Of a stretch of DNA of 64,000 nucleotides, positions 1 through 64,000 are shown in pieces (the first letter of the stretch is position 1; every line of letters begins with the position of its first letter). The stretch is from Thermosediminibacter litoriperuensis (lineage in GTDB: Bacteria; Bacillota; Thermosediminibacteria; Thermosediminibacterales; Thermosediminibacteraceae), in the NCBI RefSeq assembly GCF_008124715.1, contig NZ_VNHO01000001.1:1-64000 (forward strand), given 5' to 3'. The notes under the pieces were generated by a model. That model did not search any database. It was not told where the DNA came from and saw only the letters and a list, made by a program, of their open reading frames with translations. Both the position numbers and the translations under genes were made by a program.

Positions 1-307
1 CAGCACGGGTTACCAGCTTTACCTGGCGTTACCGGCAGGCCTCCCCGGGTAAGAGCGTTAACCTTCGCCCCGCGCCCGCCCCATATACTCTACCGCCCCT
101 TGGCAGCCTGGGATTTCGCTGTGTTATGCCAGCTCATCCGAACGGTCTAGCCTCCTATGGGGTTCTTGTTCATCAGGCCGTGGCTTTGCCTCCAACTTCC
201 TTCAGATTCCACCTCGCAGTGGACACCCTTGCCTTCGGCTAGCAGGCTAGTGCTGCCTCGCCTGCAGTGGACTTTCACCACCGAGTTAACGCCCATGCCG
301 GGCGCAC
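1..307 (-). mobile_element. Group IIC intron, 5' part (domain I onward), truncated by left edge
   Basis: Read on the minus strand, the segment begins at 307 with GTGCGCCCGGCATGGGCG, the GUGYG 5' end of group II introns. Further in are blocks such as CAAGGGTGTCC, GGAATCTGAAGGAAG, GAGGCTAG and TTACCCGGGGAGG, which I recognise from the bacterial group IIC intron of Oceanobacillus iheyensis. Position 307 lies seven bases after a rho-independent terminator stem, and insertion behind terminators is the hallmark of class IIC. The maturase gene and domains V-VI would lie beyond position 1. It is a self-splicing retroelement; whether it is intact cannot be seen here. Confidence 0.88.
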
Positions 308-339
308 ATAAATAAAACCCTGCGGTTTCTGCAGGGTTT
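308..339 (-). terminator. Rho-independent terminator used as intron target
   Basis: Stem AAACCCTGC / GCAGGGTTT (331-339 with 315-323) and a 7-base loop, followed on the minus strand by TTATTTAT, where the intron begins. It ends the 54-residue gene at 345-509. Confidence 0.8.
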
Positions 340-344
340 AGAAA

Positions 345-509
345 TCACTGACGGACTGTAGATCTGAACATATCGAGTATGCCGAGGACTATATGCGCAA
401 GTCCGAAGCCGATTATACCGGCGCCCAGAGTTCCTCCTACCATTGTGCCGACTCCAGCCACGACCGCCCCGACACCCGTGACTACCCAGCTCATAGTATT
501 ACCCTTCAT
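345..509 (-). CDS. Small glycine-rich membrane protein, 54 aa
   Basis: ATG at 509 has a strong TTTAGGAGG site eight to nine bases upstream; the stop TGA is at 345-347. The product is about 54 residues: a short polar start, then a hydrophobic Gly/Val/Ala-rich segment over roughly residues 7-45 that could span the membrane once or twice, then a short basic tail. I do not recognise a family. A proper ribosome binding site and a terminator right after the stop support a real gene. It may be cotranscribed with fmdB from the promoter at 862-890. Function unknown. Confidence 0.6.
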   Translation of the reverse strand: MKGNTMSWVVTGVGAVVAGVGTMVGGTLGAGIIGFGLAHIVLGILDMFRSTVRQ

Positions 510-602
510 AAATCCACCTCCTAAAGGTATTATTCCACAATGTATCCAATATATGTAACCATGGAGGCGGATTTTGACTGCTCTCAGAAGAGAACATCCC
601 TC

Positions 603-815
603 CTATCGGCAACCGCTGCAGCTGCCACACCCACCGCTGCAGCCTCCGGACCCGGAACCTCCAGATCCCCCTTTACCTACATATATAAAATCCGTAAAGC
701 GCTGTTCAACCTTCCCACCGCACTCCGGACATTTTACGTTTTCCTTTTCCCTTAAAGATACAAATTCGCTGAACTTATGACCGCATTTCCTGCACACGAA
801 ATCATAGGTCGGCAT
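603..815 (-). CDS. FmdB-family zinc ribbon protein
   Basis: A 70-residue protein that starts MPTYDFVCRKCGHKFSEF, the typical start of the FmdB/CxxC_CXXC_SSSS regulatory-protein family. CxxC pairs at residues 9-12 and 29-32 form the predicted zinc ribbon, and the tail is a Gly/Ser/Cys-rich stretch (GGSGSGGCSGGCGSC), also usual for this family. AAAGGAGA precedes the ATG. FmdB proteins are often called regulators on the strength of one methylotroph study; the biochemical role here is unknown. It has its own sigma-A promoter just upstream. Confidence 0.85.
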   Translation of the reverse strand: MPTYDFVCRKCGHKFSEFVSLREKENVKCPECGGKVEQRFTDFIYVGKGGSGGSGSGGCSGGCGSCSGCR

Positions 816-861
816 ATGACATTCTCCTTTACTGTAAATCTAATAAAAAGCCTCAATAAAA

Positions 862-890
862 ATTATAAGGTTTTTTCCCGGTTTTGTCAT
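862..890 (-). promoter_or_regulatory. Sigma-A promoter for fmdB
   Basis: On the minus strand, ATGACA (890-885), exactly 17 bases, then TATAAT (867-862). It lies about 50 bases upstream of the fmdB start. Confidence 0.7.
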
Positions 891-895
891 GACGT

Positions 896-931
896 AAAAA
901 AAGAAACCCACCGGATTATTCCTGGCGGGTT
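896..931 (-). terminator. Rho-independent terminator after the 81-aa gene
   Basis: Minus-strand AACCCGCC, 11-base loop, GGTGGGTT, then a T-rich run. It lies 16 bases past the stop of the gene at 947-1192. Confidence 0.75.
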
Positions 932-946
932 ATTGGCTTTTAAGCT

Positions 947-1192
947 CTATTTATTGACTACACCCTCAAACCTGTGCCTGCAGCTAGTGCAAAACCCCCA
1001 CATTTTTCTAAAACTGCCGAAATTGTCGCTTTGATGGGTGTAAAACAAGAAGAAAAGCTCCTGGCACTTAGGGCATCTGACTCCCAGCATCTCACCGCTC
1101 CAATCCTGCCGCCGCATCGCATCTTCACAAGTATCGACGCCTTCGATGTAAGACGGCTTGCACCGAGCTTTAAAGGCCGGCAAGGTGGACAA
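947..1192 (-). CDS. Hypothetical protein with two CxxC pairs, 81 aa
   Basis: An 81-residue product with a TTG start at 1192; GAGGAGGGG lies seven bases upstream and supports this start. CPKC (about residues 40-43) and CTSC (about 68-71) would make a zinc ribbon separated by an aromatic-rich stretch (ELFFLFYTH). No family is recognised. It is followed by its own terminator and preceded by about 100 bases without a gene. Probably a real small zinc-binding protein; function unknown. Confidence 0.6.
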   Translation of the reverse strand: MSTLPAFKARCKPSYIEGVDTCEDAMRRQDWSGEMLGVRCPKCQELFFLFYTHQSDNFGSFRKMWGFCTSCRHRFEGVVNK

Positions 1193-1292
1193 TATTACCC
1201 CTCCTCAAATTTATTTTTTTAATTAATTTATATTTAACAGGCTCAAGCCTAATAGTATTGTCCTAAAATTCGAAAGAGGGGTCATTAAAAAA

Positions 1293-2723
1293 TCATACTT
1301 TCAGATCAGCTGCAGCTCCTAGATATCGTTCGTATTTCGTCAATATCGGGTCAACCACTTCTTTTATGAATTCGAGCACCTGACCCGGGCTTCGACCAAT
1401 GAAAATAGACGGATCCATCATTTCGATTATCTCTTCTTTTGTCATCCTGAACCTGGCATCACCGGCAATTTTGTCGATCAGCGTGTTGGGGTTTCCCTCC
1501 TTCACCTCAGCTGAAGCTTCTATAGAATACATCCTCAGGGCTTCGTGGAGTTCCTGCCTGTCACCGCCCCTCTTCACCACTTCCATCAGGATATTTTCTG
1601 TTGCAATAAAAGGAAGTTCTTCCATCACGTGTTTTTCGATAACTTTAGGGTAAACCACTAACCCCTTGCTCACATTCATGTAAATGTTCAGTATAGCGTC
1701 TACTGCCAGGAACATTTCCGGGATGACCAGTCTTCTATTGGCAGAATCATCAAGGGTCCTCTCAAACCACTGATTTGCGGCGGTAAGATACGGGTTGAGG
1801 CCGTTGACTATCACATAACGGCACAGAGCGGTCATGCGCTCACAGCGCATGGGATTCCGCTTGTAAGCCATGGCTGACGAACCTATCTGGGTTTCTTCAA
1901 AAGGTTCTTCGATTTCTTTCAAACTCGCCAGCAGCCTTATATCGCAAGCGAATTTATGGGCACTTTCGGCAATGGACTGCAGTACCCTCAGTACACGGGA
2001 ATCCTGTTTTCTCGGATAGGTCTGGCCGGTCACGGGGAAAGTACTGTCGAATCCCATTTTTTGGGATATTAACCGGTCCAGCATTCTGACCTTTTCCTCA
2101 TTATTCTCGAAAAGTTTCATAAAACTCGCCTGGGTACCTGTGGTACCCTTGGCCCCTCTCAGCCGCAGGCTCTGCTCGGCGTATTCCAGGTCCCAGAGGT
2201 CCATGACCAGGTCTTGAATCCAAAGGCACGCCCTCTTGCCGACTGTAGTAAGCTGGGCCGGCTGAAAATGAGTAAAACCGAGGGTGGGCATGTCCTTGTA
2301 TTTCAATGCGAAGCGCTTTAAATTGTCGATGACGTTTACCAGCTTTCTCTTTAATATATTAAGGCCGTCCCTCATGAGTATGATGTCAGTATTATCCCCC
2401 ACAAAAGCGCTGGTGGCCCCGAGGTGTATGATGGGTTTTGCTTTGGGACACTGCTTTCCAAAAGCCCATATATGTGCCATTACGTCGTGCCTTGTGATTT
2501 TCTCAAACCTTTCGGCGTCTTCAAAGTTTATATCATCTACGTGGGCCTTCATCTCATCGATCTGCTCCTGGGTAATGGGAAGCCCAAGCTCCCTCTCGGC
2601 TTCCGCTAAAGCTATCCACAGTCTTCGCCAGGTCGTAAATTTTTTATAAGGTGAAAAATTTGCGAGCATTTCCTCGCTGGCGTATCTTTCTGCTAAAGGA
2701 TTCTCAAAATACTGTTTCATCAT
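1293..2723 (-). CDS. purB: Adenylosuccinate lyase
   Basis: 476 residues, the usual length for the longer PurB subgroup. The enzyme splits adenylosuccinate to AMP plus fumarate, and SAICAR to AICAR plus fumarate, in purine synthesis. The fumarase/aspartase superfamily signature GSSAMAYKRNP is near residue 282, preceded by HLGATSAFVGDN (active-site region) and TLGFTHFQPAQLTTVGKR. Two ATGs in a row follow AAAGGAG; the first is taken as the start. It stands alone, not in a pur operon. A terminator of the upstream aminotransferase gene lies between the two. Confidence 0.95.
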   Translation of the reverse strand: MMKQYFENPLAERYASEEMLANFSPYKKFTTWRRLWIALAEAERELGLPITQEQIDEMKAHVDDINFEDAERFEKITRHDVMAHIWAFGKQCPKAKPIIHLGATSAFVGDNTDIILMRDGLNILKRKLVNVIDNLKRFALKYKDMPTLGFTHFQPAQLTTVGKRACLWIQDLVMDLWDLEYAEQSLRLRGAKGTTGTQASFMKLFENNEEKVRMLDRLISQKMGFDSTFPVTGQTYPRKQDSRVLRVLQSIAESAHKFACDIRLLASLKEIEEPFEETQIGSSAMAYKRNPMRCERMTALCRYVIVNGLNPYLTAANQWFERTLDDSANRRLVIPEMFLAVDAILNIYMNVSKGLVVYPKVIEKHVMEELPFIATENILMEVVKRGGDRQELHEALRMYSIEASAEVKEGNPNTLIDKIAGDARFRMTKEEIIEMMDPSIFIGRSPGQVLEFIKEVVDPILTKYERYLGAAADLKV

Positions 2724-2738
2724 GTCAGCTCCTTTTCT

Positions 2739-2769
2739 AAAATAAAAAGCAGGAAATAACGCCTGCTTT
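2739..2769 (-). terminator. Terminator after the aminotransferase gene
   Basis: Minus-strand AAAGCAGG, 8-base loop, CCTGCTTT, then TTATTTT. It overlaps the stop codon of the aminotransferase gene. Confidence 0.75.
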
Positions 2770-3967
2770 ACATCAGATCATCAACAAACTGTTGTATTCT
2801 ATCTAGTCCCTTCTCTATATTTTCCATAGAAGTGGCATAGGAAAGCCTTACATATTCGTCGGCTCCGAAGGCAATACCGGGTACCACCGCCACCTTGTAT
2901 TTTTCAAGTAAAGCCTCGGCAAAGGTTGTGGAATCCTTAATTACTCTATTGTCTATGAATTTGCCGAAGGTTTTCGATACGTTCATCATCACGTAGAATG
3001 CCCCTTTCGGCATCCGGCAGGACAGTCCCTCTATTTTGTTTATTCTCTCCACCATATACTGCCTTCTCTTTGAAAATTCCCGTACCATCACCTCTACGGC
3101 CTGCTTTCTGGCGGGGTTCGTCAAAGCTTCAAGGCTGGCTTTCTGGGCTATAGAATTAGGGTTTGACGTTGCATGACTTTGTAAATCGGTCATCGCCTTA
3201 ATGAGTTCCCGGGGACCTGCCGCAAAACCTATCCTCCACCCGGTCATTGCATAAGCTTTAGAAACACCGTTTACGACCAGCGTCCTGTTGTAGATCTCGT
3301 TGTTGAGCGATGCTATGCTTACATGGGTTTCCCTGTCGTAAACGAGCCTGTCATAGATCTCGTCGGATATTACAAAAAGATCGTTTTCCAGGGCTAACTT
3401 GGCTATCTCTTCCAGGTCTTCCCGCGTATACACGCTTCCAGTGGGGTTATTGGGGCTGTTGATTATCAGCACCTTAGTCTTCTTGGTTATAAGGGGCTTT
3501 ATAGCCTCAGCCTTTAATTTAAAATCCTGTGACTCTGAAGTAGGTACAAATACCGGGGTTCCTCCGCATAGTTTTACGAGTTCCGGGTAGCTAACCCAGA
3601 ACGGTGAAGGAATCAGAACTTCGTCCCCGGGATCGCACAGGCAATACAGGGCGTTAAAAAGGCACTGCTTTGCCCCGTTTGATACTATAATCTGATTGGG
3701 CTCGTAAGAGACACCTATATCCTCCCTTAATACGTCAGCTACGGCTTTTTTGAGCTCGGGAATGCCTCCAACGGGAGTATATTTGGTAAAACCTTGATTT
3801 ATGGCGTTTACAGCGGCGGATTTTATGAAATCCGGCGTATCAAAATCGGGTTCACCAGCACCAAAACCGATAACGTCGTGTCCTTCGCTTTTGAGCTGTT
3901 TGGCTTTAGCGTCAACTGCTAACGTTGGAGACGGACTGATGTTGCGCGCTTTTTGAGAAAGGTTCAT
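2768..3967 (-). CDS. Class I aminotransferase (aspartate aminotransferase type)
   Basis: About 399 residues of the AspC/AspB (I-gamma) fold. Visible landmarks are GAGEPDFDTP near the N-terminus, NGAKQCLFNALYCLCDPGDEV, NSPNNPTGSVY (substrate/PLP contact), SDEIYDRLVY (Asp to the PLP nitrogen and Tyr) and the PLP lysine in NGVSKAYAMTGWRIGF. The likely reaction is L-aspartate + 2-oxoglutarate to oxaloacetate + glutamate, though members of this group accept several substrates. TTG (3970) and ATG (3967) are adjacent; AAGGAGG lies 7 and 10 bases away, so either start is possible. I prefer ATG. Confidence 0.9.
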   Translation of the reverse strand: MNLSQKARNISPSPTLAVDAKAKQLKSEGHDVIGFGAGEPDFDTPDFIKSAAVNAINQGFTKYTPVGGIPELKKAVADVLREDIGVSYEPNQIIVSNGAKQCLFNALYCLCDPGDEVLIPSPFWVSYPELVKLCGGTPVFVPTSESQDFKLKAEAIKPLITKKTKVLIINSPNNPTGSVYTREDLEEIAKLALENDLFVISDEIYDRLVYDRETHVSIASLNNEIYNRTLVVNGVSKAYAMTGWRIGFAAGPRELIKAMTDLQSHATSNPNSIAQKASLEALTNPARKQAVEVMVREFSKRRQYMVERINKIEGLSCRMPKGAFYVMMNVSKTFGKFIDNRVIKDSTTFAEALLEKYKVAVVPGIAFGADEYVRLSYATSMENIEKGLDRIQQFVDDLM

Positions 3968-4001
3968 CAATTAAGGCCCTCCTTCATTATTATAATATTC
4001 A

Positions 4002-4739
4002 TCAGGATGCCAAATCTTTCGGATAATTTATATTTATATCATTATTGAAATCGTAAAGCAGCACCGTCATATTTATAAATTGCTCTCCTGTTTCATCCGT
4101 ATCGAATTTAAGATCAACATTCATTTTGTAAATTAAAAAGTCTTTCTTACCTATCCATATCCTGTACTTCGCCTTTATATCCTTTATACTCCCGGGTTCG
4201 TTGCCTTCAAACACGATTTTTTTCAGCTTTTCCTGATCAGGTATGTACTCTATGACCTTGCAGTCGACCCCGCTTACCTTTTCATCCGGCAGGTATTCAG
4301 CTTCCGATATCATGTCCTTTAAATCGTTTAAAGTCTTTTCTGGAGTTGAAATGATATCGTTCATATCCCCGAGCCCCATTTCCTTAGTCTCCACCCATTT
4401 ACCGGTAAGGGGGTTTTTTATAAAAAATTTATCTCCCTTTTGGTAAATTTCAATTTCCATCCCTGCAAGATCTCCGGTTAAGTGAACCTGATCTGGATTT
4501 CTTACTTCCCCGGTAAGCGTAACCTGCTGCTTTATATCCTTTATTATCAATTCCGCATCGATTTTCATTCTATAGCCTGTTACATTTTTCAATTTTTCGT
4601 TGGCTTTTATGACTGCCTCTTTGGGTGACAGATTTTTGAACCTGTCGCCACAACCCGCCAAAACCATGGAAATTATTAAGATCGTTATTACGTAAACTGC
4701 GATATTCTTTGTCGACTTTAAACTACGGTATGTCATCAC
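4002..4739 (-). CDS. Outer-surface lipoprotein, LolA/DUF6612-like fold
   Basis: 245 residues with a lipoprotein signal peptide: basic start, hydrophobic stretch, lipobox VLAGC near residues 26-30. The remainder (EKLKNVTGYRMKIDAELIIKD, then ITGEV-type strands, GMEIEIYQKGDKFFIKNP and WIGKKDFLIYKMNVDL) alternates like the half-open beta barrel of LolA/LppX-type lipoproteins. It would be anchored on the outer face of the cell membrane; ligand unknown. GTG (4739) and ATG (4736) are adjacent, with GGGGGA upstream. Confidence 0.75.
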   Translation of the reverse strand: MMTYRSLKSTKNIAVYVITILIISMVLAGCGDRFKNLSPKEAVIKANEKLKNVTGYRMKIDAELIIKDIKQQVTLTGEVRNPDQVHLTGDLAGMEIEIYQKGDKFFIKNPLTGKWVETKEMGLGDMNDIISTPEKTLNDLKDMISEAEYLPDEKVSGVDCKVIEYIPDQEKLKKIVFEGNEPGSIKDIKAKYRIWIGKKDFLIYKMNVDLKFDTDETGEQFINMTVLLYDFNNDININYPKDLAS

Positions 4740-4814
4740 TTTAGTCCCCCTGAAAAGCAGTATCGTTAGAATAAGATATTCTTCATCAACTTTTAGTTTT
4801 CCTTCTTACAACAA

Positions 4815-4846
4815 TAAAAAAACAGGGAGCAATTCCCCTTGTTTTT
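4815..4846 (-). terminator. Probable terminator after the P-loop gene
   Basis: Minus-strand AAAAACAAGGGGAATTG hairpin closing on CTCCCTGTTTTTTT. The stem is imperfect but the T-run is good. It sits at the stop of the gene at 4845. Confidence 0.55.
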
Positions 4847-5957
4847 ACTCACTGCTGGCACCGTCAATCAATTTTATGACTGCTCCGTAAGTATATTCCA
4901 GTTTCTGGTCAATCCTTTTAAAATCCATATTTGTTATATAAAAACTTTCCAATCTATCGTGCAAAGCCTTGGCTTGTTTAAAACACCCGACCGTTTTATC
5001 CAACAGTTCCGTGAAAATCCTTTTTAAGTATTCTACGTCTTCCCTGTATCTGCTGAATTCGGAGTCAGTGAGTAATTCATCAAAGTTTATTATCAAATCA
5101 TCTGGCTTTTCCTGCGGAAAAACATGCGGTTCTACCGAAGTTATAAACCCTACATTCAGATCCTTAATTATGAGATGCTCCACCCGCTCGGGAGACAAAG
5201 GACAGTGGAAAATCTCAACATCGAGCCCCTTCATCAGAGCTATGTCCAGTACCGCATTGAGCAGACGGGTTCTTGCCAACGCCGGCGCGCCTTTCAAAAT
5301 AAAACGTTTTTTAACACCCTCAAAAAGATTCTCTAAAAAATTCACCAAACCTTCCGGAGCTATGGCGCTGGCGAACATATGCCTTTGCCTTGACTCTTTT
5401 TCTTTTTTGCGGACATCTGAAAATACTTTATTGATTACTTCTTCACAGGTTTGGCAAACCTTTTTTGCATCGATAGCCCATGAATATATTTCCTGCATTT
5501 CATCATAGACGGCCCTGGCCGCTTTCAGATAACCGAAGCCCCTCTTATAGCACCTGCTTATTTCTTCCTGTAGTGCAAGTATATCCTTTTTGTGTTTTCT
5601 TATACCATCTTCAGCCCAGAAGTCCCCTAAATTTATGATTTCGTCAACACATCCCGGATATTTAGGATCAACCACGTGGGGTGCCGTCCCGTCAATAAGA
5701 GCTATCCCGTACTCGGGGATAACTACCCCATCCAGAGAACCACTATCCGCCGAACAGTGAAGAAATTCTATGTCGATTCCTCTTTTCGAAAGACGTTCTC
5801 CTATTTTCCGAATGAAGGTGGATTTTCCAATCCCAGGTCCACCTTTTATTATGAAAATTTTACTTGCCTGGGCCCACGGCAGTATATGATCAAAAAACGA
5901 CACGTACCCCCTAGAAGTGCTTCCGCCGGGGAAAAATCTTTTTATACGTCCTTCCAT
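4845..5957 (-). CDS. Two-domain P-loop ATPase, PRK06851-like
   Basis: 370 residues from ATG 5957, which has GAGGAGG seven bases upstream; an ATG 30 bases further up has no such site. The N-terminal half holds a clear Walker A (GGPGIGKST near residues 39-47). The second half repeats the layout with a degenerate loop (LKGAPALARTRLL), a duplication typical of the PRK06851 family of uncharacterised nucleotide-binding proteins. HCSADSGSLDGVV and the later FHCPLSPERVEHLI are equivalent positions in the two halves. A cytosolic NTPase is likely; the substrate and role are unknown. Confidence 0.75.
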   Translation of the reverse strand: MEGRIKRFFPGGSTSRGYVSFFDHILPWAQASKIFIIKGGPGIGKSTFIRKIGERLSKRGIDIEFLHCSADSGSLDGVVIPEYGIALIDGTAPHVVDPKYPGCVDEIINLGDFWAEDGIRKHKKDILALQEEISRCYKRGFGYLKAARAVYDEMQEIYSWAIDAKKVCQTCEEVINKVFSDVRKKEKESRQRHMFASAIAPEGLVNFLENLFEGVKKRFILKGAPALARTRLLNAVLDIALMKGLDVEIFHCPLSPERVEHLIIKDLNVGFITSVEPHVFPQEKPDDLIINFDELLTDSEFSRYREDVEYLKRIFTELLDKTVGCFKQAKALHDRLESFYITNMDFKRIDQKLEYTYGAVIKLIDGASSE

Positions 5958-6023
5958 AAAAATGCCTCCTCTAAAAAAGCCTTTCATATACAGCTTATTA
6001 AGAGGAGGCCCGATTGGTGAATG

Positions 6024-6185
6024 TCAGGTCTCATATATTGTTATGAGAGCTTTGTCGCCTTCTTTTGACAGCCCGAAGATAAAACCCTTCTTTTTCAACG
6101 ATTTATTTAGGAAATCCACCAACTGATACAGTTCGTCGTGGTAATTAAATTCCTTTTTTGCCAGCAATTCGAGTTTGGCTTCCAT
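6024..6185 (-). CDS. DUF4264 (YpmA-like) small protein, 53 aa
   Basis: A short gene translating to a protein that begins MEAKLELLAKKEFNYHDELY and ends GDKALITIYET. This matches the pattern of Bacillus YpmA (DUF4264): a short N-terminal strand, the Y-x-x-VDFLNKSLK helix and the terminal TIYET strand. The start ATG at 6185 has a modest GGAAAGGAAAG site. It sits between surE and the P-loop gene, 22 bases past surE. Function unknown; the family is widespread in spore-forming Firmicutes. Confidence 0.65.
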   Translation of the reverse strand: MEAKLELLAKKEFNYHDELYQLVDFLNKSLKKKGFIFGLSKEGDKALITIYET

Positions 6186-6207
6186 TCAAACTTTCCTTTC
6201 CAAATTT

Positions 6208-6969
6208 TTATGGCTCCAGTTCCCATTTTTTTATATTATCAATTACTTCGTAATTAGTCAAATCAAAGTGAATTGGTGTAATCGAAATATAATTATTTTT
6301 GATTGCCCAAATGTCGGAACCGGTGTCACCCAGGTCCTCCACCGCCTCTCCTGCCAGCCAGTAATAGGTTTTGCCCCTGGGATCCTGCCTTCTGTCAAAG
6401 CAGTTTTTGTACCTCCTGTTCCCCAGGTGCGTTATTAAAACGCCTGCTATGTCTTCATCGTCTAAGGGAGGTATGTTGACGTTTAATAAGGTGTCCTTGG
6501 GAAACTTCTTTTCCATCAAGCTTTCGCAAAGCTTTCTGGCGAAGCACGCCGGGTAGTCATACGATACATTCTCATAAGCGGCGACAGAAAAGGCCACTGC
6601 CGGAATGCCGTAAATTGCCGCTTCGATAGCAGCCGATACTGTACCGGAGTAAATCACGTCAGTTCCTATATTTGGCCCCCTGTTAATCCCCGACAGCACC
6701 AAATCCGGAGCATCGTTGAGCAGTGCGTCCAGGGCCAGTTTTACGCAGTCCGACGGAGTCCCGTTCACCATCCAGCTTTCTACGTGACAGTCATGAAGAT
6801 TAACCCTCTCCACCCTTAGGGGTTTGTGCATGGTTATCGCATGAGCTGTAGCGCTCCTTTCCCTGTCGGGGGCCACAACCGTCACTTTCGCAATTTTGGA
6901 TATTTCCCTGGCCAACGCCAAAAGGCCTTCGGCGTACACACCGTCATCATTGGTAATAAGAATATTCAT
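6208..6969 (-). CDS. surE: 5'/3'-nucleotidase SurE
   Basis: 253 residues from ATG 6969 (AGGGGTG five bases upstream; the longer frame lacks a site). The SurE signature MNILITNDDGVYAEG opens the protein: the Asp pair binds the divalent metal. SGINRGPNIGTDVIYSGTVSAAIEA carries the conserved Asn and Ser of the active site. It dephosphorylates nucleoside monophosphates, usually as a dimer or tetramer in the cytosol. The upstream TPR gene ends 17 bases before, so the two are probably cotranscribed. Confidence 0.93.
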   Translation of the reverse strand: MNILITNDDGVYAEGLLALAREISKIAKVTVVAPDRERSATAHAITMHKPLRVERVNLHDCHVESWMVNGTPSDCVKLALDALLNDAPDLVLSGINRGPNIGTDVIYSGTVSAAIEAAIYGIPAVAFSVAAYENVSYDYPACFARKLCESLMEKKFPKDTLLNVNIPPLDDEDIAGVLITHLGNRRYKNCFDRRQDPRGKTYYWLAGEAVEDLGDTGSDIWAIKNNYISITPIHFDLTNYEVIDNIKKWELEP

Positions 6970-6985
6970 TCCTGCACCCCTATTC

Positions 6986-8149
6986 TCAAGCAATTAATGC
7001 CTTGTTGTAATATTCAACAGCTTTTTCAGTTTCTCCCAATCTTTCAAAACATATACCCAGCATGGTATAAATACCGGCCTTGTCTGTAGTTCTACCCTCC
7101 AGTTCTTTATAGCATTCAGCTGCTTCTCGGTAGAGTCCCATCTTAATGAGGCAGAAGGCCTTATTTATTAATATATCATCGCTCCTGTGTTTTTGCAAAA
7201 CATCCTCCAACAGCTGGAGGGCTTCACCGTATTTTTTTACCGCCATAAGGCACAATGCCATGTTGTTCTTCACCACGAGGTCATCCTTGACAAGCTTTTC
7301 GGCTTCTCTAAAGCACTCAATGGCCTTTTTGTAGTCCGCCATCTTATACAGGCAGTAGCCCTTGTTTATCAGCAGGTCTCCGTTAAGCGGGTCCATCGCC
7401 AGTCCCCTCTCGCAATATTCAAGGGCCTCCTCGTAACGCCCCGATGCGGCAAGGCATAATGCCAGGTTGTTAATGGCAATTATATCATGAGGAAATCTGG
7501 ATAATGCCGATTTATATAGATTTATAGCTTTTTCGTATTCCCCGGATTTGCTCAGTACCAAAGCCAGATTCAGCTTCGCATTATTGTCTCCCGGCGCCCG
7601 GCTTAAGCAGTCGCAAAAACATGCCTTCGCTTCTTCCAGGAGTCCCAGTTCCATCAGGCACAGCCCTTTTTTGTTCTGAATCTTTACGTAGTCAGCACCC
7701 CTGGCTTCGGGTAAAGCACAGTTGAGCAGCTCCAAAGCCTCCTTGTACTGGCTTTTCCCGGATTTACACAAAGCAAGCCCGTACATCGCTTTTACCTTTA
7801 GAGCCGGGTTGTCCACTATCAAGGTGTAATTTTCCTCGGCCTTCTCAAACTCCATCAATTCCAGGCATGTTTCTCCGAGGAAATATCTTATTTCTGCGGC
7901 ATCCTCTACAGAAAGAGCCTTTTCAAAATAATGTAAAGCCCCGTTGAAATCCCTCTTGAAATAACAGATTAATCCACCCCAGCAGAATAAGACGAATCCT
8001 GGCGACCGAAGCAACATTTTCCTGACATAATCAAGAGCAGCATCGTACATGTTTGCTCGGTATAAAATGCTCAGATAAAAGTGCGTTATAGATACAAATC
8101 TCCTGTTAAATACCTTAGAAAGAAGGTGTAGAGCTTCAGTTTTATTCAT
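6986..8149 (-). CDS. Tetratricopeptide repeat protein
   Basis: 387 residues made almost wholly of about nine to ten TPR units, for example NLALVLSKSGEYEKAINLYK, NLALCLAASGRYEEALEYCE and NKGYCLYKMADYKKAIECF. There is no signal peptide or clear membrane segment, so it is probably a cytosolic protein-interaction scaffold. GGAAAGGGGGG precedes the ATG. Several units carry an unusual cysteine in the first helix (GYCLY, ALCLM, AFCLI). The partner is unknown; the neighbour surE gives no clue. Confidence 0.85.
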   Translation of the reverse strand: MNKTEALHLLSKVFNRRFVSITHFYLSILYRANMYDAALDYVRKMLLRSPGFVLFCWGGLICYFKRDFNGALHYFEKALSVEDAAEIRYFLGETCLELMEFEKAEENYTLIVDNPALKVKAMYGLALCKSGKSQYKEALELLNCALPEARGADYVKIQNKKGLCLMELGLLEEAKACFCDCLSRAPGDNNAKLNLALVLSKSGEYEKAINLYKSALSRFPHDIIAINNLALCLAASGRYEEALEYCERGLAMDPLNGDLLINKGYCLYKMADYKKAIECFREAEKLVKDDLVVKNNMALCLMAVKKYGEALQLLEDVLQKHRSDDILINKAFCLIKMGLYREAAECYKELEGRTTDKAGIYTMLGICFERLGETEKAVEYYNKALIA

Positions 8150-8222
8150 CCAGTCCCCCCCTTTCCTTTATATAACATATTATTCTATTTTTTCTTTTAT
8201 TTTCCTGCTTTATCACGAAAAT

Positions 8223-8274
8223 ATGCCCATTCCAGCATACCGTTAAACCGGAATATAGTGCTGGCAATGGGCAT
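8223..8274 (-). terminator. Hairpin at the end of the 103-aa gene
   Basis: ATGCCCATtgCCAGCA pairs with TGCTGGaATGGGCAT across a 21-base loop on the minus strand, with only a short T-run (ATTTT). It overlaps the 3' end of the gene at 8243. Confidence 0.45.
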
Positions 8275-8554
8275 CACAGAATTCGTGGGGTCTTTCAAGA
8301 CTTATATCCAGCAATTCACAGGTAAACCATGTCTGGCTCGAACCCCTTAATATAAAATCCTTTCTGGGTTTCAGGTATCTACAGGGCCGGCCCGCCAGTA
8401 TCCAGGGCACTATACAACCCCCGCATGCCCATTTTTTGTTTAAGTCTTTCTGTTTTAAAAGGACCTTTCCGAGCTCGCATCTGTAAATTACGCTGTTTGC
8501 ATTGATGAGATGAAAAACCTTGTATTCATTTAAAAAAGGACAATGTACCGCCAT
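8243..8554 (-). CDS. Cysteine-rich hypothetical protein, 103 aa
   Basis: 103 residues with about eight cysteines: C5, C26, CGGC near 44-47, C58, C79, and C92/C96 in FCDAHC near the end. Spacing such as CGGCIVPWILAGRPCRYLKPRKDF and the final EFCDAHCQHY suggests a metal or Fe-S site. I do not recognise the family. The ATG at 8554 has only a distant GGGAGG, so the start is less certain. It follows the kor operon by 150 bases that hold no other gene. Confidence 0.55.
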   Translation of the reverse strand: MAVHCPFLNEYKVFHLINANSVIYRCELGKVLLKQKDLNKKWACGGCIVPWILAGRPCRYLKPRKDFILRGSSQTWFTCELLDISLERPHEFCDAHCQHYIPV

Positions 8555-8703
8555 GTTAATTTTCCCACGCCTCCCTTTCTTCTTATCAATATAAGTCTAT
8601 GGGAGACATGAGACTCTCGTGCATAATTTCAAAGAAAACTTTTCGACAACAGTTCAACCCCTTTTATTATATCTACGTAGAAAACCGTTGCAGAAGAATC
8701 CAC

Positions 8704-9231
8704 TTAAGACATTTCCAGTCCCCGCTGGAAAGCCCTAAGATTTACATCTCTGAATTGAGAGGGGATATTTTTCTCCAAGGACCTGAGAATACTTTCTACG
8801 CTTACGATTCCTGTTAATTTCACCAGTATCCCCAGCGCTATCATATTGAGTATCCTCGTGTTCCTTAGCTCAACGGCGACAGTCGTAATCGGAAATCCGA
8901 ATTCTTTATCGGAAACACCCTCTCCGGTTATGGTATCGCTGTCGTAAATCAACCAGCAGTCTTTTCTAACCTTGTTCTTGTATAAGTCGTAGGCCTGCTG
9001 GGATAAGGTTAGCACTACATCAGGGTCCAGAACCTCGGGATACGCTATTTCTTCCGAGGAAATGACGACCTCGGATTTAGAAAACCCTCCCCGCGAAGCT
9101 ACTCCGTAGGATTGGGTCTGAACCGAGTTTTTTCCTTCGTATATGGCGGCGGCTTCCCCTAAAATCTTCCCTATCAATATCAGACCCTGGCCTCCCAAGC
9201 CAGCCAGGACCACTTCGGTCCTTCTTTTCAT
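8704..9231 (-). CDS. korC: 2-oxoacid:ferredoxin oxidoreductase, gamma subunit
   Basis: 175 residues; the POR-gamma domain is plain from EVVLAGLGGQGLILIGKILGEAA at the N-terminus and YGVASRGGFSKSEVVIS. It is the fourth gene of korDABC and lies 11 bases after korB. With the other subunits it makes a cytosolic enzyme that oxidatively decarboxylates a 2-oxoacid with CoA and ferredoxin, or runs backward as a reductive carboxylase. The four-gene order fits the 2-oxoglutarate enzyme, but the 2-ketoisovalerate enzyme is similar, so the substrate is an inference. Confidence 0.88.
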   Translation of the reverse strand: MKRRTEVVLAGLGGQGLILIGKILGEAAAIYEGKNSVQTQSYGVASRGGFSKSEVVISSEEIAYPEVLDPDVVLTLSQQAYDLYKNKVRKDCWLIYDSDTITGEGVSDKEFGFPITTVAVELRNTRILNMIALGILVKLTGIVSVESILRSLEKNIPSQFRDVNLRAFQRGLEMS

Positions 9232-9242
9232 AAAAACGCCTC

Positions 9243-10079
9243 CTATCTTCCTCCTAAATCTTCTTCAAGTTTGGTCATATCTTCCCGGGCTATTCTCTGA
9301 ATTTCTCTATACTTTTCGGTGAAATCCGGCCTGTCTTCGTTTACGAACTCGCCTATTGCAAACCGGTTCTCCGCTATATTGCCTTCCGACAGGTTGGTGG
9401 TGCTGCTTATTTTCAGCCATTCCATCATTTCGACCGCCGATTTCATTCGGTTTAATCTGCCGTAATAGGTGGGGCATACGTTTATCACATCGACGACCGA
9501 GAAGCCCTTTTTCGCGATAGCTGTCGTTATATATTTTTCAAGGAGATTTACATGGTACACCGTTGCTCTGGCCACGTAAGGCGCTCCGGCAGCCTGGGCC
9601 AGCCTGCACACGTCGAAGGGAGTTTCAACAGCCCCGTAACGCGAAGTACTGGTTACGCTAGCTTCAGGCGTTGTACCTGAATACTGGCCGCCAGTCATAC
9701 CGTAGTTAAAATTATTGGAAATGATCGCGGTTATATCCATATTCCTCCTGGCCGCATGGATAAAGTGGTTTCCGCCTATAGTAATCCCGTCTCCGTCACC
9801 CATTAGCGCCAGAACCTTAAGCTCTGGATTGGCGGCCTTCACTCCTGTGGCGGCTGCCAGCGCCCTTCCATGAGTCACGTGTAAGCTGTTGGTGGCCAAA
9901 TAGTCGTCGGCCTTTCCCCAGCACCCTATTCCGGTAACGATTACGATTTTCTTCGGGTCCAGATCCAGGTCGGCAAAAGCCTGAGCAATGGCCTTGATTA
10001 TTATGCCGTTGCCGCACCCCTCACACCAGAAAAAGGGCAGCCGCTCTTCGATAATATAATCGAATATGGTTCTTCCCAC
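9243..10079 (-). CDS. korB: 2-oxoacid:ferredoxin oxidoreductase, beta (TPP) subunit
   Basis: 278 residues from a GTG start at 10079; AAGGAGG lies nine bases upstream within the end of korA, and the longer frame has no site. It binds thiamine diphosphate: WCEGCGNG near the N-terminus, then the GDGDGITIGGNHFIHAARRN stretch (GDG-x26-N type motif) and NFNYGMTGGQYSGTTP. The short form without a ferredoxin domain is typical of KorB. The stop of korA and this start are one base apart, which implies translational coupling. Confidence 0.9.
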   Translation of the reverse strand: MGRTIFDYIIEERLPFFWCEGCGNGIIIKAIAQAFADLDLDPKKIVIVTGIGCWGKADDYLATNSLHVTHGRALAAATGVKAANPELKVLALMGDGDGITIGGNHFIHAARRNMDITAIISNNFNYGMTGGQYSGTTPEASVTSTSRYGAVETPFDVCRLAQAAGAPYVARATVYHVNLLEKYITTAIAKKGFSVVDVINVCPTYYGRLNRMKSAVEMMEWLKISSTTNLSEGNIAENRFAIGEFVNEDRPDFTEKYREIQRIAREDMTKLEEDLGGR

Positions 10080-10080
10080 T

Positions 10081-11208
10081 TCAAAATACCTCCTTAATCT
10101 TACCAAGAATTTCGTAAGGAGTGATGATCTCTCCGTTTACCTTATTTACTCCATAAACGGGAATCCTCGCTTCAACGACCCTTTTCACTTCACTGATTAT
10201 CTGCCCCAAGTTCATTTCTGGCACAACCATAAACTTCGCCCTATCGGCCAGCTGTCTGACCTTCTCGTCGGGGAAAGGCCACAGCGTATTGAGCTGCAAC
10301 AGCCCGGCTTTATATCCTGACTCTCGAAGAATATATACCGCTTCCCGGGCGCTGCGCGCCGAAGCTCCGAAGGAAACCAGGATGATTTCAGCGTCCTCCG
10401 TCTCATACTCCTTCGTTATGATTATCTCATCCCTGTGATCGTATATTTTTTTATAAAGTCTTTTTATAACTTTTTCCGCGTTATCCGGTACATTGTTCGG
10501 GTAACCGGTTTCATCGTGCATGGAGCTGGAAGCGTGAAATATGTAATCGCTGCCGAAATAGGCCAGAGGCGGCACGCCGTCTTCACCGGGTTGGTAAGGC
10601 CTGTATTCCGGTGGATCCACTTTTGGAAATTTACGGTTCACGATGGGTATGTCGTCCCTCAGTATTACTTTTTCCCTCATGTGTCCTACAATTTCATCGG
10701 ATAAGAATATTACCGGTGTTCGGAATTCTTCTGCAAAATTAAAAGCTTGGATCATAAGTTCGTAACATTCTTGAACGGAAGCCGGAGAAAGTACTATAAT
10801 GGCATGGTCCCCATGGGTGCCCCACCGGGCCTGCATTACGTCCGCCTGTGCCGGCTTGGTGGCAAGGCCCGTGCTCGGCCCGCTCCTCTGGACGTTTATT
10901 ATGACACATGGTGCTTCGGTCATTATCGCCAGCCCTATGTTTTCCTGCATCAGCGAAAATCCCGGTCCGCTGGTGGCGGTAAAAGCCTTAGCACCCGCCA
11001 TGGAAGCGCCCACCAAAGCGGCCATACTGGCTATTTCGTCCTCCATCTGGATGAAAACTCCTCCCACCGCCGGCAGCCTGATTGATGCCAACTCCGCTAT
11101 CTCCGATGACGGAGTAATGGGATACCCTGCATAAAAACTGGCACCCGCCGTTAACGCCCCTTCGACGCAGGCCTCGTTCCCCTGAAGAAATTTAATCCTG
11201 TCATGCAT
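10081..11208 (-). CDS. korA: 2-oxoacid:ferredoxin oxidoreductase, alpha subunit
   Basis: 375 residues. The pyrimidine-binding half shows GNEACVEGALTAGASFYAGYPITPSSEIAE, then IQMEDEIASMAALVGASMAGAKAFTATSGPGFSLMQE. Domain II follows (EIILVSFGASARSAREAV). The canonical KorA lacks the N-terminal gamma fusion found in some species, and this copy does too, which fits the separate korC. The start ATG directly abuts the stop of korD. Confidence 0.92.
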   Translation of the reverse strand: MHDRIKFLQGNEACVEGALTAGASFYAGYPITPSSEIAELASIRLPAVGGVFIQMEDEIASMAALVGASMAGAKAFTATSGPGFSLMQENIGLAIMTEAPCVIINVQRSGPSTGLATKPAQADVMQARWGTHGDHAIIVLSPASVQECYELMIQAFNFAEEFRTPVIFLSDEIVGHMREKVILRDDIPIVNRKFPKVDPPEYRPYQPGEDGVPPLAYFGSDYIFHASSSMHDETGYPNNVPDNAEKVIKRLYKKIYDHRDEIIITKEYETEDAEIILVSFGASARSAREAVYILRESGYKAGLLQLNTLWPFPDEKVRQLADRAKFMVVPEMNLGQIISEVKRVVEARIPVYGVNKVNGEIITPYEILGKIKEVF

Positions 11209-11415
11209 CTATACCACCTCTTTCTCCTTGACGAAAATTGCTATTTCCGGACATCTGAGGTAACACCAGTTGCACCCTATGCATTCTTCCAGACGTTCGG
11301 CTACAGGCACCGAGTTTATTTCCATCTTTAAAACCTTTTTCGGGCAGAAGGCCACGCATATGCCGCATTTTTTGCACCTTTTGCCGACGACGGAAATTTG
11401 AAACTTTTTTTTCAT
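11209..11415 (-). CDS. korD: 2-oxoacid:ferredoxin oxidoreductase, delta (ferredoxin) subunit
   Basis: 68 residues from ATG 11415, chosen for the GGGAGGG site six bases upstream. Two CxxCxxCxxxC[P] clusters (CKKCGICVAFCPKK and CIGCNWCYLRCPEI) bind two [4Fe-4S] centres that pass electrons from the TPP subunit to external ferredoxin. It is the first gene of the operon, directly next to korA. Two palindromes lie immediately upstream and may be operators. Confidence 0.9.
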   Translation of the reverse strand: MKKKFQISVVGKRCKKCGICVAFCPKKVLKMEINSVPVAERLEECIGCNWCYLRCPEIAIFVKEKEVV

Positions 11416-11440
11416 CTTATCCCTCCCTTTGAAGCTCATC

Positions 11441-11469
11441 TGCATTAAATTTTAATGCATAAAGTATGC
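11441..11469 (-). promoter_or_regulatory. Two adjoining palindromes before korD
   Basis: TGCATTAAATTTTAATGCA (11441-11459) is a perfect 19-base palindrome with a central T, and GCATAAAGTATGC (11457-11469) is a perfect 13-base one that overlaps it by three bases. They lie 26-54 bases upstream of the korD start, where an operator or promoter would be expected. No factor is identified. Confidence 0.4.
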
Positions 11470-11480
11470 CAGTATGTTGG

Positions 11481-11520
11481 GGAAAAATAATCCGAGGATA
11501 ATTCCTCGGATTATTTTTCC
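11481..11520. terminator. Perfect 18-bp hairpin, terminator after M42 gene
   Basis: GGAAAAATAATCCGAGGA, loop TAAT, then its exact inverse. The stem overlaps the last codons of the M42 gene ending at 11511, and A/T-rich flanks let it work in both directions. It separates the M42 genes from korDABC. Confidence 0.75.
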
Positions 11521-12503
11521 AGCACGCACAGCAGCAGGTTGGCAGCTTTTTCGATATCATCAATTGAAGCCATTTCCGACGGTGTGTGGACATATCTTGT
11601 CGGAATCGAAAGACCTCCGGACGGTACGCCGGACCTGCTCAGGTGAATGGCTCCCGCATCAGTTCCTCCCATTTCGAGCACTTCCAGCTGGTAAGGTATT
11701 TTATTTTTCTCAGCAGCTTCGATCAGCATCTCTTTTATCCTGGGATGGCTTATCACCGACCTATCCATCACCTTAACCGCAGGTCCTTTGCCCAGCTCCA
11801 CCGCCATTTTCTCCGATTCGGGTGTGTCTCCGGTCATCGTCACGTCTACGGCAATGGCAAGATCCGGATCTATTCCGAAAGCCGAAGTTTTGGCACCACG
11901 CACGCCCACTTCTTCCTGAACCGTAAAAACAAAATATGTATCGAACCTAGGTGATTTCAGATTTTGTAAAACCCGTATCAGAACGGCACATCCCGCCCTG
12001 TCATCCAGAGCTTTGGCTGTCGCGCAGTCTCCGAGTATATCGCAGTTCCTGTAATAGACCGCCTTGTCTCCCAGCCGCACCTTCTTTAATGCTTCTTCTT
12101 TGGATCTCGCACCGATATCAATGAACATGTTGTTGAACTTCAAATCTTTCATTTCATTTTTGAAAAGATTTGCGGGTTTTTCCATGCCTAAAACACCGAC
12201 GGTGCCGTTTTCAAAAATAACCCTCTCGCCTATAAGGGTGAAGGGCGATACTCCCCCGATGTTGGAAAACCTGAGAAACCCTTTATCGTCTATGTTTGTG
12301 ATTATAAGGCCGATTTCATCCATGTGGGCCGCCAGCATCATCTTCTCGCCAGATCCGGCTTTTCTTGCGATTATATTTCCCAGAACATCCACGCGAATCT
12401 CATCGGCATGGTCCTTTATCTCACCTATTATAACTTCCCGGATTTGGCTTTCTTCGCCCGAGGGGCCGTAAGTTTCGGTTAGCTTTTTTATCAATTCCTT
12501 CAT
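11511..12503 (-). CDS. M42 family metallo-aminopeptidase (copy 3)
   Basis: 330 residues from ATG 12503, which overlaps the upstream stop as ATGA. Zinc ligands and catalytic residues of the M42/TET family are all visible: AAHMDEIG (His), ALDDRAGCAV (bridging Asp), VQEEVGVRG (catalytic Glu pair), AVDVTMTGDTP (Asp) and RYVHTPSEM (His). Family members form tetrahedral dodecamers that trim peptides in the cytosol, often alongside amino-acid fermentation. It is the last of three tandem paralogs. Residue specificity cannot be told from sequence. Confidence 0.9.
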   Translation of the reverse strand: MKELIKKLTETYGPSGEESQIREVIIGEIKDHADEIRVDVLGNIIARKAGSGEKMMLAAHMDEIGLIITNIDDKGFLRFSNIGGVSPFTLIGERVIFENGTVGVLGMEKPANLFKNEMKDLKFNNMFIDIGARSKEEALKKVRLGDKAVYYRNCDILGDCATAKALDDRAGCAVLIRVLQNLKSPRFDTYFVFTVQEEVGVRGAKTSAFGIDPDLAIAVDVTMTGDTPESEKMAVELGKGPAVKVMDRSVISHPRIKEMLIEAAEKNKIPYQLEVLEMGGTDAGAIHLSRSGVPSGGLSIPTRYVHTPSEMASIDDIEKAANLLLCVLEK

Positions 12504-13522
12504 CTTCCTAAACCCCTTTCCTGAAAATCTATAATTAGGGCGTCTATTAGGTCTATCGCATTTTGTATATCCGTAAGGCTCGCCAATCCCGCCGGTGAGT
12601 GTATGTAGCGGCACGGCACCGAAATCACTATCGTGGGTATACCTTCCTTTGTCGTATGTATACTACCTGCGTCGGTACCTCCAAAAGCGGTCCTGCGCAG
12701 CTGGCAGGGAATTCCCTTTCTTTCCGCCACCTGAAGCACTCTATCTACCAGCCGCCTGTCGGCAATATACGTTTTGTCCATAAGGGTGACGGCAGGCCCT
12801 TTGCCCAGGGTGGTGCTGTAACCTTCTTCTTTGTTTTCAGGTACGTCGGCGGCAAAAGTACCTTCAATAACGATTGCCATATCGGGTTCGATGGCATAAG
12901 CGGCCGCCGCAGAACCTCTCCGACCTATTTCTTCCTGAACGGTAAAAGCACCGGAAATGACGAGGTCGTAATCCTTCTTCAGGATCTCGGTAATAATATA
13001 GCAGCCTATCCTATCATCCAGGGCTTTCGCTTTTATCAAATCGGAGCCGATGCGCTCAAACTGGGAATCGAAAACGGCATAATCGCCTACTTTAACCTTT
13101 TTTTCCGCATCTTCCTTGTCTTTGGCGCCTATATCTATGTAAAGATTCTTTGACTTCAGAGCCGTCTCCCTTTCCTTGGGTTCCTGCAAGTGTATGGCTT
13201 TGGCTCCTATAACCCCTTTCACCTTCTGGGGACCTATCACTACTGTTTTTGAGACCAGAATCCTGTCGTCTATTCCACCGACAGTGTCAAACTTAAGCCA
13301 GCCGTTTTTACCGATAGACGTGATCATAAGGCCTACTTCATCCATATGAGCTGCCAGCATTATTTTTGGTCTTTTACCTTTCCCGGGTTTTTCAAAGAGA
13401 AGGTTGCCCAGGGCATCGGTCCTAAACTGTGCCAGGCTTTCTATCTCCCGCTTCAGGATATTTCTAACCTCGTCCTCTGCTCCGGAAACGCCGAAAGCTT
13501 CCGTTAATTCCTTCAATAACAT
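12500..13522 (-). CDS. M42 family metallo-aminopeptidase (copy 2)
   Basis: 340 residues, start ATG 13522 with GGAGGG six bases upstream. Motifs: AAHMDEVGLM, KALDDRIGCY, TVQEEIGRRG, VIEGTFAADVP and RYIHSPAGL. The fourth metal ligand is Glu in an EGT motif, where the two neighbouring copies have Asp (VDV). The EGT form is common in the YsdC/glutamyl-aminopeptidase branch. The three copies may therefore differ in specificity or form mixed complexes. The gene overlaps both neighbours by a few bases, so the trio is one transcription unit. Confidence 0.9.
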   Translation of the reverse strand: MLLKELTEAFGVSGAEDEVRNILKREIESLAQFRTDALGNLLFEKPGKGKRPKIMLAAHMDEVGLMITSIGKNGWLKFDTVGGIDDRILVSKTVVIGPQKVKGVIGAKAIHLQEPKERETALKSKNLYIDIGAKDKEDAEKKVKVGDYAVFDSQFERIGSDLIKAKALDDRIGCYIITEILKKDYDLVISGAFTVQEEIGRRGSAAAAYAIEPDMAIVIEGTFAADVPENKEEGYSTTLGKGPAVTLMDKTYIADRRLVDRVLQVAERKGIPCQLRRTAFGGTDAGSIHTTKEGIPTIVISVPCRYIHSPAGLASLTDIQNAIDLIDALIIDFQERGLGR

Positions 13523-14562
13523 CTTAATCCCTCCACAAAACCTCTATCCAGCGACGATATGAAAAGTGCCAGCAAGCGCCCGCTGATCTTTATATCGTCG
13601 AGGTTGAGTGTTTCTACCGTAGTGTGCATGTATCTTAGCGGAATGGAAATCAGAGAAGTGGGAATACCCTGTCTGGTTATCTGCATTGCCCAGGCATCGG
13701 TACCCGTTGCTGAGGGTTCGGGATTTACCTGGTACGGAATGTTGTAATCCTCCGCGATGCTTTTTAGCCTATTAAACAGCTTCGGGTGAATATTAGGTCC
13801 CAGAGCGATGGCCGGACCTTTGCCCAGCTTATGGGTTTCCTCTTCAGCCACATCCGCCATATTTCCATGGCAGACATCTACCGCTATACCTATATCCGGA
13901 TAGAGGTGATAACTACTAACTATAGCTCCTCTGAACCCTACCTCCTCCTGGGCAGTAGCTACTGCATAAACTTCTGCGGAAAATTGCAACTTATCGAGTT
14001 CCTCGAGGCAATAAAGAATAGTGGCCACTCCCGCCCTATCATCAAGAGCATTTCCGGAGAAGCACCCATTCAAAAGTTCACACGGTTTTCTTTTGAAGGT
14101 AATAACATCACCGATCCTTACCAATTCCCTTACTCTTTCTGCCGGCAAGCCGGTATCGATGAACATATCTTCGGACTTAAGGGCTTTGTTCCTCTCTTCA
14201 GGTTCCTGCATATGAGGAGGTTTGCTGCCTATTACACCCGGAACTTTTTCCCTGCCGTGAATAATTACTTCCTGGGCAGGTAATATACGATGGTCTATAC
14301 CTCCTATATAGGAGAAACGGATAAATCCCCTGTCGTCGATCTGTTTTACCATCAAACCTATTTCATCCATATGCGCAGCAAGCATGACCTTTATTTCCGC
14401 GTTCTTTGCCCCTTTTCTTCCTATTACGTTGCCCAGCTTATCCACCGATACATCTTCACAGTACCTTTGAAAAATTTGTACCAAGGATTGGGCTCTGTCC
14501 ACTTCACATCCAGACGGTATATCAGTTGATAAAAGTTCCATCAGTACTTCCTTGACATCCAA
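13513..14562 (-). CDS. M42 family metallo-aminopeptidase (copy 1)
   Basis: 349 residues from a TTG start at 14562; AAAGGGGGAG lies five to six bases upstream, and about 50 residues of the longer open frame have no initiation site. Motifs: AAHMDEIGLMV, NALDDRAGVA, ATAQEEVGFRG, AVDVCHGNMADV and RYMHTTVETLN. It is the first of the three tandem genes, divergent from the tRNA array. Alignment of the motifs shows it as a distinct paralog, not a recent duplicate. Confidence 0.88.
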   Translation of the reverse strand: MDVKEVLMELLSTDIPSGCEVDRAQSLVQIFQRYCEDVSVDKLGNVIGRKGAKNAEIKVMLAAHMDEIGLMVKQIDDRGFIRFSYIGGIDHRILPAQEVIIHGREKVPGVIGSKPPHMQEPEERNKALKSEDMFIDTGLPAERVRELVRIGDVITFKRKPCELLNGCFSGNALDDRAGVATILYCLEELDKLQFSAEVYAVATAQEEVGFRGAIVSSYHLYPDIGIAVDVCHGNMADVAEEETHKLGKGPAIALGPNIHPKLFNRLKSIAEDYNIPYQVNPEPSATGTDAWAMQITRQGIPTSLISIPLRYMHTTVETLNLDDIKISGRLLALFISSLDRGFVEGLRCY

Positions 14563-14646
14563 ATTTACTCCCCCTTTCTTTAGATTATTACTTCTACAAC
14601 TTTTATAAGTTTCCTGCATTTGGGATAAAATTTTTCTATAAACGTA

Positions 14647-14675
14647 TTGACGAAAATGAGATTTTATTGTATACT
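14647..14675 (+). promoter_or_regulatory. Sigma-A promoter of the tRNA array
   Basis: TTGACG (14647-14652), 17 bases, TATACT (14670-14675). The first tRNA starts 22 bases after the -10 box. Confidence 0.85.
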
Positions 14676-14697
14676 TAAAATTGCGTTTTGGGAATGA

Positions 14698-14774
14698 GGG
14701 CCCATAGCTCAACCGGTCAGAGCAGCCGGCTCATAACCGGCCGGTTCTAGGTTCGAGTCCTAGTGGGCCCACCA
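14698..14774 (+). tRNA. tRNA-Met (CAT)
   Basis: 77 nt with encoded CCA. Acceptor GGGCCCA/TGGGCCC, anticodon stem GCCGG/CCGGC with loop CTCATAA (anticodon CAT), and T-loop GGTTCGAGTCC. The first acceptor pair is G-C, so it is not the initiator type with an unpaired first base. It could be elongator Met or a lysidine-modified Ile2. Confidence 0.93.
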
Positions 14775-14779
14775 ATTTT

Positions 14780-14855
14780 GCCGACGTAGCTCAATTGGCA
14801 GAGCAGCTGATTTGTAATCAGCAGGTTGCGGGTTCGAGTCCCATCGTCGGCTCCA
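14780..14855 (+). tRNA. tRNA-Thr (TGT)
   Basis: 76 nt with CCA. Acceptor GCCGACG/CGTCGGC, anticodon stem GCTGA/TCAGC, loop TTTGTAA giving anticodon TGT, T-loop GGTTCGAGTCC. Confidence 0.95.
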
Positions 14856-14865
14856 TAACAAATGT

Positions 14866-14951
14866 GGAGAGATTCCCGAGCTGGCCAAAGGGGGCAGACT
14901 GTAAATCTGCTGGCGATGCCTTCGGTGGTTCGAATCCACCTCTCTCCACCA
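14866..14951 (+). tRNA. tRNA-Tyr (GTA)
   Basis: 86 nt with a long variable arm and CCA, as expected for bacterial tRNA-Tyr. Acceptor GGAGAGA/TCTCTCC, anticodon stem GCAGA/TCTGC, loop CTGTAAA giving anticodon GTA. Confidence 0.95.
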
Positions 14952-14962
14952 TAATCTAATGT

Positions 14963-15038
14963 GGGCCATTAGCTCAGTTGGTAGAGCACCTGACTCTTAA
15001 TCAGGGTGTCGTGGGTTCGAAGCCTACATGGCCCACCA
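14963..15038 (+). tRNA. tRNA-Lys (CTT)
   Basis: 76 nt with CCA. Acceptor GGGCCAT/ATGGCCC, anticodon stem CCTGA/TCAGG, loop CTCTTAA giving anticodon CTT. Confidence 0.93.
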
Positions 15039-15087
15039 TTTTTTATGTACAAAATTCTATTGATAAAACTACTTATTACATATTAAT

Positions 15088-15125
15088 AGAAGCTCTCGCC
15101 GAGCTTCTATAATTTTATCTTTTTA
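15088..15125 (+). terminator. Terminator of the tRNA array
   Basis: AGAAGCTC, loop TCGCC, GAGCTTCT, then a T-rich tail on the plus strand. It lies across the 3' end of the convergent cheR and may also serve that gene. Confidence 0.8.
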
Positions 15126-15880
15126 TAAAAAAAGCTTTTAATACTCATAAAACCGTATTTTTGCGGCATTATAATCTGCTCAGTATTGCCCACAAAGAAC
15201 ACGCCGTCGTCGGCCAGGGAATTATAAAATTTCCTGTAGAGTCTATCTTTAGCCTCCTCAGTAAAATATATCATTACGTTCCTGCACAAAATAAGGTGGC
15301 AGTTTGCCGGAAATTCGTCCTCCAGCAGGTTGAGGTTTTTAAATTTTACCTTCCTTTTTATTTCATCTTTTATTGCGTACTGACCTTCTTTCACCGTAAA
15401 ATACCTTTTCTTTAGATCTTCCGGTACATTCTCCACGCTTTTTTCCGAATAAACTCCTAACCGGGCCGCTTTCAGCGCCTCATCGTCTATATCGGTGGCG
15501 AGGATTTCAACCCTGTCGTAATTGATTTTTTCGAAGAGCAAGGCCAGAGAATACGCCTCTTCTCCAGAAGCGCACGCCGAACTCCATACCTTCAAGACCT
15601 TCCTGCTCGATATAAAGCATGGCAAAATCTCCTTTTCCAGCACCTGCCACTGTATGGGATTTCGAAAAAATTCCGACACGTTTATGGTTATGTAATTTAA
15701 AAATTCCTTCAGGTGCTTTTCGCTCTGTTTTAAAAGCCTGAAGTAGCTTAAGAGGTCCGGCATGTTATTTCTTTTCATAAGAGAGTCTATGCGCCTTCTC
15801 ATCTGCTTTTCCTTATAAGATGAAAGGTCGATTTTTGTCAATCTTTTAATGTTGGCGATAAATTCCTGGTATACGTCCAA
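15107..15880 (-). CDS. cheR: CheR chemotaxis protein methyltransferase
   Basis: 257 residues from a TTG start with GGGGG upstream. CheR methylates glutamates of chemoreceptors with SAM. Visible: the N-terminal helical domain (YKEKQMRRRIDSLMKRNN), NVSEFFRNPIQWQVLEKEILP, the SAM-binding WSSACASGEEAYSLALLFE, EILATDIDDEALKAARLGVYSE, and LILCRNVMIYFTEEAKDRLYRKF. It stands alone near the tRNAs, far from the che genes at 51-55 kb, and no cheB is seen in the window. A TATAAT box overlaps a small palindrome about 30 bases upstream. Confidence 0.95.
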   Translation of the reverse strand: MDVYQEFIANIKRLTKIDLSSYKEKQMRRRIDSLMKRNNMPDLLSYFRLLKQSEKHLKEFLNYITINVSEFFRNPIQWQVLEKEILPCFISSRKVLKVWSSACASGEEAYSLALLFEKINYDRVEILATDIDDEALKAARLGVYSEKSVENVPEDLKKRYFTVKEGQYAIKDEIKRKVKFKNLNLLEDEFPANCHLILCRNVMIYFTEEAKDRLYRKFYNSLADDGVFFVGNTEQIIMPQKYGFMSIKSFFYKKIKL

Positions 15881-15935
15881 CAGCTCAAACCCCCTACTAC
15901 TTAAACTCTTGGTATATTATACCGTACCTAATGGG

Positions 15936-15974
15936 CAAAAAAAATCCATGATACACGAAAATCGTGTATCATGG
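15936..15974 (-). terminator. Strong terminator upstream of cheR
   Basis: Minus-strand CCATGATACACGA, loop TTT, exact inverse TCGTGTATCATGG, then ATTTTTTTT. A 13-bp perfect stem with a proper T-run, though the nearest upstream gene (speD) has a closer terminator of its own. Confidence 0.85.
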
Positions 15975-16033
15975 GGGCTAAATGTAAAGGGGGTCTTCAC
16001 TAATAATATAACCCGAAACAAAAATATTTATAC

Positions 16034-16080
16034 AAAAACGGAAAAAATGCGCGACCTATCGTCCACGCATTTTTCCCGTT
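16034..16080 (-). terminator. Terminator after speD
   Basis: Minus-strand AACGGGAAAAATGCG pairs with CGCATTTTTTCCGTT across a 13-base loop, followed by TTTG. Confidence 0.7.
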
Positions 16081-16144
16081 AACGAAATCCGTATTCAAAG
16101 GGTTTTTCAAAAATCAACCTATCCCCTTCTTCCGTTATTAAATT

Positions 16145-16519
16145 TTAAAAGTTAACCACCTTTACGGGTTTTTCAAATACACCCCTTTTAACTTCGGAGG
16201 CGGTCATATGCTTTGCTTCGAATCTTTCTGCAATGTAATTGCAGGCATCCCAGGGGTTCACCTTGTCTCCGCACGTAAAAACGTCTACTGCCGCATATCC
16301 CAGTTCGGGCCATGTATGAACGGTAAGGTGGGATTCTGAAATCACCACTACACCGCTGACACCCTGCGGACTGAATTTATGAAAGGCGACTTCCCTGACT
16401 TCTGCTCCGGCTTCCAGCGCGGCCTTTACCATTATTTCTTCGATTAGATCCCTGTCGTTTAATACGTTTGGATCACAATCATAAATTTCCGCTAAGATGT
16501 GACGGCCCAAGGCTTTCAT
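16145..16519 (-). CDS. speD: S-adenosylmethionine decarboxylase proenzyme
   Basis: 124 residues from ATG 16519, the usual length of the class 1B (Bacillus/Thermotoga) enzyme; the longer frame would add about 53 unlike residues. The precursor cleaves itself between Glu62 and Ser63 in [12 protein letters not shown] to form the pyruvoyl cofactor. His68 and Cys83 (VFTCGDK) are the expected processing and catalytic residues. The product, decarboxylated SAM, is the aminopropyl donor for SpeE at 25.3 kb. Although GGGGG is rather far from the ATG, homology favours this start. Confidence 0.93.
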
Positions 16520-16638
16520 CTTGCTATCACAGCCCCCTTCATTTTGAATTGAATCAATCAAATTAAATTGTAGCAGATTATTGCAGAATGTCAATAGATT
16601 CGAGAAAAATCCTTGAAAAATTCCTCCTGTTCGCCATT

Positions 16639-17688
16639 TCAACGTGATTTTATTTGTATACCTCTGAATTTCAGCCAATTATACGTTTTTCCTCCAATAA
16701 TTAATGGTCTTTTTCTCAAGTCCGATAGATTTTTCGCTCCCACCATCGCCATCGAGTATCTGAGTTCCCTTTCCACCTGGCACAGATATTTTCTGAGGGC
16801 TGCCGACCCACCTTTCAACAATTTATACAGGACGGTGCCGGCCAGACCCGCCGCCCTGGCTCCCAGCGCCAGCGATTTTGCTACGTCAAGGCCGGTTTTC
16901 AATCCCCCCGATGCAATAATATCGGCCCTATCTCCGATTTCGCTGATTACTTCTATAAGGCTTACAGGCGTAGGAATGCCCCAGCCTTCCAGGGTGTTTA
17001 CCGCATCCTTTCTGTTTCTCAGGTTTTCGATGGCTATAAAATCGGTTCCCCCGGCCCCTCCCACGTCGATTATTTTTATCCCGCAATCGACCAGTATCCT
17101 GGCTTCTTCTCTGGCCATGCCAAATCCAACTTCTTTTACTATGACCGGCACCTTTACACCAGCTGCTATTCGCTTTATATTCTCCACAGTACCCGAAAAA
17201 CATTTTCTACCCTCGGCCATGACTATCTCCTGAGGTGTATTTAGATGAATCTGTACGGCATCAGCGTCTATCATCCCAACCACTTCGGCGACCTCTTCAA
17301 GGGAAGCGTCAGCCCCGATGTTCGCGAAAATTAAACCTTCAGGGTTCTCCTCTCTTACCACTTTAAAGCTCGCTTGAGCAGACTTGTCGTTTATGGCAAT
17401 TCGTTGAGACCCCACGGCCATGGCGAAGCCGAATTCTCTAGCAATCTTGGCCAGTTCACGGTTTATGGTGCGTGCAAAAGAAAAGCCGCCGGTTATGGCG
17501 TTTATTATTATGGGTTTTTCTAGCCGGAGGTTTTGGAGGTTTGTGGAAATATCTATTTCATCGAGATTTACCTCCGACAGGCAGTTGTGGAGCAGCGTTA
17601 TATCGGAAAAAACGTTTCTTTCCAATCTCTTTTCCAGCATCAGGCTGTACCTGATGTGTTCCTTCTTCCTCCTCGATCTTTTGCTCAT
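16639..17688 (-). CDS. fni: Type 2 isopentenyl-diphosphate isomerase (FMN)
   Basis: 349 residues. It interconverts IPP and DMAPP with reduced FMN. Motifs: [10 protein letters not shown] at the N-terminus (RKxxHI signature), [31 protein letters not shown] (type 2 signature), [25 protein letters not shown] and [19 protein letters not shown] (FMN phosphate). The upstream gene is ispH-S1, also in isoprenoid synthesis, but a terminator (17703-17726) separates the two. Start ATG with AGGGGAG upstream. Confidence 0.95.
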
Positions 17689-17702
17689 TAAAGCTCCCCT
17701 CT

Positions 17703-17726
17703 AAAAAAGGGAGGAATAACCCTCCC
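17703..17726 (-). terminator. Terminator of the speE-to-ispH operon
   Basis: Minus-strand GGGAGG, loop GTTATT, CCTCCC, then TTTTTT. It lies nine bases past the ispH-S1 stop. Confidence 0.88.
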
Positions 17727-17734
17727 AATTGTGT

Positions 17735-19762
17735 TTAATCATTATTGTTTTCATCTTTCTTAAAGATATCGCCCACCACATCACCTATGGTTACGTTGAG
17801 TTCTTCTCTGGGCACGGAAGTTTTTTCCTCATTTTTTTTCTCTTTTCTCGGCGGCTGTTCGTCATCGAGCGCCTGTTTTATGCTGAGGCTTATCCTCTTT
17901 TCTTCCGGCTTTATATCAAGGATTTTTGCCTTTACGGTTTCCCCCTCTTTTAACGCATCCTTCGGGGTAGCCACACGTTTTTTGGAAATCTGAGATACGT
18001 GTACGAGACCTTCAACCCCCGGTTCTAATTCCACAAAAGCTCCGAAATTGGTAAGTTTTACTACCCTTCCTTGGATTACCTGCCCGATAGCGTACTTCTG
18101 TTCTATATTATCCCACGGATCGGGGCTGAGCTGTTTCAGTCCCAACGATATACGGCCTCGCTCTTTGTCCACTTTCAATACTTTAACTTCCACTTCTTGA
18201 TTTTCACTCAAAACTTCAGAGGGATGGTTTATCCTCTGCCACGACAGATCTGATATGTGAATCAGCCCGTCGAAACCCCCGATGTCGACAAAAGCCCCAA
18301 AATCGGTCAATTTCTTGACTGTCCCTCGAATGACCTGGCCCTCTTTTACTTTCTCCCAGATTTCCTCCTTCAACTTCTCTTTTTCTTCCTGGAGGAATAA
18401 TTTATGGGAAAGCACCACTCGCTTTTTATCCCTGTCCAGTTCTATAATCTTCAATTTCAGATCTTTCCCTACGTAACCGGACAGGTCAGCTACATATTTA
18501 AGGTCGGCGTGGGATGCAGGGATAAAACCTCTCAATCCCCTGACGTTGACCAGAAGACCTCCTTTTATGCTCTCTATAACCCTTCCCTCTACGGTCTGTT
18601 TCTTTTCAAAAGCCTCCTCCAGATAACTCCAGGCCTCGACCGTATCGGCTCTCTTTTTGGAAAGAATCAGATTTCCCTCTTTATCTTCGAGTTTTAATAT
18701 CAAGACTTTGATCCTATCCCCATTTTTTACGATTTCGGAAGGCGATGAGAAAGGTAAGTTCGACAGCTCGTTCAGGGGTATTATGCCTTCCGACTTATAG
18801 CCTACATTCACCAGAACCTCTTTGTCGCTTACTTTCATGACCGTGCCTTCAACAATTTTACCTTCTGCAAGTTCTGAAATTTCATCATCGTAAGCTACTT
18901 CTCTTTGTTGATTCTCCATTTCTTTCGAAATTTCTTCCATTTTTGTTATAACCTCCTTTATAATCCAGTCAGGTGTAGAAGCACCTGCAGTAATGCCGAC
19001 TTTTTCGACTTCCTGAAACCACTCTTGCTTTATTTCTTCGGCGGTCTCAATATGGTACACCCTTGCTCCTACATTCTGACAAACCTGCACCAGTTTTTTC
19101 GTATTGGAGCTGTTCTTCCCTCCCACAACCAGCATTACGTTAACCAATTCCGCAACTTTTTTCGCCGCTTCCTGCCTTTGTTGGGTGGCGTTACACCTGG
19201 TGTTATGAAAAACCGCCAGATCCAGCTTCTCTTTCAATATATCCATTATCCTCTTCACGTTTTCTTCGGTTTGGGTCGTCTGGACGACAACCCCCACCCT
19301 TTTGTCCGTAAAAAACGCCCTGGCGTCTTCCTCGTTTTCGATTACTACCGCCTCGCCGGGACACCAACCTTTTATACCTTTCACTTCGGGGTGGTTGGGG
19401 TCGCCGATTATCACCACCGTGTAGCCCTTACTGGACAGATCCTGAGCCAGTTTCTGAACTTTTTTAACAAACGGGCAGGTGGCATCGATCACGTTTAAGC
19501 CCCTGGCGCGGGCTCGTTCTATAACATCGGGCGGTACCCCGTGGGTTCGAATCACTAGATTTCCCTCGCTTATATCATCCACATCCACGGCTTTTACACC
19601 CAGGTTCTCCATTTTCTTAACTACCTGCTGGTTGTGTACGATCGGCCCTAAAGTGTAGGTTTTTCCCCCTTTTTTTATCAAATCTTCCAGCAATCGCACG
19701 GCATTTTTGACACCAAAACAAAAACCTGCATGCTCTGCCACTATAATTTGCACAAAACTCAC
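17735..19762 (-). CDS. ispH: IspH-ribosomal protein S1 fusion
   Basis: 675 residues. Residues 1-280 are HMBPP reductase, the last step of the MEP pathway: AEHAGFCFGVKNAV, THGVPPDVI, DATCPFVKKV, TTQTEENV and TRCNATQQRQ supply the three Fe-S cysteines and the TQ(T) and catalytic Glu motifs. Residues about 300-640 are four S1 RNA-binding domains (GKIVEGTVMKV, KQTVEGRVIES, GQVIRGTVKKLTDFGAFVDIGG, GQVIQGRVVKLTNFGAFVELEPG). This fusion is known from several clostridia. The start is either GTG 19762 or an in-frame GTG three codons later. It is the last gene of a long operon. Confidence 0.93.
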   Translation of the reverse strand: MSFVQIIVAEHAGFCFGVKNAVRLLEDLIKKGGKTYTLGPIVHNQQVVKKMENLGVKAVDVDDISEGNLVIRTHGVPPDVIERARARGLNVIDATCPFVKKVQKLAQDLSSKGYTVVIIGDPNHPEVKGIKGWCPGEAVVIENEEDARAFFTDKRVGVVVQTTQTEENVKRIMDILKEKLDLAVFHNTRCNATQQRQEAAKKVAELVNVMLVVGGKNSSNTKKLVQVCQNVGARVYHIETAEEIKQEWFQEVEKVGITAGASTPDWIIKEVITKMEEISKEMENQQREVAYDDEISELAEGKIVEGTVMKVSDKEVLVNVGYKSEGIIPLNELSNLPFSSPSEIVKNGDRIKVLILKLEDKEGNLILSKKRADTVEAWSYLEEAFEKKQTVEGRVIESIKGGLLVNVRGLRGFIPASHADLKYVADLSGYVGKDLKLKIIELDRDKKRVVLSHKLFLQEEKEKLKEEIWEKVKEGQVIRGTVKKLTDFGAFVDIGGFDGLIHISDLSWQRINHPSEVLSENQEVEVKVLKVDKERGRISLGLKQLSPDPWDNIEQKYAIGQVIQGRVVKLTNFGAFVELEPGVEGLVHVSQISKKRVATPKDALKEGETVKAKILDIKPEEKRISLSIKQALDDEQPPRKEKKNEEKTSVPREELNVTIGDVVGDIFKKDENNND

Positions 19763-19838
19763 TTCCCAATGCTATTTTTTGCTTTATTTGAATTCTATAT
19801 AAATCCAATAATTCCTTCTTAAATATTAAAAAGCAAGA

Positions 19839-20423
19839 TCAATACGATAGTAATTTTGATACCTCATTAAAAATAACCCTGCTTATCTCGGTCAGTTTTT
19901 TCGAATTCAATTTTTCCTCTTCATCGAGAGAAAGCCGCATGGGTTTCCCCACCCTGACGGTAATACTGCTGAAAAACCTGTAGTCCCCAGTTATGGCTAC
20001 GGGCACCAGAGCCACTTCCTTCGCCTTCGCCGCCAGCAGGGCGATACCGGGTTCGGGTTCTTTTAGACTTCCGTCTTTGCTCCTCGTACCTTCCGGAAAT
20101 ATGCCCAATACCTTTTTATCAGCCAGAATTTCCACAGCTGTCTTTATCGCTTTTCTGTCTGGAGCTCCGCGGTTAACCGGGAAAGCGTTTAATTTCCTGA
20201 GAATAAAGCCGAAAACCGGGATTTTAAAAAGCTCCTTTTTCGCCATAAAAAAAACCGGTCTTTTTAAAATGCAGCCAACTATGACTGGATCCCACCAGCT
20301 TTTGTGGTTGGAATAAACTATTACTGCCCCTTTTTCTGGAAAGAATTCCAGACCCTCAACCCGGATTTTGAAAAGCATATTTATTAAAAGCGAACAAGCG
20401 AACTTTGCAAAATTATAAAACAT
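19839..20423 (-). CDS. plsC: 1-acyl-glycerol-3-phosphate acyltransferase
   Basis: 194 residues. The PlsC motifs are in order: NHKSWWDPV (HX4D catalytic), KKELFKIPVFGFILRKLNAFPVNRG, FPEGTRSKDG and VALVPVAITGDY. It places the second acyl chain to make phosphatidic acid at the cytosolic membrane face. It starts inside the end of the aroH-cmk gene (11-base overlap), an order (cmk-plsC-ispH-S1) common in clostridia. Confidence 0.92.
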   Translation of the reverse strand: MFYNFAKFACSLLINMLFKIRVEGLEFFPEKGAVIVYSNHKSWWDPVIVGCILKRPVFFMAKKELFKIPVFGFILRKLNAFPVNRGAPDRKAIKTAVEILADKKVLGIFPEGTRSKDGSLKEPEPGIALLAAKAKEVALVPVAITGDYRFFSSITVRVGKPMRLSLDEEEKLNSKKLTEISRVIFNEVSKLLSY

Positions 20424-21423
20424 TTTTCTCCCTTCTCTTTATATGGCTTAAAATTTCTTCAACGACTTCTTCCGGGGTCTTGTCGGTGGTATCTATTATT
20501 ACCGCATCTTCTGCTACTGTAAGGGGTGAACACTCTCTTTCCCTGTCCTGTCGGTCTCTTTCGGCCAATTCTTCCTCAACTTTTTTTAAGTCGGTCTTTA
20601 TCCCTTTCTTCAACATTTCATCGTACCTGCGCTTTGCCCTTACCTTTATATCGGCGGTCAGGTAGAATTTGTATTTTGCATCGGGAAGCACTGTGGTTCC
20701 TATATCCCTTCCATCCATAACGACACCATAATTCTCTGCCATTTTTCTCTGTAGTTTCACCAACCTCTGCCGCACCTGCGGAATGCAGGCGACCTTCGAC
20801 ACCTTCTGATCTACGGAGGGCTTTCTTATCTCTTCGGTTACATCTCTTCCATCGAGGTAAATACGGCCCTTTTTTATTTCTATGCTGCTTTCTTCGGCTA
20901 TATTTATTATTTCCGCGGTCCTTGAAGCGCCTTTTTCGAGGGCTTTTAACGTAATCGCTCTGTACATGGCCCCCGTATCTACGTATGTGAGATTCAACTT
21001 GTCTGCTATTATCCTGGCTACGGTACTCTTACCCGCACCCGCCGGTCCGTCAATCGCTACGCTGTAGATGAGGTCCGGCCTTAAGACTCTCGCACCTCTC
21101 AGATAGACGTGTTTTATATCCCTATGATCTTTTTCCGTATTAAACACCATCAGTATTCTGATGCACATTCGCAAACCGTTCTGCACGGCCATCTGTCCAA
21201 CATCCAGTAAAGGTACCATATCCAAACCCATTTCCCTCGCCGCGGATGCCGGATAAGCTGCATCTATATCCGCAGTAGCGCTGAACAAAATAAAACAAAT
21301 ATCTTCAACCGCTATATCGTTTAATTCCATCATCCTGGAAAGAAGTTCTCTTGTGGCATCCTTCACGGCAGCGGCCGTGTTTTCTTCAACGGTGATCGCG
21401 CCTCTAACACCTCTAACCTTCAA
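20413..21423 (-). CDS. cmk: AroH-type chorismate mutase fused to cytidylate kinase
   Basis: 336 residues from TTG 21423, with AAGGAG eight bases upstream and the start MKVRGVRGAITVEEN matching the start of Bacillus AroH. Residues 1-118 are an AroH domain: R4, R7, R63, R89, Y107 and the C-terminal VLRPDL are kept. The position matching catalytic Glu78 of Bacillus AroH is Gln77 (DVGQMAV), and that of Cys75 is Asp74. Residues 119-336 are (d)CMP kinase: P-loop GPAGAGKST, YVDTGAMYRAIT, DGRDVTEEIR and DGRDIGT. No stop codon or initiation site separates the two, so this is a true fusion. The mutase half may be weak or non-catalytic. Confidence 0.88.
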   Translation of the reverse strand: MKVRGVRGAITVEENTAAAVKDATRELLSRMMELNDIAVEDICFILFSATADIDAAYPASAAREMGLDMVPLLDVGQMAVQNGLRMCIRILMVFNTEKDHRDIKHVYLRGARVLRPDLIYSVAIDGPAGAGKSTVARIIADKLNLTYVDTGAMYRAITLKALEKGASRTAEIINIAEESSIEIKKGRIYLDGRDVTEEIRKPSVDQKVSKVACIPQVRQRLVKLQRKMAENYGVVMDGRDIGTTVLPDAKYKFYLTADIKVRAKRRYDEMLKKGIKTDLKKVEEELAERDRQDRERECSPLTVAEDAVIIDTTDKTPEEVVEEILSHIKRREKNVL

Positions 21424-21437
21424 ACGACTCATCTCCT

Positions 21438-22691
21438 TCAGCCATTTGAGGCTGCATTTATGCCCGCCAGATATCCGGTAGAAAAAGCCGCCTGTAAATT
21501 GTAGCCACCGGTAAAGCCGTCCACATCGATGACTTCTCCTGCAAAATATAGGCCCTTTACTATTCTTGACTCCATGGTCCTCGCATTTATTTCCTTTACG
21601 GAAACACCCCCGCGGGTCACGATGGCCTCGTCTTCCATACATCCTATGACGGTTAGCCTAAAATCGGTCAGTTTTTCAAGAATTATATTTCTCTCTTCCC
21701 TCGTCAACTGGCTTACCGGCTTTTCGGGATCGAGCCTGCATACATCGATGAAAACCGGTATCAGCCTTTTGGGTAACAGGTCATCAAAGGCGTTTTTGGT
21801 ATGTTTTCGGCGGTATTTCTCAAAGTCTCTCTTCAAGCGAGCCTCTAGACGTTCGCGATCAAGGGCGGGTTTTAAATTGATTGAGAGTGTTACGCCTTTT
21901 TCAATATGGTCGACTACACTGCGGCTGATGGTAAGTACAATCGGACCCGAAACGCCGTAATGAGTAAAAAGCATCTCACCAAATTCGGAATCCAACTTTT
22001 TGCCCTGGCAGTATGCGGTTACTTCCACGTTTTTAAGGGCCAGACCCTGGAGATTTTTTACCCAGTCTTCCTTTGTTATAAGCGGCACCAGTGAGGGTCG
22101 CGGCTCCACGATAGTATGTCCGAGTTTTCTGGCAATATTATACCCATCGCCGGTGGAGCCGGTCGATGGATAGGATACCCCTCCTGTCGCCACTATAACC
22201 CTGTCACACGGAAAAAATTCTTCGGAATTGTAAAAAATCAGCCCTTTCACAGCTCCAGCTTCTGCTATAACTTCCTTAACCCTCATCCCGTATCTGATTT
22301 TAACCCCGGCTTCCACCAGGGCATTCTTAAAGGCTCGCACCACATCCGAGGCTCTATCTGATTCCGGGAAAACTCTTGCTCCTCGTTCTACTTTCGTTTT
22401 AACGCCCAGGTCGTAAAAAAAGGAAATGAGATCCCTGTTAGAAAATCTCGTAAAAGCGCTGTATAGAAATTTTCCGTTTCCGGGGATATTCTGTATGAAC
22501 TCATTCAAGTCTTTTGCATTTGTCAGATTACAGCGCCCTTTACCCGAAATTAAAATTTTCCTGCCCAAGTTCTGATTGCGTTCAAACAATGTCACGTCAG
22601 CACCGTGAATCGAGGCCTGGTAAGCGGCCATAAGGCCGGCTGCTCCCCCTCCGACAACCGCTACTCTGTTCGTCATGGTTTCGATGCTCAT
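21438..22691 (-). CDS. NAD(P)/FAD-dependent oxidoreductase, HI0933/BaiN family
   Basis: 417 residues. The Rossmann FAD motif VAVVGGGAAGLMAAYQA near the start, the family mark GRKILISGKGRCNLTNA, VIVATGGVSYPSTGSTGDGY, and the C-terminal GLYFAGEVIDVDGFTGGYNLQAAFSTG are all typical of the YhiN/HI0933 flavoproteins. Some relatives reduce bile-acid intermediates (BaiN), but most are uncharacterised. The ATG at 22691 is nearly contiguous with GGAG; an ATG 15 bases later is an alternative start. It lies in the operon between an unknown gene and aroH-cmk, as often seen in clostridia. Confidence 0.88.
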   Translation of the reverse strand: MSIETMTNRVAVVGGGAAGLMAAYQASIHGADVTLFERNQNLGRKILISGKGRCNLTNAKDLNEFIQNIPGNGKFLYSAFTRFSNRDLISFFYDLGVKTKVERGARVFPESDRASDVVRAFKNALVEAGVKIRYGMRVKEVIAEAGAVKGLIFYNSEEFFPCDRVIVATGGVSYPSTGSTGDGYNIARKLGHTIVEPRPSLVPLITKEDWVKNLQGLALKNVEVTAYCQGKKLDSEFGEMLFTHYGVSGPIVLTISRSVVDHIEKGVTLSINLKPALDRERLEARLKRDFEKYRRKHTKNAFDDLLPKRLIPVFIDVCRLDPEKPVSQLTREERNIILEKLTDFRLTVIGCMEDEAIVTRGGVSVKEINARTMESRIVKGLYFAGEVIDVDGFTGGYNLQAAFSTGYLAGINAASNG

Positions 22692-22696
22692 CTCCG

Positions 22697-23158
22697 TTAT
22701 TTTTTGAGCTTTCTTGCAAATAGTAAAAGTTGAGACCTGAGTTCTTCCCCCATTTTAAATAGTATTTTCTCCAGATCTTTGTTGGTTATTATCATTTGAG
22801 TCGGCTCGAGTACTTCTATCTTCCTGAACTCTTCTCGCATGACAAACCTTATCATATCTTCGATGGAATCGGCGTTAATCGTGAGAAAAGCCGGGGCATA
22901 AGCTACTTTTTCCCCTAAGGCGTCATCGTAAACCACGTAAGGCTCCGCCGATATATCGTAATCCTCGAAGGAAATACCCTGTATAGGTATGTTCCGCAGA
23001 AGCGTTACCTGTTCTTCTCTGACGCTTTGGGCAACCTGCTCGACTGGCTTGCCTCCGAACAAAAATTTTCCGGGTTTAAACTCACCTTTAAAATCCATTC
23101 TAACCCTGAACTTTATTTTGCTCTGCATCACTTCGTCTCCCAGTTTAACTTTGACCAT
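22697..23158 (-). CDS. Hypothetical protein, 153 aa
   Basis: 153 residues, ATG at 23158 with GGAGGG six bases upstream, so the start is secure. No cysteine, signal peptide or membrane segment is visible. Strand-rich N-terminus (KIKFRVRMDFKGEFKPGKFLFG), a middle part with EPYVVYDDALGEKVAYAPAF, and a C-terminal amphipathic helix (NKDLEKILFKMGEELRSQ). I recognise no family. Tight spacing (18 and 5 bases) puts it in the speE-ispH operon. Function unknown. Confidence 0.7.
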   Translation of the reverse strand: MVKVKLGDEVMQSKIKFRVRMDFKGEFKPGKFLFGGKPVEQVAQSVREEQVTLLRNIPIQGISFEDYDISAEPYVVYDDALGEKVAYAPAFLTINADSIEDMIRFVMREEFRKIEVLEPTQMIITNKDLEKILFKMGEELRSQLLLFARKLKK

Positions 23159-23176
23159 TATTGGCCCTCCATATTT

Positions 23177-24436
23177 TTAGAAAAAGTCTCGCAATTCCTC
23201 AATGGAATTAAATACTACTGATTCCCTCAGAACTTGGGAATAGATTTTTGCGGCTAATCCGCCCGTGTAATCCCTTTGTTCTATCGGGGTCTCATGCAAA
23301 ACGAAAATCTTTTTTTCGCCTTTTGAAGCAACATCTCTCAGAGAGATCAAGTTCTTTAAATTTCCATGGCCAAAGGGTATGTTGCAGATAATAACGGCCT
23401 CAGCCCTATCTATGTACAACCTATTTTCTTGCACCTTTTCCTCGGAAACTGGCGAAAAGGGCAGGTCCTCAACCACATCAACCCCGAGGTTTTTTGCTAC
23501 TTTCCAGTCGGTATCGCCCATATTCAAAACTCCAGCTGATACCTGGTATCCCCTTTCCCTCAGGTACTGCAATATCTTTTCTCCCGCTCCGCCGCCGCAG
23601 ACGACGTGGATTCTTTCGCAGCTCCTTGGTCTTAAGTCTTTCTGTACCGGCGAAGAAAAAGTTATCACAGGGCGGCCGCTGTGGGGTTGTATGCTAATCT
23701 TCACGTGGACGTTAAAAACTTCGAGGATGTTTTGCTCGGTTATGACTTCCTGAGGCGATCCGGTTTTAAAAATCTTCCCGTCTTTTAAAAGAAGCAATTT
23801 GTCGCAGAACAGCGATGCCAGGTTTATATCGTGAAGGACTGCTAGGACAATTATTTTCATGTTCTTGCAGAGGTTTTTTAACAATTCGAGAATTTCCCAT
23901 TTATAGTTTATGTCCAGGTGGGATATGGGTTCATCCAGTACCAGAACTTTCGGCTGCTGAGCGAGAGCGCGGGCTATTAAAGCCCGCTGCTTTTCTCCTC
24001 CGCTCAGTTCATTGATGTACCTGTCCTTTAAATTCCATATGCCTACGGCTTTCATGCATTCTTCGATAATAGCTTTGTCCCGGGGCTTTTCCCGCTCGAA
24101 AGTCCTCAAATAGGGATTTCTCCCCATCATAACGATTTCTTCCACGGTAAAGCCCAGGTCCAGCGAGGTTTCCTGCGGCACTGTGGCCACATACCTGGCC
24201 AAAGCCCTAGGCGACAAGCTCTCGGCTTTTTGGCCTTCTATTAATATGCTGCCCTTTTGCGGTATAAGCCAGCGGTTGATGTTATTTAGCAAGGTGGTTT
24301 TACCGGAACCGTTGGGCCCCAAAATACCGGCAAATTCCCCCGGATTTATCCCCAGACAGATGTCTTCCAGGATGCTTTTGTCTTTGTATCCGTAAGTTAA
24401 ATTTTTTACCTCGAGTCCAGGCATACTAATGCTCAC
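23177..24436 (-). CDS. ABC transporter ATPase (BtuD/FecE type) with extra C-terminal domain
   Basis: 419 residues. Residues 1-255 are an ABC ATPase of the iron-siderophore/cobalamin importer class: GILGPNGSGKTTLL (Walker A), a Q-loop PQE, LSGGEKQRALIARALAQ (signature), VLVLDEPISHLD (Walker B) and a switch His in VLHDINLAS. Residues about 270-419 are an additional alpha/beta domain that begins ERIHVVCGGGAGEKILQYLRERGY; similar tails occur on cobalamin-type ATPases. No permease or binding-protein gene is adjacent, so the partners must lie elsewhere. Cobalamin or ferric chelate uptake is an inference. Confidence 0.82.
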   Translation of the reverse strand: MSISMPGLEVKNLTYGYKDKSILEDICLGINPGEFAGILGPNGSGKTTLLNNINRWLIPQKGSILIEGQKAESLSPRALARYVATVPQETSLDLGFTVEEIVMMGRNPYLRTFEREKPRDKAIIEECMKAVGIWNLKDRYINELSGGEKQRALIARALAQQPKVLVLDEPISHLDINYKWEILELLKNLCKNMKIIVLAVLHDINLASLFCDKLLLLKDGKIFKTGSPQEVITEQNILEVFNVHVKISIQPHSGRPVITFSSPVQKDLRPRSCERIHVVCGGGAGEKILQYLRERGYQVSAGVLNMGDTDWKVAKNLGVDVVEDLPFSPVSEEKVQENRLYIDRAEAVIICNIPFGHGNLKNLISLRDVASKGEKKIFVLHETPIEQRDYTGGLAAKIYSQVLRESVVFNSIEELRDFF

Positions 24437-24442
24437 CCGTCT

Positions 24443-25306
24443 TCAGCAGACTGCCAGCAACAACTCCCTTAAAATCTTAGCGGCAAGCAAGGAAGTCCTC
24501 TCGGACAAATCATTAATCGGTGATACTTCCACCAGGTCAAAACCGACTATGTTCAGTTCCCTGAAACAGGAAACGACTTCAAGGATTTCTTTAGAGGTGC
24601 AACCGCCTGGTTCGGGCGTTCCCGTACCCGGGGCGAAAGCCGGATCCACCACGTCGATATCGATCGTTATGTAAACGGGATGTCCCCTTAATTCATTCAA
24701 GTTCTCCAAAAAGGGGCCCTTTACATCTATAAGATTCATATGGGTGTACTGTTCGGCAAAAGTGAATTCCTCTTTTACACCGGACCTAATGCCGAACTGG
24801 TAAAGGTGCTTTTCCCGGATGCACTCACACACCCTTCGCATTACCGTAGCATGGGAAAGTTTTTCATCGAAAAACGTATCCCTCAGGTCCGCATGGGCAT
24901 CGAACTGGAGGACTTTAAGCTCGGGATATTCTTTCGCAACCTGTTTTACTACTGGGTAAGTTATAAGGTGTTCTCCTCCAATAAAAACGGGTATTTTCCC
25001 GTCTTTTAGTATCATCGCAGCGGTCCGCTCTATAATCTCCAGGCTTTTCCCTACGTTGCCGAAAGGTATGTCTAGATCGCCGGCATCGTAATACTTCTTG
25101 TCGTTAAGAGAATCGTCGGAATAGGGGCTGTAATCTTCCAAACCGTACGACACTTCCCTGATCTTCCTAGGCGCCATTCGGGTCCCCGGTCTGAAGCTCA
25201 CAGTAAAATCCATAGGAACTCCAACTATGACGGCTTTGCTATCCTCGTAATTTTCCTTTGACCGCAGAAATTTGCCCTGATCCAGTAGTTTGTCGAATCC
25301 TTTCAA
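24443..25306 (-). CDS. speB: Agmatinase
   Basis: 287 residues of the arginase/ureohydrolase family, cutting agmatine to putrescine and urea. Mn-binding motifs: GGEHLITYP, QFDAHADLRD, and ITIDIDVVDPAFAPGTGTPEPGG. The TTG start at 25306 has GAGAGGGAAA upstream. It lies 13 bases after speE, so putrescine and spermidine formation are coupled. Proclavaminate-amidino-hydrolase-like enzymes are close relatives, but linkage to speE favours agmatinase. Confidence 0.92.
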   Translation of the reverse strand: MKGFDKLLDQGKFLRSKENYEDSKAVIVGVPMDFTVSFRPGTRMAPRKIREVSYGLEDYSPYSDDSLNDKKYYDAGDLDIPFGNVGKSLEIIERTAAMILKDGKIPVFIGGEHLITYPVVKQVAKEYPELKVLQFDAHADLRDTFFDEKLSHATVMRRVCECIREKHLYQFGIRSGVKEEFTFAEQYTHMNLIDVKGPFLENLNELRGHPVYITIDIDVVDPAFAPGTGTPEPGGCTSKEILEVVSCFRELNIVGFDLVEVSPINDLSERTSLLAAKILRELLLAVC

Positions 25307-25319
25307 TTCGTTTCCCTCT

Positions 25320-26147
25320 CTATTTCGAAATGATAGCCTTTACAAATGCCGGCAGATTGAAACAAGATCTGTGAATGTACGGAGTATAATACTTTGTATT
25401 CAAGTCGGGTATATTCGAAATATCTCTGGTGAGGGGGTCGATTAACTTTGAACCCATTGTAAAAGTCCATAAGGAGCCGGGATAAGTCGGAATTGTGGCC
25501 GTGTACACAGCCGCATGCGGGAAAATATCCGAAACAGCACTGTATACTTTCTTTAGCAGATCCTCGTAATAGAAGGGGGATTCGGTCTGGGCCACAAAAA
25601 TACCCCCATCGGTTAAGGCCTCGTAAATGTCTTTATAGAATTCCTTAGCGAACAATCCCACGGCAGGACCTACTGGGTCCGTTGAATCGACAATTATGAC
25701 ATCATAATAGTTCTTGAACTTTTTAACATAAGCTATACCGTCTTCGCAGAACACTTTAGCCCTCGGATCTTCAAAAGCCACACTCAGAGTAGGGAAAAAT
25801 TTCTTTGAGGCTTCGATCACCTTCTCATCGATTTCCACCAGATGAGCCTCTTTTACCGGGTGTTTCAGGATTTCCCTGAGCGTACCCCCATCTCCGCCAC
25901 CGATGACCAGCACCCTTTCGGGATTGCCGTGGGTAACCAGGGGGACATGGGCCATCATTTCGTGATAGATGAACTCATCCTTCATCGTTAGCTGGACGAC
26001 ATCGTCCAGGACGAGCATTCTGCCGAACTCTTCAGTTTCGAACACGGCGAGATTCTGATATTCGGTCTTCTCGGTATGCAGGACGTCCTTTACCCTATAG
26101 CTCATTTTTATACTTTTAGACTGCATTTCGGTGAACCAGAGTTCCAA
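25320..26147 (-). CDS. speE: Spermidine synthase
   Basis: 275 residues. It moves an aminopropyl group from decarboxylated SAM to putrescine. Motifs: LVLDDVVQLTMKDEFIYHEM, VLVIGGGDGGTLREILKH (nucleotide binding), VEIDEKVIEASKKFFP, IIVDSTDPVGPAVGLF (catalytic Asp) and AQTESPFYYE. The TTG start at 26147 has GGAG nine bases upstream. It is first in an eight-gene operon from a clear promoter. The matching speD lies 9 kb away. Confidence 0.95.
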   Translation of the reverse strand: MELWFTEMQSKSIKMSYRVKDVLHTEKTEYQNLAVFETEEFGRMLVLDDVVQLTMKDEFIYHEMMAHVPLVTHGNPERVLVIGGGDGGTLREILKHPVKEAHLVEIDEKVIEASKKFFPTLSVAFEDPRAKVFCEDGIAYVKKFKNYYDVIIVDSTDPVGPAVGLFAKEFYKDIYEALTDGGIFVAQTESPFYYEDLLKKVYSAVSDIFPHAAVYTATIPTYPGSLWTFTMGSKLIDPLTRDISNIPDLNTKYYTPYIHRSCFNLPAFVKAIISK

Positions 26148-26192
26148 ATCTTTTCACTCCTTCATTCCTGGGATTACTTTCATATCGGAAAA

Positions 26193-26221
26193 ATTATACC
26201 AAATAAAAGGCAAACATTCAA
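26193..26221 (-). promoter_or_regulatory. Sigma-A promoter of the speE operon
   Basis: TTGAAT (26221-26216), 17 bases, TATAAT (26198-26193) on the minus strand, about 46 bases upstream of the speE start. Confidence 0.82.
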
Positions 26222-26231
26222 ATAGAAAACC

Positions 26232-26693
26232 TCAGCTCCTGCAGCCGGTGTTGTTGAAGAAATTCTTTACTTCCAGCCTCATCAAAACAGCCGAACATGA
26301 ACAGATATTGAACTGCAAAGACTTTTTGCATTTTTCATCCAAGTCCTTCAACTCAACGGCCTTGAAGCCGAATTTTTCAAAAAAACCCGCGGCACCCCGG
26401 GTAAAAAGGTATATCCTGCTCACACCGCGTCGATCGCCATAATTGATCAAGGCCCTGACCAGTCCGTCTCCAATGCCTTGATGTTGAAATTCAGGGAGTA
26501 CCGCTACAGACCTGATTATAGCGGCATCCCCGTATATTTCCAGTCCCCCCGTTGCCAGGATGGTATCGCCCTCTTCAGCCACCATAAAATTGTCGAGATG
26601 TTCGTCAATGCCTCCTGTCCCCAGCCCCACTGTTTCAAGTATATTTTTTAGAGTTTCGAAATCCTTTGGCCTGGCTTTCCGAAATACGATCAA
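26232..26693 (-). CDS. GNAT-family N-acetyltransferase
   Basis: 153 residues from TTG 26693, with GGAGGG six bases upstream. The acetyl-CoA site is VAVLPEFQHQGIGDGLVRALI. The layout (FRKARPKDFETLKNIL at the start, IYLFTRGAAGFFEKFGFKAVE near residue 105) resembles the short ArgA-like N-acetylglutamate synthases of clostridia, but other amino-acid acetyltransferases look alike. The tail carries CKKSLQFNICSCSA, an unusual cluster of cysteines. It ends an operon with rluB and the first FAD gene. Confidence 0.75.
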   Translation of the reverse strand: MIVFRKARPKDFETLKNILETVGLGTGGIDEHLDNFMVAEEGDTILATGGLEIYGDAAIIRSVAVLPEFQHQGIGDGLVRALINYGDRRGVSRIYLFTRGAAGFFEKFGFKAVELKDLDEKCKKSLQFNICSCSAVLMRLEVKNFFNNTGCRS

Positions 26694-26707
26694 TGTGAAC
26701 CCTCCGT

Positions 26708-27421
26708 TTACAGGCTCTTCAGGTACTTTATTTCAGCCTCGGTCATATACCGCCAGCAGCCGGGCGCCAGCCCCCTGAGGGTAAGTTTCCCTATGCGCGT
26801 TCTTCTAAGAGAAATAACCGGGTGACCTATAGCTTCGCACATGCGGCGTACTTGTCTTTTTCGACCTTCATGAATGATAATTTCCAGCACAGCAAAATCC
26901 CGTCCCGTTTTCAATATCCGCACCTTCGCGGGGGCGGTCTTCCCGTCTTCCAGGACTATTCCACGCCTTAGCCGGTTAATATCGCTCTCATGCGGGGTAC
27001 CCGCGATCTTGGCTATATAAGTCTTTTCTATTTCGTGTTTTGGATGCGTAAGCCTGTAGGACAATTCACCATCGTTCGTTATTATAAGCAGGCCCTCCGT
27101 ATCTTTATCCAGGCGCCCCACCGGGAAAACCCTCTCTTTTATGCCTTTCAACAGGTCTATTACCGTAGGACGACCGAAAGGATCTTTTGCAGTTGTCAGT
27201 ACACCTTTCGGCTTGTTCATCAGTATATATAGGGGTTTATTATTCAGACGGCATATCTTCCCATCCACCCTTACTTCGTCCAGAGCCGAATCAACTTTAA
27301 TACCGAGCTCTCTTACGATTTTACCGTTAACTTGAACACGACCCTCCAGGATTAATTTTTCGCAGGCTCGTCGAGACGCAATTCCGGCCATAGCGAGAAA
27401 CTTCTGCAACCTTAGCTCCAA
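26708..27421 (-). CDS. rluB: RsuA/RluB-family pseudouridine synthase
   Basis: 237 residues. An N-terminal S4 domain (LQKFLAMAGIASRRACEKLILEG) precedes the catalytic domain with the family mark VFPVGRLDKDTEGLLIITNDGEL (catalytic Asp) and EGRKRQVRRMCEAIGHPV. It probably modifies U2605 of 23S rRNA, as the B. subtilis homolog RluB does; RsuA (16S) and RluE are alternatives. Normally beside scpAB in Firmicutes, here it sits in the B12 region instead. Confidence 0.88.
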   Translation of the reverse strand: MELRLQKFLAMAGIASRRACEKLILEGRVQVNGKIVRELGIKVDSALDEVRVDGKICRLNNKPLYILMNKPKGVLTTAKDPFGRPTVIDLLKGIKERVFPVGRLDKDTEGLLIITNDGELSYRLTHPKHEIEKTYIAKIAGTPHESDINRLRRGIVLEDGKTAPAKVRILKTGRDFAVLEIIIHEGRKRQVRRMCEAIGHPVISLRRTRIGKLTLRGLAPGCWRYMTEAEIKYLKSL

Positions 27422-27439
27422 TTAACAACTCCCCTTTTG

Positions 27440-28765
27440 TTACTTAGTATTATTATTATACGCGCTCCTGTCATTTTCCTTCATTACAACCAAATTTTCA
27501 TTAAAAATTCCCGAAAGCCCCAGTCGATTTACCTTTTCCCTAATCGCCTCTTCTTCCGTAAGATAAAGTCCAAGTTTTTTCATTCTTTCATAATACGAAG
27601 CTCCGGCAAAGGTATAGCGCTTGTAAAGCCCTTCGGACGTTTTCAATTCTTCGTTGACGAAGGCTATCATATCGCCTATGGATAGCTCTCTGGGCAGTTT
27701 TAAAAGCTCCATCTTTAGCGCCCTTCGCGCTGCATTATGGCCTGCAAGAATTCCCGTGCATATGGCTTCGGTGTGACCTACAATCGGGCCGGATTTCTCA
27801 CCGGCGCAAAACAGGTTTTCTACCCCCTCAACTCTCATGAAATCGTCCCGGGGCGCCATCGACATGTACCGTATCGAGTTGCCCTTGCTGGCGGCATAAG
27901 GATCCTCGAAGCGGGCATTTTCAAAACCCTTTATTTTTCGAAGTTCCTCTAAACTGAAAAACGGTGTCATGAGCTTCGCATGCCCAGTATCCAGTAAAAC
28001 GATGCTCCTCGCGTAATCTTCCAGAGCGTACTGCTGGCAAACTTTGAGTGATAGCTTTTCCTTATGAACGAATTTATCGGGCAGTTCTATTACAACTACC
28101 CCTTTTTCCTCGAGTTCCCTTCTTATATCGTCCCCGAGAGAGTCTTTGTTCAATTTACAAGAACCGCTCATGGCTCCATATAGTTCCGGGGATCTTTTGC
28201 CAACCAGGTCTTCAGCACCCGCCTTTTTGCTGATACTTACCCTGGGCCCGAATGCCGGACATCTCTGTACGCACATGCAGCAACCATGCCCGTACTTAAG
28301 GCAGTTTCCTACGGGCCCCGATGATCCGGTGGTCTCCACGAACACATCGCCCTCGACCACTTCATCGTCCGACAGGATAACGCCGGTTATAGTTCTCCCT
28401 TTCATCCTGACATCAACGGCTCGAGACATGAATCGTATTTCGATCCCTAGACCCAACAGAAAATCCCTAACCCGGGCCTCTATTTTTGTTACATCGTAAA
28501 GGGTTGCGTGGGAATGACCGGGAAAATTCACATTGCTATGCCTTGCGGTAGCATCGGCGATTTCGAACAATTCACCGGCACCAAGCGCAATCGCCTCCTC
28601 GGCCGCTGTGTACCGGCCGTTGTTCCTCATTATACCTCCCACCAGTCCGCAACCCAGAAGCATATCCGTTTTTTCCAGTATTACTACATCGGCTCCTGCT
28701 TTTTTGGCTGCAAGAGCCGCACCGCAACCAGCCCAGCCTCCACCTATTATTATTACCTTAGGCAT
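27440..28765 (-). CDS. FAD-dependent oxidoreductase with cysteine motif (paralog 1)
   Basis: 441 residues from ATG 28765 (GGGGG nine bases upstream, inside the previous gene). N-terminal dinucleotide fold VIIIGGGWAGCGAALAAKKAG, then a loop YGHGCCMCVQRCPAFG with four cysteines (about residues 176-184) that could bind an Fe-S centre or be redox-active, and the C-terminal FAD motif NLFCAGEKSGPIVGHTEA. The protein is closely similar along its whole length to the product at 33884-35167. It overlaps by eight bases the PyrK-like gene, a likely electron partner. The substrate is unknown; amine or amino-acid oxidation is the inference. Confidence 0.8.
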   Translation of the reverse strand: MPKVIIIGGGWAGCGAALAAKKAGADVVILEKTDMLLGCGLVGGIMRNNGRYTAAEEAIALGAGELFEIADATARHSNVNFPGHSHATLYDVTKIEARVRDFLLGLGIEIRFMSRAVDVRMKGRTITGVILSDDEVVEGDVFVETTGSSGPVGNCLKYGHGCCMCVQRCPAFGPRVSISKKAGAEDLVGKRSPELYGAMSGSCKLNKDSLGDDIRRELEEKGVVVIELPDKFVHKEKLSLKVCQQYALEDYARSIVLLDTGHAKLMTPFFSLEELRKIKGFENARFEDPYAASKGNSIRYMSMAPRDDFMRVEGVENLFCAGEKSGPIVGHTEAICTGILAGHNAARRALKMELLKLPRELSIGDMIAFVNEELKTSEGLYKRYTFAGASYYERMKKLGLYLTEEEAIREKVNRLGLSGIFNENLVVMKENDRSAYNNNTK

Positions 28766-29723
28766 GTGCATTGACCCCCATTACATTTTTGCTTTCGGTT
28801 TGCACCTTACAGAGTTGAAGTCTTTTGCCTCCAACCAGCGTCTCACAGCTGCCGCAAACTCCCTCACCGCAGCACATCTGCGCATTGTTGGAAACAGCAA
28901 GAGCTATTTTTCGCCCGCTCTGCTCCACCAATGCTTTTACCAGATTATGCTGGGTTTCCGAACCACCGCTGTAAACCACTTCATAACCGCCGTTTTCGAT
29001 TAATTCCCGGAGGTAGTTTTCATAGGGAGAACCTGAAAAATCGAAAACTTGCACTCTTACGCCCAGGGATTCCAGGAGTTCCCTGGCTGGGTTGCAGTTT
29101 ATGACTCCCGGATCGAGAAATGCCGTTATATCATTCCCGCCTCTAACGAGGGTCTTCGCGACCAGCACCAGGGATGCCTGACCTATACCCCTCCCGATCA
29201 GCAGACACTTTTTATTAACGCTGGATTTTATATGCTTTAACCCGAAAATGCCGTTGTAGTAAGGGCCTCTTAACAGCAGCGTTCTGTCTTCCCGAGCCAG
29301 ACTTCTCGTCTTGGGACCTATTATCTGCATGGCGAAGGTTAAGGTATTTTTGTCCTCATTCGTATCCATCACACAGAGCGGAAACTCAAAATAGGAGGGG
29401 CTGTTTACTGCCCTTAAGAACACGTATGTCCCGGGCTGACTGTATTCCCTACTTAAAGCCGCCAAAGGAAGGAGGACTTTAAATACTATAAGGTTATTCG
29501 TAACGGTCTTTTTTTCGATTATCTTTACCCCCAGAGTTCTCCGGGGTTCTTTTTTTCTCCTGCCGTTCCATATGAATTCCTGGTAAACGCAAAATCCCTG
29601 CCAACGGCAATCACAGGTCTCCTTACCCTGTAGTATAGAGCAGGCAATACAGCTGTTGGTCTCCGCCAGGTAGCAAGGGCAATAAGGTGATACCGCATCT
29701 ATGCACTGGTAATTGAGAGCCAT
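28758..29723 (-). CDS. PyrK-like FAD/[2Fe-2S] electron-transfer protein
   Basis: 321 residues from ATG 29723, which has a perfect AAGGAGG eight bases upstream; a longer frame has none. Residues 1-50 are cysteine-rich (CPCYLAETNSCIACS and CDCRWQGFC), an unusual added module. Next comes a ferredoxin-reductase fold with an FAD part (PGTYVFLRAVN) and a nucleotide part (CLLIGRGIGQASLVLVAKTL). The C-terminus has the PyrK [2Fe-2S] ligands (CCGEGVCGSCET, then LCK). It would pass electrons between NAD(P)H or ferredoxin and the FAD protein encoded next. Not PyrK itself, since no pyrD is nearby. Confidence 0.8.
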   Translation of the reverse strand: MALNYQCIDAVSPYCPCYLAETNSCIACSILQGKETCDCRWQGFCVYQEFIWNGRRKKEPRRTLGVKIIEKKTVTNNLIVFKVLLPLAALSREYSQPGTYVFLRAVNSPSYFEFPLCVMDTNEDKNTLTFAMQIIGPKTRSLAREDRTLLLRGPYYNGIFGLKHIKSSVNKKCLLIGRGIGQASLVLVAKTLVRGGNDITAFLDPGVINCNPARELLESLGVRVQVFDFSGSPYENYLRELIENGGYEVVYSGGSETQHNLVKALVEQSGRKIALAVSNNAQMCCGEGVCGSCETLVGGKRLQLCKVQTESKNVMGVNAHA

Positions 29724-29792
29724 CGAGAACCCTCCTTCGAAAAATAAACGTAACATTATTAGTACATTATGAATTTTGCAGCCGGTTGGTGA

Positions 29793-29828
29793 TAAAAAAA
29801 GCCGAATTCCAGCGAATTCGGCTTTTTT
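29793..29828. terminator. Terminator after the mutase transcription unit
   Basis: GCCGAATTC, four-base loop, GAATTCGGC, with A-run on one side and T-run on the other, so it can act on both strands. It overlaps the stop of the P-loop gene at 29827 and parts the mutase genes from the PyrK-like gene. Confidence 0.88.
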
Positions 29829-30909
29829 AACCTTTTTTATGAAATCCCAGTACTTTTAACAACTCCGCAGGGCCGTCCTTTAATACATTAACCACCGGCA
29901 GCGATACCGCTTTTTTTATTTCTTCCCTCAGGAATTTCTCGTCGACGTACCCTGGTTCATATACACCGGTTTCAAACCTGTACCGGGGATAAAAGGGATT
30001 TATGGTCACCGCCACCACCGGCACCTCTTTCAACACCTCAATTCTACCTCCAAAAGACTCTATTCTCTTTGTCGTATTCATCACATCACCCGGATACCCG
30101 CCGATGATAAGTTTTATGGGATCGCTCAGAAGGATGGTCAAACCCTTCAAACGGTTTTTAAAAATATCTACCAGCCTGTTTAACACCGGTTGGGAAACAG
30201 CCGCGGGTATAAATATCGCACAGGCCTTTTCGGTCAAAACTGCCTTTAAAGCGCCAATTATATCTTCGTGGATCAGGGCTGGATAGCGGATGGCTTCGAC
30301 GGTGCCGTCCCGGTTGACCACAGATATCGTTTTAAAACCCCCGAGGATTTGTTTATAAATTTTGCCGGCTTCGGGCAGTTTGAAAATACTGCAAATCTGT
30401 CCGGTCTCCTCAGCCAACTCAATGACATCCGGGTTTCTGGCAGCACCCGTAGCCAATATTATACCTTCCGTTTCAATCATCGGCGCTATTCTGTTTAACG
30501 CTCCATCAACCAGGATGATGTCGCAACCCGCTTTTTCCGTCATTCTATCAAGAACTCTTCTAAGTTCCCGGCTCTTGTTAGGACCTGCAACAACCGCGAG
30601 GCCATCACTCTTCACCGCAGCGATCGAAATTCTGCCCAGAGGTGTCATAATATCTGTCGTCTCCAGAATTTCCAGTTCGGCGCTGCCTGCCCTGAGGCAG
30701 GCAGCCGCTGTAGCCACCACACTGCCCCTTTTTAAAAAAAGGCGGGGTTTTAAAAGCCCCGTTACATTATCTATTTCCTCACCGTCATATCCTATACTGG
30801 TCAAACCTACGACATTATTATTTAAGTATGAAAAACCTTCGAGTAGTGCAGATATCGTAGTGGTTTTACCGGTATTTTTTGCGGTACCGGCTACGCCTAT
30901 TATTCGCAC
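29827..30909 (-). CDS. P-loop protein, possible B12-aminomutase reactivase (KamB-like)
   Basis: 360 residues from GTG 30909 (GGAGG eight bases upstream). Walker A GTAKNTGKTTT is at residues 8-18; a probable Walker B is CDIILVDGALNR near 130. The C-terminal half (ILLSDPIKLIIGGYPGD, VAVTINPFYPRYRFETG) resembles nothing I can name with confidence. Lysine 5,6-aminomutase operons encode accessory proteins (KamB, KamC) that restore inactivated enzyme, and this protein could be of the KamB type. Position 18 bases after the mutase gene supports a link. No MutS-like KamC is seen. Confidence 0.6.
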   Translation of the reverse strand: MRIIGVAGTAKNTGKTTTISALLEGFSYLNNNVVGLTSIGYDGEEIDNVTGLLKPRLFLKRGSVVATAAACLRAGSAELEILETTDIMTPLGRISIAAVKSDGLAVVAGPNKSRELRRVLDRMTEKAGCDIILVDGALNRIAPMIETEGIILATGAARNPDVIELAEETGQICSIFKLPEAGKIYKQILGGFKTISVVNRDGTVEAIRYPALIHEDIIGALKAVLTEKACAIFIPAAVSQPVLNRLVDIFKNRLKGLTILLSDPIKLIIGGYPGDVMNTTKRIESFGGRIEVLKEVPVVAVTINPFYPRYRFETGVYEPGYVDEKFLREEIKKAVSLPVVNVLKDGPAELLKVLGFHKKG

Positions 30910-30927
30910 GCTGCCAACCTCCGAAAA

Positions 30928-32745
30928 TTATAAACTTGTAACTGTGCCCCTGCCGGCTCTTCCCGGGTAAGCCCCTTCCCCGCGGCTTCCCAACAATCCC
31001 CTGTAGAGGGCGTCGACAAAATTGCCGTTCTTTGCTACGGAATCCAGGGTACTTTCTATACCTTCAACAATTTGCGAAGCCCAGATTTCCGAGTTCCGTG
31101 TCGGAGTTATTTCGGCATGCCCGAAAAATCTAAAAGCCGACTGTGTGGCCCTGAGCGTGTCAATTCTAGCAGCTACCGATATGGGGCCGCCGGAGTAGGC
31201 TTCATCAGCGGAAGCGATGGAAATTCCGTCCACGCCCAGCACTGAAGCGAGGGATGCGTGCAGGGCGGTGCTTAGTGATGACTGAACTCTGTCTTCGGTC
31301 TGGGTTAAAAATCCGATAGGTGCACCGCACCAGATCGGGGCGTTCAATATGCTCCTCAGAGCCGAGATCTTGGCCGCGTTAAAATCCACGTAGTTGTCCC
31401 TCATTTGGCCGCTGATCATCACTTCAGGTGAGTAACAGAACAAAGGCTGGAGAATCGGCTTTGCACCCAGCCTAAGCCCCAGCATGGTCACAATTAACAT
31501 GCCCGCAAAGGCTTTATGGGCGGGGACTCCGCAGAGCTCTTCATTCGTCACCACATCGAAGGGCATGTCAAATCTGGCAGCGTATTTTATGGCAGCTACC
31601 GCATCCACAGTAAGCCTTTCGGGATCCGTTCCCCCTCCTAGCGAACCGTAGGCTATATTTATTTTCGTAAGGTCTGCTCCAACCTTTCCCGCAAGAAGCA
31701 CCGTTTCCGGAGTGTTGAGACCCCTGTGGGCTCTAACCTGCCAAAGAGTCGAGGGCATCAATGCATCCTTTATTATCCGCAGGTTTTCATATGTTATGAC
31801 AGAACCGTCTTCTTCGTGGGTGATATAGCCCTCGAAAAAGCCCTCGGTTCTTGCTCCCCAGGAGGGATCAAAGTGCACAACTCCGTCTGCACCCCACGCT
31901 TCGCAGGTCTTAATATGGGCTATGTCCATAAACGGACACCCGGTCCCATACTGGATAAAAACCATGGGATTTTTATCGGCATGCTGCAATTTCAGAGGAT
32001 TGATCCTGAGCTTCAATTTTTCCAGGTAAGTTTCCAGTGCTTTCAATTCTTCAGCGGTCAGATGCCTTGTCTTTTCCTTCAGAGCGCCGCTATCGTAATA
32101 TACTTTAACGACATTGTCGCACAACCTTGCGTATTCCTTTTTAAGTTTTAACACTTCAGTTTCATCGGTGCTCTCCAGCATCCTTTCTCTTATTTTAGCT
32201 CTTTCTACCCCGGGGGTAGTCTTATTTTTCACGTAATCAATTATCCCGTCGACAATAGCGTTCAATAGATTTTCTATCCTCTTGTTTTTAAATGTATAAT
32301 CGTATTTTTCCGTCATATCCTTTTTAAATTTGCTTCTACTTACATCTTCCTTTACGTACTCCCTGCCCTCCACAAACGCCACGGCTTCTTCAACAGTAGT
32401 TCCCGGTCCAAATCCGGCGTCAAATCCGAGTTCAGCAGCCAGTTCCGGCCTTATGGCCATCCCGCCTATGCCTATCCTGACCCTTTCTCTTATTCCGGAC
32501 GCCTCGGCCAGATCGATAAAACTTCCCAGGATTTCGGCCACCCTATAACCCAGGGTTCGACTAATAAGGATGACATCAACATCATTGTCCATAGCGGTCT
32601 TAATTATCTCTTCAGGAGAATAGTCGGGGGGAAGCAGTATCGTATCGTGTTCCGCCTGATCGAGCCCCCTTTTTATCATTTTGAGGCCGATGTCGTGAAC
32701 CGGGTCCAGAGGGGCAAGGAGCACCTTTTTCTTTTGAACAGTCAC
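30928..32745 (-). CDS. B12-dependent aminomutase-like protein, cobalamin domain first
   Basis: 605 residues from GTG 32745 (GGGGGG upstream). Residues 6-130 are a cobalamin-binding Rossmann domain: H17 in DPVHDIG as lower axial ligand, GIGGMAIRP (92-100) and FDAGFGPGT (108-116), which align with the end of OraE/KamE. Residues 135-250 are helical. Residues 255-600 form a barrel like KamD/OraE: CEAWGADGVVHFDP, RTEGFFEGYITHE, AYGSLGGGTDPER and the repeated Gly/Ala strands. In OraE the B12 domain is at the C-terminus, so the order here is swapped. The PLP-holding lysine is not clear (K25 is a candidate). Substrate unknown; carbon-skeleton mutases are an alternative. Confidence 0.75.
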   Translation of the reverse strand: MTVQKKKVLLAPLDPVHDIGLKMIKRGLDQAEHDTILLPPDYSPEEIIKTAMDNDVDVILISRTLGYRVAEILGSFIDLAEASGIRERVRIGIGGMAIRPELAAELGFDAGFGPGTTVEEAVAFVEGREYVKEDVSRSKFKKDMTEKYDYTFKNKRIENLLNAIVDGIIDYVKNKTTPGVERAKIRERMLESTDETEVLKLKKEYARLCDNVVKVYYDSGALKEKTRHLTAEELKALETYLEKLKLRINPLKLQHADKNPMVFIQYGTGCPFMDIAHIKTCEAWGADGVVHFDPSWGARTEGFFEGYITHEEDGSVITYENLRIIKDALMPSTLWQVRAHRGLNTPETVLLAGKVGADLTKINIAYGSLGGGTDPERLTVDAVAAIKYAARFDMPFDVVTNEELCGVPAHKAFAGMLIVTMLGLRLGAKPILQPLFCYSPEVMISGQMRDNYVDFNAAKISALRSILNAPIWCGAPIGFLTQTEDRVQSSLSTALHASLASVLGVDGISIASADEAYSGGPISVAARIDTLRATQSAFRFFGHAEITPTRNSEIWASQIVEGIESTLDSVAKNGNFVDALYRGLLGSRGEGAYPGRAGRGTVTSL

Positions 32746-32757
32746 ACTAGACCCCCC

Positions 32758-32991
32758 TTAATTGTCCTTTTTAAAAAGCCAGGCGTAACTATCCCCGGGT
32801 TTATATATATATCCTCTGATCCTGACCCTAGCACCCGGGCCCTGATGCTGTATGAAGACTATGCTTGCATCTTTAAATCCCAGCTCGTTCATCAGCTGAA
32901 GAGAGAGTCTCTTCCCTTCTTCTTCGTCATCGCAAACCAGAAAAGTCTCTATATCTACGGCATCCATTACTCTTTCAAGTGCTCCTGACAT
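32758..32991 (-). CDS. Small mutase partner resembling the KamE/OraE dimerisation domain, 77 aa
   Basis: 77 residues, ATG 32991 with AAGGAGG seven bases upstream. The pattern TFLVCDDEEEGKRLSLQLMN, LGFKDASIVFIQ, then GARVRIRGYIYKPGD follows the small domain that precedes the cobalamin domain in OraE and KamE (ARK-type helix, GLKDVEV-type strand, GTR-x-ELKG-x-V-strand). Here that domain is a separate gene 12 bases upstream of the mutase, so it is likely its small subunit. The resemblance is by eye. It is first in the unit just downstream of the CTCATC palindrome. Confidence 0.65.
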   Translation of the reverse strand: MSGALERVMDAVDIETFLVCDDEEEGKRLSLQLMNELGFKDASIVFIQHQGPGARVRIRGYIYKPGDSYAWLFKKDN

Positions 32992-33004
32992 CGCAGACCT
33001 CCTT

Positions 33005-33019
33005 GCTCATCGCAGATGA
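33005..33019. promoter_or_regulatory. Candidate operator CTCATC-GCA-GATGAG
   Basis: A perfect 6-bp inverted repeat with a 3-base spacer, 13 bases upstream of the start codon of the 77-residue gene and just before its ribosome binding site. The same half-sites occur at 37602-37616 before the first gene of the neighbouring unit. The regulator gene between them is the obvious candidate factor. Confidence 0.6.
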
Positions 33020-33050
33020 GTAGTTATGAATAAAAAATATATCTGTCGGT

Positions 33051-33776
33051 TTAAATACCCGCACTTTCCCAGTATTTTTCCACATCGAAAACCAGATTCT
33101 CTATATGTTTGACCATAGCGGCTTCCGCCGCCTCCGGGTCCCTGGATGCGATGGATTCGAATATTTTTTCGTGGTCCAGCAGCACCTTGCTTTTAACCTT
33201 TTTCCTTATATACTCGAGTACGGGTGACAGCTGACCGTGCTGCCTTATGAGATCCAAGGCCGCATCAAGTACCCTGTTCCTGGCAGCCTGAGCTATCAGC
33301 TTGTGAAATTTCACGTCATCGTCGGCTATGGAAACACCCTCTTCCAAGTGTTTTTTCTGAGCTTCCAGGATTTCCTCCATTTCCTTTATCTCTTTTTGGG
33401 TGATGTACTGAGCGGCAAGTCTTGCCAACTGACCCTCTATTACTTTTCTGGCAACCAGCATGTCGAGCAATTCCTTCCTGCCGGTGACTTTAATAACATT
33501 TATAAGCTCGTTTCCGTAATGGTTGATCTTCTGCTCCTGCTCTAGTTCCCTTAGTTTTTCCATACCGTAGGGTGTCAGGATCCTGCCTTTAAAACCGACT
33601 TTTTCAGTGTAACCCTCGGCGTCCATTTCCCTCAGTATTCTGCCGGCTGTAGCTTCGCTGACCTCATAGCCCTGCAGCTTTAGATTCTCTCTCACGTAGC
33701 CGGAACCGATCGGCGCCTGTGAATCTGCTATTGCTTTGAGGATCAGATAAAACAAGTGTTTTTTTTCTGAAAACAT
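33051..33776 (-). CDS. Winged-helix/FCD transcription regulator
   Basis: 241 residues. Residues 1-75 are a winged helix of the NrpR/HTH_12 type (FYLILKAIADSQAPIGSGYV, SEATAGRILREMDAEGYTEKV) and not the usual GntR helix. Residues about 85-235 are an all-helical FCD ligand domain with the metal/effector residues D and H in DDDVKFHKLIAQAARNRVLD, H in LLDHEKIFESI and H in MVKHIENLVF. Such proteins respond to small carboxylates. A TATAAT box (33814-33809) lies upstream; the gene stands alone between the two halves of the B12 region, which it probably controls. Confidence 0.8.
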   Translation of the reverse strand: MFSEKKHLFYLILKAIADSQAPIGSGYVRENLKLQGYEVSEATAGRILREMDAEGYTEKVGFKGRILTPYGMEKLRELEQEQKINHYGNELINVIKVTGRKELLDMLVARKVIEGQLARLAAQYITQKEIKEMEEILEAQKKHLEEGVSIADDDVKFHKLIAQAARNRVLDAALDLIRQHGQLSPVLEYIRKKVKSKVLLDHEKIFESIASRDPEAAEAAMVKHIENLVFDVEKYWESAGI

Positions 33777-33848
33777 CCTATCCCCCTAAACGATAAAATG
33801 CTACTCATATTATACATCACCTTAATATTAAAAAAAAATAATTTTTTG

Positions 33849-33880
33849 GACAAAAAGGGGCCGAAAAGCCCCTTTTTGTC
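33849..33880. terminator. Bidirectional terminator after FAD paralog 2
   Basis: GACAAAAAGGGGC, loop CGAAAA, exact inverse GCCCCTTTTTGTC. It lies four bases after the stop at 33884, parting the flavoprotein gene from the regulator. Confidence 0.85.
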
Positions 33881-33883
33881 TTG

Positions 33884-35167
33884 CTATATCACTTTCCGAT
33901 TGAAGAAATCGATCATACCGACTTTCCGAACGCGATTTCTGATTTCTTCTATATCGGTGGTATATAACCCCAGATGTTTCATTCTTTCGAAATAGACGGA
34001 ACCAGAGAAGGTGTATTTTTTGGAAATCCCTTCTTCAGTCTTCATCTGCTCGTTTACATAGGCAATAGCGTCTCCCACCGCCAGATCGGTTGGAATCTCC
34101 ACCAGGCTAACCCCCGCGGCATACCTTACTGCATTAGCCCCGGCCAGGGTTCCGGTGCAGATGGCTTCTGTATGCCCTACAAGCGGTCCCGCCTTTTCCC
34201 CTCCGCAAAAGAGGTTCTCAACCCCCAGGGTTTTGAGGTTGTTGTCCCTCGGAGACATTGCCATATACCTAATGGAATTGCCGATATTGCCTGCATATGG
34301 GTCCTCAAAACGGGCATTTTCAAATCCCGGTATCCTGCGCAACTGATCCAGAGGGAAATACGGCGCCATCAATTTGGCGTGCCCGGTATCCAGTAGTACC
34401 ACGTTCTCAATGAACTCCTTTAGAGCATACTGTTGGCAGGCTTTCTTCGTGAGTATATTTTCATCTTCTCTAACTTCTTCCGGGACAGGGATAACTGCCA
34501 CGCCGGTGGAGTTGAGCTTATCTACTATTTCCTGGGATAATGACTCCTTGAGCAATTTGCAGGAACCGCTCATGGCCCCGTAAGTCCCGTCGGCTTTTTT
34601 CGCCATCATTTCTTTTACGCCGGCCTTTGCGGCAATGCTAACTCGGCCGCCGTAACTGGGACACCTTATTATGCACATAGCGCACCCATTGCCGTATTTT
34701 GTGCAATTGCTCTGGGGTCCGGCAGTGCCGGTACATTCGACGAATACATCGCCATAGAACTTCTCGTCGTTATCGGTTATAACGGCCGTTATTCTGTTTC
34801 CTTCCATTTCAATATCCCTGACACGGCTTCGAGTGTGCACCTCGACTCCGGCCTCCGCCAGTATCCTCCTCACCGCCGGCTCTACTTTGGCTACGTCATA
34901 AAGGGTGGCATGCTTGTGACCGGGAAATTCCACGTTTTTATGCCTGGCTACCGCGTCTGTAACCTGGAATAGCTCTCCGGCCCCCATGGCAATCATTTCT
35001 TCCGCGGCCGTAAATCGGCCGTTGTTTCGCATGATACCGCCTACCAGGCCGGTTCCCAGCAGCATGTCCGTTCTTTCAAGCAGTACAACTTCCGCTCCGG
35101 CTTTTTTGGCGGCCAGAGCGGCGGCACACCCCGACCATCCACCGCCTACGACCACAACTTTAGGCAT
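33884..35167 (-). CDS. FAD-dependent oxidoreductase with cysteine motif (paralog 2)
   Basis: 427 residues from ATG 35167 (GGAGGG seven bases upstream; a GTG lying inside that site is less likely). VVVVGGGWSGCAAALAAKKAG binds FAD, GNGCAMCIIRCPSYGG (near residue 171) is the cysteine loop, and NLFCGGEKAGPLVGHTEA is the C-terminal FAD motif. It is a full-length paralog of the protein at 27440-28765; RNNGRFTAAEEMIAMGAGELF and MSGSCKLLKESLSQEI are shared stretches. It ends the first transcription unit, after the PLP enzyme. Perhaps the two form a heteromer or act on successive intermediates. Confidence 0.8.
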   Translation of the reverse strand: MPKVVVVGGGWSGCAAALAAKKAGAEVVLLERTDMLLGTGLVGGIMRNNGRFTAAEEMIAMGAGELFQVTDAVARHKNVEFPGHKHATLYDVAKVEPAVRRILAEAGVEVHTRSRVRDIEMEGNRITAVITDNDEKFYGDVFVECTGTAGPQSNCTKYGNGCAMCIIRCPSYGGRVSIAAKAGVKEMMAKKADGTYGAMSGSCKLLKESLSQEIVDKLNSTGVAVIPVPEEVREDENILTKKACQQYALKEFIENVVLLDTGHAKLMAPYFPLDQLRRIPGFENARFEDPYAGNIGNSIRYMAMSPRDNNLKTLGVENLFCGGEKAGPLVGHTEAICTGTLAGANAVRYAAGVSLVEIPTDLAVGDAIAYVNEQMKTEEGISKKYTFSGSVYFERMKHLGLYTTDIEEIRNRVRKVGMIDFFNRKVI

Positions 35168-35193
35168 TTTATTACCCTCCACTAAAACTGATA

Positions 35194-36660
35194 TTAGTCA
35201 AGATACCCGCTGTGCTTGGCAACAATTTCCATTAACTTGATAAGAGCTCTTACTGCCCATCTCGCGCGATCTTCTATAATCTGCCCGTTTTCGTCCGTAG
35301 TCCCGAGCCCGGGGGAAATCATTATATTTGCATCGTAAGCCACTGTAGGAATAACCCCCATCTGGGCCACCCCGCTCTGGAATATGTTGGTCCCTGCGTA
35401 CATATCTTCTATCGAGAATATAGGGAGCCCTAGTTCGTCGCCGTTCCAGGTGTTTTCGTAGTTGACTTCCACCGCTCTGCTGTTGTAAGACTTAGTAATT
35501 ATCAATCCTTTCTTTATCTTCGGATGTATCTGTTCAAATTCTTCTTTTACAATGTTGTAAAGATCGTCTACCGGTTTTGTGAGTTCTTCGGGATTTTCTC
35601 TGAGCTCCTTTAAAGCCGCGATGACCCCCAGTAGAGCTTCCTTGCCCGGATCGTTGGTCACGTATGCTGCTTTCCCATAAGACGCCGTCGTACCGTACCT
35701 GTCTCCGTGGTAACCCAGTGCCCTCCTTATATGGACCATATATTCTTCTTTTCCGACGATGAGACCTGCCGTCGTCGATTCGCTGGCTTTATCAAGGCTG
35801 TAAATAATGACGTCCGCCCCGCTCTTTCTGATGTCGTGGCCGATGAAGGGCACTCCCCAGGCATTGTCCAGCACGTAGGGTACGTCAAATTCATGGGCAA
35901 TTTCCGCCAGCCTCTTCTGGAGCACCGGTGTTCCTTCCCCATCCTTAACGCCGTAACCGTAACCCGGAGTGTCGTAAGCTAGAGAAGTTATACCGGCGAA
36001 CATGGATGCTTCTCTTTCAGCCGCAACCCTAATTTTTTTCGCTGAAGCTTCAGGGTCTACTTTGGTCAGGAGTATTACCGGAAAATATTTAATTCCGTGC
36101 ACCGAATAATCTGCACCCACTAGAGGTACTATATGGGTACTCAAGTTGTTTTGCCTTTTCCCGTAAAAGCCCAGCTCTCCAGCGGTACATCCGCGATCGG
36201 ACAGAATATCCTTGAACCTCGGAGGGAACGGCCTTCCGTATCCACCGTGGTGATGCAGATGCTTTTCATAGGGTATGATGTACCTGCTAAGGTAGTTATC
36301 TCCCCTGCCCTGCATCGGTGGGGTAAAAAGCACATCAAAGGTCACCCACAGGCCCGCCTCACAGGTGTTGATAGGCGCCGCATCGTATTCATCACCGTAT
36401 ACGTCCTTTACGATAGCCCTGATTTCGTCCACCAACTTCGCCAGGGGAATAACCTCGGTACTTCCCTTATCAACCGCTTCTCTGACTTTTTTTGTAAGCG
36501 GCGAAGGACAGCCCGATATCGCTCCTGTCAGTCCGAATTTTCCTCTAATCTCCGGGGGTATGCCGATTTCATCGGCAGCTTTCCTGGCTTCCGCATAGAT
36601 GTTTGCGATGTTGGCCTGAAGGTGTCTGTACATCTCGAATTTCTTTTTAAATTTCGGCAT
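35194..36660 (-). CDS. PLP-dependent enzyme, aminotransferase/lyase fold type I
   Basis: 488 residues; AGGAGGT precedes ATG 36660. PLP residues are visible: D265 in VPYVLDNAWGVPF and the Schiff-base lysine K291 in IIYSLDKASES. A His-rich stretch (EKHLHHHGGYGRPFPPRF) and SDRGCTAGELGFYGKRQNNLS are conspicuous. The arrangement resembles large fold type I lyases, tyrosine decarboxylase-like and SepCysS-like enzymes, but I cannot assign one. A beta- or gamma-elimination would make an enamine, fitting the RidA domain encoded 22 bases upstream. Substrate unknown. Confidence 0.7.
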   Translation of the reverse strand: MPKFKKKFEMYRHLQANIANIYAEARKAADEIGIPPEIRGKFGLTGAISGCPSPLTKKVREAVDKGSTEVIPLAKLVDEIRAIVKDVYGDEYDAAPINTCEAGLWVTFDVLFTPPMQGRGDNYLSRYIIPYEKHLHHHGGYGRPFPPRFKDILSDRGCTAGELGFYGKRQNNLSTHIVPLVGADYSVHGIKYFPVILLTKVDPEASAKKIRVAAEREASMFAGITSLAYDTPGYGYGVKDGEGTPVLQKRLAEIAHEFDVPYVLDNAWGVPFIGHDIRKSGADVIIYSLDKASESTTAGLIVGKEEYMVHIRRALGYHGDRYGTTASYGKAAYVTNDPGKEALLGVIAALKELRENPEELTKPVDDLYNIVKEEFEQIHPKIKKGLIITKSYNSRAVEVNYENTWNGDELGLPIFSIEDMYAGTNIFQSGVAQMGVIPTVAYDANIMISPGLGTTDENGQIIEDRARWAVRALIKLMEIVAKHSGYLD

Positions 36661-36682
36661 GCTATTACCTCCTGAAAAAGAT

Positions 36683-37591
36683 TTATTTAAGCTTTACAAT
36701 CATCTCAATTTCACAGGGGGCATCCATCGGCAGCTCGTTAACCCCCACTGCCGAACGTGCATGGGCTCCGGCCTCTCCGAATATTTGATCCAGCAGTTCC
36801 GAGGCACCGTTTACTACCTTTGGCTGCTGGTTGAAACCCTCGGCGCTGTTTACAAAGCCTACTACTTTTACTATTTTCTCTACATTATCGAGACTTCCCG
36901 CCAAGGCCTTAACAATGCTGAGGCAGTTCAGAGCGCATATCCTTGCAGCTTCATACGCCTCTTCCACAGAAATATCTCTGCCTACCTTCCCCTTATACTT
37001 TAATTCTCCATTTACAAAAGGTATCTGTCCGGCAGTGTAAATGTATTTATCTACCAGAACTCCCGGGACGTAAGCAGCGACAGGTTTAGGCGGCTCCGGC
37101 AGTACGATGCCCAATTCCTGCATTCTTTTTTCGAGAGACATAGCGCACCTCCTTTCCGTTGCTTGTTCCCCGATGGTAACTTCTGCATCCAGTTCAAGCC
37201 CCATCTCATTGCCTGAAACCAGATAGGGGGCTTTTACCACAATGTTATAATGGTTTGGCATATGTGTCTCGTCGTAACCCGCTATACTGCCTATAACCCT
37301 GCCGTTGATTTTTACTACATCGCCTATGACTACAACAGCGCTGTTTTTAACTGCAAAAAATCCTACATAGGCAATTCTGTTTACAGTGTCTCCAGGACCC
37401 TTTGCCTCATCGGTAACGATCAGTTCGTGCACCTCGCCAGCCTTCAGGCACCTTGAGGGCTGGACGATTAGGTTCAAACCTCTTGCCTCGTATTTTCCAT
37501 CCAAGACTACTACCAGGCTGCCTTTCAAAGTTTTTTTTCGTACGTATGGATTGGTCGTTCTAAACATACCGGTTTTGTATGGATCTGCCAT
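36683..37591 (-). CDS. DUF6917-like domain fused to RidA enamine/imine deaminase
   Basis: 302 residues. Residues 1-150 are a strand-rich domain (GSLVVVLDGKYEARGLNLIVQ, VNRIAYVGFFAVKNSAVVVIGDVV) resembling DUF6917. Residues 151-302 are RidA/YjgF: VDKYIYTAGQIPFVNGEL, AARICALNCLSIVKAL, and the carboxylate-binding Arg279 in GAHARSAVGVNELP. RidA hydrolyses reactive enamines/imines left by PLP enzymes, and the PLP enzyme gene follows. At the junction is ATG 37141 with a perfect AAAGGAGGTG seven bases upstream, so RidA may also be made separately. Start ATG 37591. Confidence 0.8.
   Translation of the reverse strand: MADPYKTGMFRTTNPYVRKKTLKGSLVVVLDGKYEARGLNLIVQPSRCLKAGEVHELIVTDEAKGPGDTVNRIAYVGFFAVKNSAVVVIGDVVKINGRVIGSIAGYDETHMPNHYNIVVKAPYLVSGNEMGLELDAEVTIGEQATERRCAMSLEKRMQELGIVLPEPPKPVAAYVPGVLVDKYIYTAGQIPFVNGELKYKGKVGRDISVEEAYEAARICALNCLSIVKALAGSLDNVEKIVKVVGFVNSAEGFNQQPKVVNGASELLDQIFGEAGAHARSAVGVNELPMDAPCEIEMIVKLK
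37139..37156 (-). promoter_or_regulatory. Internal ribosome binding site and ATG for RidA
   Basis: Minus-strand AAAGGAGGTGCGCTATG: a near-perfect Shine-Dalgarno sequence and in-frame ATG at the domain junction of the 302-residue frame, with no stop codon before it. Confidence 0.65.
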
Positions 37592-37601
37592 TGGCTACCC
37601 C

Positions 37602-37616
37602 CTCATCACTGATGAG
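37602..37616. promoter_or_regulatory. Candidate operator CTCATC-ACT-GATGAG
   Basis: A perfect 6-bp inverted repeat with a 3-base spacer, 10 bases before the start of the DUF6917-RidA gene and touching its ribosome binding site (GAGGGGG). It matches the site at 33005-33019 in both half-sites and in position. Confidence 0.6.
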
Positions 37617-37700
37617 CTATTACATTTAAGTAATTCGACATTAAAATTGAAAATCCTTCTTACTCAATTATTTTTTTCAACTGAGTACAATACAGCGGTA

Positions 37701-38834
37701 TCACACACCAGGGGCAACCCATTCCATCATTATCCTGTAAAACCTGTCAAAAAACGTCTTTTTCCTGATATCCTGAATCGATAAAAGCGGTACACGGCGG
37801 ACTAAAACACCCTCGATGAACACATGTATCTCCCCGACGACCTGATCTTTAAAGACTGGAGCCGGTACGAAAGGAGGTACAACGAATTTTATCTGTGCCT
37901 TTTCACCATCCCGCATAGGCAGGGCCACGTCTTCTCCGGCTATAAGGACCGCCTTGTTGATGATGCCGCCTTTCACAGGAACGGCAGTGTAGATCTTATT
38001 TTTTGTGACCAACCTGTTTAACCTGTAGGTAATGAAACCGTAGTTTAAAAGCTTGAGGGAATTGGAAAAATGGTCGTGGGCGTTAAGAACTACCGATAAA
38101 AGGCGCAATCCGTTTCTTTCCGCTGTCGCTACAAGACACCTGCCGGCCTTTCCCGTATAACCCGTTTTCACACCATCTATTTCTTCGGAGACCCTGAGTA
38201 ACCGGTTGGTGTTGTATATATGTCTCGGGTGCTTTCCCTCGGTTATAATTATGTCTTTCGTGCTCACTATTTCTCTGAACTTTGGAATATTCAGAGCATA
38301 GCGTGTTATCAAAGCCAAGTCCCTGGCTGTAGTAAAATGCCCCGGTTCGTCCAGACCATGAGGGTTTTTAAAGTGGGTGTTTTCAGCGCCGATTTCCCGT
38401 GCCTTTAAATTCATCATATCCACAAAGGTTTTTACGTCTCCTCCTATGTGTTCAGCAATAGCAATCGCGGCGTCATTGCCTGATGGCAGCAACAGTCCGT
38501 AAAGCATGCTTTCCAGAGACATGGTTTCTCCCGGCTCCAGGTGAAAGGAAGAACCTCTTACTGACGCCGCTTTACGACTTACGGTAACAGTAGAGGTAAG
38601 ATCCCCTCTTTCCAGAGCCACGATTGCCGTCATTATTTTGGTAGTACTTGCCATAGGAAGTCTCATGTCCGAATTTTTTTCCGCCAGAATCCTGCCTGAA
38701 ACCGGATCCATAAGTACATACGCCCGGGCACTCAAGGAAAGATCTGACTCTTTCGCTTCGGAGTCGGAAATAAAAAAGCCCGAGGCAAACAATATAACAA
38801 TTACCATGGCAGCCGAAACGCATTTTTTGAGCAT
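37701..38834 (-). CDS. dacF: D-alanyl-D-alanine carboxypeptidase (PBP5/DacF type)
   Basis: 377 residues. A signal peptide (MLKKCVSAAMVIVILFASGFF) leads to the transpeptidase fold with S-x-x-K in MASTTKIMTA, SGN in LLPSGNDAAIAIAEH and KTG in GVKTGYTGKAGRC. It trims the terminal D-Ala of peptidoglycan outside the membrane. The C-terminal PBP5_C domain is present and ends in an amphipathic stretch. In spore formers the DacF/DacB type is often part of sporulation; no SpoIIAA genes follow here, so dacF rather than dacA is a guess. GGAGGG precedes the ATG. Confidence 0.9.
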   Translation of the reverse strand: MLKKCVSAAMVIVILFASGFFISDSEAKESDLSLSARAYVLMDPVSGRILAEKNSDMRLPMASTTKIMTAIVALERGDLTSTVTVSRKAASVRGSSFHLEPGETMSLESMLYGLLLPSGNDAAIAIAEHIGGDVKTFVDMMNLKAREIGAENTHFKNPHGLDEPGHFTTARDLALITRYALNIPKFREIVSTKDIIITEGKHPRHIYNTNRLLRVSEEIDGVKTGYTGKAGRCLVATAERNGLRLLSVVLNAHDHFSNSLKLLNYGFITYRLNRLVTKNKIYTAVPVKGGIINKAVLIAGEDVALPMRDGEKAQIKFVVPPFVPAPVFKDQVVGEIHVFIEGVLVRRVPLLSIQDIRKKTFFDRFYRIMMEWVAPGV

Positions 38835-38839
38835 AAAAT

Positions 38840-38907
38840 AATCCCTCCAGCTAAGGTTATTTTTTGTAGAAAGAGTGTTTAAAATTCCGCTAAAAGCTGG
38901 GGGGATT
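38840..38907 (-). promoter_or_regulatory. Long inverted repeat covering the dacF ribosome binding site
   Basis: AATCCCTCCAGCT (38840-38852) and AGCTGGGGGGATT (38895-38907) pair at 12 of 13 positions across 42 bases. In the transcript the first arm holds the GGAGGG site of dacF, so pairing would hide it. Confidence 0.4.
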
Positions 38908-38932
38908 TACAGTAGTTACATATAAATTTTGC

Positions 38933-39337
38933 TTATTGATTTTTATATAAAATATTGCATCCGAATTCCTTGGCTATTTTCTCCGCTTCCTTAATATCCT
39001 CCTCGCTACCTATCGACCAGCCTCCTTTTAAAACACCGTTAACATATATTTCGACTCTCTCTTTCTTGAATATCATTAATTTTTCGTGCCGCTGTTTCAT
39101 TTGATTTACCTGCCGCATGACGGCTTCGTCGGGATTTATACCCATAACCTTGAGGGCAATTAAAAGACACGACAGTGCATCTTCCAGTTCCCGCTTGGCT
39201 TTTGCCGTTTCGCCCCTCAAAAGTGCTTTAAGGGATTCAGCAACTTCCTCGTTAAGGTGACTTATGGCTTCCTTAGGGTCCGTTGTCTCGTATTTTCTGT
39301 TTTCCCATATCAGGTTCATAGCCTCCTGAAGTTCCAT
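38933..39337 (-). CDS. MazG-like nucleotide pyrophosphohydrolase family protein
   Basis: 134 residues. Residues 1-85 are a helical MazG/dUTPase-like domain: the first metal helix NEEVAESLKALL (EExxE-type) and the second KRELEDALSCLLIAL (ExxD-type) are visible. The rest is a short alpha/beta tail (VEIYVNGVLKGGWSIGSEEDIKEAE). Relatives split non-standard nucleoside triphosphates. It may be monocistronic; substrate unknown. Confidence 0.7.
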   Translation of the reverse strand: MELQEAMNLIWENRKYETTDPKEAISHLNEEVAESLKALLRGETAKAKRELEDALSCLLIALKVMGINPDEAVMRQVNQMKQRHEKLMIFKKERVEIYVNGVLKGGWSIGSEEDIKEAEKIAKEFGCNILYKNQ

Positions 39338-39383
39338 TTCTACTCCTCTCCCGGAATGATGATATTTGCTTTTTCTATTTTAA

Positions 39384-39418
39384 CAAATAAATAAGGCCCA
39401 GTCTACTTTGGCTGGACC
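39384..39418 (-). terminator. Terminator after gerW
   Basis: Minus-strand GGTCCAG, 10-base loop, CTGGGCC (one G-T pair), then TTATTTATTT. It overlaps the gerW stop. Confidence 0.7.
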
Positions 39419-39822
39419 ACAATGGGTTCTTGATTTTTTTTCAGCACTGCTTTTAGCTGATCTAGTATTTGCGGCGCTGCATCTATAACCCTTTCCCACA
39501 TGGCGTTTTGATGTACCGGCAGCAGTCTGACCTGCCCCTGCCCTACCACCATAAAAGCAACGGGTTGCACCGAAACGCCCGCTCCGCTGCCGCCTCCAAA
39601 AGGCATTTTCTGCGGTTCCTGGTTTTTATCTTTATCCTGACCGTTTTTTAGCGGCAGCTCGCTCCCTCCTGCAGCAAAACCAAAGGTGACTCGAGATACC
39701 GGGATAATAACATTACCGTCCGGGGTTTCCACGGCATCTCCTATTATGGTGTTGACATTTACCATGTCCTTTATGCTTTCCATGGCCGTTTTCATGAGGT
39801 TTTCAATAGGATGTCCGTCCAT
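39403..39822 (-). CDS. gerW: GerW (YtfJ) family sporulation protein
   Basis: 139 residues. Typical YtfJ/GerW features: N-terminal HPIENLMKTAMESIKDMVNVNTIIGDAV, VIIPVSRVTFGFAAGGSE, and GGGSGAGVSVQPVAFMVVG. In Bacillus it is a forespore protein needed for germination of some spores. The neighbours upstream (DUF2953, scpB, scpA) are in the usual Firmicutes order, which supports the call. It overlaps the DUF2953 gene by 31 bases. Confidence 0.9.
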   Translation of the reverse strand: MDGHPIENLMKTAMESIKDMVNVNTIIGDAVETPDGNVIIPVSRVTFGFAAGGSELPLKNGQDKDKNQEPQKMPFGGGSGAGVSVQPVAFMVVGQGQVRLLPVHQNAMWERVIDAAPQILDQLKAVLKKNQEPIVVQPK

Positions 39823-40361
39823 CTTGCTCTCGATCCCTCACCTTTTTTGTGCTCCAACCTTGATGTCAGCAATAAAAGCCCTGCGATAATAATATGACCT
39901 ATTCTCGTGTTTATTATACTTTCTAAATACAGCTCCGTAGTTGGATTTTCGCTAAAATCCGGCTGTATATCCAGCGATAAACAGGAATTATACAGGTTGA
40001 AAAGGCGGTATAAAACAAAATAAGCCAGGCCCCAAATCATCCCAGCGGATATGCCGGTAAGAGCAGGATCACCGAATCCGTATTTTATTCGAAGCGATAT
40101 TTTTTTTATTTTGGCGATTTTAAAAATATAACGCAGCAATCTTTGGGACGTCATAGAATAATTATTTGACGTCGTTTTTGCGGCTCCCTCTCCGGCATCT
40201 GAAGAGATTAATGAATTCCTCTGTATAACTATAAGTCCCAAAATCGATATTTTTATATATATTCTTTTTTGTGAATCTTTCCAGCTGAAAGTTATATTGT
40301 AGGATACGGGAATAAGTACAATAAGTAAAACGGTTAAGCCGATTACTAATAAAACCAGCAC
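39792..40361 (-). CDS. DUF2953 membrane protein
   Basis: 189 residues. One N-terminal membrane helix (VLLVIGLTVLLIVLIPVSYNI), a strand region (ITFSWKDSQKRIYIKISILGLIVI), a middle helical part and a second hydrophobic stretch (GISAGMIWGLAYFVLYRLFNL), with another near the C-terminus (IGHIIIAGLLLLTS). Genes of this family sit between scpB and gerW in many clostridia and are thought to be sporulation-linked. Function unknown. Confidence 0.8.
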   Translation of the reverse strand: MLVLLVIGLTVLLIVLIPVSYNITFSWKDSQKRIYIKISILGLIVIQRNSLISSDAGEGAAKTTSNNYSMTSQRLLRYIFKIAKIKKISLRIKYGFGDPALTGISAGMIWGLAYFVLYRLFNLYNSCLSLDIQPDFSENPTTELYLESIINTRIGHIIIAGLLLLTSRLEHKKGEGSRARWTDILLKTS

Positions 40362-40382
40362 TTTAATCCCCTTGTTTTATGT

Positions 40383-40889
40383 TTAATCGAGCTTGGCCAG
40401 TTCCTCAATAGAGTTCAGGCCGAAGTATTCCAGGCAAAACTGAGTGGTGCCGTATAAAATGGGCCGTCCCGGCGCCTCCAGGCGTCCCATTTCGCATATA
40501 AGGTTTTTTTCTAATAAGCTGTTCAGGGTTTTTTCCACATTGACGCCTCTTATCGCTTCAATTTCGGTTTTCGTTATCGGCTGCTTGAACATTATTATCG
40601 CCAGGGTTTCTAGAGCAGCCCTGGAAAGCTGGCTTTTTACTCTGGGTTTAAATATCGTTTCAATATAAGGATAAATGTCGGGCTTGGTAGTTAATCTAAC
40701 CTTTTCGCCCACCTCAGATATCAAGATTCCTCTTTTTTTCGAATTATATTCCTGTTTCATATCATTTATCAGGCGCACGACCTCCTCTTTTGGGACTTCC
40801 AGCGCCTTTACCAGGTCTTCCACCGCCACCGGGTCGCCGGCTGCAAACAAAATACCCTCCAAAATCCCCATAGCCCGTTCTCTGTCCAT
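40383..40889 (-). CDS. scpB: Segregation and condensation protein B
   Basis: 168 residues with the two winged helices of ScpB: MGILEGILFAAGDPVAVEDLVKALE at the start and LSRAALETLAIIMFKQPITKTEIEAIRGV followed by GRPILYGTTQFCLEYFGL. With ScpA and SMC it forms the condensin complex. It starts at the last base of scpA, so the two are translationally coupled. At 168 aa it is slightly short of the usual 180-200. Confidence 0.95.
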   Translation of the reverse strand: MDRERAMGILEGILFAAGDPVAVEDLVKALEVPKEEVVRLINDMKQEYNSKKRGILISEVGEKVRLTTKPDIYPYIETIFKPRVKSQLSRAALETLAIIMFKQPITKTEIEAIRGVNVEKTLNSLLEKNLICEMGRLEAPGRPILYGTTQFCLEYFGLNSIEELAKLD

Positions 40890-41644
40890 CAGGCTTCCTC
40901 CTTTAAAACGACTGTTATCTCGCCGAAAACCTCGTTCTGGTACGCTTTTATTTTGTTTAATTTTATCAATTCAAGCACTGCAAGAAAGGTAACTATTAGC
41001 TCCAGCCTAGAAGCATTTCTCCTGAACAATTCCCTAAAAGATACCTTTTTTCTACTGGAAATTATGCTATAAACCTGTTTTATTTTTATCTTCAGGGGCA
41101 AAGGTTCCTTCAATATCGTCCGGGGATTTAGATTTTCGGCAACCTTCTGATTCCTTATAATTCTGGAAAAGGTGGATATGAGATCGTCAAAGGTTATCTT
41201 AGAAAGCGCAAAATCATCTTCCCATAAAAAGGAGAGATCCTCCGGCTTGCGCTTGAAAATCCTGCTCTCACTCTCCTCTTTTTCTTTCAGAATCATCGCT
41301 ATATCTTTATACTTCTTATATTCCATCAGCCTGTCCACCAGCTCATTCCTTGGATCCTCTACGTCCGTTACGGCGCTTATCTCCATCTGAACATCGCCGC
41401 TCTTCATAGGCGGAAGCAACATTCTAGATTTTATACTAAGTAAAGTGGCGGCCATCAGCAAAAATTCGCTGGCCAGGTTTATATCTAGTTTTTCAAGCCC
41501 TTCAAGATAGCTCAGATACTGATCCGTCAGCTCTGATATGGGTATATCGTAAATGTTAATCTGGTTCTTTTCTATAAGATGGAGAAGAAGGTCCAAAGGA
41601 CCTTCAAAGGCTTCGAGTTTTACGTTTAACGCCACGCATTTCAC
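40889..41644 (-). CDS. scpA: Segregation and condensation protein A
   Basis: 251 residues. The kleisin of bacterial condensin: N-terminal FEGPLDLLLHLIEKNQINIYDIPISELTDQYL, then LASEFLLMAATLLSIKSRMLLP, and the C-terminal winged helix VTFLAVLELIKLNKIKAYQNEVFGEI. It binds SMC heads and ScpB. Thirteen bases after the M50 protease gene. Confidence 0.95.
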   Translation of the reverse strand: MKCVALNVKLEAFEGPLDLLLHLIEKNQINIYDIPISELTDQYLSYLEGLEKLDINLASEFLLMAATLLSIKSRMLLPPMKSGDVQMEISAVTDVEDPRNELVDRLMEYKKYKDIAMILKEKEESESRIFKRKPEDLSFLWEDDFALSKITFDDLISTFSRIIRNQKVAENLNPRTILKEPLPLKIKIKQVYSIISSRKKVSFRELFRRNASRLELIVTFLAVLELIKLNKIKAYQNEVFGEITVVLKEEA

Positions 41645-41657
41645 CCTTTTTATTTGT

Positions 41658-42272
41658 TTAAAAAATCAACAAGCCGGTTAAAGCGTCCAAAATGTTTACA
41701 ACTACGAATAAGAGGGGTTCAAGGATAATATCTATGATGTCGAAATAAACGAGAAATATAAGAATTAAGGGACCGTAAGTCTCCAGCTGCGCGAGTGCAT
41801 CACTCAAACTTCCGGGCAAAAAACCTGACAGTATCTTGGACCCATCAAGAGGGGGTAAAGGTATCAGGTTAAAAACAGCCAGGATCAAATTATAAGAGAA
41901 AAGCGTCTCTATAAAACTTGCCGCAACTCCCGAAAAAGTATCTAATTTAAGCAGCGCCAATGTTATAAAGGCGAGCAGTAAGTTCGTGAGAGGCCCTGCC
42001 ATTGATGTAAGTATCATACCGGTTTTACTGTTCCTGTAATACCTGGGATCCACCATTACGGGTTTTGCCCATCCGAATTTAAATATCCACAACATCAGTA
42101 GCCCAATTGGATCCAGGTGTGATATCGGATTTAGAGTCAATCTGCCGGTCCATTTGGGAGTAGGATCTCCCAGGGCGTAAGAAACCCTCGCGTGGGCATA
42201 TTCGTGAAAAGTAATAGCTATTAAAAGGGCTGGAATTCTGATCAGCATCTCCGGGCCGGAAAAATAGGGCAT
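41658..42272 (-). CDS. Site-2 protease family (M50) membrane protease
   Basis: 204 residues with about five membrane helices. Zinc site: HEYAHARVSYALGDPTPKWTGRLTLNP (HExxH) and NLIPLPPLDGSKIL (LDG motif, third ligand). It belongs to the short M50B group often next to scpA in clostridia (YwhC-like). Natural substrates are unknown; cleavage within membranes is the family activity. Confidence 0.9.
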   Translation of the reverse strand: MPYFSGPEMLIRIPALLIAITFHEYAHARVSYALGDPTPKWTGRLTLNPISHLDPIGLLMLWIFKFGWAKPVMVDPRYYRNSKTGMILTSMAGPLTNLLLAFITLALLKLDTFSGVAASFIETLFSYNLILAVFNLIPLPPLDGSKILSGFLPGSLSDALAQLETYGPLILIFLVYFDIIDIILEPLLFVVVNILDALTGLLIF

Positions 42273-42330
42273 TTACAACATCCTTTCGCATAATATTTCC
42301 CAACAGCATTATACCATTTTTGTTTTTATG

Positions 42331-42353
42331 AAAAAAGTGCGCTCTCGCGCACT
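42331..42353 (-). terminator. Terminator after lysA
   Basis: Minus-strand AGTGCGC, loop GAGA, GCGCACT, TTTTTC. Confidence 0.88.
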
Positions 42354-42358
42354 GTGAA

Positions 42359-43687
42359 TTACAGGATAGAAGGTATTGCCTTCTTTTCTGGTTCGAATAT
42401 CTCGTTTCTGAGCAGGTCCCGGTACGTTTCCCTCTTCACCACCAACCGGGCGTTACCGTCCCTTACGAAAACCACCGCCGGTCGCGGTATCATGTTGTAA
42501 TTGCTAGCCATTGAGTAATGATATGCGCCCGTGCAGAAAACGGCCAGAATATCTCCAGGGCTCACCCTCGGTAGTTTTATGTCCCAAATAAGCATATCGC
42601 CGGATTCGCAGCACTTACCTGCTATCGAAACAGTCTCTTCTACAGGCATGCCGGCCTTATTGGCCAGAACCGCTGAGTATTTTGCACCGTAGAGGGCTGG
42701 CCTTATATTGTCGCTCATTCCTCCATCCACACTGACGTATTTCCTCACGCCCGGAATATCCTTAATGGCTCCAATTGTATAAAGAGTAATTCCCGCAGGT
42801 CCCACAATAGCCCTTCCCGGTTCTACCAGTATCCTGGGAACAGCCACGTCCAGTTCCCGCGCCCATCGCTTCACTGCTTCTACCAGTGCCAACAGGTATT
42901 CTCGGGGGTGGAGTGGTTTATCGTCATCGGTGTATTTTACGCCAAACCCGCCTCCAAAATCGAGCTGCATTGTAATATACCCGAACCGTGATTTAACCGA
43001 TTTCACCAATTTCATCATGACTTCCGCCGCCAATGCAAAGGGCTCTGTTTCAAATATCTGTGATCCTATGTGGCAGTGGAATCCCACCAGCCTTACGCCC
43101 TTTATCCCGAGGGCGCTCTCCACTGCCATCATCGCCTGACCGTTTTCAAGGCCGAAACCGAATTTGGAGTCCAGCTGTCCGGTCTTTATATAGTCGTGGG
43201 TGTGGGCCTCAATCCCCGGGGTTATACGTAGCAAGATATTCACCCTTCGCCGCAGCTTTTTTGTAAGATCGTTTAATATTTCCATCTCATGAAAATTGTC
43301 AACGACTATCTGACCTACATTGTATTCGAGGGCCATTTTCAATTCTTCGTAGGACTTATTGTTGCCGTGAAAGTATATCCTTTCCGCGGGAAACCCGGCT
43401 TTTATCGCCGTATAGAGTTCTCCACCGGAAACTACATCCAGATATAGACCTTCCTGTTCTGCTATCCTGCACATGGTCATGGTCATAAAGGCCTTTCCCG
43501 CATAGATGACACCGCTGTCTGGGTGGAGGGAATCGAGTTCTTCTCTGTAAAGCCTGCAATTTTGCCTTATGAGGGACTCATCCATAACGTAAAGCGGCGT
43601 ACCGAATTCCCTGGCAAGGTCTACAGCATCACATCCGCTTATTTCTAGATGACCTTTGCTGTTAATGCTTATATTACCGTGCTGCAT
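42359..43687 (-). CDS. lysA: Diaminopimelate decarboxylase
   Basis: 442 residues. Last step of lysine synthesis: meso-DAP to lysine + CO2, PLP-dependent, fold type III. The PLP lysine is in VIYAGKAFMTM, then GVRLVGFHCHIGSQIF, LDFGGGFGVKY, ILVEPGRAIVGPAG, and CCESGDMLIWD (active-site Cys with the substrate), ending YNMIPRPAVVFV. A full L-box aptamer and terminator lie in its leader, so it is turned off by lysine. ATG 43687 follows GGAG by 11 bases. Confidence 0.96.
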   Translation of the reverse strand: MQHGNISINSKGHLEISGCDAVDLAREFGTPLYVMDESLIRQNCRLYREELDSLHPDSGVIYAGKAFMTMTMCRIAEQEGLYLDVVSGGELYTAIKAGFPAERIYFHGNNKSYEELKMALEYNVGQIVVDNFHEMEILNDLTKKLRRRVNILLRITPGIEAHTHDYIKTGQLDSKFGFGLENGQAMMAVESALGIKGVRLVGFHCHIGSQIFETEPFALAAEVMMKLVKSVKSRFGYITMQLDFGGGFGVKYTDDDKPLHPREYLLALVEAVKRWARELDVAVPRILVEPGRAIVGPAGITLYTIGAIKDIPGVRKYVSVDGGMSDNIRPALYGAKYSAVLANKAGMPVEETVSIAGKCCESGDMLIWDIKLPRVSPGDILAVFCTGAYHYSMASNYNMIPRPAVVFVRDGNARLVVKRETYRDLLRNEIFEPEKKAIPSIL

Positions 43688-43710
43688 TTTCGCTTTTGCT
43701 CCTTTCTTAA

Positions 43711-43746
43711 AATAAAAAAGACAACCGTAGATATTTGCCGGCTGTC
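43711..43746 (-). terminator. Riboswitch terminator before lysA
   Basis: Minus-strand GACAGCCG, 11-base loop, CGGTTGTC, then TTTTTTATTTT: the expression platform of the lysine riboswitch. Confidence 0.88.
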
Positions 43747-43792
43747 CTTGCTTTCATACAGGCAAATACCTCCTCTCTCCCCAAAGTAATGA

Positions 43793-43975
43793 AGTAGCGC
43801 TCCACCAAAAAACCGGGGGAATTTTTTGGTGACAGTCCTATATCTGTTCGATATAGGCCCAGCACAATCCTCCGAGAATTGGATTGCACTTCGGCGACGA
43901 CCCCTTTCCCCCTGCATCCACGGCCTCTCGCGCCTCCACAAGGGTACTCTTGGTCTGTCGCGCCTCTACCTCAAC
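43793..43975 (-). promoter_or_regulatory. Lysine riboswitch (L-box)
   Basis: On the minus strand the leader shows the L-box core blocks in order: GAGGTAGAGGCGCGAC, GAGTACCC, GGGGAAAGGGGTCGTCGCCGAAG, GTGCTGGG, ACTGTCACC, and GGAGCGCTACTT, which pairs back with the start. High lysine favours the downstream terminator and shuts off lysA. Confidence 0.93.
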
Positions 43976-44010
43976 TCATTCCGAGATGAGGTATGCATAT
44001 TTTTTGCTTA

Positions 44011-44039
44011 CTATAACATATACTTTTCCTATTTGTCAA
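44011..44039 (-). promoter_or_regulatory. Sigma-A promoter of lysA leader
   Basis: TTGACA (44039-44034), 17 bases, TTATAG (44016-44011), 36 bases before the L-box core. Confidence 0.85.
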
Positions 44040-44051
44040 CAGAAAAATTTT

Positions 44052-45104
44052 TTACCTTGACTCGAATTTTTCAAGAGCGCTTACCATTACCACTTTAAGC
44101 AGAGCCGCTACCGGGACTGCCAGAATCAACCCCCAGACTCCGAAAAATGTGCCTCCGATCAACAAAGAAAGGATAACCGTAATCGGATGTAACCCTAGGC
44201 TTTCGCCCATTATATGGGGAGATATTATACCGCTTTCCACCTGCTGTATTAAAGCGAAAGCAATTACTACCCAAGGCACTTTGCGGGGGTATTTCAGCAA
44301 AGCTATCGCGATCGCCGGTATAGCTCCTATTATGGGCCCAAAGTATGGAATTATGTTTGTTATCCCCGCAAGAATGCCTATCAGTAGAGCAAAATCTATC
44401 CCCAGGATGTAAAGCGCCAAGCTCGTCAGTATCCCCACAATTAAGCTTACAGTTAGCTGCCCCCTTACGTAACGCCCCAGTGTGGAATCTACTTTTCCCA
44501 CCCAATGAAAAACCCGGTCACGGTATGCATTAGGGATGTACCTGGTCATACTATTTTTTAACTTATCGAGGTCTTTCAGTATGTAAAAGCCGAGTACTGG
44601 CCCCAGGATAAAGCTGAACAGCCCTGAAAACCAACTCAGCAGGATGCCCACCAGGTTTTGTAGAAGATCCAGGAGTAAGCTCTCCATTTGATCTATATTC
44701 CTGTCGATAACTTCCTGAATCCCCACCGGCAGGCTGTTCCTGTAGTTTTTCCTGAATCTATAGACAAAATTTTGAAATTCCCTGGCATAGAAAGGCACGG
44801 TTTCAATCAACTTGTTCAGCTCTGCTATAACTACCGGCACTATGTAAATCATGGCCACCGCCAGGGAACACAAGAGTATAAAGTATATTAGTGCAACGGC
44901 CACGTGTCTCTTAAAGCCCTTCACCGTTAAGAATAAGACTATCGGGTTCAGGATGTAGGCAATCAAAATACCGACTCCACAGGGAAGCACTACATTATAA
45001 AGTTTGTCCCTCACCCTGTAAATCAGCATAACCAGTAAAATAAATACGATAAATAAAAAAAGCCGGTATAAAAATATCCGGTCAGAAAAGATTTTGGCGC
45101 GCAT
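44052..45104 (-). CDS. AI-2E/PerM-family transporter
   Basis: 350 residues with seven or eight membrane segments in the family pattern: paired N-terminal helices (FLYRLFLFIVFILLVMLIYRV), a central amphipathic region (FYAREFQNFVYRFRKNYRNS), then RYVRGQLTVSLIVGILTSLALYILGI and GITNIIPYFGPIIGAIPAI, the signature region. It ends LIGGTFFGVWGLILAVPVAALLKV. Members export AI-2 or peptides, or act as antiporters; the cargo here is unknown. ATG 45104. Confidence 0.88.
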   Translation of the reverse strand: MRAKIFSDRIFLYRLFLFIVFILLVMLIYRVRDKLYNVVLPCGVGILIAYILNPIVLFLTVKGFKRHVAVALIYFILLCSLAVAMIYIVPVVIAELNKLIETVPFYAREFQNFVYRFRKNYRNSLPVGIQEVIDRNIDQMESLLLDLLQNLVGILLSWFSGLFSFILGPVLGFYILKDLDKLKNSMTRYIPNAYRDRVFHWVGKVDSTLGRYVRGQLTVSLIVGILTSLALYILGIDFALLIGILAGITNIIPYFGPIIGAIPAIAIALLKYPRKVPWVVIAFALIQQVESGIISPHIMGESLGLHPITVILSLLIGGTFFGVWGLILAVPVAALLKVVMVSALEKFESR

Positions 45105-45111
45105 TTGTCCC

Positions 45112-45285
45112 TCACTCTTTTTCTTTAACGTTTTTAATCAAGCCCGTGGTCTTCTTTTTTAAGCCCCTGGAAATTTTAAAAAGCTTTTTTCCTGCCCGCA
45201 TCGCCGATGAAGGTCCGAACAGTACCGCCATCAAAGCACCGGCTAAAATGCCTGTAAAAAGCCCACCCATAAATCCAGACCTCAT
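45112..45285 (-). CDS. Small YtxH-like membrane protein, 57 aa
   Basis: A 57-residue product from ATG 45285, which overlaps the stop of the zinc-ribbon gene as ATGA and has GGAGG nine bases upstream. One hydrophobic helix (GLFTGILAGALMAVLFGPSS, residues about 8-27) is followed by a strongly basic tail (GKKLFKISRGLKKKTTGL). This is the layout of YtxH/gas-vesicle-like small proteins. Function unknown. Confidence 0.65.
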   Translation of the reverse strand: MRSGFMGGLFTGILAGALMAVLFGPSSAMRAGKKLFKISRGLKKKTTGLIKNVKEKE

Positions 45286-45497
45286 GATGAATTACCTCCG
45301 TTTATTGCTTCTTTTCTTCCGTAGGGCACGAGACTGCCGTCATCACACAATTCGAAAACCGTTACTTTATTATTGTTTATCGAAAATTCCACGAAACAGT
45401 CCCAGCAATAGTACTGATTGGTGCCCACTCTGCCGGTAGAGTTTCCTCCGCATAAAGGACAGTTCAACTTACCCACCTTCTTAAACGATCTATCCAT
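45282..45497 (-). CDS. Zinc-ribbon protein, 71 aa
   Basis: 71 residues. CPLC at residues 13-16 and CWDC at 31-34 form a zinc ribbon; a short tail (VTVFELCDDGSLVPYGRKEA) follows. ATG 45497 is preceded by TTTGGAG. It is one unit with the small membrane protein after it and lies just past the mnmA terminator. No named family. Confidence 0.65.
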   Translation of the reverse strand: MDRSFKKVGKLNCPLCGGNSTGRVGTNQYYCWDCFVEFSINNNKVTVFELCDDGSLVPYGRKEAINGGNSS

Positions 45498-45510
45498 ATT
45501 TTCTCCAAAA

Positions 45511-45542
45511 AAACAAAAAAATACACCTTTTTAGGGTGTATT
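45511..45542 (-). terminator. Terminator after mnmA
   Basis: Minus-strand AATACACC, loop CTAAAAA, GGTGTATT, then TTTTTG. Ends the isc-mnmA operon. Confidence 0.85.
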
Positions 45543-46635
45543 ACCTAATTCTCTCGCTTATAATCCCGCCGCCCAAAACCACATCGCCGTCGTAAAATAC
45601 AACTGACTGCCCCGGCGTCACAGACTTTTGAGGCTCGTCAAAAACCACCTTTACCATCCCGGAGTTCAAAGGCATAATTTCAGCTGGCTTTTCGTCGAAA
45701 TTGTAGCGTATTTTGGCCAAAACCCGCTTTTTTTCGGTCAGTGCATCAAAAGCTATCCAGTTAACCTGATCGGCAGTAAATTCCTGCGTCAAAAGGTCCT
45801 TTTCTTCGCCGACTACCACGGCATTTCTTTTACGGTCAATATCAACCACGTAAAGCGGCTTTCCGGCCGAAATTCCGAGGCCGCGCCTCTGACCTATTGT
45901 GTAAAAGGCGATCCCTTTGTGTTGTCCCAGTATTCTCCCGTTTTTATCCACAATCGGACCGGGTTTTATCCTTCCGGAAGCTTTTTCTTTTAAAAACTCT
46001 TTGTAGTCGTCGTTCACAAAGCAGATTTCTTGACTATCGGGCTTTTCGGCAACGGGTAGGCCGGCTTCCTTCGCAATATCTCGAATCTGGCTTTTTGTAA
46101 AATATCCTAAGGGCATGAGCAGGTGTTCGAGCTGATCCTGGGTCAGATTGTAAAGGGCATAAGATTGATCCTTACTTTTATCTACGGCCTTTTTCAAAAG
46201 GTACCTGCCTGACACGACATCGTATTCTATCCTGGTGTAGTGACCGGTAGCCAGGTAATAGGCATCGATTTCCATTGCCTTATGCAAAAGAGCCTCGAAT
46301 TTGATGTACCTGTTGCAAGCTATACAGGGGTTGGGAGTCCTGCCCCTCACGTATTCCTCAATAAAATACTCTATTACTTTCTGATTAAACTCTTCTTTGA
46401 AATTCAGAACGTAATACGGAATCCCGAGTTTTTCGGCCACCTTACGTGCGTCATACACGGCGCCTATGGAACAGCAGCCCCCTTCCCGGTAGGTATAATC
46501 TTCGGAAGGGTCCTGCCAAATCTGCATCGTTATACCTATAACTTCGTAACCCTGTTTTTTTAATAAATAAGCGCAGGTGGAGCTATCCACTCCACCGCTC
46601 ATTGCAACAACCACTCTATTTTTGTTCAACGACAT
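45541..46635 (-). CDS. mnmA: tRNA-specific 2-thiouridylase MnmA
   Basis: 364 residues. It thiolates U34 of tRNA Lys/Glu/Gln, using sulfur from a cysteine desulfurase. VVVAMSGGVDSSTCAYLL (PP-loop), the catalytic cysteines in NPCIACNRYIKF and SQEICFVNDDYKEF, and the C-terminal TPGQSVVFYDGDVVLGGG are present. It follows iscU with a 20-base overlap, which matches the supply of sulfur from IscS. Confidence 0.96.
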   Translation of the reverse strand: MSLNKNRVVVAMSGGVDSSTCAYLLKKQGYEVIGITMQIWQDPSEDYTYREGGCCSIGAVYDARKVAEKLGIPYYVLNFKEEFNQKVIEYFIEEYVRGRTPNPCIACNRYIKFEALLHKAMEIDAYYLATGHYTRIEYDVVSGRYLLKKAVDKSKDQSYALYNLTQDQLEHLLMPLGYFTKSQIRDIAKEAGLPVAEKPDSQEICFVNDDYKEFLKEKASGRIKPGPIVDKNGRILGQHKGIAFYTIGQRRGLGISAGKPLYVVDIDRKRNAVVVGEEKDLLTQEFTADQVNWIAFDALTEKKRVLAKIRYNFDEKPAEIMPLNSGMVKVVFDEPQKSVTPGQSVVFYDGDVVLGGGIISERIR

Positions 46636-47008
46636 TTTTGCTCTCCTTTTTCTTTTTGTAATCCTCTATGGCTGCATGCAGGGCGTCGGCGGCTAAATTG
46701 GAACAGTGCATCTTGACGGGCGGCAATCCTCCCAGAGCCTCCGCCACCGCCTTGTTTGAAACATTTAAAGCCTCATCTATGGTCTTACCTTTAACCATTT
46801 CTGTAACCATGCTGCTGGTGGCTATAGCAGCCCCGCAGCCGAAGGTCTTGAACTTTATGTCTTCAATTACATCATCTTTAACTTTTATATATATTTTCAT
46901 AATGTCCCCGCAGACGGCATTCCCTACTTCACCAATTCCGTCCGCATCGGGTATTTCTCCCACGTTTCTGGGGTTTGTAAAATGGTCCATTACTTTTTCG
47001 TTATACAT
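46616..47008 (-). CDS. iscU: Fe-S cluster scaffold IscU/NifU
   Basis: 130 residues. Cysteine ligands: NAVCGDIMKIY (C36), KTFGCGAAIATSS (C60) and MHCSNLAADALHAAIEDY (C105). N-terminal YNEKVMDHFTNPRNVGE is typical of NifU/IscU. It collects iron and sulfur from IscS and passes clusters on. The start at 47008 follows GGGAGG. It lies six bases after iscS. Confidence 0.95.
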   Translation of the reverse strand: MYNEKVMDHFTNPRNVGEIPDADGIGEVGNAVCGDIMKIYIKVKDDVIEDIKFKTFGCGAAIATSSMVTEMVKGKTIDEALNVSNKAVAEALGGLPPVKMHCSNLAADALHAAIEDYKKKKESKNVVEQK

Positions 47009-47014
47009 CGATCA

Positions 47015-48190
47015 CTACCTCCCTTCCTTGGGAAAAAGAGGAGACATCTGCCGCAGCTTCTCTACTATGCCCGGAAGAACTTCCAGCACGTAATCCACGT
47101 CTTCCTCGGTATTGTCCCTTCCAAGAGTAAGTCTCAAAGAGCCGTGAGCTATTTCATGCGGCAATCCTATAGCCAGAAGAACGTGCGACGGTTCAAGGGA
47201 CCCTGATGTGCAGGCCGAACCGCTGGATGCACAGATGCCCTTCATATCAAGATTGAGCAGGAGCGATTCGCCTTCTATATATTCAAAGCATAGATTCACG
47301 TTGTGGGGCAGGCGCTGGGTAGGGTGCCCGTTCAATATCACGTGAGGAATTTTTTCCATTATGCCCTTGATCAACTTGTCTCTCAGGTGCGATAGCTTTT
47401 TGTAATGGTCTTCGAGTTCCCGCTCGGCTAGTTCCGCAGCTTTGCCCAGGCCTACTATACCGGGCACGTTTTCTGTACCGGCTCTTCGTTTGTTTTCCTG
47501 GGCTCCTCCAGTCATGAAAGGTTTGATCCTGGTGCCTTTACGGATATATAAAGCCCCCACACCTTTAGGACCGTATATTTTGTGAGCGGAGATGCTTAAA
47601 AGGTCCACACCCAATTCGTCAACTTTTACAGGGATTTTGCCTACGGTTTGCACCGCATCGGTATGGAAATAAACCTTCCTGTCCAGTTTTTTCAAAGCCT
47701 GCCCTATTTCCGATATGGGTTCTATCGTTCCGATCTCATTGTTAGCGTGCATGATCGTAACAAGTATGGTCTCATCTGTTATGGCGTTAATGACATCTTC
47801 GACCTTTACCAAACCGTATCTGTCCACCGGCAGGTAGGTGACCTTAAAACCCTCTTTTTCGAGATCTTCACAGGTATGGAGTACAGCATGGTGTTCTATT
47901 GAAGTTGTTATAATGTGGTTGCCCTTGTCTTTATTTGCATGGGCGATACCCCTGATAGCCCAGTTGTCTGATTCGGTACCACCGCTGGTAAAGAATATCT
48001 CCCTTGGGTCGGCTCCGACAAGACGAGCTACCTTCTCTCTAGCTTCCTCAATGGTCGCTTTCGCCTCCCTACCATATGAGTATACGGTCGATGCATTACC
48101 GAATTTCTCGGTAAAATATGGGAGCATGGCTTCGAGCACTTCTTTTCTCATAGGGGTAGTACCGGCATGATCCATATATATCCTTTTCAT
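47015..48190 (-). CDS. iscS: Cysteine desulfurase IscS/NifS
   Basis: 391 residues from ATG 48190 (AAAGGAG nine bases upstream; the earlier ATG is too close). [54 protein letters not shown] (PLP lysine) and the catalytic cysteine loop [14 protein letters not shown] are all present. It gives sulfur for Fe-S clusters and for the tRNA thiolation by MnmA in the same operon. Confidence 0.96.
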
Positions 48191-48216
48191 AAAACCCATC
48201 TCCTTTTAAACTTTAT

Positions 48217-48669
48217 TTATATATAGTACATGTAATTTTGCGACTCGGCTTTGCGCTTCTCGGCTTCGTCACACATATCCTGAAGCGTTATTGAATCCAT
48301 GGCTGCGACCATGCTGTCTCTTATTTTCTCCCATACAATGCGCATTATGCAGTTTTCTGCTTTATCACATTCCAGCGGGTCCTGTTCCAGCACGCAGTCT
48401 ACAAGTCCGATAGGTCCTTCAAGAACTCTAAGTACGTCGCCCACGGTGATCTCCGCAGGTTTTCTGGCCAGCATATACCCGCCCTGGGCTCCCCGGACGC
48501 TTTTTACGAGACCTGCCTTTCTCAAAATCATCATGAGCTGTTCCAGATAATGCTCAGATATATTTTGCCGGTCAGCTATGCTTTTGAGGGGAATGGGACC
48601 CTCTCCGTAATTGACAGCCAGGTCAAACATGGCTTTAAGTCCATACCGACCTTTTGTGGACAGTTTCAA
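48217..48669 (-). CDS. iscR: Rrf2 family regulator IscR
   Basis: 150 residues. The winged helix (MKLSTKGRYGLKAMFDLAVN, ISEHYLEQLMMILRKAGLV) and the three cluster cysteines spaced as in IscR (DCVLEQDPLECDKAENCIM) are visible. IscR senses Fe-S status and represses its operon when clusters are plentiful. It is the first gene of iscR-iscS-iscU-mnmA, from a near-consensus promoter. Confidence 0.93.
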   Translation of the reverse strand: MKLSTKGRYGLKAMFDLAVNYGEGPIPLKSIADRQNISEHYLEQLMMILRKAGLVKSVRGAQGGYMLARKPAEITVGDVLRVLEGPIGLVDCVLEQDPLECDKAENCIMRIVWEKIRDSMVAAMDSITLQDMCDEAEKRKAESQNYMYYI

Positions 48670-48718
48670 TTTAGACTCGCCCCTTAATTCCTATCGTTTT
48701 AGTTGGTTTTCTGTTAAT

Positions 48719-48747
48719 AATATACTCCAAACATAGGTAATTGTCAA
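48719..48747 (-). promoter_or_regulatory. Sigma-A promoter of the isc operon
   Basis: TTGACA (48747-48742), 17 bases, TATATT (48724-48719). The IscR site is expected to overlap here. Confidence 0.88.
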
Positions 48748-48763
48748 GTTAAGAAAAAAAACC

Positions 48764-48798
48764 TTTAAAAAAATAAAAGCTTTGATTTTTCAAAGCTT
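48764..48798 (-). terminator. Terminator of the fla/che operon
   Basis: Minus-strand AAGCTTTGA, loop AAAA, TCAAAGCTT, then TTATTTTTTT, just past the 90-residue gene. Confidence 0.88.
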
Positions 48799-48809
48799 CA
48801 GCATAAATA

Positions 48810-49082
48810 CTAAATTTTCAGGTCTATATGCCGGCCATTCCGGTGTGGCGATTTTTCCCTTTTTTTATCTTTTTCCCTTTTACCATTCTCTTTTTCGGGT
48901 GTAACCTGAAGCCGTTCCGCTCTCGGAAGTACATTCACTTTTTGCTTCATAACCTGGAGCTGTTCCTGAAATTGTGAGGCCGTTATGCTTTGCCCTGCTT
49001 CACCGGCGTCTTTCAAGACCTGCTGGTTTTTGGACACCTCTGTCACTTTTGGAATGACTACCTGCAAGTCAACCGGCCGCAT
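48810..49082 (-). CDS. Last gene of fla/che operon, hypothetical, 90 aa
   Basis: 90 residues, polar and basic at the end (KENGKREKDKKREKSPHRNGRH). A similar small gene often follows sigD in Firmicutes (YlxL), but I cannot see clear homology. No domain. It lies 10 bases after fapA and before a terminator. The N-terminus VDLQVVIPKVTEVSKNQQV is the only ordered-looking part. Confidence 0.6.
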   Translation of the reverse strand: MRPVDLQVVIPKVTEVSKNQQVLKDAGEAGQSITASQFQEQLQVMKQKVNVLPRAERLQVTPEKENGKREKDKKREKSPHRNGRHIDLKI

Positions 49083-49092
49083 AGCTAAAAAC

Positions 49093-50556
49093 TCACCTAC
49101 CTTCGTACGTTCCGAATTTTATCTGACCTTCATAATTGTAAAAAGTAGCGTGTTCAATCTTATCTCTCAATTTCATGCTCGCGTTACCGATAACAATATT
49201 CACGCCAGGATAGATGGCATTATAAGCCGAAACTTTGGCCCTAACTGAATATTTTATAATAAACTGGAGCTTTTCCTTTTCTTTGAGAAGATCTTCCTTC
49301 TGTTGCCGGAGCATTGTTTCTGAGTCTCTCAGCTTTTCCAGCATGTGAAGTTTATCGGGTGTTAAAAAGTCTTTATTATGTATCTTTTCTAACATTTCAA
49401 CCGTTTTCTTTATTTTTTCAAGATTTCTTTCTACATATTCCAGGTTTTCATTGATTTCCTGAAGCTCTTTTTTCTGCTTCGGGTTTATACCAACCTCAAC
49501 TTCAGTATACGTAGCCATCGGGGAACCTATGATTTTTGCATTTATTTCTTCGCCGGCTTTGGCACTGCCGCCGACCAGCTGGCCTTTCTTACCGCTCACT
49601 TCTATCCTGTTTCCAGCCGAAAGATAGCTGTGCATTATCGCCTCATAGACGATAATATTTTGCCCGGCTTCTACTGTGCTGTTTTCAATATACTTTGCCA
49701 CAACATCCTGGGCGGCTTTAACAAAGCCTTTACCCATACCCTGTATACCTCTTTTTAATATAACCTTCCCGCCCGATATTATTTCAGCAGATTCCACGTA
49801 ACCTTCCACCTCTACATCACCTTCGGCTTTTACTTTATATCCGCTCTTTATATTCCCGTAGATCTTTACGCTGCCTATGAAATCTATATTTCCGGTGGCA
49901 GGCCCTACATCTCCTCTTATCTCCATTATAGGCAAGACACTTATATGTCCGTCGAATATTACAGGATGCCCATCAATCCCGGAAAATATCTTACTTCCGT
50001 CTTCGGACAAAATTACATTCTTTCCTGTACGTAATTTTACCTCCTTCCCGTCTATTGCAGGTATCGTCTTTCCCGTTATTGTCTTGCCCGGTAAACCTTT
50101 TTCAGGCGGGATTATTTCTGCAAGCAGCTGTCCTTTTGTTACATTCGTAATAAAACCGAGATCGCGAAAATCCACCTTGCCGTCTTCAGCAATTTTGGGC
50201 TTCAATTCCTTATGCACTTCAAAATAGTACTTAATTTCCCCATCTTTTCCCGCTTTTGGTTCCAATCCTTTCGCAATCTGGATCCTGCTGCAAAATATAC
50301 CCTTGTCCAGCATCTCCTTTATTTTTTCTACGTCTATCCCATATTCAACGCCCTTTTTGTTCAATTCGGCTATAATATCCTCCAGGTTAAGCATTTCCCC
50401 GCCTTTTGGCGGCGATAAAGAGATTACTGCACTCATCTCGTCTTTTGAGATTTCGATCTCCATCTGAGAGTCTTCAATGGTCTGCTCTTTTGCATAACCG
50501 TCAGATTCACCGACGCTCACGATATCCTTTGCCTTTCCCATAACTGATTTTTCCAC
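49093..50556 (-). CDS. FapA family (DUF342) protein
   Basis: 487 residues. The DUF342/FapA layout: N-terminal unit, then a central right-handed beta-helix with repeats (GNIKSGYKVKAEGDVEVEGYV, AEIISGGKVILKRGI), followed by a coiled coil over about residues 370-440 (KKELQEINENLEYVERNLEKIKK). The family is thought to act in polarity or flagellar gene control. GTG start at 50556 with AGGGGG; an ATG five codons later is an alternative. It follows sigD, as in many clostridial fla/che operons. Confidence 0.85.
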   Translation of the reverse strand: MEKSVMGKAKDIVSVGESDGYAKEQTIEDSQMEIEISKDEMSAVISLSPPKGGEMLNLEDIIAELNKKGVEYGIDVEKIKEMLDKGIFCSRIQIAKGLEPKAGKDGEIKYYFEVHKELKPKIAEDGKVDFRDLGFITNVTKGQLLAEIIPPEKGLPGKTITGKTIPAIDGKEVKLRTGKNVILSEDGSKIFSGIDGHPVIFDGHISVLPIMEIRGDVGPATGNIDFIGSVKIYGNIKSGYKVKAEGDVEVEGYVESAEIISGGKVILKRGIQGMGKGFVKAAQDVVAKYIENSTVEAGQNIIVYEAIMHSYLSAGNRIEVSGKKGQLVGGSAKAGEEINAKIIGSPMATYTEVEVGINPKQKKELQEINENLEYVERNLEKIKKTVEMLEKIHNKDFLTPDKLHMLEKLRDSETMLRQQKEDLLKEKEKLQFIIKYSVRAKVSAYNAIYPGVNIVIGNASMKLRDKIEHATFYNYEGQIKFGTYEGR

Positions 50557-50572
50557 TGGCTCTAACCCCCTA

Positions 50573-51310
50573 TTACCTGAAATAAGCCCTTTTCCTGCTC
50601 AAACTACCCCTTAACCTTAAAACGGCTTTGGTATGGAGTTGTGAGATTCGGGCCGGTGACAGATTAAGGACAACGGATATTTCTTTTAAATTCAGACCTT
50701 CGTAATAGTAGAGGGCGACGACCAGCTTCTCCTTAGGTGGAAGTTTATCGATGGCTTCCCCCAGTATTTTCTTTATCTCTTCTTTTTCGACATGAGATTC
50801 AGGCCCGCCGTTATCTTCCACCGCAACCGAAAGTATTTCCTCAAGAGAAACTAAATTCGTTGCCGCTAATTCCTTATAAGTCTGGTGAAGTTCAGCCATG
50901 GTAATGTTTAACTTCCTGCAGATATTCTCATCTTTTACATTTCCATTCAATTCCTGTTCCAGTTGAGAATAGGCGTCTTGTAAAAGCCTGGCTTTCTCCA
51001 TCGTTTTCTGAGGTATCCAGTTTAACCTGCGCAGCTCATCAAGCATTGACCCTCTGATCCTGGTATAAGCAAAAGTCTCAAATCTTACTCCTTTTCCGAC
51101 GTCATAGCGTTCAATGGCCTGTAGAAGGCCGATGACACCGGCACTCACCAGGTCGTCGTAATCTACAGAGGGCGGTAAATTTATGGCCAGACGGGCTGCT
51201 ATATGCTTTACGAGAGGTATGTACTCTTCTATAAGTCTTTCCTTCAAATTTGAGTCTCCGGTATTTTTGTACTCAATCCAGAGATTTTCGGCTCTGACTG
51301 CCTCCTGCAC
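50573..51310 (-). CDS. sigD: RNA polymerase sigma-28 factor (SigD/FliA)
   Basis: 245 residues. Sigma region 2 (LVKHIAARLAINLPPSVDYDDLVSAGVIGLLQAIERYD, FETFAYTRIRGSMLDELRRLNWIP), region 3 and region 4 (LPPKEKLVVALYYYEGLNLKEISVVLNLSPARISQLHTKAV) are in order. It turns on late flagellar and chemotaxis genes. Its place near the end of the fla/che operon is that of Bacillus sigD. Confidence 0.96.
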   Translation of the reverse strand: MQEAVRAENLWIEYKNTGDSNLKERLIEEYIPLVKHIAARLAINLPPSVDYDDLVSAGVIGLLQAIERYDVGKGVRFETFAYTRIRGSMLDELRRLNWIPQKTMEKARLLQDAYSQLEQELNGNVKDENICRKLNITMAELHQTYKELAATNLVSLEEILSVAVEDNGGPESHVEKEEIKKILGEAIDKLPPKEKLVVALYYYEGLNLKEISVVLNLSPARISQLHTKAVLRLRGSLSRKRAYFR

Positions 51311-51325
51311 CTGACCACCCCAAAT

Positions 51326-51811
51326 CTACAGTATTTTTATTCCATGTCCTATGGTCTTCACCGTCAGTTTGCCCGTATTGCAGCAAAATTCTATGGTCCT
51401 GCCATAATTTCCTTCAACGTCTTCTGCCACAATGTCTATTTTCATTTTCGCCAGTTTCATCTTCACTGCTTCTACGTTGCGCTTTCCTATCTTCATAATA
51501 CTGTTGTCCGATTTTACTTGAAACATTTGTGACCCACCGGCTATCTTGGCAATGAGTTTCTTAGAATTTGCTCCTGCTTTTTCAAGTTCTACGACAAGCA
51601 AATCAATGGCTGTATCTGCAAATTTCCCTGGATTAAAATCCTTCTTGCCGCTCAAGCTGCTGTCTGGAAGCATCACATGAGCCAAACCGCCTATTTTCCT
51701 GGTACTATCGTATAACGCTACTCCCACACAGGACCCCAACCCAAGAGATACGAGCAATGCAGGTGCTTTGGCCGTTTTATATTCCCCCATCCCCACGCGA
51801 ATTATCTCCAT
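51326..51811 (-). CDS. cheD: CheD chemoreceptor deamidase
   Basis: 161 residues. Catalytic Cys in LGLGSCVGVALYD, then His in AHVMLPDSS and Thr/Gln region GGSQMF. It deamidates receptor glutamines and binds CheC. The cheC frame overlaps its start by 35 bases. ATG 51811 or an ATG seven codons later are both possible. Confidence 0.92.
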   Translation of the reverse strand: MEIIRVGMGEYKTAKAPALLVSLGLGSCVGVALYDSTRKIGGLAHVMLPDSSLSGKKDFNPGKFADTAIDLLVVELEKAGANSKKLIAKIAGGSQMFQVKSDNSIMKIGKRNVEAVKMKLAKMKIDIVAEDVEGNYGRTIEFCCNTGKLTVKTIGHGIKIL

Positions 51812-52424
51812 CGAAAGATCTCACTCCAATTGTTTTTAAAAGTGTGCTGAAAGATTTGTCATCATCGGGTATAAGGTAAAAGTGAACTTTAACCCCATCC
51901 AGTCCTTCTTCGAATTCGGTTTCCATTAAAAAGGCTGTATCTCCCATGCAGCCATAAAGGCTTAACGGAAAACTCAGTATGGCACCGGCCATGTCGATGG
52001 CGAGGCTGGGCACGGAGATTCTTAAAGCCAGCTTAGTAAAATCGGAGAGAGCTGCTATAAAAGCACTGGCAATTATGTTCCCCAATTCCTTCAAGGCTGA
52101 TTCTTCCATAGCCGTCAGTTCCAGCACTTCTTTTGATTCGCGGAGTATAATTTTCAATAGATTGAGTGTATCGCCGGCCTGTATAATGAATAAAATATTG
52201 AAGCCCAGATCTCCTTCTACTCTTAAAAAAATCCCAGTGACCGGATTCTCAGGCCCGCCGACTGATTTTGATACTTCATCAAAGGGTAAAACCTTTACTT
52301 CCGGTATTTTCATCTGTACCTTCTGAGATAACATCACCGACAGAGCCGTCGCCGCGTTACCTGCCCCTATGTTGCCGATTTCCTTAAGGGCATCAAGCTC
52401 AAAAGTGGAAAACATATTCCTCAA
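51777..52424 (-). CDS. cheC: CheC CheY-P phosphatase
   Basis: 215 residues with the two CheC consensus motifs: LKEIGNIGAGNAATALSVMLS (ExxN) and ESALKELGNIIASAFIAALSDF (ExxN). It dephosphorylates CheY-P and pairs with CheD. It lies between cheW and cheD as in Bacillus and Thermotoga. Confidence 0.93.
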   Translation of the reverse strand: MRNMFSTFELDALKEIGNIGAGNAATALSVMLSQKVQMKIPEVKVLPFDEVSKSVGGPENPVTGIFLRVEGDLGFNILFIIQAGDTLNLLKIILRESKEVLELTAMEESALKELGNIIASAFIAALSDFTKLALRISVPSLAIDMAGAILSFPLSLYGCMGDTAFLMETEFEEGLDGVKVHFYLIPDDDKSFSTLLKTIGVRSFDGDNSRGDGGI

Positions 52425-52427
52425 ACC

Positions 52428-52880
52428 TCACATTATGGCCCTCTGTTCTGTCTCGCTGGGCCTTAATATTTTTTCAAGATTTAATATTATAAGCAACTTG
52501 TCGTTTAATTTACCCACCCCTTCTAAAAACTCCGAATTGATGTTTCCCGCTACGGAGGGTGCGGGTTCGACAGCATCCTGAGGCAGCTGTATAACCTCCG
52601 TAGCAGAATCCACAATCATTCCCACAGTTAAATCATCCACCATAACTATAATGATTCTCGTATCGCCGGTAATTTCGCCCGGAGGTAGGCCGAATCTCTT
52701 CCTCAGATCTATTACCGGAACTATTTCACCCCTCAGGTTTATAACTCCTTCCACAAAATACGGCGCTTTCGGAACTCTGGTTATAGGCATCATCCGCTCG
52801 ATCGTATTCACCTGCAGTATATCCACCCCATATTCTTCCTGCCCCAGTCTAAAAACCACAAACTGGCGAACTTCTTCCAT
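52428..52880 (-). CDS. cheW: CheW adaptor
   Basis: 150 residues of a single CheW SH3-like fold: VVFRLGQEEYGVDILQVNTIERMMPITRVPKAPYFVEGVINLRGEIVPVIDLRKRFGL, then VDSATEVIQLP. It couples CheA to receptors. Three bases after cheA in the same operon layout. Confidence 0.95.
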   Translation of the reverse strand: MEEVRQFVVFRLGQEEYGVDILQVNTIERMMPITRVPKAPYFVEGVINLRGEIVPVIDLRKRFGLPPGEITGDTRIIIVMVDDLTVGMIVDSATEVIQLPQDAVEPAPSVAGNINSEFLEGVGKLNDKLLIILNLEKILRPSETEQRAIM

Positions 52881-52894
52881 GGTACGAACCCCCT

Positions 52895-54862
52895 TTAAAT
52901 CAAAGCATTGATATCTAGAATCAGGGCAACCTGACCGTCACCCAAAATTGTGGCACCGGCAATAAATCTTATGTTTTTCAAAAAGGCTCCCAGGGTCTTG
53001 ATGACTATTTCCTGTTCTCCCAGCAGAGCGTCGACTATTAATCCTACGTCTTTCTCACCTTTTTTTACAATAACCACCGTTAGATTTTCATTTTTCAGGC
53101 AGTTGGCAGGTATGTCAAGCATCTCGTCTAATCTTAAAACTGGAATTACATTTCCCCTCAGCAGAATTACTTCGTTTTTGTGCACTTTTCTCAATTCCTT
53201 ATAAGGTATAATCACTGTCTCTTTAATTGCACTCAAAGGTATGGCATATTTTTCGTGACCCAGCTGGACCATTAGAGCCTGGATTATGGCAAGAGTCAAA
53301 GGCAGCCGTATTAAAAAGGTCGTGCCTTCATTTTTCCTGGTTTTAATTTCGACAGAACCACCTAGGGATTCGATTTTTGTCTTGACCACATCCAGCCCTA
53401 CTCCTCTTCCCGAAATGTCCGTCACTCTCTCACTGGTGCTGAATCCGGATTCAAAAAGGAAATTCAGAATTTCAATTTCCTTTAATTTTTTTCCTTGGGA
53501 TTTATCCACCAGCTTCATTTTCTGGGCTTTTTCCAAAACTTTTTCCACATCGATGCCGCGCCCATCATCAGATACCTCTATTACGACATTGTTCCCGTCG
53601 TGAAAGGCTTTCAGCTTTAATGTGCCTTCTCTAGGTTTGCCTTTTCCTACCCTTTCCGATGGCGTTTCGATTCCGTGATCCAAGGCGTTCCGTATCAGAT
53701 GTATCAGCGGGTCACCTATTTCATCTATAACCGTCCGGTCCAGTTCGGTTTCGGCACCCTCTATTACTAGCTTTACTTCTTTGTTCAGTTCTCTTGACAG
53801 GTCGCGTACCACCCTTGGAAACCGGCTAAAAACATTTTCAATGGGTACCATCCTCACCTTCATAACCGCGTCGTGAAGGTTTGAGGTGATTCTTTCCAGG
53901 TATTCTATGGCTTCCCGCCTTTTTTGCCCCTGTTCGGTTAAACTATCCAGCTCTTCCAAACGGGTTTTTATTATTATCAACTCGCTAACCAGGTTCATAA
54001 GATTATCCAGTCTTTCGATATCGACTCTCAGCGTCTTGCTGGTATTTCTGATCCTGTTTGTCTCTTTTGGATTTTCCTTAACAGAAAGCATTTCTCTTGC
54101 GGCCGCCAGCTTTTTTTGGAAATTTGCTGATTTAACTTCCCTCACATTAACCGATTTTAACTCTGATACAGAATTAACCGCATTCAAAAGGTCTTCTTCC
54201 GATCTGGAAGTTATCATGTAAATGTAAAACTCCTTATCAAACTTTTCGTCCTCAATATCTTGGACATGAGGTTTTGTCTTTATTATTTCTCCCAGATTCT
54301 CCAGAGCTTTGAACACCAGGAAAGCCCGTGCGGATTTAAGAAGGCAGTTGTCTGCTAGTTCCACGTATACCTCCCATGTTTTTAAGTTTTTATTCGCCGC
54401 TTCTTCCAGGAGTCGAAGTTCAAATTCATTAAAACTTATATTATCCGCACCCTCCGGCTCGTCCTTAGCTTTGCCGCCAACCGGCTCGTTGGACATAACT
54501 TTTTTTAGTTTGGCTATGGCAGGCCGGATGTCGGTGTCTCCTTCCCTTCCTTCTCTCGCAATCTGTTCTGTCATTTCCTGAAGCATGTCAACGCACTTCA
54601 GAAGCACATCAATAAGGGTGTTTGTTATCGGTAAACTACCGTTCCTTATTTCGTGTAACAAGTCTTCCATTTCATGGGTTAACTCAGATATTTTATTAAA
54701 ACCCATTGTACCTGCCATACCCTTCAGGGTGTGAGCCGACCTGAAAATTTCATCCACAACTTCATGGCTTGGCTTGCTCTCCAGAGTTAAAAGATTATTA
54801 TTCAAATTCTGAATATGTTCATTTGCTTCTTCCAAAAATACATTCAGGTACCGGTTGTCCAT
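52895..54862 (-). CDS. cheA: CheA sensor kinase
   Basis: 655 residues from ATG 54862 (GAGGTG nine bases upstream; the GTG inside that site is less likely). Domains: Hpt with the phosphorylated His44 in RSAHTLKGMAG, a P2-like linker, dimerisation P3 (LVSELIIIKTRLEEL), ATPase P4 (LIRNALDHGIETP, VSDDGRGIDVEKV, DISGRGVGLDVVK, GTTFLIRLPLTLA) and the CheW-like P5. It phosphorylates CheY. Confidence 0.96.
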   Translation of the reverse strand: MDNRYLNVFLEEANEHIQNLNNNLLTLESKPSHEVVDEIFRSAHTLKGMAGTMGFNKISELTHEMEDLLHEIRNGSLPITNTLIDVLLKCVDMLQEMTEQIAREGREGDTDIRPAIAKLKKVMSNEPVGGKAKDEPEGADNISFNEFELRLLEEAANKNLKTWEVYVELADNCLLKSARAFLVFKALENLGEIIKTKPHVQDIEDEKFDKEFYIYMITSRSEEDLLNAVNSVSELKSVNVREVKSANFQKKLAAAREMLSVKENPKETNRIRNTSKTLRVDIERLDNLMNLVSELIIIKTRLEELDSLTEQGQKRREAIEYLERITSNLHDAVMKVRMVPIENVFSRFPRVVRDLSRELNKEVKLVIEGAETELDRTVIDEIGDPLIHLIRNALDHGIETPSERVGKGKPREGTLKLKAFHDGNNVVIEVSDDGRGIDVEKVLEKAQKMKLVDKSQGKKLKEIEILNFLFESGFSTSERVTDISGRGVGLDVVKTKIESLGGSVEIKTRKNEGTTFLIRLPLTLAIIQALMVQLGHEKYAIPLSAIKETVIIPYKELRKVHKNEVILLRGNVIPVLRLDEMLDIPANCLKNENLTVVIVKKGEKDVGLIVDALLGEQEIVIKTLGAFLKNIRFIAGATILGDGQVALILDINALI

Positions 54863-54895
54863 TTTTATATTCACCTCTTGTATGTAAAATTTGTT

Positions 54896-55534
54896 TTAAA
54901 TGCAACCCTTTTGGCGCAATTTTCTTTGTTCAGTTAAAATGAATTTTATTATTTCGTCCCTCATATGCTCCTCTATATCGATGAACTGAACCCCCATATT
55001 ATACGGATTAATACTCCTCATAGGATCTTTGGTTATTCTAACAACCTTCGCTTTCAAGTTGAATTCTTTCGAGTTCAGCGGCAATTTAATCTCAACGATC
55101 TGCTCTTTTCCTATTTCCTTTCCGGAATATATCATTGCTCCGCTGGCACTCAAATCTACCACATAAGCATTCATCCAGTTTTCGGTCCCCTCAGGTCTAA
55201 CCATTACTTTCAAAGAGACCTGCACCCTGAAATAATCTCTTCTCTGATTTTTTTCCGGAGGTCCCATCAGTTTGACCGCTATAACCGGAATAGGAGCATA
55301 TTTCTTTTCTACAACCTTAGCTCGCACGAAGTAAAAACAATCGCTCTTTGCGTAGTAAATCCTGACAAGTTCATCGGATCTCAGGAAAAAAATCTTCCCT
55401 TCAAAAAAAGGCATTCCCAGCAGAACCCTGTCACCATCAAAGTCCTCCACTTTGGTGGGAAATATTATATTTTGATCATCCCTGATTACTTCGATCTCGA
55501 CTTTCATTCCTATTTCCAAATTCTTATTTCTCAT
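54896..55534 (-). CDS. PilZ-domain c-di-GMP flagellar brake (YcgR/MotI-like)
   Basis: 212 residues. An N-terminal YcgR-like domain (VEDFDGDRVLLGMPFFEGKIFFLRSDELVRIYY) precedes the PilZ domain with the c-di-GMP motif RRDYFR and DLSASGAM. Such proteins slow flagellar rotation when c-di-GMP is high. Found between flhG and cheA, as ypfA-like genes are in several clostridia. Confidence 0.88.
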   Translation of the reverse strand: MRNKNLEIGMKVEIEVIRDDQNIIFPTKVEDFDGDRVLLGMPFFEGKIFFLRSDELVRIYYAKSDCFYFVRAKVVEKKYAPIPVIAVKLMGPPEKNQRRDYFRVQVSLKVMVRPEGTENWMNAYVVDLSASGAMIYSGKEIGKEQIVEIKLPLNSKEFNLKAKVVRITKDPMRSINPYNMGVQFIDIEEHMRDEIIKFILTEQRKLRQKGCI

Positions 55535-55552
55535 AGACTTAATCCCCCGTTT

Positions 55553-56425
55553 TCACCTTTGCATGAATGATAAAAACTTTTTTATCCAGCCCCCAACGGT
55601 TTGTTCTGTAGCAGCAAAATCGAGTTCATCCTCAAGTAGTTTTCTACCAATATTCATCACGCATTTCGATGGAAGGCTATTAGGAAATTTTACAAAAAAG
55701 GGGACTTGTTCCATATTTGACTGAAAGACTGTTTTGTCTTCCAGTATAAACCCCAAATAATAGATGGAGGTATTTAAGAACTTTAAGGAAGCATTCATCA
55801 ACTTTTGAGCTGTTAATTCTGCGGTTTTGAAATTATCGGCTTTATTGACGACCAGATGTATTTTATCAACATATTTGTGAACCAATTTGATGACTGCATA
55901 TGCATCGGTCAACGCAGTGGGTTCCGGTGTTGTTATCACAACAACCTCTTTCGAAGCGCGGACGAGGCTCATAACGTTTTTAGATATACCTGCACCGGTA
56001 TCGATAACTACAATGTCCAGGGGCAGGTCTATATTATTAAAGGCCTTTAATAGACTCTCGATTTCGGTCTCCGACAGATTGGCGAGATTATAAAGCCCTG
56101 AAGCACCAGGTATTATTTTTATTCCTCCGGGTCCATCTAAAATAATGTCATTTATGGATTTCTGGCTGTTCAACACATGAAATAAGTTAAACTGAGGGTT
56201 TAGCCCGGTTATTAGATCGACATTGGCAAGCCCAAGATCGGCGTCTATTAAGAGGACGTTCTTACCCATTTTCTGCAGCGCAATGGATATGTTGACCGAA
56301 AAATTGGTTTTTCCCACTCCACCCTTACCACTGGTTACAGCTATAACCCTCACCGAATTTGAAATTTTTACCTGATGAACCTGTCTTTTCTCTAAACTCC
56401 GCAGTTTACTGGCCTGGTCGTTCAT
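55553..56425 (-). CDS. flhG: FlhG (YlxH) MinD-type ATPase
   Basis: 290 residues. Deviant Walker A VTSGKGGVGKTNFSVN, LLIDADLGLANVDLITG, and DIVVIDTGAGISKNVMSLV. It controls the number of flagella with FlhF, whose gene overlaps by four bases. An N-terminal QASKLRSLEKRQVH stretch (DQA-type motif) activates FlhF in relatives. Confidence 0.94.
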   Translation of the reverse strand: MNDQASKLRSLEKRQVHQVKISNSVRVIAVTSGKGGVGKTNFSVNISIALQKMGKNVLLIDADLGLANVDLITGLNPQFNLFHVLNSQKSINDIILDGPGGIKIIPGASGLYNLANLSETEIESLLKAFNNIDLPLDIVVIDTGAGISKNVMSLVRASKEVVVITTPEPTALTDAYAVIKLVHKYVDKIHLVVNKADNFKTAELTAQKLMNASLKFLNTSIYYLGFILEDKTVFQSNMEQVPFFVKFPNSLPSKCVMNIGRKLLEDELDFAATEQTVGGWIKKFLSFMQR

Positions 56426-57546
56426 CGGTCGCTTCCCTCCAGGATAAGATCTGCTATTTTGGCAGCCGAAGCAACCTCTATATCGTCTGGAACGTTTTGA
56501 CCCACCGTAAGGTAGGAGGGGCTGCAGTTTGTGGAATAAACAGCATTCAATATTAGTCCGTAGGTTTTGGTTTCGTCAAGTTTGGTAAAGATGAGTTTTT
56601 GATAATTTATTTCCTTGTAATTCTCCAGAATTTCGTAAATATCTCCTGTCCTGGTTGTAGCGCTTACTACCATATGGGTCTCTGTTGGCTTTATAATTTC
56701 TATCAAACCCTTAATCTTTTTAATCTGCATTTTATTCCTGGGGCTTGTACCCATAGTGTCGATTAAAATCAGGTCGTAATCAGAAAGCTTCCTCAATAAA
56801 ATCGGAACCTCTTTGGGTTCAAATATTATTTCTACGGGAATTTCAAGAAGGTCTCCGTAGGTCTTCAACTGTTCAACAGCGCCAACCCGGTAAGTATCGG
56901 CAGTAACCAGGGCGACTTTTTTCCCCTGGTTTAGCGTATACAAAGCAGCCAGTTTTGCTATCGTGGTAGTTTTCCCTACTCCTGTCGGACCTATAAAAGC
57001 GATTTTAGTTGGTTCATTTTCCAAAAATTTTATAGGCTCCGTTGGCTTTATTATTGACATAATCTGGTTTTTTAAATGGGCCCTGGCAGTATTTTCGTCA
57101 AAATTCTCACCAGAAAAATTCCGTTGTAAACCATCGATAATCTTATCTATTAAGTTTCTGTCTATTTCCATTAAGACAAGCCTCTGGTATATTTCACTCA
57201 GTGGCGGCGGTAGGTCCGGCGAGGCTTTTTCTATATGTACACCTCGGGAGTACAGATTTTTTAGTATATCTTTTACTTCGTTTATCTCGTTTTTTATATC
57301 TTCCAATTTCTCTTGGCTGTTTTCCCTTGCAGGTACCGAGTAAGTCACAGGATTTGACACCGGTTTAGCCGGTGCATTTACATCGCAGGCGGCTATTACT
57401 TCTACTTTGGTCTTGGCAAGAAACCCCAGTATCCCACCTTTTTTAATCCGCCTTGTCTGAAGAATTATTGCATCTTTTCCAAGCTCACTTTTTACTTTGT
57501 AAAGCGCCTCTTGTATATTATCGGCTATGTAAGTCTTGATCCTCAT
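56422..57546 (-). CDS. flhF: FlhF SRP-type GTPase
   Basis: 374 residues. N-terminal B domain (IKTYIADNIQEALYKVKSELGKDAIILQTR), then NG domain: FIGPTGVGKTTTIAKLAALY, TADTYRVGAVEQLKTYG, LILIDTMGTSPRN and FTKLDETKTYG. It fixes the place of flagella. Directly abuts flhA. Confidence 0.95.
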   Translation of the reverse strand: MRIKTYIADNIQEALYKVKSELGKDAIILQTRRIKKGGILGFLAKTKVEVIAACDVNAPAKPVSNPVTYSVPARENSQEKLEDIKNEINEVKDILKNLYSRGVHIEKASPDLPPPLSEIYQRLVLMEIDRNLIDKIIDGLQRNFSGENFDENTARAHLKNQIMSIIKPTEPIKFLENEPTKIAFIGPTGVGKTTTIAKLAALYTLNQGKKVALVTADTYRVGAVEQLKTYGDLLEIPVEIIFEPKEVPILLRKLSDYDLILIDTMGTSPRNKMQIKKIKGLIEIIKPTETHMVVSATTRTGDIYEILENYKEINYQKLIFTKLDETKTYGLILNAVYSTNCSPSYLTVGQNVPDDIEVASAAKIADLILEGSDR

Positions 57547-59577
57547 TTACACTTTCACCGTCCCTACTGACCTTACTTCTACATTTGGATCTATCTCTCC
57601 GTAAGACAGAACCGGTACATGCGGGAGGCTGGTTTCTATAATTTTTCTAAAATGTCTCCTGACAAAGGGATTGGTTAAGACAATAGGCTGCATCCCGCGC
57701 CTTGTAACCTGATTGATGTTGTCGATCAATGAGCTCAGCATTTTTTGCACCGTAGCTGGATCGATTGAGATGTACACCCCGTTTTCCGTCTGGGCGACCG
57801 AATTTAAGATGAGCTCCTCTACATCCTTGTCAAGGGTTATTACCTGAGCTTTCTTATCGGGAATAAACCGGTTAGTTATGACTCTTTTTAACCGCTGCCT
57901 TACGTATTCCGTCAGGACATCAGTATCTTTAGTGATGTTAGAGTAGTCACCGAGAGTCTCCAGTATTGTAACCATATCTCTTACGGGTACATTTTCTCTG
58001 AGTAGATTAGAGAGCACCTTTTGGATTTCACCGAGGGTCAAAACTTTTGGTACCAGTTCTTCAACAAGAGAAGGGTATTGCTCTTTTATACTGTCCAGGA
58101 TATTTTTCACTTCCTGTCTTCCGATCAGCTCGTGGGCATAGGCTTTTATTACCTCTGTCAGATGGGTGGCTATAACCGATGAAGAATCCACCACAGTATA
58201 CCCTAGCATTTCAGCTTTTTCTTTTTTGTCACTGGTTATCCACTTCGCCGGCAAACCGAAAGCGGGTTCCCGGGTATCAATGCCGTCCATTTCTATCGGT
58301 CCTCCGGTAGGGTTCATTACCAGGTAGTGGTCAACTTTCAGTTCCCCTCTTGCTGCTTCCACTCCTTTGATTTTTATAACGTACTCGTTGGGCTTTAACT
58401 GGATATTGTCTCTCAATCTGACCATGGGAACTATCATGCCCAGATCCAGCGCGCATTGGCGCCTTATCATAATCACCCTGTCCAGCAGGTCCCCTCCCTG
58501 GTTTACATCGGCAAGGGGTATTATGTTGTAGCCGAATTCTACTTCTATAGGGTCTACCTGCAGCAGTGCGAGTATATTTTCCGGCTTTCGCATCTCTTCC
58601 AGCTCTTTTTCTTTGTGCATTTCCTGTTCCTTCATATTTTCCCGCTGGGATGTCCTCTGTATGGAAAAACCCATGTATCCGAATATTCCTGCAAGGGCCA
58701 GAAAAGGAATATGCGGTAAGCCGGGAATCACCGCGAAAAAGGCTAGTACACCGGCGGCTATCAACAGGATCTTCGGGTAGGAAGTAAGCTGTTTTACCAG
58801 GCCTTCCCCCATGTTCCCTTCGCTGGCTGCTTTTGTTACTATGATGCCTGTGGCTGTGGATACAAGCAGTGCGGGTATCTGGCTTACCAGTCCGTCCCCA
58901 ACGGTAAGAAGTACATATCTGTTTAATGCGGTCATCGCGTCAAGGCCCTGGAATACCATCCCAGTAATTAATCCACCAATGATGTTCATGACCATTATAA
59001 TAATGCCCGCTACGGCATCGCCTTTTACAAACTTACTGGCACCATCCATGGCTCCGTAAAAATCCGCTTCCCTCTGAATATTCATCCGGCGCTGTCTGGC
59101 TTCGGCTTCAGTGATAAGACCGGAATTAAGGTCTGCATCGATGCTCATCTGCTTACCCGGCATTGCATCCAAAGTAAATCTGGCGGCCACTTCTGCGACT
59201 CTTTCAGCGCCGCGTGTAATAACTATAAATTGAATGATAACTATGATGAGGAAAATTATAAATCCTACCAGCACATTACCCTTGACCACGTAATTTCCGA
59301 AAGCCTCAATAACCCGACCGGCGTAGCCGTTTAACAATATCAGTCGGGTCGAAGATATGTTGAGAGCAAGTCTGAACAGCGTAGCCATCAGCAGTAAAGA
59401 TGGAAATATGGAAAAGTTAAGAGGTTTCTCCGTATTCATGGCTACCAGCAGAATTACCAGGGAAAATGTTATATTAAATGAGAGTAGTATATCCAGTAAA
59501 CTCGAAGGTAAGGGTATGACCATCATAACGACAACCAGAACCGCAACAAACGCTACAGCCACATCGTAGGATTTCAA
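57547..59577 (-). CDS. flhA: Flagellar export component FlhA
   Basis: 676 residues. About eight N-terminal membrane helices with the FHIPEP-type loop (RFTLDAMPGKQMSIDADLNSG), then the cytosolic domain with EFGYNIIPLADVNQGGDL. Central ring of the export gate that docks chaperone-substrate complexes. Confidence 0.97.
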   Translation of the reverse strand: MKSYDVAVAFVAVLVVVMMVIPLPSSLLDILLSFNITFSLVILLVAMNTEKPLNFSIFPSLLLMATLFRLALNISSTRLILLNGYAGRVIEAFGNYVVKGNVLVGFIIFLIIVIIQFIVITRGAERVAEVAARFTLDAMPGKQMSIDADLNSGLITEAEARQRRMNIQREADFYGAMDGASKFVKGDAVAGIIIMVMNIIGGLITGMVFQGLDAMTALNRYVLLTVGDGLVSQIPALLVSTATGIIVTKAASEGNMGEGLVKQLTSYPKILLIAAGVLAFFAVIPGLPHIPFLALAGIFGYMGFSIQRTSQRENMKEQEMHKEKELEEMRKPENILALLQVDPIEVEFGYNIIPLADVNQGGDLLDRVIMIRRQCALDLGMIVPMVRLRDNIQLKPNEYVIKIKGVEAARGELKVDHYLVMNPTGGPIEMDGIDTREPAFGLPAKWITSDKKEKAEMLGYTVVDSSSVIATHLTEVIKAYAHELIGRQEVKNILDSIKEQYPSLVEELVPKVLTLGEIQKVLSNLLRENVPVRDMVTILETLGDYSNITKDTDVLTEYVRQRLKRVITNRFIPDKKAQVITLDKDVEELILNSVAQTENGVYISIDPATVQKMLSSLIDNINQVTRRGMQPIVLTNPFVRRHFRKIIETSLPHVPVLSYGEIDPNVEVRSVGTVKV

Positions 59578-59580
59578 CTA

Positions 59581-60654
59581 CTACACCCTCCTCCCTTTCA
59601 AACTATAGACAAAAGCGAGTATTTCGGCGACGGCGTTATAGAACTCTTCAGGGATAATATCACCTACTTCTACCGACTTAAATAAAGTCTGGGCCAGCGG
59701 CTTATTTTCGACGACAGGTATATCTTCCCTTTCGGCTATCTCTTTGATCTTTTCGGCAACGGCGCCGGCTCCTTTCGCCAATACTACAGGCGCCGTATGA
59801 ACCGACGCATCATAACCCAGCGCAATTGCGATATGAGTCGGGTTTGTAATTACCACATCGGCCTTTTTAACTTCCTGCATCATTCGCCTTCTCGATATCT
59901 GACGCTGTACCTGACGTATTCTGGACTTGACCTGGGGATTACCTTCCACTTCCTTGAGTTCTTCTTTGACGTCTTCCTTTGACATCATCAGGCTCTTCTC
60001 ATACTCATACCACTGGTAGGTGTAGTCAAGAATGGAAAGACCTAAAAGTGCAATGCCTACCTTCAATCCCATTCTAAAAATCATACTCGTAAAATATCCC
60101 AGCGATTCCGCAAAGCTCATGTCCAGCATTAGTGCTGCGGTATCTTTTAATTCATTGAATCCACCGTAGAATATGTACATTATCAGGGCTAGTTTAACTA
60201 TTGCTTTTACAAGTTCAATCAGGCTTCTTCTGGAAAAAATCCTTTTTACGCCCTCGACCGGATTTATTCTGTCGAGCTTAGGGTAAACCGGTTCAAGGCT
60301 GAATATAAAACCCACCTGTAAAAAATTTACCAGGAGTCCAATTGAGACTATACCTACAGCTACAGGGGCAGTTGACTTTAACGTAATAATTATGGAAGTA
60401 TAAAATATGCCGTAAATATCATTGATACTGAGTTCTTGTCTTTTTAAATTTTCTATTAAAAAGTGCCTCAAAAGCGAACCGGTATTTTCGAATATATAAG
60501 TCCCGAAAATTTTTATAAGAACAAAACTTGCCAGGAGAATCAAAGCCGAATTAAGCTCCCTGCTCGAAAAAACCTGTCCCCGCTCTCTGGCTTTTTGCCT
60601 TCTTCGGGGAGTTGCTTTCTCTGTTTTTTCCTGTGCGAATAACTGTAAGTTCAT
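59581..60654 (-). CDS. flhB: Flagellar export switch FlhB
   Basis: 357 residues. Four membrane helices, then the autocleavage NPTH in VVITNPTHIAIALGYD. EKTEKATPRRRQKARERGQVF is at the N-terminus. Changes export specificity from rod/hook to filament. Overlaps fliR by four bases. Confidence 0.96.
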   Translation of the reverse strand: MNLQLFAQEKTEKATPRRRQKARERGQVFSSRELNSALILLASFVLIKIFGTYIFENTGSLLRHFLIENLKRQELSINDIYGIFYTSIIITLKSTAPVAVGIVSIGLLVNFLQVGFIFSLEPVYPKLDRINPVEGVKRIFSRRSLIELVKAIVKLALIMYIFYGGFNELKDTAALMLDMSFAESLGYFTSMIFRMGLKVGIALLGLSILDYTYQWYEYEKSLMMSKEDVKEELKEVEGNPQVKSRIRQVQRQISRRRMMQEVKKADVVITNPTHIAIALGYDASVHTAPVVLAKGAGAVAEKIKEIAEREDIPVVENKPLAQTLFKSVEVGDIIPEEFYNAVAEILAFVYSLKGRRV

Positions 60655-61415
60655 GGCGAATTCAACATTCCTTGCAGTACTAACTGTATAATTTTGTAAC
60701 TGCCGTTGAATAAAACATCCAGGGCCACCACGTACATCGGTAGCGCTATAATCAGGGCAATAAACCCGATAATTATTTTAAAGGGCAACCCCACAATAAA
60801 CACGTTCATCTGGGGTACCGTCCTGGCTATGACCCCCAAGGCGAAATCCGCCAGGAAAGTAGCTACAACAGCGGGAATACTCATTTTTACCCCCGCCTCG
60901 AACATTCCAAAGAAACTTTTAAGCATCCCCTCTAGGAAAGAATGGTGAAAGACGGCTCCCCCCAGGGGTAATATATCATAGCTTTTTATTAATGCATTTA
61001 GCAAAACATGGTGGCCGTTAATACTCAGAAATATGAGGATGGTGAGGATGTAAAAGAAATTCCCCATTACCGGTACCTGGGCGTTGGTTTGAGGATCTAT
61101 GACGTTTACTATACCGAAACCCATTTCCAGGTCTATTATCTCGCCGCATATGTACACTGCCGAGAATACTACGAATGTTATGAACCCTATGGAAAGCCCT
61201 ACTGCTGTTTCTCTAATAAAAAGGATCACCGTATCCCACAGATTATCAGGCAGGGGTATTTTATTTACAACCGGGTAAATGATTATAGCGATCAACGCTG
61301 ATACGCCTAACCTGCCCTGCACTGGAAATTCACGCCTGCCGAAAACCGGTGTTAGGATAAAAAACCCCAGAATTCTGAAAAAAATCATAAAAAAATTTAC
61401 TAATTGAAACTCCAT
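60651..61415 (-). CDS. fliR: Flagellar export protein FliR
   Basis: 254 residues with about six membrane helices: RILGFFILTPVFGRREFPVQGRLG, TFVVFSAVYICGEIIDLEMGFGIVNVIDPQTN and VFIVGLPFKIIIGFIALIIALP. Part of the FliPQR export gate. Not fused to flhB, unlike in some clostridia. Confidence 0.95.
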   Translation of the reverse strand: MEFQLVNFFMIFFRILGFFILTPVFGRREFPVQGRLGVSALIAIIIYPVVNKIPLPDNLWDTVILFIRETAVGLSIGFITFVVFSAVYICGEIIDLEMGFGIVNVIDPQTNAQVPVMGNFFYILTILIFLSINGHHVLLNALIKSYDILPLGGAVFHHSFLEGMLKSFFGMFEAGVKMSIPAVVATFLADFALGVIARTVPQMNVFIVGLPFKIIIGFIALIIALPMYVVALDVLFNGSYKIIQLVLQGMLNSP

Positions 61416-61431
61416 TTTATTTCACCGGTGC

Positions 61432-61701
61432 TCAATGTATAAAATTGGGTATTTCTCTAAATAGGGTTTCCGTAAAGTTCACCATCATATTAAGCATCCA
61501 AGGCCCGAATATCAAAATAGCCGCCATCACCGCCACGATCTTTGGCACGAATGTCAGGGATTGTTCCTGTATCTGCGTCGTAGCCTGGAAAATACTAATT
61601 AACAGTCCGACCAGCATTCCAATGCCTAGCATCGGAGCTGACACCAGTAGAACCACACTAAGTGCTTCACGGGCCAGATAAATTACGGTCTCCTGTGTCA
61701 A
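61432..61701 (-). CDS. fliQ: Flagellar export protein FliQ
   Basis: 89 residues with two membrane helices and the family stretch GLLISIFQATTQIQEQSLTFVPKI. TTG start at 61701 with GGGGTGG upstream. Export gate with FliP and FliR. Confidence 0.95.
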   Translation of the reverse strand: MTQETVIYLAREALSVVLLVSAPMLGIGMLVGLLISIFQATTQIQEQSLTFVPKIVAVMAAILIFGPWMLNMMVNFTETLFREIPNFIH

Positions 61702-61725
61702 TCCGTCATCCCACCCCGATCATTA

Positions 61726-62490
61726 TCAATGAAAACTCGACAAAAGAGAACCTATAACAAGATTCCACCCGTCCACCATAACAAAAAGCAGTATCTTAAA
61801 CGGAAGTGATATCATAACGGGCGGCAACATCAACATACCCATCGACATCAGAGTACTCGCAACAATCATGTCTATTACCAGAAAAGGTATGAAGATCATA
61901 AATCCCATCTGGAAGGCGGTTTTTAATTCACTGATAATAAAAGCAGGTACCAAAACATAAGTTGGAACATCATCCGGGGTTCTTACCTGGTTTTGCAGTT
62001 TTGCATAATGGAGAAATAGTGCTAAATCCTTTTCTCTGGTTTGCCTGAACATAAAATCCCTCAGTGGCCTCTGTGCTATATGTAAAGCATCCTGCGTGCT
62101 TACTTCTTCTCTGATATAGGGTTGAACCGCATTTTTGTTTATATCGGCAAATACAGGAGCCATGACGAAGAATGTAATGAACAGCGCCAGTCCAATAAGA
62201 ACTTGATTCGGAGGGACCTGCTGAACCCCAAGACCACTGCGTACAAATGAAAGCACGATTACTATTCTTATAAACGAAGTCATCATTATGAGGATGGACG
62301 GAGCCAGAGACAGTATTGTCAGAATAAGTATTACCTGCAATGTTAAAGCCGTTTCCTGGGGATTGCGCGCCGATCTTACAAAATCCAGTACGGGTATAGG
62401 CGGTTCTGGAGCAGCCAAAGCCGTTATTGGTATTAATAAAAGGGTTATGGCTGCGAAAAGCGCCCTGACCCATCTAATTCTCTTCTTCAT
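61726..62490 (-). CDS. fliP: Flagellar export protein FliP
   Basis: 254 residues. Signal-like N-terminus ([18 protein letters not shown]), [48 protein letters not shown] and [52 protein letters not shown]-type gate helices. Start overlaps fliO by four bases. Confidence 0.96.
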
Positions 62491-63035
62491 AATTTGTCAT
62501 CACCATCTTTAATACTGTGAATACTCTTTATTTTATTTAAAAAATTATCAAGTTGATTTCCAAAATTCCTGTTTCCAAAACTACCGGTGTTTTCAGCCTC
62601 ATAAATTAATTCCGCAGTTTTTTCATCCAGCTCTCCGATTAGACAAATCTCCCTTTCGGACGCAGCCAATACTTGTAGCCCCATTGGAGACTTAATTATA
62701 AATACCCGGTTGTGGGAATCCAGATGCAGTACATCCACTACTTCCATGTACTTGCTCTTCCAGCGGGGATACGGTGTATATCTGGCCAGCCATCGGGTAG
62801 TTATAAACGCCAGGATGCACACGAAAACTATAGTTATAAAATACACCGCGAACTTCAAAATGATCTGCCACGGGGAAGTCTGTTGTGAATCGCCAGGTTC
62901 TTCAAAACTGTACTTTTTTAAATTATCTACATCTATTGGATCACCATCATCCCCCAGTGCCGCCCAGCTCCCTTTAAATCCTAAAAACAACACTACTAAA
63001 ATAATCAAAGCGTATACACCGTATTTTTTTTTCAT
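62487..63035 (-). CDS. fliO: FliO/FliZ flagellar export accessory protein
   Basis: 182 residues. Signal peptide ([18 protein letters not shown]), one membrane helix near residues 60-85 ([27 protein letters not shown]), then the cytosolic [31 protein letters not shown]. Helps assemble FliP. Between cheY and fliP, as in Bacillus (fliZ). Confidence 0.88.
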
Positions 63036-63048
63036 GTTGCTACCTTCT

Positions 63049-63408
63049 TTACGCCAAAGCTTTCTTAACAGCTTCCAGTACCCTGTCCGGCTGAAACGGT
63101 TTAACGACGAAATCCCTAGCTCCGGCCTGTATCGCGTCTATCACCATTGCCTGCTGTCCCATTGCGGAACACATTATTATCCTCGCATCGGGATCTATAC
63201 TTTTTATCCTCCGAACGGCTTCTATGCCATCCATTTCCGGCATTGTAATATCCATTACAACGAGACTGGGCCTCAATTCTTTAAACTTCTCTACGGCAAC
63301 AGCGCCGTTTTCGGCTTCTCCCACAACCTCATACCCATTCTTTGTGAGTATGTCTTTAATCATCATCCTCATAAATGCAGCATCATCTACGATTAAAATT
63401 CCTGCCAT
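63049..63408 (-). CDS. cheY: CheY response regulator
   Basis: 119 residues: a lone receiver domain. ILIVDDAAFMRMMI (acid pair), VVMDITMPEMDG (phosphorylated Asp, about residue 53), IIMCSAMGQQ (Thr/Ser switch) and FVVKPFQPD (Lys). CheY-P binds the switch protein FliM/FliY. Placed between fliY and fliO, as in Bacillus. Confidence 0.96.
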   Translation of the reverse strand: MAGILIVDDAAFMRMMIKDILTKNGYEVVGEAENGAVAVEKFKELRPSLVVMDITMPEMDGIEAVRRIKSIDPDARIIMCSAMGQQAMVIDAIQAGARDFVVKPFQPDRVLEAVKKALA

Positions 63409-63426
63409 TTTTACTCATCCCCCCGG

Positions 63427-64000
63427 TTACTGTAAGTAATTTATTTTCTCAAAAGAATTTAAAATTTCGGTTATTCTCACTCCGAAACTTTCATCGATCA
63501 CTACAACCTCTCCTCTAGCGATAAGTTTACCGTTTACGAGGATATCTACCGGCTCTCCCGCAAGTTTTTCCAGCTCAATTATCGAGCCCGGTCCTATTTC
63601 CAGTATCTCTTTTATTTTTTTAACCGTTCTCCCCAATTCTACCGATATTTCAAGGGGAACGTCCATGATGAGATCCAGTGAAGATTTCTTGCTGGAAGTT
63701 ACACCCTCACTGAAGTCCTCTAGTTCCACAGGTTTTACACCAACCTTTTCTCCTTTTTTCTCATGCACGGGCTTTTGCGGTTCAGGCGGAGCATTTTCAA
63801 GAACAGGTTCATCCGCATCCCCGCTTTTTGAAGCTTCAAGGGGAATTCCCCTTGATATGGATATCAACTCACTCACCAACTCTTTTGCAAAAGGAATTGA
63901 CATGAGGAGCATTATTTCGCTTTCTATTAAGTCTCCCACTTCCATTTTAAATGAAATCTTCACTATCTTTTCGCCTTTATTGAAATAACTTTTGAGCGAC
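63427..64000 (-). CDS. fliY: FliY flagellar switch protein, C-terminal part (5' end beyond window)
   Basis: The frame is open from 63427 through the right edge. An apparent GTG start at 63963 is not the true one, because the upstream codons read SLKSYFNKGEKI in frame and continue the CheC-like core of FliY. Visible: the end of the CheC-like domain (VKISFKMEVGDLIESEIMLLMSIPFAKELV), a Pro/Glu linker, then the FliN domain (LIMDVPLEISVELGRTVKKIKEILEIGPGSIIELEKLAGEPVDILVNGKLIARGEVVVIDESFGVRI). FliY is a switch component and CheY-P phosphatase. Confidence 0.9.
   Translation of the reverse strand, partial: SLKSYFNKGEKIVKISFKMEVGDLIESEIMLLMSIPFAKELVSELISISRGIPLEASKSGDADEPVLENAPPEPQKPVHEKKGEKVGVKPVELEDFSEGVTSSKKSSLDLIMDVPLEISVELGRTVKKIKEILEIGPGSIIELEKLAGEPVDILVNGKLIARGEVVVIDESFGVRITEILNSFEKINYLQ

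Follow-up and report, generated by a model that had tools for sequence, protein, structure and literature searches.

A two-gene locus of Thermosediminibacter litoriperuensis that appears to form a third branch of the B12 aminomutase superfamily, with permuted and re-cut domains

The closest described systems, lysine 5,6-aminomutase (KamDE) and D-ornithine 4,5-aminomutase (OraSE), are assembled from the same four modules: a helical segment (S, formed by OraS or the KamD N-terminus), a barrel, a dimerisation domain and a B12-binding domain. KamDE distributes these as S-barrel on one chain and dimer-B12 on the other, and OraSE as OraS on one chain and barrel-dimer-B12 on the other. In both of these characterised enzymes, PLP aids amino migration. 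The PLP contacts in these enzymes are a lysine of the B12 domain (KamE K144 or OraE K629) and the barrel residues R184, G187-S189, S238, Y263, R268 and N299 (PMC3958899). Two other B12-dependent enzymes serve for comparison. The fused isobutyryl-CoA mutase IcmF acts on CoA esters, and a GTPase chaperone domain separates its B12 domain from its barrel. Glutamate mutase, GlmES, is a PLP-free barrel mutase; its B12 domain resides on GlmS, a chain of its own, and it lacks the aminomutase dimer domain.

We analysed a window of 64,000 nucleotides (contig NZ_VNHO01000001.1, positions 1 to 64,000) in which a gene for a 77-aa protein lies 12 bases upstream of a gene for a 605-aa protein on the same strand (Table 1). 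We conclude that this pair is a third, permuted and re-cut, and so far uncharacterised branch of the B12 aminomutase superfamily, and that it has likely lost PLP, although this loss is unproven. Our functional reading, to which we assign a probability of roughly 0.7, is that the pair forms an AdoCbl-dependent radical isomerase of this superfamily whose amino-acid-like substrate is unknown and which probably does not use PLP.

Table 1. Positions of the two genes, their modules and neighbouring genes in the window
Feature	Positions	Strand	Support
GidA-like FAD oxidoreductase 2 (paralogue)	27440..28771	(-)	Pfam GIDA E 1.1e-39
PRK05802 FAD/NAD-binding electron-transfer protein	28758..29756	(-)	NF004470 383.6 bits, cut-off 313
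KamB-type reactivase	29827..30909	(-)	NCBIfam NF052386 234.7 bits, cut-off 210
605-aa B12 / S-like / barrel protein	30928..32745	(-)	ORF list, Pfam, profiles, AF2 + Foldseek
KamD-like TIM barrel and C-terminal tail, aa 255-605, tail EGAYPGRAGRGTV	30931..31983	(-)	profile vs KamD E 2e-5; Foldseek 1xrs_A
OraS / KamD N-terminus-like segment, aa 154-191, YVKNKTTPGVERAKIRE	32173..32286	(-)	profile vs OraS E 1e-7
B12-binding domain, aa 1-126	32368..32745	(-)	Pfam E 3.5e-15; KamE profile E 5e-19
Cobalt-ligand motif D14-P-V-H17-D-I-G20	32686..32706	(-)	
77-aa stand-alone dimerisation-domain subunit	32758..32991	(-)	Pfam, profiles, AF2 fold, gene adjacency
FCD-type transcription regulator of operon	33051..33776	(-)	Pfam FCD E 4.6e-25; in 36/46 loci
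GidA-like FAD oxidoreductase 1	33884..35182	(-)	Pfam GIDA E 3.9e-36; homologue in 38/46 loci
488-aa PLP-type enzyme, distant SelA/DgaE/OAH-sulfhydrylase relative	35194..36660	(-)	in 42/46 loci
DUF6917 fused to Rid (YjgF) domain	36683..37591	(-)	Pfam E 9e-48 and 6e-25; DUF6917 in 40/46 loci

Four aminomutase modules in a circularly permuted order

Profile comparisons and the predicted fold show that the 77-aa protein is an OAM-type dimerisation domain on a separate chain. Its sole Pfam match, OAM_dimer (E 0.062), falls below the curated cut-off, and single-sequence and profile searches of the PDB returned only weak CheY matches; a fold search supersedes both. The AF2 model (pLDDT 89.8) has a beta-alpha-beta-beta topology, and KamE and OraE dimerisation domains take all six top places in a comparison with 350,542 PDB chains (best E 6.7e-3, probability 1.00; rmsd 1.2-2.0 in five and 5.8 in one). 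The family profile matches KamE at E 3e-7 with a score of 43.5, against a maximum of 20.3 for column-shuffled controls. The score against OraE is 27.5 (shuffled maximum 23.4), and that against GlmE, 25.3 (23.2), was treated as background. Residues R55, R57, R59, Y61, G66, Y69 and W71 are invariant. The alignments of the two families comprise 42 and 39 sequences.

The 605-aa protein begins with a KamE/OraE-type B12 domain bearing a cobalt-ligating histidine, an assignment that rests on profile and conservation. The Pfam B12-binding model covers residues 14-122, KamE matches this part of the structural model at 31-33% identity (Foldseek), and the motifs GIGGMAIRP and FDAGFGPGT are present. Residues D14, P15, V16, H17, D18 and G20 are kept in 42 of 42 sequences. 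The resulting motif, D-x-x-H-x-x-G, is one residue longer than the usual DxHxxG, which counts against our reading. In a tree of B12 domains the families separate, with deep joins that are weak and affected by long branches. Matches were also obtained between this domain and corrinoid proteins of methyl transfer, MtgC and MtbC among them, as would be expected if the 605-aa protein were a methyl-transfer protein fused to a barrel and not a radical enzyme. We regard this alternative as very unlikely, since KamE is the best B12 match and the S-like segment, the dimer protein and KamB all belong to AdoCbl aminomutase systems.

Only the general B12-binding domain passes curated Pfam or NCBIfam cut-offs in either protein; no KamDE or OraSE model does, and OAM_alpha (residues 137-203, E 0.011) and Lys-AminoMut_A (185-330, E 0.1) match the 605-aa protein below theirs. 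The remaining modules were compared by profile with alignments of KamD, KamE, OraE, OraS, GlmE and MCM drawn from related genomes, again with column-shuffled controls. The helical segment that follows the B12 domain is closest to OraS, scoring 47.1 over a 37-residue core (shuffled maximum 17.8), and also matches the KamD N-terminus (34.6; 16.1). The barrel profile scores 47.8 against KamD (22.5) and is borderline against OraE (33.9; 32.2). No signal above shuffles was obtained against GlmE (20.0; 26.3) or MCM (19.8; 28.5), and a grouping of the barrel with either is not supported.

The AF2 model of the 605-aa protein (pLDDT 89.1, pTM 0.85) gives a concordant ranking in Foldseek, with KamD at ranks 1-3 (1xrs_A, E 2.9e-17), OraE at 4-5, GlmE sixth and IcmF lower. 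Barrel identity to KamD is only ∼15%, a further point against our reading. In a barrel tree KamD groups with OraE (SH-aLRT 93), and a deep branch of its own is formed by the new family. However, the tree is saturated, its longest branches reaching 8-9 changes per column, and we claim the KamD and OraE pairing alone.

Shuffled-control profiles and predicted folds together show that all four KamDE/OraSE modules are present across the pair. Their order, dimer on one chain and B12-S-barrel on the other, is seen in at least 44 of 46 loci and is a circular permutation of the KamDE and OraSE orders with a new gene cut. The reference orders were confirmed on relatives' sequences, where OraE 66-441 matches KamD 151-513 and OraE 501-731 matches KamE 8-247. 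An N-terminal B12 domain ahead of a barrel also occurs in IcmF, so that this order alone has precedent, but IcmF has neither an S segment nor a dimer protein.

It could be argued that the rearranged order is an assembly or frameshift artefact, or that the small gene is a lucky ORF. This possibility is all but excluded: the order recurs across 44 of the 46 distinct loci, among them loci of single-contig genomes, and nothing speaks in favour of an artefact.

How the permutation arose can only be inferred. One simple route would start from a KamE-KamD gene order, after which the B12 domain became joined to S-barrel and detached from the dimer domain. In none of the relatives' loci were the dimer and mutase genes seen fused, as they would be in an evolutionary intermediate. 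The dimer stop codon lies 22-83 bases before the DPVHD codons, and the two reading frames coincide in 10 of 47 cases, which is not above the chance expectation of one in three. Because the barrel tree is saturated, we cannot decide whether the KamDE-type or the new order is ancestral. A natural KamD-KamE fusion of 869 aa, with S-barrel-dimer-B12 in one chain, was observed separately (L069:3421-6030 (-)).

A first-pass annotation, made from the sequence alone, had placed a cobalamin domain (H17 and the two glycine-containing motifs) before a barrel, likened the upstream gene to the OraE/KamE dimerisation domain, stated the module orders of OraE and KamDE and inferred a circularly rearranged branch with its own subunit make-up. 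The observations held, and the inference is supported and refined by the added S-like segment, so that four modules are permuted. It had named as refuting outcomes an unrelated 77-aa protein and a barrel that groups with glutamate or methylmalonyl mutases, neither of which arose, and it had proposed the barrel tree described above.

Distribution and the KamB-type reactivase

A GTDB scan identified three relatives, after which 101 close genomes and 399 genomes of the phylum were searched. The 605-aa family profile matched over its length in 39 of the 399 sampled phylum genomes, or about a tenth. We compared 46 loci after removing three duplicates; some are cut by contig ends, so all counts are lower bounds. 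The dimer gene is directly upstream of the 605-aa gene in at least 44, and a KamB-type reactivase gene is nearby in at least 43 and adjacent in at least 39. In T. litoriperuensis this gene lies 18 bases downstream of the 605-aa gene.

KamB is, by its NCBIfam family name, the reactivase of lysine 5,6-aminomutase. The T. litoriperuensis genome encodes no full-length KamD, and this KamB is its only one. Among 25 genomes that encode the new system, 17 have KamB but lack full-length KamD, the eight that encode KamD besides the new system each have an extra KamB, and two KamD-less genomes in which the new system occurs twice have two KamB genes each. In one genome without the mutase (G001), the dimer gene and KamB are missing as well. 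A second KamB-like stretch in another genome (G254) is not explained by the number of systems. This co-variation of KamB copy number with the new system is the strongest sign that the 605-aa protein makes radicals with AdoCbl, although the chemistry itself is inferred.

Two loci depart from the usual arrangement. In G002 the 605-aa gene is on another contig with genes for DUF6917 and the PLP-type enzyme, and the regulator, dimer gene and KamB remain together at the usual place, which speaks for our reading. A homologue with 50% identity (L058:8361-10280) has neither the dimer gene nor KamB nearby, and the dimer gene was not found in its genome, which is 78% complete. This homologue adjoins genes that, by eye, resemble 2-oxoacid and aldehyde ferredoxin oxidoreductases.

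The new system thus resembles KamDE most closely, sharing four modules, two chains and a KamB-type reactivase, and finding in KamDE its best barrel, B12 and dimer fold matches. Unlike KamDE, it has no detectable KamC-like gene nearby; BLAST searches of the loci gave no match to KamC, a MutL-type reactivase or OraS. Both the missing KamC-like gene and the L058 locus weigh against our reading of the pair. With OraSE it shares the four modules, but in the one OraSE locus examined (L030) the neighbouring gene looks by eye like a MutL-type protein and not KamB.

The PLP site and the predicted chemistry

Most of the PLP-binding apparatus of KamDE and OraSE appears to be absent. The segment that holds KamE K144 or OraE K629 is missing (a gap of eight residues versus KamE and four versus OraE), and the position of the Schiff-base lysine, His+11, is L28 in 42 of 42 sequences. 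In the barrel, the phosphate ligand R184 corresponds to invariant D293 in both alignments used, S238 corresponds to R341 (hhalign), and the second phosphate ligand, R268, corresponds to G371/G372, with G or A at position 371. The sole contact that is clearly kept, as judged by alignment, is the stacking residue Y263, retained as Y366, while N299 and the G187-S189 loop align ambiguously.

We placed the KamD contacts by matching published residue numbers to the motifs RTTGQS, NYCSG, LYGILFR and NTGEDN, and compared them through alignments at ∼15% identity, not by superposition. Given this low identity and the presence of the invariant lysines K22 (B12 domain), K361 and K411 (barrel), the mapping is not firm. 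We favour the inference that PLP is not used, since the lysine segment is absent and the phosphate ligands are replaced, but this remains unproven. The first-pass annotation had noted that the PLP lysine is not clearly kept and that the enzyme may be PLP-independent; the former held, and the latter is favoured, with K361 and K411 still allowing a relocated site.

A less likely but possible alternative is that the protein is a true PLP- and B12-dependent aminomutase whose Schiff-base lysine has moved to K361 (at the end of barrel strand 4), K411 or K22, with a rebuilt phosphate pocket. The conservation of all three lysines in 42 of 42 sequences is consistent with this and is a reservation about PLP independence in our preferred reading. 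The alignment of Y366 with Y263 and the retention of all four modules and KamB also favour a relocated site. Against it stand the absence of the KamE lysine segment and the replacement of R184 and R268 in both alignments. Also, MCM and GlmS have a lysine at the position equivalent to K22, so this residue need not concern PLP.

A dense set of invariant polar residues lies near the ends of the barrel strands (Q265, C270, H291, R299, R338, H340, R341, K361, D374, R377, E403, K411, R486 and E515), and therefore an active site is under strong selection. With the PLP apparatus largely gone, a classical aminomutase may be a poorer guide to the chemistry than a carbon-skeleton mutase or an ammonia eliminase. 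In this more specific version of our explanation, the pair would be a B12-dependent eliminase or a glutamate-mutase-like carbon-skeleton mutase that uses aminomutase quaternary parts and shifts no amino group. The many invariant Arg and His residues at strand ends (R299, R338, H340, R341 and R377) support it, as does the rank of GlmE in the fold search, directly behind KamD and OraE. Moreover, the operon encodes a distant relative of the ammonia lyase DgaE plus a Rid protein. The methylaspartate pathway comprises a mutase followed by an ammonia lyase, and the operon make-up recalls that pairing. However, GlmES resembles the new system only as a PLP-free B12-dependent barrel mutase with a similar fold, and the barrel profile yields nothing above shuffles with GlmE or MCM. 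On balance we consider this version less likely than not.

The operon and a proposed mechanism

The 488-aa PLP-type enzyme matches NCBIfam TIGR01437 below its cut-off (E 2.4e-11) and PDB entry 8sf5 (E 3e-6). The DUF6917 and Rid domains, a single ORF here, are encoded by separate adjoining genes in many relatives. The PRK05802 FAD/NAD protein and its counterpart at L113:11660-12523 have Cys-rich N-termini, and in several loci a distant relative adjoins the dimer gene in the opposite orientation. A permease of ∼460 aa in the operons of relatives (such as L001:6253-7638 (+)) has no Pfam or NCBIfam match. We infer that the operon serves catabolism of an amino-acid-like compound through rearrangement, ammonia loss, enamine handling and oxidation, with a substrate that is not identified. 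OraSE is also encoded in the T. litoriperuensis genome, and the new system is therefore a separate pathway. The open-access literature searched yielded no paper that treats DUF6917 or describes a rearranged aminomutase, although absence there is not proof.

According to our preferred reading, that of a radical isomerase, the 77-aa chain would provide the dimerisation domain, and the 605-aa chain the cobalamin domain (with His17 as lower ligand of cobalt), the helical segment that resembles OraS, and the substrate-binding barrel. By analogy with KamDE and OraSE, substrate binding would cause the cobalamin domain to swing onto the barrel, and Co-C homolysis would yield an adenosyl radical that drives a 1,2 rearrangement of the amino-acid-like substrate. 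KamB would exchange inactivated cobalamin, and the product would probably be handed to the PLP-type enzyme, the Rid protein and the FAD oxidoreductases. The assembly of the two chains, like the radical chemistry and the pathway, is inferred.

A bolder reading, for which we see the case as evenly balanced, is that enzymes of the B12 aminomutase fold include a third class, represented here, which has abandoned PLP, permuted and re-cut its subunits, has its own reactivase, catalyses a reaction that no known B12 enzyme has been assigned and belongs to a conserved anaerobic pathway. A relative that has apparently lost the PLP site but retains all modules and the reactivase would separate the requirements of the fold from the contribution of PLP. 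Likewise, the rotated order tests whether a covalent tie between the dimerisation domain and the swinging cobalamin domain is needed. The operon occurs in roughly one in ten of the phylum genomes sampled and apparently encodes a pathway that has yet to be assigned.

Follow-up and report, generated by a model that had tools for sequence, protein, structure and literature searches.

A DUF6917-Rid fusion gene of Thermosediminibacter litoriperuensis with a putative internal start at the domain border

The cyanobacterial protein CcmM is described in excerpts of PMC7059596 as being produced in a full-length and in short forms from one gene, and IspH-RPS1 is a known kind of fusion (excerpts of PMC4746011). 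Among Rid proteins, PA0814 and ACIAD3089 belong to the Rid1 subfamily; both were tested as deaminases and are inactive on iminoarginine, while Rid1 proteins deaminate 2-aminoacrylate, and an arginine equivalent to Arg-105 of RidA is the criterion for a deaminase-active Rid (all from excerpts of PMC5619798). DUF6917 is listed by Pfam as a family of unknown function, and none of the papers searched names it.

Here, we describe a locus in a window of 64,000 nucleotides of T. litoriperuensis (the whole stretch of DNA that was analysed) at which a DUF6917 domain and a Rid-family domain share one frame. Judged from its sequence, it is rather probable that two neighbouring operon genes have fused here, likely with two products; the case is known from one genome.

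The fusion gene and its two halves

The gene is a frame of 302 codons (37591-36683) that joins DUF6917 (PF21891) to a Rid-family domain and is free of stops inside. The preliminary description had seen this single frame joining two domains correctly and had left its strand unstated, which is minus. The features of the gene are, in window positions:

36683..37591, minus: DUF6917-Rid fusion ORF, 302 aa, with ATG at 37591 and TAA at 36685-36683
37172..37543, minus: DUF6917 domain (PF21891), by Pfam match and AF2 model, mostly strands
37142..37168, minus: linker of nine codons, EQATERRCA, with GAA as first codon (37168-37166) where the sister family has its stop
37146..37155, minus: AAAGGAGGTG, putative Shine-Dalgarno for internal initiation, pairing with the 16S tail at -20.0 kcal/mol
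36683..37141, minus: Rid part (imine-deaminase type), 152 aa from the internal ATG, predicted from profile matches and Arg279

Domain membership was defined by a score above the Pfam gathering cut-off, and both DUF6917 and the Rid superfamily exceed it: PF21891 matches amino acids 17-140 with 161.6 bits (cut-off 27; profile positions 2-126 of 127), PF14588 amino acids 155-298 with 88.1 bits (cut-off 35) and PF01042 amino acids 168-299 with 58.4 bits (cut-off 27.3). The NCBIfam subfamily RidA (TIGR00004) scores 44.1 bits against a cut-off of 106.25, and the protein is not an archetypal RidA; the label RidA, used initially, holds for the superfamily and is too loose for the subfamily. The fusion gene is present in a single copy in the genome, a draft of 2.34 Mb in 68 contigs. 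Both halves look alive by their conserved residues: the DUF6917 half matches all 17 columns that are invariant among 34 other DUF6917 sequences and the Rid half all 20 columns that are invariant among 22 other Rid sequences, and of the columns with 90% conservation, 23/23 and 57/58 are kept, respectively.

The solved chains nearest to the Rid half are 3d01, PA0814, 2otm and ACIAD3089; two of these four are the Rid1 proteins PA0814 and ACIAD3089 (9bk9, E 1.2e-33; 9bkb, E 9.2e-21), beside the unnamed 3d01 and 2otm. Arg279 is invariant in the 23 aligned Rid sequences and aligns with an arginine in all five solved chains shown, including the archaeal UPF0076 protein 2dyy. Going by the motif, this column is presumably Arg-105 of RidA, and Arg279 predicts deaminase activity of the Rid half.

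An alignment that mixed DUF6917-only and Rid-only rows with the fusion was misaligned (DUF6917 rows at 10-30% identity to the fusion, versus up to 81% otherwise) and was discarded; therefore, folding covered the DUF6917 part alone and not the whole fusion. The AF2 model of this part has a mean pLDDT of 94.8 and consists mostly of strands. A Foldseek search with the model found no clear relative (best E 0.29), and a second structure search gave a best Z of 4.4 (77 residues, rmsd 3.0) with translation-factor barrels on top, too low for kinship. A sequence search of the PDB with DUF6917 found no match up to E 5.

Separate genes in relatives and the conserved cluster

DUF6917 is present in 26 of 61 genomes (the organism's own and 60 relatives), and only the own frame, at 303 codons, is of fusion length; the other 25 have 141-187 codons. 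An even draw of 398 genomes of the phylum has DUF6917 in 40 genomes with 47 genes, again with only one frame of fusion length and 222 codons in the next longest. A wider draw for other fusions, from the class of genome G062, comprised three genomes only. The sole other genome of the genus examined (G001) lacks DUF6917. Of the 13 sister-family genomes, 11 have a Rid gene of the fusion type, as against none of the eight other genomes of the own family, six of which carry DUF6917 without it; this Rid thus seems dispensable in the lineage.

The preliminary description had proposed that two formerly separate genes were joined and had suggested looking for them in orthologues. This is how they are found: all 11 sister-family genomes with this Rid have adjacent, separate genes, with the DUF6917 stop directly after ..IG and then a spacer. 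The spacer carries a site of the type GAA(A/G)GGAGGTG before the Rid gene; the ten that were scored have -19.2 to -20.1 kcal/mol. In 10/10 scorable sister-family pairs, the Rid start lies 35-67 nt past the DUF6917 stop and in another frame. Genome G012 (locus L002 and its double L065) was left out of this frame count because the script did not detect a Rid start in the frame where one was expected; in this single-contig genome, the Rid start is seemingly frame-shifted relative to the relatives. When all 24 other distinct sites are scored (sites with identical 20 upstream bases were counted once, and L076 and L078 were merged), 17 are out of frame and seven are in frame with stops between, the latter about chance level. 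A Rid match lies within the examined flank of 26 of 40 DUF6917 loci and is missing from that of the other 14 (own genome left out); together with these 26 loci, the fusion hints, as a 'Rosetta stone', at a joint function of DUF6917 and Rid imine deaminases.

Downstream of the fusion follows a set of genes that is conserved in both families:

35194..36660, minus: PLP-enzyme-like protein, 488 aa, with its ATG 22 nt past the fusion stop
33884..35182, minus: FAD-dependent oxidoreductase (GIDA family), 432 aa, a conserved neighbour
33051..33776, minus: FCD-domain regulator, by profile match, part of the conserved cluster
32758..32991, minus: 77-aa protein conserved in the cluster, with no Pfam or NCBIfam match
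30928..32745, minus: mutase-like protein of 605 aa that begins with a B12-binding domain, by profile match
29827..30909, minus: KamB-type aminomutase reactivase, 360 aa, 234.7 bits (cut-off 210)

Wherever the examined locus was long enough, the order in both families is DacB-type gene, DUF6917, (Rid), PLP enzyme, FAD enzyme, FCD regulator, 77-aa protein, B12-binding mutase-like protein and KamB-type reactivase. The 605-aa B12-binding protein, its 77-aa partner and the KamB-type reactivase (29827-32991, minus strand) resemble an aminomutase system that is unnamed in the libraries used. The PLP-like protein (35194-36660) has counterparts of 80-93% identity in 18 of the order's 21 other genomes; it has no Pfam match, and its NCBIfam matches stay below the cut-offs, with the SelA/DgaE type best. 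Two related FAD oxidoreductases, at 27440-28771 and 33884-35182, both on the minus strand, stand in the same cluster.

Outside these two families, three other clostridial loci have the order DUF6917, FAD enzyme, Rid, and one clostridial locus has a diaminopimelate dehydrogenase after DUF6917 (268.1 bits, cut-off 180.6). All five actinobacterial loci that were read have a threonine-synthase-like frame after DUF6917; the two of them that were scanned are of the PALP family, below the NCBIfam cut-offs. A related Rid adjoins a PALP enzyme of the threonine-dehydratase type, likewise below the NCBIfam cut-offs. These predicted neighbours assign DUF6917 and Rid to amino-acid chemistry, a setting in which imines and enamines form. 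Rid would hydrolyse reactive imines or enamines that the PLP and FAD enzymes next to it release, and DUF6917 may be an accessory protein of the same chemistry.

The junction and its putative internal start

The junction reads ..ATC GGG GAA CAA GCA ACG GAA AGG AGG TGC GCT ATG TCT CTC.., and AAAGGAGGTG (37155-37146) lies 4 nt upstream of an in-frame ATG (37141-37139), with a gap of 6 nt between AGGAGG and ATG. A Shine-Dalgarno-like site followed by ATG at the domain border, with no stop between, is just what the preliminary description had reported. With the 16S tail, the internal site is predicted to form a duplex of -20.0 kcal/mol and the DUF6917 start one of -12.4 kcal/mol. For comparison, the window and another 20 stretches of this genome, 452,973 bases in all with 339 mechanical ORFs that are 150 aa or longer, were scanned for internal ATGs, which were counted only if they were at least 60 codons from either ORF end, while each ORF start was represented by the best-scoring start within the first 30 codons. 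The internal Rid start is the only one of 2012 in-frame internal ATGs to reach -20.0 kcal/mol, and just 3 of the 339 ORF starts are as strong; the internal start is thus well beyond chance. The stop-free linker on its own is unremarkable, since nine random codons have no stop with a probability of about 0.58. In predictions of local RNA folding, GGAGG of the internal site is 0.54 unpaired (0.06-0.70 in ten relatives), and in this model the site is as open as those of the relatives. At sequence level, the locus shows the hallmark of a dual-product gene of the CcmM kind, a strong ribosome-binding site and an in-frame start at the domain border. Four promoter-like sites were found between 36600 and 37750, none on the coding strand; a separate Rid transcript is therefore unsupported, and so is a promoter before DUF6917.

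The gene likely makes both the fusion and free Rid, an option that had been raised at the outset and that the intact and very strong Shine-Dalgarno sequence supports. Ribosomes starting at DUF6917 would run through and yield the 302-aa fusion, while ribosomes entering at the internal AAAGGAGGTG-ATG would yield free Rid of 152 aa. Free Rid is perhaps the more abundant form because its site is the stronger one (-20.0 versus -12.4 kcal/mol), and we propose that the cell can afford the fusion since production of free Rid is still possible. Against this, ribosomes arriving from DUF6917 could cover the internal site, and the site may simply be inherited. Proteins of the Rid superfamily are trimers with active sites between the subunits. 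As a long shot, fused and free Rid chains might form mixed trimers with one or two DUF6917 domains, tethering the imine deaminase to one of two enzymes of the B12-mutase-like cluster, the PLP or the FAD enzyme, with the imine quenched where it is released and the ratio set by the internal start. A literature search for internal initiation in fusions found no paper.

The scan for internal sites also picked position 18940, where IspH borders on ribosomal protein S1. The window contains an ispH-rpsA (IspH-S1) fusion at 17738-19762 on the minus strand, with an internal ATG at 18940 and TAAAGGAGGTTATAACAAAAATG at the junction. In a sample made up of the 30 best among 100 genomes that gave a match, plus a further set of loci, 45 of the 46 different IspH sequences that come from other genomes have (A/G)AG GAG codons at the junction, while only 31% of the Glu and Lys codons of these sequences are GAG or AAG (log10 product -50, ignoring relatedness). 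ATG, GTG or TTG stands at a distance of 7 or 8 codons, counted from where the aligned motif begins, in 49/50 rows; locus L158, where IspH is unfused, has the motif and no such start codon. These data point to an internal start for free S1 that is under selection at the ispH-rpsA junction, and the conservation of the junction codons suggests that these bacteria may stably maintain the expression of fused plus free forms. The excerpts of PMC4746011 contain neither 'internal' nor 'Shine' nor 'start codon', and a literature search for ispH with rpsA found no paper. The window also has a lysine riboswitch (43787-43976, minus strand, 134.1 bits) and a group II intron D1-D4-3 RNA (54-223, minus strand, 144.1 bits).

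Origin of the fusion and comparison with known systems

At the position of the ancestral DUF6917 stop, the fusion reads GAA, and the linker of 27 nt from this GAA runs in frame to the ATG. The earlier idea that the stop was lost is right in that GAA has replaced it and falls short as the whole story, since 10/10 sister-family Rid genes are out of frame: with the scorable pairs in different frames, the fusion needed an in-frame junction besides the loss of the stop, and a point loss of the stop as sole event was rejected. G003, a genome of the own family and the closest by identity for most proteins of the cluster, also has GAA at the ancestral stop, followed by six further codons and a stop; it has no Rid, and the PLP gene comes next. 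Since GAA is shared, the loss of the stop may predate the split of G003 and the fusion genome, with Rid then deleted in G003. In the DUF6917 tree, the fusion genome falls inside its family (97/90), while G003 groups with genus g4 (85/74) with the fusion genome outside; this counters a sister relationship of G003 and the fusion genome as taken from protein identities. As genus g4 has its DUF6917 stop at the ancestral place, the shared GAA may reflect one loss with reversal, two losses or a wrong tree.

Several other explanations have to be weighed against a fusion of neighbouring operon genes with two products. Rid could have been lost in the ancestor of the family and regained by recombination with a donor resembling the sister family, an event that would have made the in-frame junction; the eight other family genomes, all without this Rid, are in favour, and the Rid tree does not part the fusion copy from the sister family. 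The same tree is unresolved, with the fusion copy not nested, leaving descent versus transfer undecided, and Rid and the PLP gene next to it have the same best identity to the sister family (88% each); we regard the regain as rather unlikely. Alternatively, only the fusion is made and the internal Shine-Dalgarno sequence is left over from the separate Rid gene, from whose site it does descend. A relic would fit poorly with a site that is not weakened (-20.0 versus -19.2 to -20.1 kcal/mol in the ten sister-family genes) and that the local fold leaves as open as in the relatives; we consider this quite unlikely.

It is very unlikely, too, that a sequencing or assembly error hides two genes with a stop between them. 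The fusion comes from a single draft genome in 68 contigs, no sibling has the locus, and several linker codons are one change away from a stop. Yet G003, of the same family, shares GAA at the ancestral stop and reads on for its six codons, and an indel error would join other frames, both of which hit stops inside Rid rather than between the genes. Moreover, all 39 matches of 11 genes or gene parts of the window to the loci of four relatives are in one piece, with no sign of frame errors in the region (one match stops where the locus ends, and the second FAD enzyme is matched by its paralogue in those loci).

The favoured reading of a fusion with two likely products describes an event that is probably recent or near-neutral: a gene fusion caught while the ribosome-binding site of the second gene is still fully intact. 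The kind of gene is already known, and the example is neat but modest. Separate DUF6917 and Rid genes of Tepidanaerobacteraceae and other Bacillota encode the same two proteins in the same order as the fusion, and those of the sister family share with the fusion locus the gene cluster and the ribosome-binding site of Rid; the separate genes differ from the fusion by a stop codon and a spacer, and by frame in 10/10 sister-family pairs and 17/24 sites. The Rid1 proteins PA0814 and ACIAD3089 are near to the Rid half in sequence and share the arginine, whereas the fusion has an N-terminal DUF6917 domain and its activity is predicted only. In cyanobacterial CcmM, in-frame internal ribosome entry yields the C-terminal part alone, as is proposed here, and both forms are reported as necessary (excerpts of PMC7059596), while the DUF6917-Rid fusion is known from its sequence alone. 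The IspH-RPS1 fusion (excerpts of PMC4746011), present in the same window, resembles DUF6917-Rid in having, here, a Shine-Dalgarno sequence at the junction; it is widespread and its site codons are kept among relatives, whereas DUF6917-Rid is seen in one genome.
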